Assembly: GCA_017449075.1 (NCBI GenBank) | Contig: JAFSKG010000007.1 | Location: forward strand, 1 to 36,502 | From: Lachnospiraceae bacterium | Lineage (GTDB): Bacteria > Bacillota > Clostridia > Lachnospirales > Lachnospiraceae | Reading direction: 5' to 3' | DNA: 36,502 nucleotides | In this document: positions 1 to 36,502 of the stretch, piece by piece | Layout of the letters: every line of letters begins with the position of its first letter | Position numbering within the stretch: the stretch's first letter is position 1 | Program-made: the position numbers and the translations under genes | Notes under the pieces: generated by a model | Seen by the model: only the letters and a program-made list of their open reading frames with translations | Database searches by the model: none | Told to the model about the DNA's origin: nothing

Positions 1-62
1 CCTTCTGACAAGTAAAGTTTAACCATTTGCTGTTTGAATTGATCATCATATCTCTTTCTCAT
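1..62 (-). CDS. IS3-family transposase OrfA, 5' end only (runs off the left edge)
   Basis: Reading leftwards from an ATG at 60-62, the frame gives MRKRYDDQFKQQMVKLYLSE and is still open at base 1. This matches the usual start of IS3/IS911-type OrfA proteins, a helix-turn-helix DNA-binding subunit that opens with a basic 'KRYxxxFKxxxVxLY' stretch. An AAGGAG lies about ten bases upstream and a TATAAT box at 89-94, inside the presumed IS end. The inverted repeat CTTAGTAC/GTACTAAG (66-73, 105-112) lies in this leader. The IS boundary is probably near 138, where homology between the two lipoprotein paralogues stops. Only 20 residues are visible, so the IS3 assignment is an inference from the N-terminal pattern; the catalytic OrfB would lie outside the window. 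Confidence 0.6.
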   Translation of the reverse strand, partial: MRKRYDDQFKQQMVKLYLSE

Positions 63-135
63 AACCTTAGTACTCCTTATATATTTATATTATACTATAT
101 ATTCGTACTAAGTATTACTAAAAAATTATATCATG

Positions 136-1026
136 TTATTCTTTATTTATATAGTGATAATATACCGCTGCAGCAAATTTTGAACTATCATCTATCACAC
201 AATAATTCTTCCACTCTTTATCTATTTTCTCGCCTTCGGCATTTCTCAATGTCTCCATACCTGATTTACTATAAATATTGTCACCTTTTCCATAACCAGC
301 ATCTTTAAACAAATCGCACCTATAAATCGCCATGTCTGTAGATTCGCCTTTATCATAAACCGCTGGCAAAATTCTTTTATTATTCTTCAACTCATATTTA
401 CTATAATACTCTCTATCTAAATAGTTTCTCCATTTTTTATATGCTGAATCACTAGCGGATATTTTTGCTGTGTTCTCTACTTCAACAACACTCTTTTGTC
501 CACCAAGTTGGGTATAAACATTATTCACATACCAACTCCCAACCTCAAATAAACATATCAAAAACTTTTGCGTTTCTGTATCAAGTTTACCAAATTCATA
601 TAATCGCATATAATTTAATATTAGATTTACTTCGCTGTTAGATAAATCATCTTCATCATTATACGCATACTTATTAGCTCTTTTCTCATAATTATCAAGA
701 TTAAGTTTTAATCCAGCTCTACAATTTAAGCAAATGTCATACTTTTCATTCTCTAATATTTTTTCTATATTTTCATTTGACTTAAGTTGATATTTTTCAC
801 TAACTCTATTAATCCCATCGCTATAAGTATGAACTTTACCAGTTCTTGCGTTTATGATATATTTATACTCTTCACCGCTATTGCTACTATCCACAGCGAT
901 AAGTGGATCACTCTTTGCCACTTCATTCATTATAATTTCACTTCTTTTCTCTTTAGTGCATGAAAAGCAAGCAAATACCACCAATATATATAGAACTAAT
1001 TTTCTACTTATCACCCTTTTAAACAT
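136..1026 (-). pseudogene. Truncated lipoprotein, paralogue of the 6846-8111 gene
   Basis: This 296-residue lipoprotein has a signal peptide with lipobox FSC (Cys near residue 23). A degenerate Zn-type module follows at about residues 55-110, with TGKVH then CLNC. A helical region is next, and the protein ends at YYHYINKE. It is very similar throughout to the 421-residue protein at 6846-8111, but stops in the middle of that protein's NlpC/P60-like domain, losing about 125 residues. Similarity ends at base 139, and an IS3-type transposase start lies 74 bases further on, so an insertion probably created the truncation. The ATG lies six bases after the hicB stop, so it may be read from the hicA promoter. 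Without the C-terminal half the folded domain cannot be complete. A secreted fragment could still be made. Confidence 0.75.
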
Positions 1027-1032
1027 TCTATT

Positions 1033-1428
1033 TTAAACTCTCAACTCTCTTCTTAGCATGTTCTGTAAAAACTCACTTACATTTATTCTATTTTTACGAA
1101 CAATTTTATCAAGCCAACCAGGTATAGTCACATTTCGCCTAACTGAGATATTATCATTTTTTTGCCTATATGCTACTGGATCTATTGACACGTGCGTAAC
1201 AATATCATCTTTATAATTTTTATCTTTTAAATATTTATCTATTTTAGATGGCTTTTTGATTTTAAGATTCTTATCTTCTCTTGTCATATAGACCATTCCT
1301 ATCGCATCATAAGCCATATCTATTGCTTCATCAAATGTGCTGCCAAATGTATTGACATCTAAATCTGGCACGTAAACAATGTAATCATTCTTTTCTTTTG
1401 ACACTATAACTGGATAATCTAATTTCAT
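1033..1428 (-). CDS. hicB: HicB-family antitoxin
   Basis: This is the antitoxin of a type II HicAB module, which binds and inhibits the HicA mRNA interferase and usually represses its own operon. The N-terminal half (residues 1-50) shows the partly degraded RNase H-like HicB fold: YPVIVSKEKNDYIVYVPDLD, then a Gly and the helix TFDEAIDMAYDAIGM. The C-terminal 40 residues (RRNVTIPGWLDKIVRKNRINVSEFLQNML) look like a ribbon-helix-helix DNA-binding domain. I chose the ATG at 1426-1428 because AGGTG sits six bases before it; an in-frame GTG at 1435-1437 overlaps that site and is less likely. It follows hicA directly and precedes the truncated lipoprotein gene by six bases. Operator candidates lie before hicA. 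Confidence 0.9.
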   Translation of the reverse strand: MKLDYPVIVSKEKNDYIVYVPDLDVNTFGSTFDEAIDMAYDAIGMVYMTREDKNLKIKKPSKIDKYLKDKNYKDDIVTHVSIDPVAYRQKNDNISVRRNVTIPGWLDKIVRKNRINVSEFLQNMLRRELRV

Positions 1429-1437
1429 AACTTTCAC

Positions 1438-1611
1438 CTACTTTATATTGTTTCTTTTCAATATACTCTTTGCGAGCCCTTCAGGAATCTCATTATGTCT
1501 TGGCACAGCTTCAGTTACCGCGCCTCTGCAATAAACATCATGGTTGCTACCATTTCTTGCAAGCACGAAACCAGCATCTAATAACTTTTTAATTAAATCT
1601 CTTCTTTTCAT
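1438..1611 (-). CDS. hicA: HicA-family toxin (mRNA interferase), 57 residues
   Basis: A short reading frame from the ATG at 1609-1611 to a TAG at 1438-1440 encodes 57 residues beginning MKRRDLIKKLLDAGFVLAR. It has the HicA double-stranded-RNA-binding-like pattern: a first helix (RDLIKKLLDAGF), NGSNHDVY with the expected catalytic His (residue 24; usual motif GSHH or GSxH), then AVPRHNEIPEGLAKSILK. HicA cleaves mRNAs and is neutralised by HicB, encoded immediately downstream. The length is typical for the family. No Shine-Dalgarno precedes the ATG; the predicted transcript leader is only about 14 bases. Order (toxin first) and spacing fit a classic hicAB operon. The catalytic His is present, so the toxin is probably active. 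Confidence 0.9.
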   Translation of the reverse strand: MKRRDLIKKLLDAGFVLARNGSNHDVYCRGAVTEAVPRHNEIPEGLAKSILKRNNIK

Positions 1612-1660
1612 AATGTGTATTAATAATGTGTATTATACAATATCATTAAGCAATAGTCAA
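1611..1660 (-). promoter_or_regulatory. hicAB promoter with tandem 12-bp operator-like repeats
   Basis: On the minus strand TTGACT (1655-1660) and TATAAT (1632-1637) are separated by exactly 17 bases, a near-consensus sigma-A promoter. Two perfect copies of TAATACACATTA (1624-1635 and 1611-1622), one base apart, cover the -10 edge, the transcription start and the bases just before the hicA ATG. Their position is what a HicB operator would need. The -35 box overlaps the 3' end of the upstream gene. Confidence 0.75.
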
Positions 1661-2092
1661 GAAAGACAATTTGCAGTAATATACGTCTTTCTTGAATGGC
1701 AATTTTTCTAATAACTCTTTTTCAAATGCATCCAGCTTATCATATCGACTTTTATCAGCCTTAAGTTCTTTTATATTTATCGTCTTATAGTCACTTTTAT
1801 TTATGCTAGCTTTCTTGACCTTCTCAAAATATGTCTTTCCAAGTTCGCCATCTTTTCTCACTATATCATACTGCGAATTTTCATCTCTGCCCGGCTCATA
1901 CAATAGTATAATATTACTCTCAATTAAGTAATCCCATATTATAGCAATTACTGAATCTTCAGAAATTGGAAATGTAAGTTCTTTCACAATCTCACTTATG
2001 GGTGTTCTATTGTTAAACTTTGCAATAACTTCGTTTCTGCAAGCGAAGTCTTTTACAAAATTTGATAAAGTTTTATTAAACTGCTCGTTCAT
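1646..2092 (-). CDS. Protein of unknown function (148 aa), preceded by a structured RNA
   Basis: I do not recognise this family. It is a soluble, charged, helix-rich protein without signal peptide or membrane segment. Its N-terminal part (MNEQFNKTLSNFVKDFACRN) is followed by a possible winged-helix-like stretch (ISEIVKELTFPISEDSVIAI, residues 32-51) and a Lys-rich middle, and it ends LPFKKDVYYCKLSFLTIA. The start ATG has GAGGG just upstream. It has its own strong promoter, and between promoter and gene lies a GC-rich RNA ending in an intrinsic terminator. That layout is the one used by type III toxin-antitoxin loci and by attenuator riboswitches. A second, internally deleted copy survives as a 33-residue relic at 9068-9169. 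The hicAB promoter overlaps its 3' end. Confidence 0.6.
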   Translation of the reverse strand: MNEQFNKTLSNFVKDFACRNEVIAKFNNRTPISEIVKELTFPISEDSVIAIIWDYLIESNIILLYEPGRDENSQYDIVRKDGELGKTYFEKVKKASINKSDYKTINIKELKADKSRYDKLDAFEKELLEKLPFKKDVYYCKLSFLTIA

Positions 2093-2101
2093 TTTCCCTC
2101 A

Positions 2102-2168
2102 TAAAAAACGGCGGAGAGACTCCCCGCCCACTACAGTTGAACCCGGGCACATCGTGCCAGCTCAAGTA
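2102..2168 (-). ncRNA. GC-rich structured leader RNA with intrinsic terminator
   Basis: Transcription from the promoter at 2174-2201 should begin near 2167 and read a GC-rich stretch unlike its surroundings. Three parts are visible: a hairpin GGCAC-GAT-GTGCC (2146-2158), a possible outer helix pairing TTGAG with TTCAA around it, and a hairpin at 2110-2128 (GGCGGGGAGTCTCTCCGCC, 8 bp with one G-T pair). That last hairpin is followed by six T residues, making a convincing rho-independent terminator only 11 bases before the downstream ATG. The RNA would be about 65 nt. It could be a riboswitch-type attenuator, a small RNA, or the antitoxin RNA of a type III system (though no tandem repeats are seen). 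I could not match it to a known RNA class from memory. Confidence 0.6.
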
Positions 2169-2173
2169 CTTAT

Positions 2174-2201
2174 ATTATACAATATTTAATGTAATTGTCA
2201 A
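2174..2201 (-). promoter_or_regulatory. Strong sigma-A promoter for the structured RNA
   Basis: TTGACA (2196-2201) and TATAAT (2174-2179) on the minus strand, 16 bases apart; both boxes are perfect consensus. It drives the structured RNA at 2102-2168 and, on read-through, the gene at 1646-2092. Confidence 0.8.
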
Positions 2202-2227
2202 GCATATAGATCAAAAGATAATTGCTA

Positions 2228-3490
2228 TTACTTACTCAACTTCATGTACCCTTCGCCCATGAAAATATGTTTGTATCCTTCTCCTGTCTCTTTCATAGGG
2301 CACAGCATTTCTGCCTTCACTTCTTTTTGAAATACCATTACGATGTCACTGCCACCGAAAAGGAAATACCCCATCGGGTCTCCTTTCTTAACTTCAGCAC
2401 CAACCTTCACGCTGTCTTCAAAGTTGCAAGAACAAATCTGTGACATTCCTATAGGAAGTATTGCAACCAAACCATATTCTTCTGTGTCTATAACCACGCA
2501 GTCTCTTGTCTCTATCATCTGCCAACCTGGTACATTGTCAATGAGAACATATTTGTTATGCTCCTTATCCCATATTGTGACACCACCGGCAGCGTTATTT
2601 CCTTTTATCTTATTTACTTCTACTATCTTTCCACTTACAGGAAAATGATAGCGATGGTAATCATTTACATCAAGGAATGTATGAGTTAGCGTTCCACCTG
2701 AAAATGCATTTCCATATTTAGAATTAGGACCAAGAAGTTGTGGAATTGATGTAAAGTTTGCGGCCTTAATATTTACTCCGTCCTTTTGAACCAAATTACT
2801 ACTTTCATCTATCTGCCATATACCCTGTGGTGTTGAATCAGCAGGCGCAACCACTTCTGTATCTGCAATTGGTCTAACTGAAGGGTCGACAAGATAACGT
2901 GCAAACCATTCGTTAAATGTCTTCCACAAATTTTTATCGCCGTACCATCCATACTGCATGTTCATGCTTGGGTCATTTTTAATTCTCTCATAGTACTCAT
3001 CATTCCAGCTCTTTTCACTAGAGAGAAACTTACCCCAATCCTCAGCATATTCATGACACCAAGTTGCTATTGGCTCATGGTACTGAAGCGTTGGATAGTA
3101 ATAACCTTTCCCTTCAAGTTCTTCAAGAGGTTGATCAAATAAGAACCAAATGTAATCCACGCTCTGATCTATCTGATCATAAATTGTTGGATGCCCAGCA
3201 TTACTTAAAACTTTGTAAGGCAATGAAGTAACATTCCAGTCAATGAAACTATATAGTTCATTGATATTTGAAACCGGATTTGTATTTGGATCAGAGTTTA
3301 TCTCATAAGCTTTTTTGATAGATTTTTCCATCATAGCCATGAGTTCAGAATCCGCTTCGAGATATTTTTGAAGTTTTGTAGATGCTTCACTTCTTGCAAT
3401 CTCAGGTTTAGCATTATTCTTGACAGAACATGAGATCAACACTGATGTTGTAACTGCAATTAAGAAAGCTGAAAATATTTTTTTAAACAT
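2228..3490 (-). CDS. Phosphatidylserine decarboxylase-related lipoprotein
   Basis: This is a 420-residue exported lipoprotein (MFKKIFSAFLIAVTTSVLISC, lipobox LISC). An N-terminal half of about 180 residues is followed by a phosphatidylserine decarboxylase fold. The family landmarks are present: FNEWFARYL..VRPI, the VVAPADS segment with its Asp, DYHRYHFPVSGKI with the conserved His, and near the C-terminus FLFGGSDIVMVF, where the Gly-Ser bond is the self-cleavage site that yields the pyruvoyl cofactor in true enzymes. An active proenzyme is therefore plausible. The family normally makes phosphatidylethanolamine at the cytoplasmic membrane; an outward-facing lipoprotein form is unusual, so the substrate is uncertain. 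The ATG at 3488-3490 has GGAGG seven bases upstream and avoids overlap with the sirtuin gene, which ends 13 bases before. It is the last gene of the hipBA-sirtuin operon. Confidence 0.75.
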   Translation of the reverse strand: MFKKIFSAFLIAVTTSVLISCSVKNNAKPEIARSEASTKLQKYLEADSELMAMMEKSIKKAYEINSDPNTNPVSNINELYSFIDWNVTSLPYKVLSNAGHPTIYDQIDQSVDYIWFLFDQPLEELEGKGYYYPTLQYHEPIATWCHEYAEDWGKFLSSEKSWNDEYYERIKNDPSMNMQYGWYGDKNLWKTFNEWFARYLVDPSVRPIADTEVVAPADSTPQGIWQIDESSNLVQKDGVNIKAANFTSIPQLLGPNSKYGNAFSGGTLTHTFLDVNDYHRYHFPVSGKIVEVNKIKGNNAAGGVTIWDKEHNKYVLIDNVPGWQMIETRDCVVIDTEEYGLVAILPIGMSQICSCNFEDSVKVGAEVKKGDPMGYFLFGGSDIVMVFQKEVKAEMLCPMKETGEGYKHIFMGEGYMKLSK

Positions 3491-3503
3491 TATAATCCTC
3501 CAA

Positions 3504-4229
3504 TTATATAAACTTACTAAATACTTCCCCTGCCTTACAATGAAGCACATAGTCTATCCTGTCTTCATTTGGCACTTCAGAAAGATTTATAAGAATCATT
3601 TTATTGCCCTGATAATAGTTAATAAATGATGCTGCAGGCTGAACCACAAGTGTAGTTCCAGAAATTATAAGCACATCCGCCTTACTAATCGCCTCTATGC
3701 TTTTCGCAATAGTATTTTGGTCAAGCCCCTCTTCATACAAGACTACATCAGGCTTTATTATACCACCGCAGCTGCAATGCGGCACACCATCCGCCTTTAA
3801 AATATCTTCTATAGTATAACTCTTGCCACATTCCATACAGTGATTTTTAAATGAAGTTCCATGCAACTCATAGATATTTCTATTTCCGGCCCTATGATGC
3901 AAATCATCAATATTTTGAGTGACTATCGCTTTTAGTTTACCATCTTTTTCAAGTTTTGCAAGAGCAAGATGCACAGCATTTGGTTCTGCCTTAAGCATTG
4001 GCTCCAGACATTTATCTTTATAGAAACGATAAAACTCATCCACATTATTCATAAAAAATGTGTGACTTAAAATCGTCTCTGGCGGATATTTATATTTTTG
4101 GTTGTAAAGTCCATCAACAGAGCGGAAATCAGGAATGCCAGACTCTGTTGACACTCCTGCTCCACCAAAAAATACTATGTTGTTTGACTCTTTAATTATT
4201 TTTACAACTTCGTCGATGTTTGATATCAT
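3504..4229 (-). CDS. NAD-dependent protein deacylase, sirtuin family
   Basis: This is a complete sirtuin of about 241 residues, which removes acyl groups from lysines while consuming NAD. Motifs in order are: GAGVSTESGIPDFRS (NAD binding), TQNIDDLHHRAG, LHGT with the catalytic His, the Zn knuckle CMEC...CSCGG, and KPDVVLYEEGL; near the end ISGTTLVVQPAA. All four Zn-ligand Cys and the catalytic His are present, so it should be active. The start at ATG 4227-4229 follows a strong AAGGGGGAAGTT site; an upstream in-frame GTG at 4254-4256 overlaps the hipA stop (GTGA) and would couple translation directly. Either way it is read with hipB and hipA. A relic of the first 13 codons of a second copy lies at 8123-8161. 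Its involvement with the toxin-antitoxin pair is an inference from context. Confidence 0.9.
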   Translation of the reverse strand: MISNIDEVVKIIKESNNIVFFGGAGVSTESGIPDFRSVDGLYNQKYKYPPETILSHTFFMNNVDEFYRFYKDKCLEPMLKAEPNAVHLALAKLEKDGKLKAIVTQNIDDLHHRAGNRNIYELHGTSFKNHCMECGKSYTIEDILKADGVPHCSCGGIIKPDVVLYEEGLDQNTIAKSIEAISKADVLIISGTTLVVQPAASFINYYQGNKMILINLSEVPNEDRIDYVLHCKAGEVFSKFI

Positions 4230-4252
4230 AACTTCCCCCTTAAATTTTATTT

Positions 4253-5422
4253 TCACACGATTTTGCTATCAGCAATTATTGACTTAAAATCTTTGACAAT
4301 TTTATTTCCATCGTCTTTTGACAATTCGTAGTATTTTGCAGTATCAATTAAAATGTCAGTGTCTAAATCCGAATCATTTTCATCTATAAGCAAATGCAAA
4401 TATTTACCATTTTTATTATAATTAACATCATATAATGGCGACAAAACCCACTTGCCATCTTTTAGCAAAAAACCGTGATTTCTTAAATGGTCATCTGTAT
4501 TCTTCACCAATATATTAAATGCAATCCTCTTAAATAATTCTTGTAGATTTTCCTTTACGTCTGTCCCAAATGATTTGATAAATGATGCTAACTCTAAGTA
4601 ACTTGTATTATCATCTCCGTCATTTTTTCCAAGCAGCGTCATAGCTGATTCAAAATGAATTCTTTTATCTCTTTCTCTATCAAATCTCTTGACTAAAAAT
4701 GTAGAACCATATTTAGAAAAAGAATATAGTTTACTGTCAACTACATTTAATCCACAAAGTTTTGCTAAATCATATACTTTCTTTTCAAGCTTGCCCATGT
4801 CATACTCATCATTTTTTGACGGGAACTTTGCTATATAAATATTGCCGTTTTCATCAACAACATTTGCCTTAGGTCTTGCACCACCAAGGCTGCTACCAGG
4901 TGATAAAAGTATTTCATATTTTTCTTTTACCTCTTCATTTTCAAATGCAAGTGATGCACTTTCTAATTCTCTAAGTCTTGCTATCGGAGGAACTAAGTTG
5001 TCACTATTGTCTACAAACTCTCCACCCAATTCTTTCTTAAATCTAATTGCTCCCATTCGAGTGAAATCTGATACTCCAAGTAAGTAATCACTATCATATA
5101 AAGTTTTGGGATTTCTTTTTTCTGACTTTGCAATTTCATTTTCTTTTCGCTTAAGCAAAAGTCTTCCCCACCTATCAGGAGCACTGTCTAAAAAAATTCC
5201 GAATGCACTATTCACAAGATTATTTGTCTTCCACTGCCTGCCAGAATAAAACTTTATTTCGGGATCAATGTAAATATTATTTTTCTCATTGTTCAAATAT
5301 TTTTCATCATATTCAAATGAATATATTTCTTTGCCACGGAGATTTTCTATATAAAGTTTACCCATCAAAATTTCATTTCTATTAGAACTAAAGTAAACAT
5401 AAATTTCTTTATCATTTTGCAT
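4253..5422 (-). CDS. hipA: HipA-family serine/threonine kinase toxin
   Basis: This is a 389-residue HipA-type kinase, the toxin of a type II module; characterised members phosphorylate glutamyl-tRNA synthetase or other targets to induce growth arrest. The N-terminal domain (1-110) ends FLDSAPDRWGRLLLKR. The Gly-rich loop LSPGSSLGGARPK (about residues 173-185) contains the serine that is autophosphorylated in HipA, and YIAKFPS carries the ATP-binding Lys. The catalytic loop is NTDDHLRNHGFL, and the metal-binding DFG-like motif is SPLYDVN. All key residues are intact. The start ATG has AGGAG eight bases upstream and overlaps the 3' end of hipB by 11 bases. The stop overlaps an alternative GTG of the sirtuin gene. 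The length is slightly below E. coli HipA (440). Confidence 0.92.
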   Translation of the reverse strand: MQNDKEIYVYFSSNRNEILMGKLYIENLRGKEIYSFEYDEKYLNNEKNNIYIDPEIKFYSGRQWKTNNLVNSAFGIFLDSAPDRWGRLLLKRKENEIAKSEKRNPKTLYDSDYLLGVSDFTRMGAIRFKKELGGEFVDNSDNLVPPIARLRELESASLAFENEEVKEKYEILLSPGSSLGGARPKANVVDENGNIYIAKFPSKNDEYDMGKLEKKVYDLAKLCGLNVVDSKLYSFSKYGSTFLVKRFDRERDKRIHFESAMTLLGKNDGDDNTSYLELASFIKSFGTDVKENLQELFKRIAFNILVKNTDDHLRNHGFLLKDGKWVLSPLYDVNYNKNGKYLHLLIDENDSDLDTDILIDTAKYYELSKDDGNKIVKDFKSIIADSKIV

Positions 5423-5723
5423 TTCTAATTCTCCTCTTAAGTTTTAAATCTTGAAGTGTCCGCCCCAGTTCATCATCTTTAGCAACTAAAAGCAAATCCT
5501 TGTCCATGCCATTTAAAGCATGTAGAACTGCTGCATATATACCCATAGCAACATTTGGAGAGCCCTTCTCAACTTGCCACAATGTAGCTCTACTTATTCC
5601 AGCTCTTTCAGACACAAGCTTAATAGACAAGCCTCTGCGAAGTCTTGCGAATTGAAGTTGTTCGCCCAAAATACTAAGTATTTTCATAGTATCTGGCATT
5701 ATTACCACTGATTTTTTGCCCAT
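5412..5723 (-). CDS. hipB: HipB-family antitoxin, XRE-type helix-turn-helix
   Basis: A 103-residue DNA-binding antitoxin. The helix-turn-helix occupies about residues 15-72: LGEQLQFARLRRGLSIKLVS, ERAGISRATLWQVEKGS, then PNVAMGIYAAVLHALNGMD. HipB dimers normally bind HipA and the operator to repress the operon. The start has AAGGG upstream with good spacing, and the gene overlaps hipA by 11 bases, typical of coupled antitoxin-toxin translation. The C-terminal tail is basic (LKLKRRIRNAK). A consensus promoter and a pair of near-identical 15-base repeats lie upstream and are candidates for autoregulation. Confidence 0.92.
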   Translation of the reverse strand: MGKKSVVIMPDTMKILSILGEQLQFARLRRGLSIKLVSERAGISRATLWQVEKGSPNVAMGIYAAVLHALNGMDKDLLLVAKDDELGRTLQDLKLKRRIRNAK

Positions 5724-5760
5724 TTTGCTACCCTTTTCACTATTTTTAATGTATTTGTCT

Positions 5761-5806
5761 ATAATATTAAACTATTTCGCGATTGTTGTCAATAATTATA
5801 AACTAT
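5761..5806 (-). promoter_or_regulatory. hipBA promoter with paired operator-like repeats
   Basis: On the minus strand TTGACA (5787-5792) and TAATAT (5764-5769) are 17 bases apart. Two copies of a 15-base direct repeat, 13/15 identical (ATAGTTTATAATTAT at 5792-5806 and ATAGTTTAATATTAT at 5761-5775), flank the promoter core 31 bases apart, one covering the -10 box and one reaching the -35 box. This is where an XRE-type autorepressor would bind. Confidence 0.6.
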
Positions 5807-5856
5807 AAATATTGATTCAAGCAATAAAAAAGCCTAAAAATCTACACATTTAAATT

Positions 5857-5911
5857 AAAATGCCAATTTTTAGACCATCTTTTTTAACAAAATGCCGATT
5901 TTTGGACTATC
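5857..5911. repeat. Degenerate tandem repeat resembling an IS21-type end
   Basis: Two 23-base units beginning AAAATGCC[A/G]ATTTTT[A/G]GAC (5857-5879 and 5889-5911) have a period of 32 bases and differ at only three positions. Multiple short internal repeats of this 'TGCCxATTTTTxGACC' kind are typical of IS21-family (IstAB) termini. No istA or istB is present, so if this reading is right it is a bare remnant. The rest of the gap between hipB and 5959 shows no gene. Confidence 0.4.
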
Positions 5912-5958
5912 ATTAATAAATGTGACGGAAATAATTATTGTCGCTTGATGCTAAATTT

Positions 5959-6078
5959 TTAGTATTTTTTTGAAAGAACATCAAAACTTAACAATAATAT
6001 TCTCCCTTTTATTTTAGTATTCTCGGTTTTCTCCTCTTCTTTTAGATGTTTTTCAAATTGTAATATTTTATCATTTAT
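5959..6078 (-). pseudogene. Relic of a tyrosine recombinase (integrase) N-terminus
   Basis: A GGAGG (6086-6090) is followed seven bases later by ATA rather than ATG, then by a frame reading NDKILQFEKHLKEEEKTENT. This is close to the start of the SAM-like core-binding domain in Clostridia tyrosine recombinases (pattern FxxYLxEEEKSENTIxxYIRD). After that the sequence drifts (KIKGRILLLSF) and stops at residue 39. The ideal spacing of the Shine-Dalgarno to this codon suggests the start was once ATG. An overlapping ATG in another frame gives only a nine-residue peptide. I read this as a decayed gene end; no catalytic domain is nearby. Confidence 0.5.
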
Positions 6079-6184
6079 ATAAGCACCTCCAAAAAATATT
6101 ATTAGTAATATAATACTAAAAATAAGGGATCAATTTTATTAAATTCATAAGCAAGAATAACTATAAGGAAATTGTTCTTCCAAT

Positions 6185-6210
6185 AAAAAATGTGATGCCT
6201 AAGCACCACA
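6185..6210 (-). terminator. Intrinsic terminator of the 8111-6268 operon
   Basis: On the minus strand TGTGGTGC (6203-6210), loop TTAG, GCATCACA (6191-6198), with one G-T pair, then six T. It lies 58 bases after the stop of the 6268-6843 gene. Confidence 0.7.
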
Positions 6211-6267
6211 TCATTAGCTATCCCTTTCCTACATTCCAGCATTAAGTTATCCCTAACCGATATATAC

Positions 6268-6843
6268 TTACTCAGTATAGTCAAATGTCACATCATCAAC
6301 ATTACCATCTTTATCAAGTGTATATTTAAAATGATGTGTGGTCCAGTATGTTGGCTCGGTGTTTTTGAAATTGCCGAATACTTCCACCTTAATCTCCTTT
6401 TCTTGGCGATACAATGAACAAATTTTTTGGCAATCTTCACTTTTACTTAAGTTATAATAGTCAAATAAACTTGTTTTAAATTTTTCTTTAAATTTTTCCG
6501 TTACTGGGCAATCATCAAAATTTGTTCGGTCTTTGTCAAATAATGATGAGAAAAGTAATTCATACGCCTTAAATTCAATTTGATCTTTTAAATCATTTCC
6601 AGTTGCTTCATCACTATATTGACTAAAAGTTATATAATCATTATAAACAAAACTTCTCAATGCTTGGGGATAAACATCATTTTTTATGTATTCTATATAA
6701 CTGTTTCTATCTGTCTCTAAATCATAATAATTAATTTTTTGATTAATATCAAATTTCTTGTAAAATCTCTTAAACATTAAGTAAAATATAAAAAACAGTA
6801 TCAATACAAGTAAAACACAAATTGTTCTTTTTTTTATTACCAT
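6268..6843 (-). CDS. Membrane-anchored protein of unknown function (191 aa)
   Basis: I do not recognise this family. The N-terminus is a single membrane anchor (residues 2-25, KKRTICVLLVLILFFIFYLM) without a lipobox. The rest is a soluble domain on the outside, rich in Asp, Tyr and Phe, with two Cys near the middle (DCPVTEKF, EDCQKIC) and a C-terminal beta-rich end (HHFKYTLDKDGNVDDVTFDY) that resembles an immunity- or NTF2-like fold. It starts two bases after the stop of the NlpC/P60-like lipoprotein gene, so the two are translated together. A partner or immunity role for the upstream lipoprotein is only an inference from this coupling. A clear terminator follows. Confidence 0.65.
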   Translation of the reverse strand: MVIKKRTICVLLVLILFFIFYLMFKRFYKKFDINQKINYYDLETDRNSYIEYIKNDVYPQALRSFVYNDYITFSQYSDEATGNDLKDQIEFKAYELLFSSLFDKDRTNFDDCPVTEKFKEKFKTSLFDYYNLSKSEDCQKICSLYRQEKEIKVEVFGNFKNTEPTYWTTHHFKYTLDKDGNVDDVTFDYTE

Positions 6844-6845
6844 CT

Positions 6846-8111
6846 CTACTTTCCCCCTTTAAATCTTATAAAAACAGTATATGGCATCCCTAACTCTTCG
6901 TAAAAATTACTATATATACCATTTGTTTCTATATGAAATTCTTTATTCAATGTATATGTTTTATGCAACCTTCCCCAACTAACTACTTTATTATTTCCAA
7001 TATAAAATTCAACATTTCCACTTCTACAAATCAGATCTCCTACCTGCAAGTTAAAATCTTTTGATTTATTCTGATTTTCTTGTATATGTTCCCACCTATA
7101 AATTTCAAATTTACCAGATTTTAATATCCTTTTTGTAAATCTATTCAGTGACAAATAATCGACTGAACTCGTCCCCCAAAGATCAATATCATATGCCGTC
7201 CTATTCTCTTGTTTCTCATCCTTTAGTATTTCTTTATTTATGTAGTGATAATAAACTGCAGCTGCAAACTTTGAGCTATCATCAATCACACAATAATTCT
7301 TCCACTCTTTGTCTATCTCTTCACCTTCAGCATTTTTCAATGTTTCCATTCCGGATTTACTATAAATGTTATCTCCCTTGCCATATCCAGCATCTTTAAA
7401 TAAATCACATCTATAGATTGCCATGTCTGTTGGTATGCCCTTATCATAAACCGCTGGTAAAATTCGCTTATTATTTTTAAGTTCATATTTACTATAGTAC
7501 TCTCTGTCAAGATAATTTCTCCACTTTTTATATGCCGAATCACTTGCTGCGGTTTTTGCTAGATTTTCTATTTCTATAATATTTTTCTGACCACCTAACT
7601 GTGTGTAGACATTGTTCACATACCAGTTGCTTACTTCAAATAAACAAATTAAGAACTTCTGAGTTTCTGTATCAAGTTGACCAAATTCATATAGTCGCAT
7701 ATAATTCATAATTAAATTAACTTCACTATTGGATAAGTCGTCTTCATCATCATATGCAAACTTATTAACTCTTTTCTCATAATTATCTAAGTTAAGTTTT
7801 AACCCAGCTCTACAATTTAAGCAAATATCATAATTTTCATTTTCCAATATTGTTTCTATATTTTCGTTTGACTTAAGTTGATATTTCTCACTTACTCTAT
7901 TGATTCCATCACTATAAGTATGTACTTTTCCAGTCCTAGTATTTATTATATATTTATACTCTTCGTTATTATTACTGACATTTATAAGAGAATCATCTTT
8001 TGCTACTTCGTTTATTATAACTTTACTTCTTTTCTCTTTAGTGCAAGAAAAGCAAGTTGTTATCACCAAAATAGAAAAGATTAATTTTTTACATAAAATT
8101 TTATTCAGCAT
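6846..8111 (-). CDS. Lipoprotein with degenerate Cys/His module and inactive-looking NlpC/P60-like domain
   Basis: A 421-residue lipoprotein (MLNKILCKKLIFSILVITTC, then FSC lipobox). Residues about 53-105 resemble the short 'NTxTGKxH...C...CxxC' module often found next to nucleases and surface proteins; here the His (64) and CLNC (97-100) are kept but the first Cys is missing. A helical middle follows. Residues about 270-420 look like an NlpC/P60 cell-wall peptidase: IDDSSKFAAAVYYHY in place of the usual DCSGFVxxVY, LQVGDLICRSGNVEFYIG in place of LxPGDLxxxxGHVxIYIG, and a closing YTVFIRF. The nucleophile Cys therefore reads Ser (279) and the His reads Asn (366), so catalysis is probably lost. 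The ATG at 8109-8111 is preferred to a GTG at 8123. A truncated paralogue lies at 136-1026. Confidence 0.7.
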   Translation of the reverse strand: MLNKILCKKLIFSILVITTCFSCTKEKRSKVIINEVAKDDSLINVSNNNEEYKYIINTRTGKVHTYSDGINRVSEKYQLKSNENIETILENENYDICLNCRAGLKLNLDNYEKRVNKFAYDDEDDLSNSEVNLIMNYMRLYEFGQLDTETQKFLICLFEVSNWYVNNVYTQLGGQKNIIEIENLAKTAASDSAYKKWRNYLDREYYSKYELKNNKRILPAVYDKGIPTDMAIYRCDLFKDAGYGKGDNIYSKSGMETLKNAEGEEIDKEWKNYCVIDDSSKFAAAVYYHYINKEILKDEKQENRTAYDIDLWGTSSVDYLSLNRFTKRILKSGKFEIYRWEHIQENQNKSKDFNLQVGDLICRSGNVEFYIGNNKVVSWGRLHKTYTLNKEFHIETNGIYSNFYEELGMPYTVFIRFKGGK

Positions 8112-8122
8112 ATTATTATACA

Positions 8123-8161
8123 CTTAATTGCTTATACAACTTCATCTATATTTGTTAACAT
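8123..8161 (-). pseudogene. Relic of the sirtuin gene start
   Basis: GGGAAGTT followed by ATG (8159-8161) and codons reading MLTNIDEVV, stop, AIK matches the start of the sirtuin gene at 4229 (GGGAAGTT, MISNIDEVVKIIK): 30 of 39 bases are identical, the Shine-Dalgarno region is identical, and the substitutions are mostly synonymous or conservative. A stop replaces codon 10, and the frame then runs into the start of the lipoprotein gene. It is a leftover of a second sirtuin copy. Confidence 0.65.
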
Positions 8162-8273
8162 AACTTCCCGTTTATAATAAAGAATAAAATAATATTTTAA
8201 ATCGTTCAATATTTTTCATTTGCAATTCCTTAGCAATTATTACCCTTCAATTTGAATTTTTATACTCTATATC

Positions 8274-8708
8274 TTACTTACAGAAATCTATACATTCTTT
8301 ACTTGGTATTCTGAATGTGAAGCAAGTATTATTCTTATAATTTGATATCGCAAAATCTCCTTTATTAATTATATCCGTTCCAATAAGCAAATCCAAATTC
8401 TGTGCTCCTATTTTAGAACTGCACATCTTAACTTGTTTTATTTTCATATTATTAGGTAAAACAATATCAACTAAATATGTGTATGCTAGTCCAGCCCCCG
8501 ACGGCGTATAAAATGAGACTTTTCCAGTTGGACTTAAATTGAGCAACTTTACTAATTCCTCAGATATACAACAACAATTAGCACCTGTATCCCATAGTGC
8601 TTTTACAGTCAGCGAACTCTTGTTATTAATTATAGTCGTGTCAGTTGTTATTTTTTCTACTAAACCATTATATATAATTGTAAAACTATTTTTACTATTC
8701 TTAGCCAT
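8274..8708 (-). CDS. Retropepsin-like aspartic protease, single domain
   Basis: A 144-residue soluble protein with the two hallmarks of the retropepsin fold: the catalytic LWDTGANCCCISEEL (DTGA, about residues 41-44) and, after a flap-like Gly/Tyr segment (YTPSGAGLAYTYLVDI), the psi-loop end LDLLIGTDIINKGDFAIS. Like retroviral proteases it has one Asp-Thr-Gly and would have to dimerise to be active. No signal peptide or membrane segment is seen, so it should act in the cytoplasm; the substrate is unknown. The gene overlaps the end of the small DUF5678-like gene by eight bases, so the two are coupled. This pairing recurs, from memory, in other Clostridia. Confidence 0.8.
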   Translation of the reverse strand: MAKNSKNSFTIIYNGLVEKITTDTTIINNKSSLTVKALWDTGANCCCISEELVKLLNLSPTGKVSFYTPSGAGLAYTYLVDIVLPNNMKIKQVKMCSSKIGAQNLDLLIGTDIINKGDFAISNYKNNTCFTFRIPSKECIDFCK

Positions 8709-8949
8709 TATATTTCACCAATGAAGAAATATAGACATTATCAGCCGTTCCATCTGGACTAAGTCTTTGCACAATAAATGTCCCTATCTTTTCCTTTTTT
8801 TGTGTCTTTAAAACGCCTTCAGCGTATGTTTTATACTTTCCAATAACTTTATGATTTTTTATAGCAACATAAACATCTCCATACTTGTTATATAGAGTTT
8901 CAACATTGTCAGCAAACCACTTGTATTCTTTATCAACAGTTGTCATCAT
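8701..8949 (-). CDS. Small protein, DUF5678-like, partner of the aspartic protease
   Basis: An 82-residue protein with the pattern YKWFADNVETLYNKYGDVYV, AIKNHKVIGKYKTYAEGVLK and GTFIVQRLSPDG, which I associate with DUF5678-type proteins (W-F-x-x-N-x-x-x-L, then Y-G-x-x-Y-V-A-I-K). Function is unknown. The C-terminus (VYISSLVKYNG) overlaps the protease start by eight bases, so the two proteins are made together. It could be a cofactor or a substrate of the protease; neither is shown by the sequence. A GGGG-containing ribosome site and a strong promoter (9006-9034) lie upstream. Confidence 0.75.
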   Translation of the reverse strand: MMTTVDKEYKWFADNVETLYNKYGDVYVAIKNHKVIGKYKTYAEGVLKTQKKEKIGTFIVQRLSPDGTADNVYISSLVKYNG

Positions 8950-9005
8950 ACAGCCCCTTTTATCTTTTTATATAGATACATTACATATATCTATATTACA
9001 ACATT

Positions 9006-9034
9006 ATTATACATAATAATTACTGTTTTATCAA
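9006..9034 (-). promoter_or_regulatory. Promoter of the DUF5678-like/aspartic protease pair
   Basis: TTGATA (9029-9034) and TATAAT (9006-9011) on the minus strand with a 17-base spacer. Confidence 0.7.
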
Positions 9035-9067
9035 TAATAATAGATAAACAAAAATAACAACTAATGC

Positions 9068-9169
9068 TTAAATAATTGATTTGCAATAATACACCTCATT
9101 CTTTAGTGGCAATTTATCAATCAATTCTTTTACAAAGTTTGATAATGTTTTGCTAAATTGCTCTCCCAT
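9068..9169 (-). pseudogene. Internally deleted relic of the 1646-2092 gene
   Basis: The 33-residue frame joins MGEQFSKTLSNFVKEL, matching the N-terminus of the 148-residue protein (MNEQFNKTLSNFVKDF), to IDKLPLKNEVYYCK, matching its C-terminus (LEKLPFKKDVYYCK). About 110 internal residues are gone, in frame. The junction falls in the short similar segments FVKDF and FEKEL, which suggests recombination at microhomology. The ATG abuts the stop codon of the HAD phosphatase gene. No structured RNA or promoter is left in front of it. Confidence 0.75.
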
Positions 9170-9865
9170 TTATTTGTTACAACCTACTATCTCATACACC
9201 TCATGCAAATCCTTTATATCATAATCCACTCTCGGTCTCTCATTATGGCCTTTGCCCTTCGGGTTATACCACATAGTTTTTATACCTGCATTCTCTCCGC
9301 CTTGAATGTCACTTGAGATCGAATCACCTACTATGATGACTTCTGATTTATCAGTAAGTCCTATCTTGTCAAACACAAAATCAAAAAACTCTGTACTTGG
9401 TTTTTCAAATCCTATCTCATCTGACAAAAATACATCGTCAAAAAGTTCGTCAAATTTTGATTTCTTTAATTTGTTCCTTTGCGCTACGGTCGTGCCGTTT
9501 GACACTAAGTATTGTCTCACTTTCCCTTTAAGTGACTTAACTATATTATAACTATCATCCAAATAAATAATAGTATCGCCAAGTGCTAACTGATATTCAT
9601 CATTAAAGCGACTCGCGATACTATTATCTAAATTATATAAATTTAAAAAATCTACATATCTTTGAACTAAGCCAAATTTCTTATCTATCTCTTTTTTTTC
9701 AAATTTCTTCCAATATGCTTTATTTATTTTATCATACTCTTTAAGCATACTGTCAGTGCAAGGTCCAAGATTATGTTTTTCAAACAAAGACTTTATGGCA
9801 TTCTTTTCAGCAATGTCAAAATCGAGTAATGTATTATCCAAATCCCATAAAATCGTTTTTATCAA
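9170..9865 (-). CDS. HAD-family hydrolase, YjjG-like nucleotidase
   Basis: A 231-residue haloacid-dehalogenase phosphatase. Motif I is LWDLDNTLLDF (nucleophile and acid Asp near residues 8 and 10), motif II YLVSNGT, motif III the Lys of EIGFEKPSTEFFDF, and motif IV IIVGDSISSDIQGG. The cap is helical (C1 type). Among HADs the layout is closest to YjjG/YfnB, which hydrolyse pyrimidine and non-canonical nucleoside monophosphates; substrate is an inference. Translation starts at a TTG (9863-9865) with AAAGGA eight bases upstream; no better start lies nearby, and motif I begins at residue 4. TAGACA and TATAAA about 60 bases upstream may be its promoter. Confidence 0.85.
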   Translation of the reverse strand: MIKTILWDLDNTLLDFDIAEKNAIKSLFEKHNLGPCTDSMLKEYDKINKAYWKKFEKKEIDKKFGLVQRYVDFLNLYNLDNSIASRFNDEYQLALGDTIIYLDDSYNIVKSLKGKVRQYLVSNGTTVAQRNKLKKSKFDELFDDVFLSDEIGFEKPSTEFFDFVFDKIGLTDKSEVIIVGDSISSDIQGGENAGIKTMWYNPKGKGHNERPRVDYDIKDLHEVYEIVGCNK

Positions 9866-9964
9866 TGTTTGATCCTTTCTCCCATTACTTTATACATTCA
9901 CATTTAAGATTGTCTACCACCACCAAATCAAATTATAACAAATTATCATATATTTTAGTAGAGC

Positions 9965-9996
9965 AAAAAAATAAGGCACTCTTGCCTTATTTTTTT
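9965..9996 (-). terminator. Intrinsic terminator after the exonuclease gene
   Basis: A 13-bp perfect stem (9966-9978 with 9983-9995), loop of four, A/T-flanked on both sides so it could work in both directions. It ends the exonuclease transcript on the minus strand and insulates the HAD gene. Confidence 0.8.
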
Positions 9997-10798
9997 ATTC
10001 TCCTATAAATAAGAGATTTAAATCATCAATCATCGCTCTCTTCGCACCATTATCCATATGCGGTATTTCATTTCTTTCAAGATACTCTACTAATTTATTT
10101 TTGAAATGCACTAAGTCATCACTTACTACTGTTGCATTTTCTTCTTTAATCCTTCTATTCCTCTTATAACTTATTAGTTCTTCTCTCTCTTTACTTAGTT
10201 GCTGATAGATTTTTTCATTATAACCCGTGCTATTTATCTTGTAATATATCATTGCGAGATCTATCGCATCCTGAAGTGCATCGTGTATTACTGGTCCATC
10301 TATCTCACAAACTGCTTTCAAAAACGGCAATCCTTGCTCACCAATTTTGCCTTTAGTTTTTCTCTTAAAATCATTTCGCACATCATATAAGAGTCTTGAA
10401 ATATATCTGCCATCTCGTTTTTTATCATATAGTTCTATAGTCTTATCAAGTATTCTCTTATCTTCAAGGCCATAGCAGTATACATTCTTTATGGAGTACT
10501 TTTTTAATAATCTTGCAACCTTAGCAGAAACTTTCTCAAATCCCTCAGCGTCTTTTAAGTCCTTAGTCTTAATTCCAGTAATCTCTGTACATCGATTCGA
10601 TATTCGCTTTGCAGCTTTTAAACTTATAAGAGAGTAAAACTTTTCTATAATTACGCCCTTGTCATTTGTTATGCAGACACCTATGGATACAACTTCCTGT
10701 GGAATATTTAAATTCTTACCATCATCATATGCATTAAACTCACTGTCATAAAAGCAACTATATTCAGTTTTGTTTTTTCTCAACTTGTCAAATATCAT
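9995..10798 (-). CDS. DEDDh-family 3'-5' exonuclease (DnaQ/KapD-like)
   Basis: A 267-residue protein whose first 190 residues form an exonuclease domain: ExoI FYDSEFNA (Asp and Glu, residues 17-19), a middle block ITGIKTKDLKDAEGF with YCYGLEDKRILD, and ExoIII VIHDALQDAIDLA with the DEDDh His-Asp. All four acidic metal ligands and the His appear present. It probably trims RNA or DNA 3' ends; family members include KapD and the DNA polymerase proofreading domain. The C-terminal 75 residues are a charged helical tail (KEREELISYKRNRRIKEE...) of unknown use. Its ATG overlaps the stop of the upstream lipoprotein gene by one base (TAATG), so translation is coupled. Confidence 0.8.
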   Translation of the reverse strand: MIFDKLRKNKTEYSCFYDSEFNAYDDGKNLNIPQEVVSIGVCITNDKGVIIEKFYSLISLKAAKRISNRCTEITGIKTKDLKDAEGFEKVSAKVARLLKKYSIKNVYCYGLEDKRILDKTIELYDKKRDGRYISRLLYDVRNDFKRKTKGKIGEQGLPFLKAVCEIDGPVIHDALQDAIDLAMIYYKINSTGYNEKIYQQLSKEREELISYKRNRRIKEENATVVSDDLVHFKNKLVEYLERNEIPHMDNGAKRAMIDDLNLLFIGE

Positions 10799-11580
10799 TA
10801 TAGCTTCACCTTTAGCAATTCATCATCTAAGGCTATCTCTATAAGACCTGCTGCATAAGGAGCTACATCATAAGTCTGAAACATAATTGTCAATTTATTG
10901 TCAATGTAAAATTGTAATTCGTATTCTCCATTTATGTAGGCATCTACAGTGTCTTTCGCCTCATTAAATAAGCCCATGCTATCCTTATTGTTGTCTACCC
11001 ATTCTTTTAAATAAGTCCGTAACTCTTCTTTATCGTTTACAAAGTCATATAATCCTAATTTCTTTCCAGTCTTCACATCATATACATGTCCGTATTGTAC
11101 ATAATTACCATGTGCTCCCATTGTATTTTCATATACAAATTCTGTAAGACTCAAATATTTCTTATCGTTTCTAGTAATCGCTATATCAGCTGTATGTGTA
11201 TATTCTGCATCTTTCATATCAGGAACATCTTTTATAAATTGTCTTATTCCTTCTTTATTGTTAACCTTAAAATCCTCTGCTGCTTTTTTCATACTTGCAT
11301 TTAGTTCATCAAGTGAATCTTGTAAAGGTTTATTATCTTTATATGTAACAACTGCATATCTTATAGTTTGATAGGTCTTGCTTCCCTCTATATCAGATAT
11401 GTCTATAGATTCTACACTCAGAACTGTGTCGTCAACTTTCAAATCTTCATTCTCATCAGTATTAACTGTTTCTACATTGGTAGAAACATTCTTATCTAAT
11501 TTCGTCTCATTCTTACAAGCATAAAGTGTTGTGACCAAGCAAGTCAACATAATAATTACAAAAAACTTCTTAAAACTCAT
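10798..11580 (-). CDS. Lipoprotein with DUF4163/DUF3298 (RsiV-like) domains
   Basis: A 260-residue lipoprotein (signal ending TLYAC, Cys 22) with a low-complexity linker (22-55) and then the two-part domain found in the lysozyme-sensing anti-sigma factor RsiV and many secreted proteins. Signatures are FVYENTMGAHGNYVQYGHVY and, near the end, FQTYDVAPYAAGLIEI. RsiV binds lysozyme through this region; here there is no cytoplasmic anti-sigma part, so it may only bind a ligand or inhibitor at the cell surface. The start has an excellent AAAGGAG site. A consensus promoter (11610-11638) drives it together with the exonuclease. Confidence 0.85.
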   Translation of the reverse strand: MSFKKFFVIIMLTCLVTTLYACKNETKLDKNVSTNVETVNTDENEDLKVDDTVLSVESIDISDIEGSKTYQTIRYAVVTYKDNKPLQDSLDELNASMKKAAEDFKVNNKEGIRQFIKDVPDMKDAEYTHTADIAITRNDKKYLSLTEFVYENTMGAHGNYVQYGHVYDVKTGKKLGLYDFVNDKEELRTYLKEWVDNNKDSMGLFNEAKDTVDAYINGEYELQFYIDNKLTIMFQTYDVAPYAAGLIEIALDDELLKVKL

Positions 11581-11609
11581 ACTATCTCCTTTTACCCCTC
11601 AACATATAA

Positions 11610-11671
11610 ATTATACCCTATCACACCACATATATCAAGTTATTTGAGTTTTTACTAAAATATTGTATAAT
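11610..11671. promoter_or_regulatory. Tight divergent promoter pair
   Basis: Minus strand: TTGATA (11633-11638), 17 bases, TATAAT (11610-11615), for the RsiV-like lipoprotein operon. Plus strand: TTGAGT (11644-11649), 16 bases, TATAAT (11666-11671), for the acyltransferase. The two -35 boxes are only five bases apart, so the polymerases would compete. The plus-strand start point should fall on or next to the ATG at 11678. Confidence 0.75.
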
Positions 11672-11677
11672 ATCACT

Positions 11678-12775
11678 ATGAATAACAAAACAAGAAATCT
11701 ATACATTGATGTGATGAAAGGCCTACTTATAACTCTCGTAGTTATAGGACACCTTCCTTTTTTTGAATATAACTCAAGAACTTTAGTTCTCATATATAGT
11801 TTTCATATGCACGCATTTTTAATAATAGGCGGCATACTTTCTCACATTGACGAAAATACAAAACTTTCTACTATAATTATAAAACGAATTAAAGGAACTC
11901 TCATCCCATATTTTGTATTTTACATAATATCTTTAATTTTCATCCCTTCGCCATCTATGGAACAGAAAATGAAAGCAGTAATTGTTATGTTCCGGGGTAT
12001 AGGCGACCCTGTGAATGCAATCAATCTTCCACTTTGGTTTTTGACATTTTACTTTGTGGCTATGACAGCTTTTGAAATCATCGAATGGCTTTCATATAGA
12101 ATTAAACTTGCCATATTTGAGGAGAATAAAAACGGTGAAAACGAAAAATATGGTTTTGTCGCAATATTAAGTTTGATAATGATTTCATTTATAATGTTCG
12201 CGTCATTTTTATATGCGAGATATTATAAGATGCCAAGAATTCCATTTAATGTTGAGATAGCAGGTTTCTGTCTCGGCTTTGTATTTCTCGGCAAGATACT
12301 TGGGAAATATGTTCCAAGTGCAACCGCAGAAATAAAAAAGAATACTGCTGCAACAGTATTCACTACTATCTTAATTCTTGCTCTCTTACTTATATTTATA
12401 ACTTCTTGGTATATACTTTCAATGCACAACGGTCGCATTGACTTAAATGCCAGAGATTACAAAAATGCATTTCTCATGTATGTTGATGCCATACTTGGAT
12501 TCTTCATATTTGCTATTATATCATTCCCATTTAGCAAGATTCCTCTAATCAATAATCTATTTGGAATTTTCGGCGAGAATAGTTTATATATCTTAGCATA
12601 TCATGTGCCATCAGTATTTGTGACAAATGCATTTTTAATTCCAAACCTTCCACCTATAATTGGCGTGACACTTGCTCATAACTCAATCATATCTATACTT
12701 ATTCTCACATCTCTCGGAATTCTCTTTTCACTAATTCTTGCTTTTATTCATAAGTCCATACACTTTTCCGCTTAA
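11678..12775 (+). CDS. Membrane acyltransferase, acyltransferase-3 family
   Basis: A 365-residue polytopic membrane protein with about ten hydrophobic segments. The N-terminus (RNLYIDVMKGLLITLVVIGH) carries the family signature: an Asp-containing first helix ending in the putative catalytic His, followed by SFHMHAFLIIGG. Such proteins transfer acyl groups (often acetyl) to cell-wall or exopolysaccharide sugars, or are fucose/4-O-acetyltransferase-like. The ATG at 11678-11680 is chosen because the -10 box ends at 11671, so the mRNA would begin at this codon; an upstream TTG at 11663 lies inside the promoter. No Shine-Dalgarno exists, which points to a leaderless mRNA. Its last 45 bases overlap the end of the convergent acyltransferase gene. 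Confidence 0.85.
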   Translation: MNNKTRNLYIDVMKGLLITLVVIGHLPFFEYNSRTLVLIYSFHMHAFLIIGGILSHIDENTKLSTIIIKRIKGTLIPYFVFYIISLIFIPSPSMEQKMKAVIVMFRGIGDPVNAINLPLWFLTFYFVAMTAFEIIEWLSYRIKLAIFEENKNGENEKYGFVAILSLIMISFIMFASFLYARYYKMPRIPFNVEIAGFCLGFVFLGKILGKYVPSATAEIKKNTAATVFTTILILALLLIFITSWYILSMHNGRIDLNARDYKNAFLMYVDAILGFFIFAIISFPFSKIPLINNLFGIFGENSLYILAYHVPSVFVTNAFLIPNLPPIIGVTLAHNSIISILILTSLGILFSLILAFIHKSIHFSA

Positions 12776-13792
12776 CTTTTCTACCACTATAGCAAGAATC
12801 ACAGTCATTATGAGATCAAATACTATAACTAAAAGCGTTTGAATACCATTTAATTGTCTATAGCCAAGAATATAGTCCACCTGGTAAATTACAAAATGAT
12901 GAACTAAATATATCTCAAGAGAAATCTTATTAAAAAATACTGTAAATGATTTGAGCCATTCAAAACTTGATATAACATTTTCCATCTCATAGAAAGTTAT
13001 AAATATCGCAACCAGTGCAATAGTAGTCTTTATATTATCAGGCAACATAATATTTGGGTTATAAAAATATAGAAACAAAATTATAGGAATGGTTATAATA
13101 AGTAACCATTTTTTTAATTTCACCAATACTTCCTTATCTATAAGCAGGATTCCCAAGTAAAAATTGTAAACTTGACTTAAGAAATTCATATGGCTTGCTA
13201 TGGTAAAATGAAATCTACCATAGTTAAAGTTTATAAACAAAAACCATATGGTCATCAGAATAAATGTCAGATACTTATTCTTCTTATGTGCCTTATATAA
13301 AAAAGGATACACAAGATAACAAAGTATTATACATCCCAAAAACCACTCTCCAACTCCAAGCGTAAATGTTCTTATACCATTTGCTGCTAAATATTCATCC
13401 ATCCCCATTATAGTAAATATAAATCTCCACTTTGGGACACCACCATATATAAATATGGTGTTGTAAGTCAATACTCTAATTATAAAATAAATCAGGTAAG
13501 CAATATAAAAGGGAATGAGAACCCTAATTAACCTTCTTTTATAAAAAGCCAAAGGTTCTTCTTCCCTTCCACTAAGTGCTAGTGTTGCACCAGATATTAA
13601 TACAAATAGTCCACAGGCAATCATGCCCAGATTCATATTCGGTCTTATAATTAAGTCTTCAAGTATTTTCAAATTATGCATCGGATGAACTACATATAAG
13701 TCCATCATTATATGATGCATAAAAACTATAAATATTGAAATGATTTTTAATAAATCAAAGCAATATATTCTTTTTTTTGCAGCTTTTTCCAA
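12731..13792 (-). CDS. Membrane acyltransferase, acyltransferase-3 family
   Basis: A 353-residue protein with about ten membrane helices. The start (RIYCFDLLKIISIFIVFMHH) has the conserved Asp and terminal His-His of acyltransferase-3 proteins, and a further conserved stretch lies at GVGEWFLGCIILCYLVYPFL. It most resembles integral membrane acyltransferases that modify surface polysaccharide. The only start that keeps the first helix is a TTG at 13790-13792, three bases after the cyclophilin stop and with a weak ribosome site, so it probably depends on coupling. The C-terminus is tail-to-tail with, and overlaps, the other acyltransferase. The two proteins are not close copies. Confidence 0.8.
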   Translation of the reverse strand: MEKAAKKRIYCFDLLKIISIFIVFMHHIMMDLYVVHPMHNLKILEDLIIRPNMNLGMIACGLFVLISGATLALSGREEEPLAFYKRRLIRVLIPFYIAYLIYFIIRVLTYNTIFIYGGVPKWRFIFTIMGMDEYLAANGIRTFTLGVGEWFLGCIILCYLVYPFLYKAHKKNKYLTFILMTIWFLFINFNYGRFHFTIASHMNFLSQVYNFYLGILLIDKEVLVKLKKWLLIITIPIILFLYFYNPNIMLPDNIKTTIALVAIFITFYEMENVISSFEWLKSFTVFFNKISLEIYLVHHFVIYQVDYILGYRQLNGIQTLLVIVFDLIMTVILAIVVEKLSGKVYGLMNKSKN

Positions 13793-13795
13793 AAA

Positions 13796-14407
13796 CTACT
13801 CTATCACTTTAATATATTCAATAACAGGTTGGTCAATTTTTGCCACAGATCCATTTCCATCTTGAACTGGAGTGTCATCACAAATCTTATCTACTATTTC
13901 TATACCACTTAAGATATGTCCAAATGCTGCGTAGTCACCATCAAGATGATCATTAGTCTCATGCATTATAAAAAATTGTGAGCTAGCCGAATTAGGATCC
14001 ATACTTCTAGCCATAGAAATTACTCCTCTCTCATGCTTTATCGTATTATTCACACCATTACTTGCAAACTCACCTTCAATAGTCTTTTCTGATCCTCCAT
14101 AACCTGTGCCAAGTGGATCACCACCCTGAATCATAAAGCCTTTTATGATACGGTGAAATGTTAAACCATTGTAGAAACCTTCTTTTGTAAGTTTCAAAAA
14201 GTTTTCTACAGTTATAGGTGCTTGACTTGGGTCAAGTTCAAATTGCATCTTACCATAATCTTTTACAGAAATCTCAATCTTTGGATTATTCACTTTTGCT
14301 CCTCCATCACTACCTGCAGCTGCAGAATTAGAAGTGCCTTTACTTCCACAAGCAACTACAGATAAAATTAATAAAATACTTAATGCTAAACTTAAAAATC
14401 TTTTCAT
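13796..14407 (-). CDS. Cyclophilin-type peptidyl-prolyl cis-trans isomerase lipoprotein
   Basis: A 203-residue exported foldase. The lipobox is SVVAC (Cys 20), followed by a Ser/Gly/Ala linker and a cyclophilin domain (about 45-203). It contains VENFLKL, GLTFHRIIKGFMIQGGDP with the active-site Arg/Phe pair, ASSQFFIMHET and LDGDYAAFGHILSGIEIVD. It should catalyse proline isomerisation of secreted proteins on the outer face of the membrane. The ATG has AGAGG upstream. Lengths and motifs are typical of Clostridia lipoprotein cyclophilins. It is followed after three bases by the acyltransferase gene. An extended -10 promoter lies at 14466-14474. Confidence 0.93.
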   Translation of the reverse strand: MKRFLSLALSILLILSVVACGSKGTSNSAAAGSDGGAKVNNPKIEISVKDYGKMQFELDPSQAPITVENFLKLTKEGFYNGLTFHRIIKGFMIQGGDPLGTGYGGSEKTIEGEFASNGVNNTIKHERGVISMARSMDPNSASSQFFIMHETNDHLDGDYAAFGHILSGIEIVDKICDDTPVQDGNGSVAKIDQPVIEYIKVIE

Positions 14408-14465
14408 GCTTAACCTCTTTTTGATTTAATACTTTTCATCTTGATAACTAAATTTGCACCAAAAT

Positions 14466-14474
14466 ATTATAGCA
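14466..14474 (-). promoter_or_regulatory. Extended -10 promoter for the cyclophilin gene
   Basis: TGC directly before TATAAT on the minus strand (TATAAT at 14466-14471) forms an extended -10; no good -35 box is visible. It sits just past the end of the pilus operon, where I saw no clear terminator. Confidence 0.5.
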
Positions 14475-14493
14475 CAAAATATGAAAAAATGCA

Positions 14494-16746
14494 TTAAGGT
14501 ATTTGATTTCTAAGACTTCTTCTAAATCTACTAATTACCACTATTTCATATATAATTAGTAATAGTAAAAATACTGTTCCGGCAAATACGCAAATAAATA
14601 AATTACTCTTTATAAACTTCATAAGAATGTCCCATTTATTGTATGAATTTCCACTCGACGTGCCTCTTTTAATTATGAACGATAACGATGCTATAACTGC
14701 TCCACCAAAACCATTTTCATCAGTTTCCTCTTCATTATTTTCACCATTAATATCGCTATTACTAAATGGAACTATATCAAGTAGAGAATTATAATTTGGT
14801 TCAGTATTATCAATATCTTGTCCTTCAATTTCATTGTTATCACTAGGTAATAAACCACCGATGCCTGTTCCTTCGCCTCCATGTCCTCCACCACCTGGTC
14901 CGCCACCACCTGGCTCAACATCATCAGTTCTTGATGATCCTCCGACATCAATTCTTCCAAATGTTGGAAATAAATTTAATGTTATATTCTCAACCCCATT
15001 TCTTTCAACATAATTCTTCACATCTGTCATATTGGCAAATTTGTTGCCATTATCATCTATATACCACTTAAAATATGCCGCATCATCTCTTGAAAAAACT
15101 TTTTCCAGTTCACTATCATCATGATATGTATACATAACTTCTTTATATTTGCTTCCATCTAAAAAATATCCACCACCAGCAGAATAGGCAATCTTAAAAT
15201 CTAAATTGGAATAAACTGGATATAATTTTAATTCATATCCGTCTATATCCATATAGTTTGTCATTTCATATAGTGGAACTAAATCTACATTCTCTCCTCC
15301 TTCTACAAAACTCCAACCTTTAAATACATACCCGATACAGTGAATATTCTTTTTTAAATAAGCAATCTCATCATACTCTATAGTTTGTGGTTCTATACTT
15401 TCACCTAACTCTAATTGTTTATTGTTTTTGTTACTATAGTATATGGTAAACTTATTTGGCTCATATTCTGCTTCATATATTACAGATACATTACCCGTCT
15501 TATCCAAAAGTTCAGATGTTGTTGATACAAAAACCGTTCTTAATGCATTGCTAATAGTTGACAAATTGGTATCCAAAATGTATTTCTTTTCATATACATT
15601 ATAATGCTTAAACTTATATCCCGTCTTGTTTTGAAATTCATATTTTGTATATTCGGCATCCGTGTCAAAAGTTTCCTTCACTTCTTTTGTATAGTCATCA
15701 TTTATTTTAAACTCATAATTTACTTTTTCAATATATGAGCAAGTGCAAACATTATGTTTGATGCCGTCATATTCATACAGTAATTCATGCGGTTCCATAA
15801 TTTTCCACTCGCATTTTTCACAGTACCTGTAATGATTAATCTTATCCTCTTTGTATATACCCCAACTATGTTCACACTCTGCATATTCTTTCAAATCTAT
15901 AGTATTTGTGCAAATAGATATGCCTTTTATACTTTCCGAAAGGGTACTATTAGACCAATTGGTTACAAGAGTATAAGTCTGTCCGAAGCAAACATATCTA
16001 TAGTCATCAATATAACTTTTTTCGATTGCTATTTTTATATTTATATTAAAATAACAAGTATCTATACATCTATTTCCATCCAGTACAACATCATTGTAAC
16101 TAAAAGTGCAATTAGATGAATTCTTAAGAAGTGTAACTCCCGTACCATTATTGTTTGATGTGGTGGGATACTTTGTTGAGTATCTAAAATTATATGATCT
16201 AGCACTCGAACTATTTCTAAGTGAATTCGGAATAAAATATTTATCTCCGCTTCCTGTCCTGTCAGAATTATAATTCTTTTCATGGCCTTCTGAGTCTATA
16301 TTACACCTATCTTCAAAATGATCTATTACAGTACCACCTACTTTCACAGTTGAACTTGAATATAATGTTCCAATATAATCAGAAAAAGGAATTTTGCTAG
16401 ATTCTTCTACGTACATATTATTCCCAAAATTTTCTGTCTTATAAAGCATAGGTGCCACTGAGTTCGGCACATTATCAATAGAAGTCACCACTACATCCTT
16501 ATATACGTTTACTGATGAGTTACCTGTAATATGAAATATATAATTGTTCTCATCTTGTGTAAATTTAACATTTACATTTTGAAGATTCATTAGTTGATTA
16601 AAATACACATCATTTGTTATCTTAGAATAGCCAACAGATGATGCCGACTCATATGATGTAAAATTAGAATAAGTAAGGGCATATACATTCCCGAAAATCG
16701 AAATTATAAAGCACAGAGTGCATAGAACAAACTTTTTTATGTTCAT
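14494..16746 (-). CDS. Large surface protein at the end of the Tad operon
   Basis: A 750-residue protein with a signal peptide (ending about NVYALTYS) and a single C-terminal membrane helix (LFICVFAGTVFLLLLIIYEI) followed by a short basic tail, so it is anchored with its bulk outside. The first 270 residues have no family I know. Residues about 290-350 contain a Cys/His-rich stretch (CEHSWGIY, HYRYCEKCEW, HNVCTC) like a small Zn ribbon. Residues about 350-600 carry Listeria-Bacteroides-type beta repeats (for example IHCIGYVFKGWSFVEGGENV). A Gly-rich linker (GGGGPGGGGHGGEG) and an acidic stalk precede the anchor. I chose the ATG at 16744-16746, which has AGGTGA upstream. It may be a pilus-associated adhesin; there is no LPxTG motif. 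Confidence 0.7.
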   Translation of the reverse strand: MNIKKFVLCTLCFIISIFGNVYALTYSNFTSYESASSVGYSKITNDVYFNQLMNLQNVNVKFTQDENNYIFHITGNSSVNVYKDVVVTSIDNVPNSVAPMLYKTENFGNNMYVEESSKIPFSDYIGTLYSSSTVKVGGTVIDHFEDRCNIDSEGHEKNYNSDRTGSGDKYFIPNSLRNSSSARSYNFRYSTKYPTTSNNNGTGVTLLKNSSNCTFSYNDVVLDGNRCIDTCYFNINIKIAIEKSYIDDYRYVCFGQTYTLVTNWSNSTLSESIKGISICTNTIDLKEYAECEHSWGIYKEDKINHYRYCEKCEWKIMEPHELLYEYDGIKHNVCTCSYIEKVNYEFKINDDYTKEVKETFDTDAEYTKYEFQNKTGYKFKHYNVYEKKYILDTNLSTISNALRTVFVSTTSELLDKTGNVSVIYEAEYEPNKFTIYYSNKNNKQLELGESIEPQTIEYDEIAYLKKNIHCIGYVFKGWSFVEGGENVDLVPLYEMTNYMDIDGYELKLYPVYSNLDFKIAYSAGGGYFLDGSKYKEVMYTYHDDSELEKVFSRDDAAYFKWYIDDNGNKFANMTDVKNYVERNGVENITLNLFPTFGRIDVGGSSRTDDVEPGGGGPGGGGHGGEGTGIGGLLPSDNNEIEGQDIDNTEPNYNSLLDIVPFSNSDINGENNEEETDENGFGGAVIASLSFIIKRGTSSGNSYNKWDILMKFIKSNLFICVFAGTVFLLLLIIYEIVVISRFRRSLRNQIP

Positions 16747-16755
16747 AGTGCTCAC

Positions 16756-17721
16756 CTATGCATAGATAAAATAATATAAAATAGGCAATGCAACCACAAC
16801 TATTGGGGCGAGTATATAACCTATAATGCCTACACTTATGTGTCCTTTAAGCGCCTTTTTCTTTTTAAAAGCAAATGGCTTTCTATTTGCTTCAATAATT
16901 TTTTCGTCTTCTTTGTCGAAATCATCTAATAGGCTTTCACTCAAGATGCCTTTAGTTTTTGCATCTATGATCAGACTATTTTCATCGTTTGATACAATTG
17001 TATTACTTATGGCACTGTCATGTGGCTCTATTTCCTCATATATACTTGTTTTATCGTCTTCTTCTATGTCTTCAACTATTTCACTCGCCATCTCTTCATC
17101 ATACTTCATTAGCTCATCAATATTAATTTGTTCATCTTCTTCTTTGCTATAAACTTTATCAACAAGTTCCATCAGATCATTCATGGTATAGTTATCTTTG
17201 GAACTTCTTACAAATAATCCATATGAAAGTGTGAGTGCTTCTTTATCTTCTACATCTACATATCTCAGCAGTTTTATCAAAAGCTTTGACAACTCATACG
17301 AAAAACAGGAATTGTAATTTGGTATTGCAATAAACTTAAAACTTATATTATCATTTTTCTTTTTTGAAACTCTTACAAGCTTCATATCAAGCACTAAAGA
17401 ATTTTCTGAAAGCAAATAGTTCTCAATACTTAGCAGAATCTCATCTATTGCAAAAAGAATTCTGCACAAATCCTTCTTGGTCAATTTCTTAAATTTTAGA
17501 TATTCATCTAAACTTATCGTATTACTTACATCATATTTTAATACTCTATTCTCTCCTTCATATGCAAGCTGATACTTAATCATATTTTCTATGCTATCTT
17601 CCGAAAGAATTTTTGCCTCATAACTTTCAGTATTTACATTTATATTTTTTATATACAATAATGTATTCTTTATACTTTTTTCTTCACTTATCTCTAGTTT
17701 TCTATTCAACATTTCCATCAT
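16756..17721 (-). CDS. DUF6382-like protein of the Tad operon
   Basis: A 321-residue protein. The N-terminal 190 residues (NTLLYIKNINVNTESYEAKI, then DEYLKFKKLTKKDLCRILFA and FKFIAIPNY) match what I recall as DUF6382, a domain usually found in front of FHA domains in Clostridia Tad loci. Here no FHA domain follows. Instead there is a long acidic linker (about 195-270) and a basic stretch, KKKKALKGH, leading into one C-terminal membrane helix (HISVGIIGYILAPIVVVALPIL). It is thus a tail-anchored cytoplasmic protein, perhaps an assembly or regulatory factor. GGAGG lies just before the ATG, inside the 3' end of the upstream gene, which it overlaps by 20 bases. Confidence 0.7.
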   Translation of the reverse strand: MMEMLNRKLEISEEKSIKNTLLYIKNINVNTESYEAKILSEDSIENMIKYQLAYEGENRVLKYDVSNTISLDEYLKFKKLTKKDLCRILFAIDEILLSIENYLLSENSLVLDMKLVRVSKKKNDNISFKFIAIPNYNSCFSYELSKLLIKLLRYVDVEDKEALTLSYGLFVRSSKDNYTMNDLMELVDKVYSKEEDEQINIDELMKYDEEMASEIVEDIEEDDKTSIYEEIEPHDSAISNTIVSNDENSLIIDAKTKGILSESLLDDFDKEDEKIIEANRKPFAFKKKKALKGHISVGIIGYILAPIVVVALPILYYFIYA

Positions 17722-17932
17722 TTATACCCTCCATAATTATATTTAATATATTAAAACTGCGCTCTGGGTTGTAGGTCTTGTCTACACCAACTTGGTAACT
17801 TTTTTTCTCTTGCTCAAATTTATTGATTATATCTTTTGATATATTCCCTTCTCTAAGAAAAGTGAATGTCAAGAAGCTAAAAAAGAAAAAGGCTGCAATT
17901 GATACTATTATTCCTGTCTCTAAACTATGCAT
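17702..17932 (-). CDS. Small membrane protein of the Tad operon (76 aa)
   Basis: The frame starting at ATG 17930-17932 reads MHSLETGIIVSIAAFFFFSF, a short leader followed by one hydrophobic segment, then a hydrophilic tail (KFEQEKKSYQVGVDKTYNPE). The E-T-G-I-I pattern right before the helix is reminiscent of TadE/pseudopilin N-termini, with the Glu at position 5, but there is almost no leader peptide. It overlaps the prepilin peptidase gene by 13 bases and the DUF6382-like gene by 20 bases. Probably a minor pseudopilin-like or assembly component; the family is not recognised. Confidence 0.6.
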   Translation of the reverse strand: MHSLETGIIVSIAAFFFFSFLTFTFLREGNISKDIINKFEQEKKSYQVGVDKTYNPERSFNILNIIMEGINDGNVE

Positions 17933-18357
17933 AATATGTAACCTATGATTGCTGGTAAGAAACACGGCATGAAAGGCATCCTCAGCATCTTTTTTGAATC
18001 TTTTTTACCAAAATAGAACATAAATATTCCTATAACAAATGCAACAAGTAATCCAGTAATAAATAATATTAAGTTTTCTTTTAGCGTAAGCAAGAAACCA
18101 TTTATTACAAAATATATCCCATCAGCTAGTCCTATACCTTCTCCTGAAAAATACGATAGCAAATAAATAGCAAGTCCAAATATTATTGAATAAACTATAT
18201 CTACAAATTTTGTCATTGTTATTTCATCTTTTGTAATTCCAATAGTAACTAGTGCTAAAACTGCATATATCGCAAGAGCAACTAAATCTATTTCTTGCTT
18301 CCTTAAATCTATATATAAGAAATATAAATATGCGATTAAAAATACAATGTGTCTCAT
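17920..18357 (-). CDS. Prepilin peptidase, A24 family (second of two)
   Basis: A 145-residue integral membrane aspartic protease that would cleave and so mature the Flp pilin and TadE-like pseudopilins. It lacks the N-terminal methyltransferase part, as TadV/CpaA proteins do. The first catalytic Asp is in LYFLYIDLRKQEI after helix 1; the second is in GEGIGLADGIYF, where the usual GxGD reads GLAD. Four further hydrophobic segments follow. The ATG at 18355-18357 has AAGGAG upstream and lies one base after the stop of the pseudopilin gene; an upstream GTG is less likely. A second peptidase of the same family heads the operon at 25813. Confidence 0.8.
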   Translation of the reverse strand: MRHIVFLIAYLYFLYIDLRKQEIDLVALAIYAVLALVTIGITKDEITMTKFVDIVYSIIFGLAIYLLSYFSGEGIGLADGIYFVINGFLLTLKENLILFITGLLVAFVIGIFMFYFGKKDSKKMLRMPFMPCFLPAIIGYILCIV

Positions 18358-18358
18358 T

Positions 18359-19237
18359 TTACTCCTTCTCTTTAGCACATTTAAAACATGGCCTTAGATT
18401 ATAATTCTCAATACTTTCCTTAGGGATTTTTGTCACATATGCTGTCATGAGCGGACAATCATCTCTATAATGAAATTTATCGCCATACTGTGTTATATAG
18501 CATATTGTGTCATTTTTGAGCTTGATTTTTTTGAAACAATAATCGCACTTACTATATTTTTGATTATTATAATTTCTATGACTACCCACATTCTTGTATT
18601 CCACTGCTGTCGTTTTTTTTACTAAGTATGTACAATTAATGTCTATGTGATAAACCATTGAGTTTACATAATTGTTTGCAACATATATAAAATCTCCACT
18701 CTCATAATCATTGTCAAACCTATCTCCATCAGAACCAACAAATGCTCTTCTACTATTTACCAATCTATTTATGACTCCATCAATGTTTAAAACATTGTAT
18801 GGAAGATTAAAACTTACTAGATAATCATATGTCACAATATTGCTTGTCGTATCATATATGTCATAATTTATAGGATAGACAAAACTGATATTTCTATACT
18901 CTCTTTCATTCTCATCATATCTATCAGAAAAACTTGATGTAAATATAAGTTGATTTGTTGCATCTTCTATCTTGTCTATACTATCTTCTGATACGTTGTT
19001 ATCTTCCATATAATTTGAAATCTTTCTAAATATACTTGAATCTTTTGTCCTGTGCTTAATCATTTCATAGTCACATCTAATCTTAGACATATTATTAAGC
19101 TCTATTAGAAAGTCACTTGTAGTTTTTATTATCAAAAGTGGCCCTAGCATCATAAATAGTATAAACACAGTAAGTGTAAAAGAAAATGCAGCCTCGACAG
19201 TAATTGATGCTTTAAGTTTTTTATTTGTTATTGTCAT
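18359..19237 (-). CDS. TadE-like pseudopilin with two Cys/His modules
   Basis: The N-terminus (MTITNKKLKASITVEAAFSF) is a class III prepilin leader: a short basic leader, probable cleavage after KA, Glu at +5, then a hydrophobic helix. This is typical of TadE/TadF minor pseudopilins. A region of about 150 residues follows. The C-terminal third holds two similar modules with a His, a Cys and a CxxC pair: VYHIDINCTYL...CDYC and DKFHYRDDCPLM...CFKC. These could bind Zn. The start is uncertain: the ATG at 19235-19237 gives a short leader, but an ATG at 19268-19270 is in frame and would lengthen the overlap with the upstream gene. It sits between the DUF5702-like gene and a prepilin peptidase. Confidence 0.75.
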   Translation of the reverse strand: MTITNKKLKASITVEAAFSFTLTVFILFMMLGPLLIIKTTSDFLIELNNMSKIRCDYEMIKHRTKDSSIFRKISNYMEDNNVSEDSIDKIEDATNQLIFTSSFSDRYDENEREYRNISFVYPINYDIYDTTSNIVTYDYLVSFNLPYNVLNIDGVINRLVNSRRAFVGSDGDRFDNDYESGDFIYVANNYVNSMVYHIDINCTYLVKKTTAVEYKNVGSHRNYNNQKYSKCDYCFKKIKLKNDTICYITQYGDKFHYRDDCPLMTAYVTKIPKESIENYNLRPCFKCAKEKE

Positions 19238-21317
19238 AATAGCATCTGTAACCTTTTGTCTTGATTGCATACTCTCTATAAAGTCTCACATCTTTTGCAG
19301 ATACAAAAACGAAATTAGTAAAGAAATGTTTACAGACAAATGTATTTTCTACATCAAAGGAATATACCATCTTTTCAAAATCAAAACTATCTTGCTCATC
19401 TTTTATATTTCTTTCTATAATACTTGCCATCCTTGCATCTATGTCTGGCTGCCATGTTTTAAGAAGTAATACTCTTAGATAGTCTTTGTAGTTTAATGCA
19501 AATCCCGTATCATCATTTTCATCAACATCAGTCATCTGGCCTGCCGCAATCTTAAGAATAGATTCAACTGATACAGTCCACGAACTATCATCATGCATAA
19601 AGTTTACCCTTTTATTCTTCATAATCTTCCTTAAATCAGCTATTGACTGAGCTGTCCCCCATGCAGTTATTATTACAAGGAACATTACTTCAACCATAAG
19701 TGGAGAAAAACCACTAAATAGTGCTATAGCAAATTGTCTTGCGGCAGCTCTCTTATCTGCGCTCTTATATATGTGAAGTACATTCATGGCAATTCTTATG
19801 AGCATAATTTGGTTAACTACACTTTTAATAGAACTTAGATCATTTCTATCACCTGTTATTAGCCTTTCCACTTCAAACTTCTTGCTGCCACTTGGTGTAA
19901 GCTCACCATTAAGTTCCTTGTTAAAATAATTAAACTTATCTAGTTCATACTCGCCAAGAAGTATTTTTTCTAAAGTCAATGTATTATTATTGGATAAAAT
20001 GTTAAAACTTGAATAATTGATATTCTCACTACTTATACCATTTATCGTGTCGCTATCAAGTATTAGGTTAATCAAAACTCCATTTTTAAAACCAATTAAT
20101 TTGTTTAAAAGATTTTCATCTTGACTATGATTGGTAGTAGAAACTGCTATTTGTATTTGGTCCATCTTCACATCTTTGTAGCTGTCCTTAATATCTTTTA
20201 GATAGTCAGAAACTTCACTTATCAAATCCTTAATGTCTTCTTGTATTGATTTGATTTCATCAGAATCATAGTCATCACCCTTTTGTCTTCTTGCCTCTTT
20301 TAATTCCTCTTCAAGAGTTTCATGTTCTGAAACGAATCTCTCAATTTCTCTATAATGTTCCTCTACAATTTCAGTCAACTCCTTACAATTGTTAAAGCCT
20401 TCTTCTACAGCCTTATTCATATCGCTATCTTCATCTACAAATGAAATAAAATGCTCAAATTCAGATTCTATAAATTCAATTATCTCATCATTAAATTCAT
20501 AATTACCACTTGTTCTATCATCTTGGTATTGTTGATATTTTTCGTTTACAACTTGCCTAAACTCTATCATTTTTTCTCTAAACCCCAAAAGATTATTATA
20601 AAGATTTTTAATCCTATCATTTAACTCATCAAATTTTTTCAATACGGCTTCGGCATTGGACTTGCTTCCAGCAGTTGACATTACTTTGATTCTATTCAAA
20701 CTAAGATTTACTTTATCAACATAATCTGATATTTTTTTTGCATAGTTTTCAAGCGACTTTATATCATCTGCATAATTGAAGTACCTCTCATAAACCTCTT
20801 CATACAGGCTACTCTTCTCCACTTCTTCAAATAAGTCACTAGCCTTATCTCTTAACTCTTCTAAATTTTCTTCTCCTACTATGGTAATCTCTTTTCCCAA
20901 AAATTTAATCGCCTTACCTATTAGTTTATATTTTGCATAGTTAATAATTTCTTTTTCAAGATAGGTTTCATCCGTCAATATTTTAATATTAAGATTTATA
21001 TTGTCTTGATTTATGTCTGCAATATACCAATTTTTAATGAAGCGATCTTCACTCATAAAAAATGGATACATGTAGCCGAGATATTCAGTTTCAAGCATTT
21101 CTTTTGTACGATATTCAACCCCATACAAACTATAATAGTTATATAATTTTCTATGATAGAGTGATGCCATTGAGTCAAGTGCTGCATCTGTAGCAATCTG
21201 AAGATACAGTTTTTGGCAATTAATTCGTGCAATTTCTGTAACCGATAACACAACGGACACTATCAGTACTATAGCAAATACAAAATATATAGATATGCTC
21301 CCTCTAAATCTTTTCAT
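19221..21317 (-). CDS. Tad pilus-associated protein, DUF5702-like (698 aa)
   Basis: The N-terminus (RGSISIYFVFAIVLIVSVVL, then SVTEIARINCQKLYLQIATD) is the TadG-like start seen in Clostridia Tad loci that I associate with DUF5702: a membrane helix with an E-x-A-R motif and a helical stretch beginning 'ATDAALDSMASLYHRKLYNYYSLYG'-like. Residues about 150-390 are strongly charged and likely coiled coil (for example EEHYREIERFVSEHETLEEE). A second hydrophobic segment lies near 535-560. It is presumably anchored in the membrane, reaches outward and takes part in pilus assembly or tethering. It begins within the stop codon of flp (TAATG), so translation is coupled; there is no independent ribosome site. 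Confidence 0.75.
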   Translation of the reverse strand: MKRFRGSISIYFVFAIVLIVSVVLSVTEIARINCQKLYLQIATDAALDSMASLYHRKLYNYYSLYGVEYRTKEMLETEYLGYMYPFFMSEDRFIKNWYIADINQDNINLNIKILTDETYLEKEIINYAKYKLIGKAIKFLGKEITIVGEENLEELRDKASDLFEEVEKSSLYEEVYERYFNYADDIKSLENYAKKISDYVDKVNLSLNRIKVMSTAGSKSNAEAVLKKFDELNDRIKNLYNNLLGFREKMIEFRQVVNEKYQQYQDDRTSGNYEFNDEIIEFIESEFEHFISFVDEDSDMNKAVEEGFNNCKELTEIVEEHYREIERFVSEHETLEEELKEARRQKGDDYDSDEIKSIQEDIKDLISEVSDYLKDIKDSYKDVKMDQIQIAVSTTNHSQDENLLNKLIGFKNGVLINLILDSDTINGISSENINYSSFNILSNNNTLTLEKILLGEYELDKFNYFNKELNGELTPSGSKKFEVERLITGDRNDLSSIKSVVNQIMLIRIAMNVLHIYKSADKRAAARQFAIALFSGFSPLMVEVMFLVIITAWGTAQSIADLRKIMKNKRVNFMHDDSSWTVSVESILKIAAGQMTDVDENDDTGFALNYKDYLRVLLLKTWQPDIDARMASIIERNIKDEQDSFDFEKMVYSFDVENTFVCKHFFTNFVFVSAKDVRLYREYAIKTKGYRCYYDNNK

Positions 21318-21514
21318 TACTGATAAATACTTTCTGCCTGACTATTTATTTTGGAAAATACTGTGCTAAGAAGTGTCCCTATCTTATCTTTAAATAAGAA
21401 TACAAACCCAATCAAAACCACGATGATAAGTACAAGTTCGATAACTCCAGCACCAGACTCGTCATCAATAAATTCTTTAAGACCATTCCTAACTTTAAAT
21501 AATAAATAATTCAT
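21317..21514 (-). CDS. flp: Flp-type major pilin
   Basis: A 65-residue prepilin. The leader ends in DDESG, followed by AGVIELVLIIVVLIGFVFLF: a Gly at the cleavage site, Glu at position +5 and one long hydrophobic helix, as in Flp1 pilins. The mature protein would be about 44 residues. The ATG is preceded by GGAGGG. It lies between the TadC and DUF5702-like genes, so it should be the main subunit of the fibre matured by one or both prepilin peptidases of this operon. The C-terminal tail is short (NSQAESIYQ), without the Tyr-Phe pair of some Flp pilins. Confidence 0.85.
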   Translation of the reverse strand: MNYLLFKVRNGLKEFIDDESGAGVIELVLIIVVLIGFVFLFKDKIGTLLSTVFSKINSQAESIYQ

Positions 21515-21523
21515 ATGCCCTCC

Positions 21524-22954
21524 TTACATACCCATAAAAGCGGGTACCATTATTACTACCATTATTATTGAAAGCATCATCATAAGTGGCAACACTAACT
21601 TAGTGCTCGCTTCTTCACCAAGCTTTTTTGCATTTTGTTTTCTCTCATACAATGCATCTTGCACCTCCATATTTAAAATATTTTTTAAATCTTTGTTGCC
21701 ATTTTTTATACTTTGAATAATAATGTTCAGAAATCTTGTGTAAACTCTCATGTTGATATTTTTTGCCATCTCTTCATAGGCATTTATCTCACTATATCCA
21801 CTTGTGAGTTTATTTTTTACTACAATCAATTCTTCGTAAGCGGCATGTGGCTCATAATTCTTGTCATCTTTTTTATTTTTCTGATACTGCTCCGCAAGTC
21901 TTACAAAAGAATTTCTTATCGTCATGCCACTACTCACATACAAAAGAATCTTTGAAATGATTTGTGCAAAGTCAATCTCAAGTAATCTAACTCTTCTCTT
22001 TTGCTTTTCCTTTTCTTGCTCTTTATCTCTTGCGTCAAGTAATATTGCGACGAGTAAGCCAAATATTGGCATAAGTAAAAATCCAAGATTCTTCTTTTCT
22101 TTATATATAACTTTGAAATCATTAATTACTTCCGGTAATTTTATAGTGTCCTCATCTATAGTCTCTTTGTCGCTACTTACCACTTCCTTTTTAAATGCAA
22201 CTTTAAATGATTCAATGGGAGACAATTCTCTACTCACAACTCTCACAGGCAACATATATTTTTCTGATTTGTAGCTGCCCTCTTTTCCCTTGATCTCTGT
22301 AGATAGTTGCACAACTATATAACCTGTGCAAAACTCAGTTATCTTAAAATTCTCATTGCTGACATTTCCACTCCCATCTATTACATTTTGATATTCTACA
22401 TAGTATTTAAAATCTGATATATCGCTCTTAGTCGCTATGCTTGGCGTTGACTCACTGATTGAAATTTCACTTTTTGTAGATTTTTTACTCCTCTTTTTAT
22501 ACTTATCGTAGTATTCATCAATCTTCTTAGGTTCAAATACATAGCTAGCCTTGATGCCATCCCCTAAGTCAGTTTTAAAATTGAGTTTTGAATTTACTTT
22601 TTCTAAACTTTCGTTTTCATTTAGAATGCCAACTTTTAATGTTTCAATCTTTTTAGAAAAAACTTCATCCGCCTCTTCCTTTGTATACTTTTTTGAAGAT
22701 ACAGAAACACTAAACTCCATATTTTTAGCAAGGTTCTCTACATCCACATTTATAAAATATGGAGTCTTTTGTGTTCCGTAAGAACTTCTCTCAATCTCAT
22801 TCGGTCTCACATAGATAGATTTATCGTTTGTTATAAGTGATAAAATCGCAAATATGATACCTGCCACTATACAGTATATAGACCTTTTCTTTATTCTTTT
22901 TACTCTTTCTTTTAGCTGTTCAATTTTTCTTGATATAATTTTTTTGATACTCAT
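21524..22954 (-). CDS. tadC: TadC-like inner membrane platform protein with large extra domain
   Basis: A 476-residue protein. The C-terminal 170 residues (about 305-476) are a type II secretion F-type domain: TMTIRNSFVRLAEQYQK, then GYSEINAYEEMAKNINMRVY, and a last membrane pair ending MMMLSIIMVVIMVPAFMGM. Ahead of it a membrane helix at about 26-44 and another at about 293-311 enclose some 240 residues rich in beta-forming sequence and Ser/Lys, which would face outward. Usual TadC proteins are near 300 residues, so this ectodomain is an addition. No good Shine-Dalgarno precedes the ATG. It follows tadB by 31 bases. Role: membrane platform that works with the CpaF ATPase to extrude the pilus. 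Confidence 0.8.
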   Translation of the reverse strand: MSIKKIISRKIEQLKERVKRIKKRSIYCIVAGIIFAILSLITNDKSIYVRPNEIERSSYGTQKTPYFINVDVENLAKNMEFSVSVSSKKYTKEEADEVFSKKIETLKVGILNENESLEKVNSKLNFKTDLGDGIKASYVFEPKKIDEYYDKYKKRSKKSTKSEISISESTPSIATKSDISDFKYYVEYQNVIDGSGNVSNENFKITEFCTGYIVVQLSTEIKGKEGSYKSEKYMLPVRVVSRELSPIESFKVAFKKEVVSSDKETIDEDTIKLPEVINDFKVIYKEKKNLGFLLMPIFGLLVAILLDARDKEQEKEKQKRRVRLLEIDFAQIISKILLYVSSGMTIRNSFVRLAEQYQKNKKDDKNYEPHAAYEELIVVKNKLTSGYSEINAYEEMAKNINMRVYTRFLNIIIQSIKNGNKDLKNILNMEVQDALYERKQNAKKLGEEASTKLVLPLMMMLSIIMVVIMVPAFMGM

Positions 22955-22985
22955 GGTTATAAATATGGATAGGGGAAAATGGTTT

Positions 22986-23843
22986 TTAAACTTCGATTTC
23001 TAATATCTTTTTAGAAATCTTTACAGAAAAGAAATAAACAACTAAGGCAAAAGTCATAAGTAGCCTTCCTTCAAGTGTCGTGTAAAGTGGTCTCAAAAAT
23101 GATGATGATGAGATGTTCATATATATTATGATAAGAAAAGGTAGCAAGTTCATCAGTTTCTGTTCAAATCTTTTTGAAGCAGTAACTGTATCTATTTCTA
23201 TCTTTACTTCTATCTTGTCGTTAATTACATTGATGGTGTTTCCAATAATTTTGCTTATATTTCCACCATGAAGTTTTGATATTATGAAGACTTCAGAAAA
23301 ATCTATTATGTCTTCCATATGAGTCTTGTCAGCAAACTTCTTAAACACGACATCTATTGGTTTATTAATTTTTAGTAGCGACACCATGCTCTTCAATTCT
23401 TTAACCATCATAGATTCCTTGCCGTGTAACATCATCACATCTCTTACCGACATAGCAAATGCATTTTCTACAGAATATGATGCTTCCAAAAATGTCTTAA
23501 GAACTCTTAAAAAATCTTTAAACTCATTCAAAAGTTTTTCTTTTCTCTTTTTTATAAATTGATCTTTTTCAAAAAAGGGAATTACAAACGATAGTGGCAA
23601 AGTGACAACTAGCAAGACTTTACTGTCATAAAATGCCACACATATCAAGACTATATAAAGTGCTACACTAGCTGCACTAGTAAACAAATCTTCCATCGAC
23701 AAATAATACTTATCATAATCGCTAATCAAGTTTTCTTTGATTTTTAAGTGCTCCACATTTGACGAGACTTCTTCCATCAAATTCGTAAAGTTTATTCGTC
23801 TGATATTTTTCGTTATCAAGTGAAAGTAATTCTGAAATTTCAT
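22986..23843 (-). CDS. tadB: TadB-like inner membrane platform protein
   Basis: A 285-residue type II secretion F-type membrane protein. Hydrophobic pairs lie at about residues 60-95 and 225-280, with the cytoplasmic F domain between them: FLRVLKTFLEASYSVENAFA, and the second part DFSEVFIISKLHGGNISKII. It should partner TadC under the CpaF motor. The ATG at 23841-23843 has a well-placed AAGGG six bases upstream, although this makes the gene overlap the end of cpaF by 122 bases. Later in-frame Met codons have no ribosome site, so I keep the long form. Confidence 0.82.
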   Translation of the reverse strand: MKFQNYFHLITKNIRRINFTNLMEEVSSNVEHLKIKENLISDYDKYYLSMEDLFTSAASVALYIVLICVAFYDSKVLLVVTLPLSFVIPFFEKDQFIKKRKEKLLNEFKDFLRVLKTFLEASYSVENAFAMSVRDVMMLHGKESMMVKELKSMVSLLKINKPIDVVFKKFADKTHMEDIIDFSEVFIISKLHGGNISKIIGNTINVINDKIEVKIEIDTVTASKRFEQKLMNLLPFLIIIYMNISSSSFLRPLYTTLEGRLLMTFALVVYFFSVKISKKILEIEV

Positions 23844-24897
23844 ACACTACCCTTCGTTTATTTTTCAATTTTGCTAGATGAATTAATATATCTATACTGC
23901 TCGCAATCTGCTGTCTTATGGCAAGGAGTGGAAGATTTTCTGCCATCAATACCATCGTCTCAAGTCTTGACAACATATCAAAGCAGCTGTTTGCATGACC
24001 GGTTGATAGTGATCCGTCGTGTCCGGTGTTCATAGCCTGTAGCATATCGAGAGCCTCTTTGCCTCTTACTTCTCCCACAACTATCCTATCTGGATTCATA
24101 CGAAGAGCAGCCTTTATAAGCATCTGCATAGTTATCTCGCCCTCTCCTTCCACATTTTTATCTCTCGTCTCAAGCGACACAAGATTTTCTACATGAGAAA
24201 TGTTTAACTCTGCACTATCTTCTATAGTTATAACTCTATCATCCTTTGGTATGAACTCGGAAAGCGCATTTAAAAATGTTGTTTTACCCGAGCCAGTTCC
24301 CCCAGAGATAAAAATGTTATACCCACTTTTTACCAGGCTCTTTAAAAAATCTGCAGCTTCCAAATTTATAGAACCATATTCTATAAGTTTCTTCATAGTA
24401 ATTCTTTCAGGAAACTTTCTTATCGTAACTGTTGCACCTTTTATTGCAATAGGTGGAAGCACTATATGAACTCTTGATCCATCAAAAAGCCTTGCATCTA
24501 CAATTGGATTTGAGACATTTACTATTCTATTAATTTTTCCAACTATTTGTTGGATGATATTTTCTAATTGCTCTTTTGACTCAAAACTCTTATCCCATCT
24601 TTGATATTTACCATTCCTATCTATAAATATCTCGTCATAGGAATTGATCATAATCTCGTTGACATTTTTATCATCCAAAAGTTCAGTCAGTATGTCATAA
24701 TTCTTAAGGCTATCGTAGATGCTTTTCCTGAGCATAAGTTTCTCTTTTAGTTTAAGCGGTACATCTCTTCTCTCTAAGTCTTCAATCTTGTTGTCAATTA
24801 CATTTAAGATTTCCTTATCATCAAGGCTTACACTGTCAGATAACTCATCAATAAGTTGCCTCTTTATATCATTTTTATAATCTTCATTAATCATCAT
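23722..24897 (-). CDS. cpaF: CpaF/TadA-type secretion ATPase
   Basis: A 391-residue hexameric type II/IV secretion ATPase that powers Tad pilus assembly. An N-terminal helical domain (1-90) is followed by the core: Walker A ISGGTGSGKTTF (about 199-206), Asp box DDRVITIEDSAEL, Walker B RMNPDRIVVGEVRG, His box TGHDGSLSTGHANSC. The PxVDxRLFDGSRVHIVLPPI block upstream is typical of CpaF. All catalytic motifs are intact. The length is a little short for the family (usually 400-480). The start overlaps the TadZ-like gene's end by 11 bases; the 3' end overlaps tadB by 122 bases. Confidence 0.95.
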   Translation of the reverse strand: MMINEDYKNDIKRQLIDELSDSVSLDDKEILNVIDNKIEDLERRDVPLKLKEKLMLRKSIYDSLKNYDILTELLDDKNVNEIMINSYDEIFIDRNGKYQRWDKSFESKEQLENIIQQIVGKINRIVNVSNPIVDARLFDGSRVHIVLPPIAIKGATVTIRKFPERITMKKLIEYGSINLEAADFLKSLVKSGYNIFISGGTGSGKTTFLNALSEFIPKDDRVITIEDSAELNISHVENLVSLETRDKNVEGEGEITMQMLIKAALRMNPDRIVVGEVRGKEALDMLQAMNTGHDGSLSTGHANSCFDMLSRLETMVLMAENLPLLAIRQQIASSIDILIHLAKLKNKRRVVYEISELLSLDNEKYQTNKLYEFDGRSLVKCGALKNQRKLD

Positions 24898-25816
24898 TTT
24901 TTTCTAAAAAACACTGCTTGCAAAAAGCTGCAAGATATGCCTTATCAAGTTTTGCAAGGTCAAATACTGTAATCTTTTTCAAATCCAATTGATTTTCATT
25001 CTTTAAATATGCTTTTAACTTATCTATTTTAGAGGCGTCCTTATCTCTCATCACAACGACAGCATCTGCATCATTTAATATGTATTGGCATTTCACATAC
25101 GAAGTATCAGCATTTATAAATATAAAATCATAACCTAATTTTGTTATCTCGTTTACAATGTTCGCGATATCTATATTGGTCACAACATTGAAATCTTCCG
25201 GATATGTTACCGACTTGATTATCTCCTGATCTTTTTCGGTCACTATTTCACGCCTCAGTTTTTCTTCATTCAGTGTATTTTCCTTATAGTCATATATAAT
25301 ATTTGAAAGTCCCACACTTCCTTTGTAATTCTCAAATTCATCCAAATCAATTATCAATACTCTCTTCTTTTTTGATATGACTTTTGAAATTCTTTTTACT
25401 ATCTCTAATTTATTTTTTATATATGTTGGAGAATAATATAAAAATAGTTTACATGCTTCATTGGCTTTACATTTACTCTTTGCATTCTTTTTATCTATGT
25501 CTTTGTCTATCACTTCTAAAACATTTTTTACATTTTGAAGTTTATAAATATAATTTCTCTTGCCCTCTTGCCTTGTTTTTTTGTCCTTCTCATTAAGTAA
25601 ATATATGGATTTTGTCCTTATGTCATCAAGATTATCCGCAAGTGATTCTGATGCGACAAGTCCTTCAACCTGATTCTCATCCGCATACTTCTTCATTTGC
25701 TTCAAACTTGAAAATGTCAAAAAATTATATTTTTTCCCAAGTAACTTATTTGCCTGATTACAAAATTTCTTACTATATACTGGATCTTCATCCATGACCA
25801 TTAGTATTTCTTTCAT
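24887..25816 (-). CDS. TadZ/CpaE-like protein with lost Walker A
   Basis: A 309-residue protein in the TadZ/CpaE position. The N-terminal 110 residues look like a divergent response-receiver (EILMVMDEDPVYSKKFC...). The rest has the outline of a MinD/ParA ATPase: KLFLYYSPTYIKNKLEIVKR where family members have a Walker A, VLIIDLDEFENYKG, GYDFIFINADTS in the Walker B region, and ADAVVVMRD. The expected GKGGxGKT is gone, replaced by SPTYIKNK, so ATP binding is probably lost. TadZ-type proteins position the pilus machine at the membrane; a scaffold role would not need ATP. The ATG at 25814-25816 has GGGAG upstream and overlaps the preceding stop by four bases (ATGA). Confidence 0.72.
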   Translation of the reverse strand: MKEILMVMDEDPVYSKKFCNQANKLLGKKYNFLTFSSLKQMKKYADENQVEGLVASESLADNLDDIRTKSIYLLNEKDKKTRQEGKRNYIYKLQNVKNVLEVIDKDIDKKNAKSKCKANEACKLFLYYSPTYIKNKLEIVKRISKVISKKKRVLIIDLDEFENYKGSVGLSNIIYDYKENTLNEEKLRREIVTEKDQEIIKSVTYPEDFNVVTNIDIANIVNEITKLGYDFIFINADTSYVKCQYILNDADAVVVMRDKDASKIDKLKAYLKNENQLDLKKITVFDLAKLDKAYLAAFCKQCFLEKNDD

Positions 25817-26220
25817 ATCATCTCTCCCAATCTTAGTAATAAAAATGTGATATATCCAAAGAATGTTGTGAATGCTATTGGCACCATTTTGATTCCACTT
25901 GCCAAAGGAATTAAGCTTATCAACATTGTTATAAAACAAATGTACAGTGAATCTATTGGGTCTATGATTAGCATCATGGTGGCATACAGTTTAAAGTCCC
26001 CAGCTGAACTTCTTACTATGCGCCGTAACGGATAAAAGATGCCAACCACCAATAAAGACATTGTTATTGAAAACGGACTGATGTGTGTGGCACTAAAGCT
26101 AAGATTTACTATATGTGTACCAATCCACCCCAATAATATTGCATTTGGTATCAAACCTGTCTTTAAGTCAAAAAATCCGAGAATAGCAAGTGTGATCAAG
26201 TTGCAGCGGAAACCTATCAT
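25813..26220 (-). CDS. Prepilin peptidase, A24 family (first of two)
   Basis: A 135-residue integral membrane protease at the head of the Tad operon. The first catalytic Asp is in LGFFDLKTGLIPN and the second in RSSAGDFKLYA (the GxGD motif written SAGD). About five hydrophobic segments are seen and there is no methyltransferase domain. The start is ATG 26218-26220 or the adjacent ATG 26221-26223; AGGAGG stands just ahead, and the second codon has the better spacing. An in-frame extension to 26367 has no ribosome site and lacks sense as protein. The stop overlaps the start of the TadZ-like gene. It should mature Flp and the pseudopilins together with, or in place of, the peptidase at 17920. 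Confidence 0.85.
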   Translation of the reverse strand: MIGFRCNLITLAILGFFDLKTGLIPNAILLGWIGTHIVNLSFSATHISPFSITMSLLVVGIFYPLRRIVRSSAGDFKLYATMMLIIDPIDSLYICFITMLISLIPLASGIKMVPIAFTTFFGYITFLLLRLGEMI

Positions 26221-26223
26221 CAT

Positions 26224-26564
26224 GTACCTCCTAATTAATGGTTTTCTTAAAAACAAATTCCATAAATAATTATTGTTATAATTCCCATCATTTAGACACA
26301 TCACATTTTGTGAAATAATAATCGGATTTAATGCATAAAAATAGATATTATATAATGTTATGACCACAATATAGACAACTCTTTTGCACTTTTTCCTTGT
26401 ATATTCAACATTATTTTTTTAATAACAAAATGCTTTTACCCATAGGATTATAATTATAATTTGCCTTTTTAATTGATATATTGCTATTTTTTTAGTATTA
26501 TAATGTAGGGGCGAATGCTTTAATCGTAGGGGCGAATGCTTGCAAAGCCCGATAGGAGGTTTTT
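26224..26564. promoter_or_regulatory. Divergent intergenic region between tad operon and transporter
   Basis: About 340 bases without a gene. A TATAAT box on the minus strand at 26347-26352 could start the tad operon, leaving a leader of about 120 bases, but no good -35 is at normal spacing. On the plus strand TATAAT at 26499-26504 lies just before the GC-rich repeat units in the transporter leader. The rest is very AT-rich, with no hairpin I would call. Confidence 0.4.
26505..26550 (+). repeat. GC-rich dispersed repeat, two units, in the transporter leader
   Basis: GTAGGGGCGAATGCTT occurs at 26505-26520 and again at 26526-26541, where it extends to a 25-base unit ending GCAAAGCCC (26550). 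The longer unit can pair GGGC with GCCC. A 24/25 identical copy lies after the dikinase gene at 30891-30915. Similar 'GTAGGGGCG' repeats are common between genes in many bacteria, from memory. Confidence 0.75.
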
Positions 26565-27956
26565 ATGTCAGAAAAAAATAATTTAACTCACTCTAATAAT
26601 AGAAGTAGTTTTACTAGCAAAATCGGATTTGTCCTTGCAGCCGCAGGTTCAGCTGTAGGACTTGGAAATCTTTGGAGATTTCCATATTGCGCTGCCAAAT
26701 ATGGCGGTGGAATGTTTTTACTTCTATATATAGTTCTAGCAGTAACTTTTGGATTTTCACTTATGGTTGCAGAAATTGCAATTGGAAGAAAGACAAGACT
26801 TAGTGCTATCGGTGCATTTGATAAACTTAAAGCTGAGTACTCATTCGTAGGTGTTCTTGCATCACTCGTTCCAATTATAATCACACCTTACTACTGCGTA
26901 ATAGGTGGTTGGGTTTTAAAATTCTTGTGGTCTTACATCACTATGCCAGCAAATCAAGTTGCAGCAACAAATACTGCTGGATTAACTTTATTTGAACAGC
27001 TAATCACATCACCAACTGAACCAATAGTTTGGTTTTTATTATTTTTAGGTGTAACTATACTTGTCATCGCAATTGGAGTAGAAAAAGGAATAGAGAACTC
27101 AAGTAAAATTCTTATGCCTATACTTGTAGTTCTTATCGCAATAGTTGCTATCTATAGTTGTACTCTTCCTGGTGCAGTTGATGGAATTAAATATTATTTA
27201 AAACCAAATATGAAAGACCTTTCAGTTAAAACAGTTCTCTCAGCAATGACTCAACTCTTCTATTCTTTGTCACTTGCTATGGGAATAATGATTACATATG
27301 GTTCGTACATGAAAAAGGATATTAATATAGAAACATCTGTATGGCAGATAGAAATATTTGATACTGTAATTGCATTTTTAGCAGGGCTTGCAATTATCCC
27401 TGCAGTATTTGCCTGTGGCTCACCAGAAAATCTAAAAGCTGGTCCAAGCCTTATGTTTATAATTCTTCCTCAACTTTTTGCCACAATGAAAGCAGGAAGA
27501 CTTGTAGCAATCATATTTTTCTTCCTTGTATTTTTCGCAGCACTCACATCATCTATTTCGCTTTACGAAACTTGCGTATCTATAATTCAAGATAAATTTA
27601 AACAAAAAAGAACACCTTCTATAGTGTTCACTTTTTTCATATGCATCATAATTGGTCTTTTAGCATCACTTGGTTATGGACCACTCGCTATGATTACTTT
27701 CCTCGGAATGCAGTTCCTAGATTTATTTGACTTCTTGTCAAACTCAGTACTTATGCCTATAGTTGCATTCTTTACTTGTATATTTGTAGGCTATGTTATA
27801 AAACCTAAGGCTGTCATAGACGAGGTTGAGACAAACGGGGTGAAATTTAAACTTAAAAAGCTATTTACAATAGTAATAAAGTATGTGGCGCCTATATTGA
27901 TTGTTATTATACTTGTGGCATCAATACTGCAAGCATTTGGCAAAATCAGTATGTAA
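26565..27956 (+). CDS. Sodium-dependent transporter, NSS (SNF) family
   Basis: A 463-residue membrane protein with eleven or twelve hydrophobic segments. Helix 1 carries the family signature SKIGFVLAAAGSAVGLGNLW, RFPY, with the unwound Gly and Asn-Leu-Trp-Arg-Phe residues that bind Na+ and substrate; the second half has LFYSLSLAMGIMITYGSYM and SLYETCVSI. It resembles bacterial MhsT/TnaT-type symporters that bring in hydrophobic or aromatic amino acids with Na+. The exact substrate cannot be read. AGGAGG lies just upstream of the ATG. Two GC-rich repeat units occupy the leader. No terminator was found before the dikinase gene, but a -10 box lies at 28014-28019 (TATAAT) with a weak ATAACA about 18 bases upstream. 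Confidence 0.93.
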   Translation: MSEKNNLTHSNNRSSFTSKIGFVLAAAGSAVGLGNLWRFPYCAAKYGGGMFLLLYIVLAVTFGFSLMVAEIAIGRKTRLSAIGAFDKLKAEYSFVGVLASLVPIIITPYYCVIGGWVLKFLWSYITMPANQVAATNTAGLTLFEQLITSPTEPIVWFLLFLGVTILVIAIGVEKGIENSSKILMPILVVLIAIVAIYSCTLPGAVDGIKYYLKPNMKDLSVKTVLSAMTQLFYSLSLAMGIMITYGSYMKKDINIETSVWQIEIFDTVIAFLAGLAIIPAVFACGSPENLKAGPSLMFIILPQLFATMKAGRLVAIIFFFLVFFAALTSSISLYETCVSIIQDKFKQKRTPSIVFTFFICIIIGLLASLGYGPLAMITFLGMQFLDLFDFLSNSVLMPIVAFFTCIFVGYVIKPKAVIDEVETNGVKFKLKKLFTIVIKYVAPILIVIILVASILQAFGKISM

Positions 27957-28078
27957 CTCGCGATAATATGGGGTAATTTCAATATTTTTATAACATTTTT
28001 TTATCAACTATGATATAATACATATGCGTTAATCATTTACAAATTATCAATAATAAACAACAAATATTAGGAGGGAAT

Positions 28079-30889
28079 ATGGCAAGAAAATGGGTTTACA
28101 AATTTAAAGAAGGAAATGCGTCTATGAGAAATCTCTTAGGCGGCAAGGGTGCAAACCTCGCTGAGATGTCAAGACTTGGACTTCCAGTGCCACAAGGTTT
28201 CACTATCACTACTGAGGCTTGTACTCAATATTATGAGGACAAGAAAACTATCAACAAAGAAATCATGGGTCAAATAATGCAAAACGTTAAAGACCTTGAG
28301 AAACTTTCAGGAAAGAAATTCGGAGACAAAACTAATCCACTTTTAGTCTCTGTTAGATCTGGTGCAAGAGCATCTATGCCAGGCATGATGGATACTATTT
28401 TAAATCTTGGATTAAACGAGACTGTTACAGAAACTCTCGCAAAGAAATCTGGAAATCCAAGATGGGCATGGGACTGCTACAGAAGATTCATTCAAATGTT
28501 CTCTGATGTAGTTATGGAAGTTGGAAAGAAACATTTTGAAGAATTGATTGACAAAATGAAAAATAAAAAAGGTGTTAAGCAAGATGTTGACTTAACTGCT
28601 GATGATTTAAAAGAATTAGTAAAACTTTTCAAAGGCGAATATAAAAAAGCAATCGGAAAAGATTTTCCAGATGACCCAACAGTTCAATTAAACGAAGCAA
28701 TCAAAGCCGTATTCCGTTCATGGGATAACCCAAGAGCAAATGTCTATCGTAGAGACAACGACATTCCTTATAGCTGGGGAACTGCTGTAAACGTACAAAT
28801 GATGGCATTTGGTAATATGGGAAATACATCAGGAACAGGTGTTGCATTTACAAGAAACCCAGCAACTGGTGAAAAGAAACTTATGGGTGAGTTCTTACTA
28901 AATGCTCAAGGTGAAGACGTCGTAGCAGGAATTAGAACTCCACAACCTATCGCTGAGCTTGAGAAAATAATGCCTGAAGTTTATAAACAATTTACAAAAA
29001 TTTGCAACATTCTTGAAAAAAATTATAGAGACATGCAAGACATGGAGTTCACTATTGAGGATAAACATCTCTACATGCTCCAAACTCGTAATGGTAAGAG
29101 AACTGCAAGAGCTGCACTTAAGATTGCTTGCGACTTAGTATCAGAGGGAATGAGAACTGAGAAAGAAGCTGTAGCAATGATAGACCCAAGAAATCTTGAC
29201 ACTCTTCTTCACCCAACATTTGATGCTGCTGCAGTTAAGAAAAATCCTCCTATAGGAAAGGCACTTGCTGCAAGCCCTGGTGCTGCTGCTGGTCAGATAG
29301 TATTTACAGCTGAAGATGCAAAAAAATGGGCAGGTCAAGGAAAGAAAGTTGTACTTGTTCGTCTTGAGACAAGTCCTGAAGACATAGAAGGTATGAAGGC
29401 CGCTCAAGGTATCCTCACTGTTCGCGGTGGTATGACATCTCACGCTGCAGTTGTTGCCCGTGGTATGGGTAAATGCTGTGTATCTGGATGTTCTGATATA
29501 GTTATGAATGAGGCAAAGAAAGAATTCAAACTTGGCGGAAAAACTTTCCACGAAGGTGACTTACTTTCTATAGATGGTTCAAACGGATGCATTTATGATG
29601 GAAAACTTCCTACTCAAGATGCTTCTATCGCAGGTGAATTCGGAAAGATAATGAAGTGGGCCGACAAGTATCGTAGACTCATTGTAAGAACAAATGCTGA
29701 CACTCCAAGAGATGCTAAGAAGGCAAGAGAACTTGGTGCTGAAGGTATCGGTCTTTGCAGAACTGAGCATATGTTCTTTGAAGGAAATAGAATTGATGCA
29801 TTTAGAGAAATGATTTGTGCAGATACTGTTGAAGGTAGAGAAAAAGCTCTCGCTAAGATAGAGCCTATGCAACAAGGAGACTTTGAAGAACTCTATGAAG
29901 CACTTGAAGGTTATCCAGTTAATATAAGATTCCTTGACCCACCTCTTCACGAGTTCGTACCAAAAGAGAAAGCTGACATAGAAAAACTCGCAAAGAGCAC
30001 TGGAAAGACAGTTGATCAAATTAATGCAATCATTGATGGTCTTAAAGAGTTTAACCCTATGATGGGTCATAGAGGCTGCCGTCTTGCTGTTACTTATCCT
30101 GAAATCGCTGCTATGCAAACTCGTGCAGTTATAAAGGCAGCTATAAATGTAGCTAAGAAACATCCAAATTGGAAACTCGTTCCTGAAATAATGATTCCAC
30201 TTGTTGGAGAGATCAAAGAGCTTAAATATGTTAAGAATATAGTTGTAGAAACTGCTGATGAGTTAATCAAGAAAGCTAAGTCAAATCTTAAATATAAAGT
30301 TGGAACTATGATAGAGATTCCACGTGCTGCTCTTACAGCTGACGAGATTGCTAAAGAAGCTGCATTCTTCAGTTTCGGAACAAATGACTTAACTCAAATG
30401 ACATTTGGATTCTCTCGTGATGATGCTGGCAAGTTCCTTGATGCATATTACGATAAGAAGATTTTCGAAAATGATCCATTTGCAAAACTTGACCAAGTTG
30501 GTGTTGGATCTCTTATGAAGATGGCTGCAGAAAAAGGTAAGTCAGTTAATAAAGATTTACACCTTGGTATCTGCGGAGAGCACGGCGGTGACCCATCATC
30601 TGTAGAGTTCTGCCACAAGATTGGTCTTGACTATGTATCTTGCTCACCATTCAGAGTTCCTATAGCAAGACTTGCTGCTGCTCAAGCAGCTATCGCAGAG
30701 GAAGGTACTTTAAAAGGACAAGTTAAGAAGGCTGTTGCTAAGGCTGAGAAAAAAGCTAAGAAGGTAGTTAAGAAGGCTGCTAAGAAAGCTAAGACAAGTG
30801 CTAAAAAAGTAGTTAAGAATGCTAAGGCAAGCGCTGCTAAAGCAAAGAAAGCAATCAAAAAGGCTGTTAAGAAGGCTAAGAAGAAATAA
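28079..30889 (+). CDS. ppdK: Pyruvate, phosphate dikinase with histone H1-like C-terminal tail
   Basis: This is a 936-residue enzyme interconverting pyruvate, ATP and phosphate with PEP, AMP and pyrophosphate; in anaerobes it often works in the glycolytic direction. Domains are an ATP-grasp domain (1-340, with SVRSGARASMPGMMDTILNLG), the swivelling phosphohistidine domain (GGMTSHAAVVARGMGKCCVSG, His 455), and the PEP/pyruvate-binding TIM barrel ending GICGEHGGDPSSVEF (Cys 832) and SPFRVPIARLAAAQ. Normal family length is about 875-880. The last 56 residues are extra: about 26 Lys and 16 Ala with only one acidic residue (for example KKAKKVVKKAAKKAK). AGGAGG precedes the ATG. GC-rich codon choice and a strong terminator suggest high expression. 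The stop is genuine; no frameshift is needed to explain the tail. Confidence 0.96.
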   Translation: MARKWVYKFKEGNASMRNLLGGKGANLAEMSRLGLPVPQGFTITTEACTQYYEDKKTINKEIMGQIMQNVKDLEKLSGKKFGDKTNPLLVSVRSGARASMPGMMDTILNLGLNETVTETLAKKSGNPRWAWDCYRRFIQMFSDVVMEVGKKHFEELIDKMKNKKGVKQDVDLTADDLKELVKLFKGEYKKAIGKDFPDDPTVQLNEAIKAVFRSWDNPRANVYRRDNDIPYSWGTAVNVQMMAFGNMGNTSGTGVAFTRNPATGEKKLMGEFLLNAQGEDVVAGIRTPQPIAELEKIMPEVYKQFTKICNILEKNYRDMQDMEFTIEDKHLYMLQTRNGKRTARAALKIACDLVSEGMRTEKEAVAMIDPRNLDTLLHPTFDAAAVKKNPPIGKALAASPGAAAGQIVFTAEDAKKWAGQGKKVVLVRLETSPEDIEGMKAAQGILTVRGGMTSHAAVVARGMGKCCVSGCSDIVMNEAKKEFKLGGKTFHEGDLLSIDGSNGCIYDGKLPTQDASIAGEFGKIMKWADKYRRLIVRTNADTPRDAKKARELGAEGIGLCRTEHMFFEGNRIDAFREMICADTVEGREKALAKIEPMQQGDFEELYEALEGYPVNIRFLDPPLHEFVPKEKADIEKLAKSTGKTVDQINAIIDGLKEFNPMMGHRGCRLAVTYPEIAAMQTRAVIKAAINVAKKHPNWKLVPEIMIPLVGEIKELKYVKNIVVETADELIKKAKSNLKYKVGTMIEIPRAALTADEIAKEAAFFSFGTNDLTQMTFGFSRDDAGKFLDAYYDKKIFENDPFAKLDQVGVGSLMKMAAEKGKSVNKDLHLGICGEHGGDPSSVEFCHKIGLDYVSCSPFRVPIARLAAAQAAIAEEGTLKGQVKKAVAKAEKKAKKVVKKAAKKAKTSAKKVVKNAKASAAKAKKAIKKAVKKAKKK

Positions 30890-30890
30890 T

Positions 30891-30915
30891 GTAGGGGCGA
30901 ATGCTTGCAGAGCCC
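30891..30915 (+). repeat. GC-rich dispersed repeat, third unit
   Basis: A 25-base unit beginning GTAGGGGCGAATGCTTGC, differing at one base from the copy at 26526-26550. It lies one base after the dikinase stop codon and before the terminator. Confidence 0.75.
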
Positions 30916-30925
30916 AAACAAATAT

Positions 30926-30954
30926 AAAAAGGAGTGATTTCTCACTCCTTTTTT
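30926..30954 (+). terminator. Intrinsic terminator of ppdK
   Basis: AAAAAGGAGTGA (30926-30937), loop TTTC, TCACTCCTTTTTT: a perfect 12-bp stem followed by a T-rich run. Confidence 0.9.
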
Positions 30955-30985
30955 ATTTATCCGTAACGACGTTAGGTTATTTATA

Positions 30986-31552
30986 TTAAATACCTAACTC
31001 CTTTATTTTTTTGTTTAACTCTTCTTTACTGATATTTAATTTGTTTAGTACAACCTCTTCACTAATCAATCCTTCTCGTAGCAAATTCACATATGCTTTT
31101 ATTTCTCCTTCTTCTCTTAGCCCTTCTATGGCTCTCTCTACTTCCACCGGCATAATTTTTTCCTCCTTCATCCTGGTAATTGTTTTGAAATTATTGTTGA
31201 CATAGTCTGTTGTTGATAATACTTTCATTACTTCTGCTATACTTGACTTGTCATCTACTTCGGCATTGATGTAAATCTCATGGTAGCCATTATTGAGATA
31301 TGACTGTGTTTCAGCTATTTGTCTTTCTACATGATAGATCGTCCTACCTAATCCTATAAAATCTCTTAAGGTTAGATAAATCATATAAAGGTCTGGCAGT
31401 TCTGAAAAATTTTGGTTCGGTGATAAGTTCTTGACATCAATCATCGATCCATAATACCTAACTCTTCTTTGTTGGTCATGCTTTTCTCCGTAAGTATTAT
31501 TTTCCACCTCATTTATCGCATTAAAACAAGCCAAATAACTTATTTTTCTCAT
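30986..31552 (-). pseudogene. Rpn-family (PD-(D/E)XK) nuclease/transposase, 3' fragment
   Basis: The frame encodes the C-terminal part of an Rpn/YhgA-type recombination-promoting nuclease: RRVRYYGSMIDVKNL, SELPDLYMIYLTLRDF, then NGYHEIYINAE and a helical tail (EEGEIKAYVNLLREGLISEE). The catalytic N-terminal part (first 80-100 residues) is absent. The visible ATG (31550-31552) lies inside the 3' end of the heavy-metal-binding gene and has no ribosome site; the homologous part begins only around VENNTYGEKHD (near 31515). I read this as a truncated remnant, not a working gene. Many Clostridia carry such fragments in multiple copies. Confidence 0.65.
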
Positions 31553-31775
31553 ATGGCTCTATCTTTCCATCTATATATTTATAACCAGTCTTATCAATTG
31601 CATCCTTAATAACTGATAGGTCAATTTCCTTATCAATAATAAAACTCGCCTCTCTTTTTGTATGAGATGCTCTTACTCCCTTTGCCTCACTATATGTTTT
31701 CCTTATAGCATCAGCAATATGAGACTCACACATAGGGCATGCCATACCATCAATTTTTAATGTTACTTTATTCAT
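31521..31775 (-). CDS. Heavy-metal-associated (HMA) domain protein
   Basis: An 84-residue single-domain protein with the ferredoxin-like HMA fold. The metal site is GMACPMCESHI (CxxC, residues 13-16) and the end is the typical IEPYEKNKLFGLF. It resembles CopZ-like metal chaperones, though the longer linker (TYSEAKGVRASHTKREASF) is characteristic of a Firmicutes subgroup with unknown metal. It follows csaA by 17 bases with AGGAT upstream of the ATG, so the two form an operon. The 3' end overlaps the spurious start of the Rpn fragment. Confidence 0.88.
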   Translation of the reverse strand: MNKVTLKIDGMACPMCESHIADAIRKTYSEAKGVRASHTKREASFIIDKEIDLSVIKDAIDKTGYKYIDGKIEPYEKNKLFGLF

Positions 31776-31792
31776 AAATCACTATCCTTTAT

Positions 31793-32119
31793 TTAAAAAA
31801 CTCTATCACCATTTTTTACTTTTTCACTTGGCATAAGCAAAACAACTCCCTGTTCAGATTCAGTTCCAAGTATTCTAACTTCACTTGTAATATCACCAAT
31901 ATGAATAGATGTCAAATTAGTACAACAAATAACTTGTTTTCCTATTAATTGCTCAGGTTCATATAACATCGTTATTTGTGCTGATGATTTTTTAATTCCA
32001 AAATTACCAAAATCAATAATTAATGCATATGCTGGCTTTCTTGCCTTTTTGTTTATTTTACAATCAATAATAGTTCCAGCTCGCATTTCAATTTTATCAA
32101 AATCTTCAATACTAATCAC
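31793..32119 (-). CDS. csaA: tRNA-binding domain protein CsaA
   Basis: A 108-residue protein with the OB-fold tRNA-binding domain of CsaA: DFDKIEMRAGTIIDCKI, RKPAYALIIDFG, GIKKSSAQITMLY, LIGKQVICCTNL, with the typical close EKVKNGDRVF. CsaA dimers bind tRNA and have export-chaperone activity in Bacillus. The length matches the family. The start is a GTG (32117-32119) with AGGAG seven bases upstream; no ATG is available upstream. It heads a two-gene operon with the HMA protein. Confidence 0.92.
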   Translation of the reverse strand: MISIEDFDKIEMRAGTIIDCKINKKARKPAYALIIDFGNFGIKKSSAQITMLYEPEQLIGKQVICCTNLTSIHIGDITSEVRILGTESEQGVVLLMPSEKVKNGDRVF

Positions 32120-32263
32120 CTATAATCTCCTTTCATTCAAATTTTATATAATATTTGTCGCATAAGAAAACAAAACACCCTACTTATCAGACATCACAAA
32201 ATAAGTCCACAAAGGGCTTTTAACTATTAAATTATACCATAAATGCCGTTTTAAAGACACAAA

Positions 32264-32299
32264 AAAGAGAGATTTATTTTTTAATTTTTATCTCTCTTT
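32264..32299 (-). terminator. Intrinsic terminator left over after the recombinase relic
   Basis: On the minus strand AAAGAGAGAT (32290-32299) pairs with ATCTCTCTTT (32264-32273) around a 16-base AT-rich loop, followed by T residues. It overlaps the stop of the recombinase relic by two bases, so it is the original terminator of that gene. Confidence 0.6.
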
Positions 32300-32660
32300 A
32301 AATTTCTATTATATTACCACCTTTGAAATATACAGTTTTATTATTTTTGCCAACTTCTATGTAATCTATTAGTCCAGCAAGCATGCTTCATCGAATTCCT
32401 TTATTGCTCCTTTTACTTTTTTTAATGAATTAATGTAGAATTCCATTTTTTCTTTTCATGCTATTTGATTTGATATTTTCTCACACACTTCATCGTATTT
32501 TTGTTTCGCTGTTTCATACTTACTTGTTATTGACTCATATTCATCATTATACTTTTTTTGATTTTGTGCTACCCTTGTATTTTTCTCAGCTATATCTTCT
32601 GGCTCTGCACCACTCTCTAAGTTCCGCTATTAGTTTCTTCAATTCTTCCACTCGTGTCAT
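32298..32660 (-). pseudogene. Large serine recombinase, decayed C-terminal end
   Basis: Read with two frame changes and one internal stop, the minus strand gives MTRVEELKKLIAEL, EKNTRVAQNQKKYNDEYES, SKYETAKQKYDEVCEKISNQ, stop, KEKMEFYINSLKKVKGAIKE, FDEACL, then GLIDYIEVGKNNKTVYFKG, GNIIEI and the natural stop. This is the coiled-coil and final beta segment of recombinases of mobile elements in Clostridia (pattern 'EFDExLWxxLVDxVTVxxxxxxxFxFKDGxEI'). The catalytic and DNA-binding domains are missing. The ATG at 32658 has an AAGGAG-like site but is probably fortuitous. It shows that an integrative element once ended here. Confidence 0.7.
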
Positions 32661-32701
32661 TTTCGTTCTCCTTGATTTTTAATTTGAAAAGTATCACAAG
32701 C

Positions 32702-33064
32702 TTACTGAATCGCATTTGAGCCACCAAGCAATGCTATAATATTTTTTATTGTTTTGATTACTTTGTCATACCCAACCTGCGACCCACAGCCACAAGCAAA
32801 AATAAACAAAATACCAGCAACCACTAACTTCACAATTTCAAGTACCGCAAGTGGCACTTTAATTGTAAATAATAAAAATATTAAAAAGACAATAGTTGCA
32901 ATAATCATTGTGAAAATAAGTGAAAAAATCTCTAAAGACCTAAATTCCTTTTTTATTGATTCTTCACTTACAATCTTCTTGATTGCCTCAATAACAAGTG
33001 CTGTGATTAAAGAAACCACAGTCATTAAAACTGACAAAAATAAAATAAATGATAAATTAATCAT
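32702..33064 (-). CDS. Small holin-like membrane protein (120 aa)
   Basis: Three hydrophobic segments (about 3-25, 45-70, 76-97) separated by short charged loops, ending GYDKVIKTIKNIIALLGGSN. The size, number of helices and the C-terminal 'GYDKVIKTI' stretch are like phage holin or holin-like proteins in Clostridia, which make membrane pores for endolysins. The ATG has AGGAG upstream. No endolysin or other phage gene is nearby; only the recombinase relic follows. A stand-alone remnant of a prophage or element is the simplest reading. No promoter is obvious, and it starts 25 bases after a terminator. Confidence 0.5.
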   Translation of the reverse strand: MINLSFILFLSVLMTVVSLITALVIEAIKKIVSEESIKKEFRSLEIFSLIFTMIIATIVFLIFLLFTIKVPLAVLEIVKLVVAGILFIFACGCGSQVGYDKVIKTIKNIIALLGGSNAIQ

Positions 33065-33088
33065 AATCTCCTCTTAAAAATTTGTATT

Positions 33089-33112
33089 AAAAAAGCATCT
33101 CATTTGAGATGC
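33089..33112 (-). terminator. Intrinsic terminator of the redox operon
   Basis: Perfect palindrome GCATCTCATTTGAGATGC (33095-33112) followed on the minus strand by six T. It ends the transcript of the metallo-beta-lactamase/rubredoxin gene. A near copy lies at 35242-35265. Confidence 0.85.
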
Positions 33113-33175
33113 CTATTAAGAATATTTGTAAAGAGCGGTTATTTTTAGTTGTAAATCAACTGCTCAACTATTATT

Positions 33176-34135
33176 TTATGCCTTATTAAATTTTTCTTTT
33201 CCTTGTTTGCATCTTGGGCAATGCCAATCTTGTGGCAAGTCTTCAAATTTAGTTCCAGCAGGTATACCATTGTCTGGATCACCCACTTTAGGGTCATATA
33301 CATATCCACAAACAGAACATACATATTTACCACTTGCAGTTTTAAATGTAATTTCACCAACTGGTATTGTCTTTGGCATATTATTTAAATCAACCACTTT
33401 CTTTCCTTCAAGATTTTCATATCCTTGTGGTGTATGAGTTGATAAATATACTGTAGGATGATTTGATATAAAATCTCTTACTCTATCAAGTGTAACTCTT
33501 GCTGCTTTTACATCATCAAATACTACTGACAATTTATTTTTATAAAGTGCCTCGTCTACATATGTAATATCTCCATGTATCATATGGAAAAGTCCATCAT
33601 TTTCTACAATTACTATACTATTTCCATTTGTATGACCTTTAGCTTTAATGAAATAAATTCCATCTGCTATCTTTTGTGATTCAGGAAAATTATGATATGC
33701 TCCATCAGTAAACTTGACTGGAACCAAATTGTTCTTTCCTTTAAGTTCATCAGCACCAAGTTCATCTTCATTTACATAAACTTTTGCATTTGGGAATTTA
33801 TCTATGCAACCTGAATGATCACTATGCCTATGTGTTAGTAAAATTTTTGTAACTTGCTCTGGTTTATAGCCTAAATTTTTAAATGCTGTCATATAGTCTG
33901 TAATATCATGTCCTGTAAATGCGAGAGAATTTTCATCAGGTACTTCTTCAGGTGTCCCATAAGGGAGTCCAGTATCTACAAGTATTACTTCACTTCCAGT
34001 ATCAATTAAATAATTTTGGAGCGAACCTCTATACCTCTCGTTTTTGTCATATTTTTCCATTCCTTCTTCGCCTCCAAATGCAAAAGGTGCAGTATAATAA
34101 CCGTCTTTTCTAAATTTTACAGCTTTAATTTCCAT
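33176..34135 (-). CDS. Metallo-beta-lactamase-fold hydrolase fused to rubredoxin
   Basis: A 319-residue fusion. Residues 1-255 are a metallo-beta-lactamase domain with the metal motif THRHSDHSG (HxHxDH, residues 102-107), [10 protein letters not shown] and [11 protein letters not shown]; it is closest to lactonase-type members (start ...[20 protein letters not shown]). Residues about 268-319 are a rubredoxin: [11 protein letters not shown] and [13 protein letters not shown], with both CxxC pairs for one iron. Fusion to an electron carrier suggests a redox role, recalling flavodiiron proteins (which have a lactamase fold, flavodoxin and often rubredoxin); here the motif is HxHxDH and the flavodoxin is a separate gene just upstream. 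The reaction is unknown. Part of an operon with that flavodoxin and an OhrR-like regulator. Confidence 0.88.
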
Positions 34136-34149
34136 ATTTCTTCTCCTCG

Positions 34150-34551
34150 TTAATAATCTAACACAATTTTTTTTACCATATTTTTTGCTTCTTCAAGTTT
34201 TTCTAAACTTGGTTTATTCTTTGCATAAATAAATTCATCGTAAACTTCAATGTCATTTTCTTTTAATGCTTTCTTAATTAAATCAATAGAATGTTTTGAA
34301 AGCCATGAAGTTGAAAAAACTACTGCTTCTTTTACATATTCTTTTTTCAAAGTTTTCAAATAATCTTTCAAATGTTTATCCAATCCATAAGCATATAAAG
34401 CACCACCGATAAATAATATATCAACTGGTTCTTTAATATCAGCATCAACTGAATCAACTGATACTGCTTTCACATTTACTTCATTTGCTATAGCTTCAGC
34501 AAGCAATTTTGTGTTTCCTGATCTTGAATAATATCTAACTGCAATATTCAT
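34150..34551 (-). CDS. Flavodoxin-like protein
   Basis: A 133-residue flavodoxin-fold protein. The FMN phosphate loop is [16 protein letters not shown] (residues 8-13, SRSGNT), and [15 protein letters not shown] and [10 protein letters not shown] form the later loops. It should carry electrons, plausibly to or from the rubredoxin domain of the protein encoded 14 bases downstream. The start has GGGGGTGGC just ahead, a strong ribosome site. It follows a short relic of an FMN-binding protein. Confidence 0.87.
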
Positions 34552-34571
34552 AATGCCACCCCCTTAATTAA

Positions 34572-34634
34572 TTAAAACTTAAATGTTTCAGATTCTTCTG
34601 TTAAAAAATCACTTACTCTTTTCACATTATCCAT
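34572..34634 (-). pseudogene. Relic of a pyridoxamine-phosphate-oxidase-like FMN protein
   Basis: An excellent AGGAGG and ATG (34632-34634) begin a 20-residue frame MDNVKRVSDFLTEESETFKF. The first twelve residues match the usual start of small FMN-binding pyridoxamine 5'-phosphate oxidase-like proteins in Clostridia (pattern MxNVxRVxDFLxEAGT). The rest of the ~130-residue domain is missing, so an internal deletion is likely. It could also be a genuine small peptide; the ribosome site is intact. Confidence 0.45.
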
Positions 34635-34665
34635 ATTATAACCTCCTAATATTTTTTTTATAATT

Positions 34666-35112
34666 TTATATTTTCCAATTAACAATTTTATTTAACATTT
34701 CCTTTAATGCCGTCACTTCTTTTGATGTCAAAGGGAAATGCTCACCGTATTTAATAGGAACTTCTACTGCTCTTTCTTTTAATTCCTCACCTTTTTTAGT
34801 TATTTCAATAATTATGTTCCTTCTATCAATTGAATCTTGTTTTATAGTAATTAATCCCTTCTTTTCGAGTTTTTTAATCAATGGGGCTATTGTATTTGAC
34901 TTTAAAAACAATGCATTAACAATGTCTTTTTCATTTAATTTCTTCTTCTCCCACACAACCATCATAACTATATACTGTGTATATGTTAAATCTATATCCT
35001 TTAGTAGTGGTCTATAATTATTCACTATAGTATTTGTAGCCGAATACATAGGAAAGCATAATTGATTTTTAAGCAAGAGTAATTCATATTTATTTTTTAT
35101 ATTTGTTTTCAC
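34666..35112 (-). CDS. MarR-family regulator, OhrR-like (one-Cys peroxide sensor)
   Basis: A 148-residue winged-helix dimeric regulator. The N-terminus has the OhrR-type Cys (KNQLCFPMYSATNTI, Cys 19) that senses organic peroxides in OhrR. The helix-turn-helix and wing follow: LNEKDIVNALFLKSNTIAPL, IKKLEKKGLITIKQDSIDRR. The usual start call at an ATG (35128-35130) lies inside the promoter, between -35 and -10; the GTG at 35110-35112 is the first usable start and falls at the predicted transcription start, so the mRNA should be leaderless. Downstream lie an FMN-protein relic, a flavodoxin and the rubredoxin fusion, all in one orientation, so it probably controls them as well as itself. Oxidation would relieve repression. 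Confidence 0.85.
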   Translation of the reverse strand: MKTNIKNKYELLLLKNQLCFPMYSATNTIVNNYRPLLKDIDLTYTQYIVMMVVWEKKKLNEKDIVNALFLKSNTIAPLIKKLEKKGLITIKQDSIDRRNIIIEITKKGEELKERAVEVPIKYGEHFPLTSKEVTALKEMLNKIVNWKI

Positions 35113-35147
35113 TTGATTATTATATCGCATACGATATATTTTGTCAA
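35112..35147 (-). promoter_or_regulatory. marR promoter with operator palindrome in the spacer
   Basis: TTGACA (35142-35147) and TATAAT (35119-35124), 17 bases apart, are a perfect consensus. An 18-base palindrome, tatatcgcatacgatata (35121-35138, 7-bp arms, 4-base centre), fills the spacer and overlaps the -10. A MarR dimer bound here would block polymerase. The start point falls at about 35112, on the GTG. Confidence 0.85.
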
Positions 35148-35241
35148 TGCTTTTTTTGTTTTACCATTTATCTTGACATTAACCAAACTTTAAATAAGTA
35201 AGCACAAACCTCTTCTAATGAAAATACTATAAATTTGTAAT

Positions 35242-35265
35242 AAAAAAGCACCTCATTTGAGATGC
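35242..35265 (-). terminator. Intrinsic terminator after the esterase gene
   Basis: Palindrome GCACCTCATTTGAGATGC (35248-35265, one mismatch) followed on the minus strand by six T (35242-35247). Near-identical to 33089-33112, including flanking bases. Confidence 0.8.
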
Positions 35266-35294
35266 TAATAAATTATTTTAATAATTTAGAAATA

Positions 35295-36356
35295 TTATTT
35301 TTTTTGCTCAAACAACCAGTCTCTTACTCTTTCAACATTATAGCCATAATAAAATGATGTCATATGTTCTCCTGCTTTACTTCCATTTGGAACTCCATTT
35401 ACATATGTCGAGTTTAGTTTCCAAGTTATAAAATTTTTATCATATCCTTTATCAAACATTTGAGAAGTAACATTATTTAACTCATCAGCAGTTGCTTTAG
35501 CATCAATGTCAGTGAGTTCCCCAAAACTTATATTATTTTCAATTAATAAATTTTTAACTTCATTTTGACCTGTTGTTGCCTTTTCATCTCCAAGTGCAGT
35601 TATGTATATGAATTTTCTATCTTTTATTCCTTGTATCTCATCAATTGCCCATTGACCATCAACGAGTAATGTTGCAGTAAATAAATCAGGATTGTTTGCT
35701 TGAAGATACATAGTTGTCATACAACCTCCTGACTGACCTGTAGCATAAACTCTACTTATGTCTATACGATATTCTTTTTCAATACTCTCTATCAATCTTT
35801 TTGTAACATCAATATATGCTGATGTATTATGTTTTCCGTTCGTATCATCTATTAAGGTTTCAGGGAATACTGGCACTAAAACAAAACTCTCATGTTTCTT
35901 CTGCTCTTCTTCTGTTGCCCATACAACCGCACCTATACATCTACTAAGCACTTCTTTTACATTAACTCCTGTCATTGTTGCATCACCTATAAACATAATA
36001 AGAGGATATGTTTTATCTGTTACTTCGTAATTTTCAGGTATAAATAAATTATAAGGTAATGTAAGACCTGTCTCCAAATCTTTAAAATCTAATTGCAAAT
36101 ACTTATCGCCAACCTCATTATAAACTTTTTCAAGTTTAGCTTTTGCTTCGTCATCAAGGAAACTTGACTTCATATCTCCACCATTTTTCATTCCACCCAT
36201 TTGATTGCCATTAAAATCTTTACTCTTTTCAACTTCCTCTTCTAAAGTTGCAACTGTTTCTTGGATAGTAGATTCTGTAATATTCGCACTTTGATTACAA
36301 CTTACCATTATTAACAATATCCCTGCTAACATTAAACCTAAAATTTTTTTATTCAT
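35295..36356 (-). CDS. Esterase-like alpha/beta hydrolase lipoprotein
   Basis: A 353-residue lipoprotein (lipobox LIMVSC, Cys 20) with a linker rich in Glu/Lys/Asn and then an alpha/beta-hydrolase domain (about 90-353). The nucleophile elbow is YATGQSGGCMTTMYL (GQSGG, like feruloyl/acetylxylan esterases and PHB-depolymerase-like enzymes), LTLPYNLFIPENYEVTDKTY marks the first strand, and a C-terminal EHMTSF supplies a likely catalytic His; the acid is probably the Asp of TALGDEKAT. The protein should sit on the outer face of the membrane and hydrolyse an ester, perhaps on plant-polysaccharide side chains; the substrate is not shown. A ribosome site AAGG lies four bases before the ATG. The remaining bases 36357-36502 are AT-rich with no gene I can see. 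Confidence 0.82.
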   Translation of the reverse strand: MNKKILGLMLAGILLIMVSCNQSANITESTIQETVATLEEEVEKSKDFNGNQMGGMKNGGDMKSSFLDDEAKAKLEKVYNEVGDKYLQLDFKDLETGLTLPYNLFIPENYEVTDKTYPLIMFIGDATMTGVNVKEVLSRCIGAVVWATEEEQKKHESFVLVPVFPETLIDDTNGKHNTSAYIDVTKRLIESIEKEYRIDISRVYATGQSGGCMTTMYLQANNPDLFTATLLVDGQWAIDEIQGIKDRKFIYITALGDEKATTGQNEVKNLLIENNISFGELTDIDAKATADELNNVTSQMFDKGYDKNFITWKLNSTYVNGVPNGSKAGEHMTSFYYGYNVERVRDWLFEQKK

Positions 36357-36502
36357 TTTGCCTTGTATAATACAGTTATTAAATTTGTTTGTATAAAATA
36401 ATAACTTATTACACTTTCTCCTTTCTCAAATTTTATATTTATAAATTTAATATATGTTATATAATTAATTTATTGCACTGTGGATTTGTTCCTGTTTTTA
36501 TA

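Follow-up and report, generated by a model that had tools for sequence, protein, structure and literature searches.

A lysine/alanine-rich tail on the pyruvate phosphate dikinase of a Lachnospiraceae genus and similar extensions on a few other proteins

The pyruvate phosphate dikinase gene of the window and its tail

In a stretch of 36,502 nucleotides from a Lachnospiraceae bacterium (the window), a gene for pyruvate phosphate dikinase (PPDK) continues past the end of the enzyme into a segment rich in lysine and alanine. The gene and its flanking signals are as follows:

27990..28019, + strand: promoter-like site, ATAACA and TATAAT spaced by 18 nucleotides, with TG ahead of the second hexamer (consensus scan)
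28069..28074, + strand: Shine-Dalgarno sequence AGGAGG 5′ of the ATG (read from the sequence)
28079..30889, + strand: PPDK open reading frame including the tail, 936 residues and then a stop (translation)
28079..30694, + strand: PPDK core, residues 1–872 (TIGR01828, Pfam and alignment to solved PPDK)
30695..30886, + strand: Lys/Ala-rich C-terminal tail, residues 873–936 (translation and composition; orthologous tails at loci L084–L090)
30887..30889, + strand: stop codon TAA
30926..30953, + strand: terminator-like hairpin 3′ of the tail (hairpin scan)

The core matches the NCBIfam model TIGR01828 over its full length (residues 4–872, model positions 2–865 of 865) with 1405.6 bits against a curated cut-off of 843.45, and its Pfam domains follow the order expected for PPDK, namely PPDK_N, PEP-utilizers and PEP-utilizers_C. 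Among solved PPDK chains, the best alignment was obtained with 9pzl_A (residues 3–872, 1353.6 bits), and 1kbl, the enzyme of Clostridium symbiosum, aligned over residues 4–872 with 1353.1 bits; these two chains, of 873–874 residues, stop where the tail of the window protein begins. The nearest named PPDKs share 81–82% identity and come from Lachnospiraceae or other Clostridia, in a comparison from which records of the same or a very near genome were possibly absent. Judged by its sequence, the window PPDK is thus an ordinary catalytic enzyme and the tail is its unusual part. A complete PPDK carrying a histone H1-like Lys/Ala tail is also what the first-pass annotation had described, and the end of the TIGR01828 match at residue 872, directly followed by the tail, bears this out.

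The 64 tail residues comprise 27 Lys, 17 Ala and 3 acidic residues, giving a net charge of +24, and are free of Pro. The earlier count of 26 Lys and 16 Ala in the last 56 residues was correct, and so was the recognition of an extra Lys/Ala tail; its boundary had to be moved, since the extension starts at residue 873 and is 64 rather than 56 residues long. Core composition would predict 5.6 Lys in those final 56 residues (binomial p 3e-12), and the maximum in any 56-residue window of the core is 13. The tail is encoded mainly by AAG (17), GCT (13) and AAA (10) among its 64 codons, and Tandem Repeats Finder detected imperfect repeats in its DNA, a 45-bp unit in 2.3 copies (79% match) and a 12-bp unit in three.

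Of the flanking signals, the promoter-like site is weak evidence alone, because 17 such sites were found in the region compared with 18.6 expected in shuffles. Terminator-like sites numbered 7 versus 2.8 expected, and the one 36 nt past the PPDK stop has a stem of 12 pairs and a T run. Across the genus, all eight PPDK copies have a GGAGG-type site 5′ of the ATG, and all eight genes have a hairpin with a T run starting 11–90 nt past the stop in a permissive search run without a shuffle control. A tail produced by read-through, a frameshift or an assembly error has practically no probability: the hairpin 3′ of the stop in all eight genes speaks against it, and the recurrence of the same architecture in eight genomes with diverged DNA refutes it.

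Distribution, descent and selection of the tail

The genus of the window (g1) is represented by 12 genomes, including the window's own (G000), a draft of 1.64 Mb that is 76% complete. As the first-pass annotation had proposed, ppdK was scanned in relatives for the tail and its length. Matches were found in 46 of 60 related genomes (own included), eight of them within g1, and all eight g1 PPDKs carry a Lys-rich tail of 48–75 residues with a net charge of +13 to +31. The other four genomes (G002, G003, G006 and G008) gave no PPDK match although two of them are at least 92% complete, so that the genus does not depend on the tailed-PPDK arrangement; counts of PPDK, and of the PrdC and hydrogenase proteins described below, are lower bounds in these draft genomes.

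Among 110 PPDK loci read at the C-terminus, 8 were Lys-rich (those of g1), 94 were short, terminating at most 8 residues from the AAQA motif, and 2 were cut by contig ends. The remaining six, all outside g1 (L059, L061, L078, L080, L094 and L105), have long, charge-balanced tails of Ala, Glu and Lys, and a Lys-rich tail was thus seen in none of the 100 other readable C-termini. Eight further PPDK regions, picked from searches of related genomes and of family genomes, comprised five with Ala/Glu/Lys-type tails, two without a tail and one (G248, L203) in which the stretch did not include the C-terminus. The Ala/Glu/Lys tail at L202 is the same as that at L061, and as their contigs are also equally long, the two probably belong to one genome. 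The family-level search matched 350 of 397 genomes, regions being taken from the matches listed, strongest first. When the C-terminal 107 residues were searched at class level, 241 of 291 genomes matched; among the matches listed, again strongest first, uninterrupted long ones occurred only in G000, G242, G605, G646 and G296, and the PPDK tails of the latter four are of the Ala/Glu/Lys type. Outside g1, therefore, no Lys/Ala tail was seen on PPDK among the loci read and the class- and family-level matches listed.

In a quick tree built from 74 cores out of 134 (14 tailed and 60 tail-less, with SH-aLRT as the only support measure), the eight g1 PPDKs form a single clade (SH-aLRT 100) among tail-less sequences, and the Ala/Glu/Lys tails are scattered, with seven changes needed. 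This arrangement gives no support to the view that the Lys/Ala tail arose from the Ala/Glu/Lys type. In local DNA alignments, the top score of seven of the eight g1 tails was to the PPDK tail of a sister genome and not to a stand-alone Lys/Ala gene; the eighth (G011) scored higher with a stand-alone G009 gene (50) than with its sister PPDK tail (46). Gene conversion from stand-alone Lys/Ala genes is disfavoured by these seven matches, which lead us to prefer vertical descent. Together with the presence of the tail on every PPDK found in the genus, the same DNA matches indicate that it is old in g1. The repeated AAG-GCT codons had originally been read as recent growth by repeat expansion. Three observations leave this reading unsupported: every g1 PPDK found is tailed, the eight tails differ in their preference for AAG (0.16–0.63 of Lys codons), and seven tails match those of sister PPDKs best. 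The imperfect 45-bp and 12-bp repeats do not show recent growth.

Within g1, identity is 91–96% for the core and 48–84%, with gaps, for the tail. Core dS was 0.40–0.71 between the pairs tried. The dN/dS ratio was 0.04–0.06 for the core and 0.09–0.17 for the tail in four of five pairs, dS being saturated in the fifth; the tail values are rough, since misregistered Lys codons in aligned low-complexity sequence inflate dS. In a neutral simulation from three tails, for which base composition and transition weight were assumed rather than measured, the Lys fraction, 0.42–0.45 at the start, was down to about 0.25 after 0.3 substitutions per site and about 0.16 after 0.6. The eight g1 tails have observed Lys fractions of 0.31–0.475. 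The lowest, that of L090 (0.312), does not exceed the 97.5% bound of the simulation at 0.3 substitutions per site (0.32–0.33) but does exceed the one at 0.6 (0.23–0.24). Set against the simulation, the Lys fractions and the dN/dS values indicate that charge and composition are retained while residue order drifts, as expected of a polyelectrolyte segment.

These data also bear on the idea that the tail is an expansion of AAG/AAA-GCN repeats, tolerated at the terminus and retained with little function. The imperfect tandem repeats would fit such an expansion, as would the variation in tail length (48–75 aa) and identity (down to 48%), the long tails of another type on scattered PPDKs of other lineages, and the one tail (L090) whose Lys fraction stays below the neutral limit at the smallest simulated divergence. 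Nevertheless, we consider it unlikely, as the dN/dS of the tail is low and Lys is mostly retained relative to the neutral expectation; moreover, tails are rare in the genome samples described below and yet recur on the same orthologues, at either terminus. From the sequence comparisons, we conclude that the tail is real and under selection.

Lys-rich extensions on other proteins of the genus

A strict Lys/Ala codon pattern matched 63 times in the 12 g1 genomes versus once for a reversed-pattern control, compared with 41 versus 32 in 28 other genomes; these totals are sums over genomes, and many of the g1 matches overlap within one gene. With looser patterns, most of the g1 genomes tried were not above control: one such pattern gave fewer matches than its control in G004 (25 versus 32), G007 (19 versus 27) and G011 (15 versus 20) and more in G010 (47 versus 37) and G000 (40 versus 19), and another gave 58 versus 44 in G000. 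A criterion for terminal Lys/Ala segments, which 14 of 14 known targets passed, found none in 282,187 nt of G000 (206 ORFs of at least 100 aa) and one, on a protein of 149 aa, in 315,886 nt of G004 (264 ORFs of at least 100 aa). The control sample around the PPDK genes of other genomes yielded two borderline cases in 758,320 nt (530 ORFs of at least 100 aa). The counts of zero and one in the G000 and G004 samples rule out that every g1 protein has a Lys tail; the extensions are few and placed, and do not characterise the proteome at large.

Tailed proteins other than PPDK were identified from pattern matches in the window's own genome, and their list is incomplete. One is PrdC, the RnfC-like electron carrier of proline reductase (TIGR04481, 563.9 bits), which has about 50 extra Lys-rich residues at its N-terminus and whose gene lies near prdA, a prdB match, selA and selB; from the prd genes, the host would be a proline-reducing, Stickland-type anaerobe. 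All six g1 PrdCs have a Lys-rich N-terminal extension, although its length and Ala content vary: that of G006 has 35 residues with few Ala, and in both G006 and G007 it is richer in Ser/Thr than in Ala. The extension is absent from the PrdC of G016, the sole one found outside the genus. A second is a group A6 [FeFe]-hydrogenase, whose catalytic subunit (NF040763, 881.6 bits) is encoded after NuoE- and NuoF-like genes and has a Lys-rich N-terminal extension that recurs in five of five g1 orthologues (at least 90% identity), although in G011 it measures only about 18 residues. Alignments to more distant full-length g1 hydrogenases start at residues 35–45, and in one case at residue 24; both hydrogenase N-termini read outside the genus (L366 and L373) lack the extension. 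A third is an S1-domain protein with a C-terminal Lys/Thr/Ala tail that is nearly identical in G004; we read this protein as Tex-like, its NCBIfam matches being to the S1 domain only.

The genome also encodes small stand-alone Lys-rich proteins (for example of 56 aa at C47, 96 aa at C38 and 49 aa at C25). A conserved H1-like type of 113–140 aa, in which MDxGYN...KAFEMIF...ISAEGKEK precedes a Lys/Ala region, was matched in 11 of the 12 g1 genomes, including all eight with a tailed PPDK, versus none of 28 others. Its N-terminus is divergent in G003, and the G002 match contains two internal stops. In all nine copies read, TTGACA and TATAAT promoter hexamers were seen by eye upstream. Pfam matches of the small Lys/Ala proteins and of three Ala/Glu/Lys tails were all below the curated cut-offs.

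Known Lys/Ala-rich termini and a possible anchoring role

Lys/Ala-rich termini on proteins with another job have precedents in PhaF and AlgP of pseudomonads and PhaM of Cupriavidus, granule proteins with H1-like or histone-like DNA-binding C-termini, which are reviewed as nucleoid tethers in PMC13052382; the C-termini of PhaF and AlgP are described as H1-like (PMC9239181; PMC13052382), and PhaF has been modelled as disordered until bound (PMC3574117). These three proteins are reported there to tether by non-specific DNA binding, an activity that the PPDK tail would possess by analogy. The likeness has limits: the window tail shares the polycationic Lys/Ala terminus, whereas the Pro-containing KPAA repeats of AlgP are replaced by a Pro-free sequence with 100-degree helical periodicity (among the eight g1 tails, only L087 and L089 contain Pro, three each), and the known hosts are granule proteins while the hosts here are soluble catabolic enzymes. 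Lys-rich low-complexity segments are enriched in prokaryotic DNA-binding proteins according to PMC6821194, which also notes that metabolic proteins of eukaryotic proteomes are depleted of low-complexity regions. The same paper lists Lys-rich segments in topoisomerases, Ku, histone-like proteins and ribosomal L21, but these are proteins that work on nucleic acids. Searches of the open PMC literature listed no title or abstract that deals with a Lys-rich tail on PPDK or [FeFe]-hydrogenase from bacteria. The C-terminal tail of the eukaryotic linker histone H1 is alike in its Lys/Ala content, a resemblance of composition only. The globular domain of H1 is a winged-helix, and Pfam scans of PPDK and of small Lys/Ala proteins gave no match to it.

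Helical periodicity at 100 degrees exceeded that of composition shuffles in seven of the eight PPDK tails (z 3.2–6.9; 1.6 in the eighth) and in all three PrdC extensions tried (z 4.6–6.3), so that these tails would be able to fold into an amphipathic helix, Lys lining one face and Ala/Val the other. The charge-balanced PPDK tails of other lineages were likewise high (z 3.9–5.2), and stand-alone Lys/Ala proteins were mixed (z 4.4, 3.2, 2.0 and 0.7). The periodicity was absent from the hydrogenase (z 0.1–0.2) and Tex-like (z −2.3) extensions, and hence the set may not share one mechanism.

Amphipathicity would also fit a membrane anchor, in which cationic helices bring PPDK and PrdC to anionic phospholipid, close to ion pumps of the Rnf or membrane pyrophosphatase type. 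The significant helical moment of both tails is in line with this, as is PrdC itself, RnfC-like and encoded beside prdA/prdB. However, the non-polar face consists mostly of Ala and Val, with only 0–5 Ile, Leu, Met, Phe, Trp or Tyr per PPDK tail, the hydrogenase extension has no helical moment, and the tail composition resembles that of the stand-alone H1-like proteins of g1; we regard a membrane anchor as distinctly unlikely. Quite improbable, in our view, is a scaffold of polyphosphate or pyrophosphate, where the tail would bring the pyrophosphate-linked PPDK to a polyphosphate granule. It leaves the PrdC, hydrogenase and Tex-like extensions unexplained, even though the H1-like AlgP associates with polyphosphate granules (PMC9239181) and work on thermocellum (PMC10339645) counts in its support.

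Rather, we favour, at a probability of about one half, that the polycationic tail anchors PPDK and a few other proteins on a polyanion, most likely the nucleoid. The helical moment, the PhaM, PhaF and AlgP precedents and the Lys-rich segments of prokaryotic DNA-binding proteins argue for this nucleoid anchor, in which it is inferred that the tail binds, which polyanion it binds and whether flux is affected. The PPDK tail would be a g1-specific polycationic anchor, probably disordered until it meets a polyanion, and would most likely tie PPDK to the nucleoid, through DNA and/or nascent RNA, a surface that the stand-alone H1-like proteins of g1 would coat. Through similar Lys-rich extensions, PrdC, hydrogenase A6, the Tex-like protein and PPDK would form a small set concentrated on one surface, three of the four belonging to pyruvate/redox energy metabolism. 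A bolder and rather improbable version is that the PPDK, PrdC and hydrogenase A6 extensions are a shared electrostatic address that brings the pyruvate and redox branches of this proline-reducing anaerobe together with abundant g1-specific H1-like proteins, as a catabolic assembly with neither shell nor dedicated scaffold protein that is borne by the nucleoid or by some other polyanion.

Overall, the similar tails on several enzymes and small proteins suggest a tag to a negatively charged surface, perhaps DNA. Bacterial H1-like tails have been known from DNA proteins and granule tethers; here they occur on soluble catabolic enzymes, at either terminus, in a single genus with H1-like proteins of its own. 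If the nucleoid anchor is true, bacteria could place metabolism on the chromosome by means of a simple charge tag.

Lysine-rich extensions on other proteins of the genus

Lysine-rich extensions are also found on other proteins of genus g1, and examples from G000, the genome that holds the window, are listed here together with counterparts in stretches from related genomes (L-numbers).

G000:C11:49004-50683 (-), PrdC of the D-proline reductase cluster with a Lys-rich N-terminal extension; also L209-L214
G000:C32:47625-49496 (+), group A6 [FeFe]-hydrogenase catalytic subunit; also L361-L365
G000:C6:87410-89998 (-), S1-domain protein ending in a tail of Lys/Thr/Ala repeats

All genus copies of PrdC (6/6) carry the N-terminal extension. 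The hydrogenase subunit has an N-terminal Lys/Thr/Ala extension in 5/5 close genus orthologues; it is short in G011. The S1-domain protein, which we read as Tex-like, has a G004 counterpart (L332) with a nearly identical Lys/Thr/Ala tail. In G006, a single 788-residue ORF (L214:1489-3852) matches PrdC followed by part of PrdA (model positions 157-337), which may reflect a fusion, a rearrangement or an assembly effect.

Ala/Glu/Lys tails on other PPDKs and the neighbours of ppdK

PPDKs of scattered Lachnospiraceae and Oscillospiraceae carry a long C-terminal Ala/Glu/Lys tail, unlike the type in the window (L059, L061, L078, L080, L094, L105, L201, L204, L205, L207, L300, L301 and L303; L202 is probably the same as L061). 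These tails share an end motif of about AGxxGxKAGxxEAKKxYxExxK, and the six full-length members fall at several separate tree positions. A Pfam scan of three such tails returned no family above its cut-off.

Around ppdK, the window encodes on the minus strand:

23722-24897 (-), TadA/VirB11-type secretion ATPase
30986-31552 (-), 188 aa ORF located 3′ of ppdK

The ATPase perhaps belongs to a Tad-type pilus cluster; an NCBIfam scan of its minus-strand neighbours (19221-25939) gave no matches at 1e-10. Pfam detected nothing above the curated cut-off in the 188 aa ORF.

Small lysine-rich proteins

Short Lys-rich tails end two small, apparently helical proteins of 127 aa (G000:C47:43681-44061, (-)), with nothing above the Pfam cut-off, and 149 aa (L384:1411-1857). 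A conserved H1-like protein also stands alone:

G000:C9:38359-38697 (-), small H1-like protein; also L245, L246, L248, L249, L250, L252, L253 and L338

Its gene has a near-consensus promoter. At a Lys-Met junction of the protein, the AAGGTAAAGAAAATG-like coding DNA looks like a ribosome site and start inside the gene, and it is similar to the start of a stand-alone 56 aa gene at C47:119253; two products are therefore possible.
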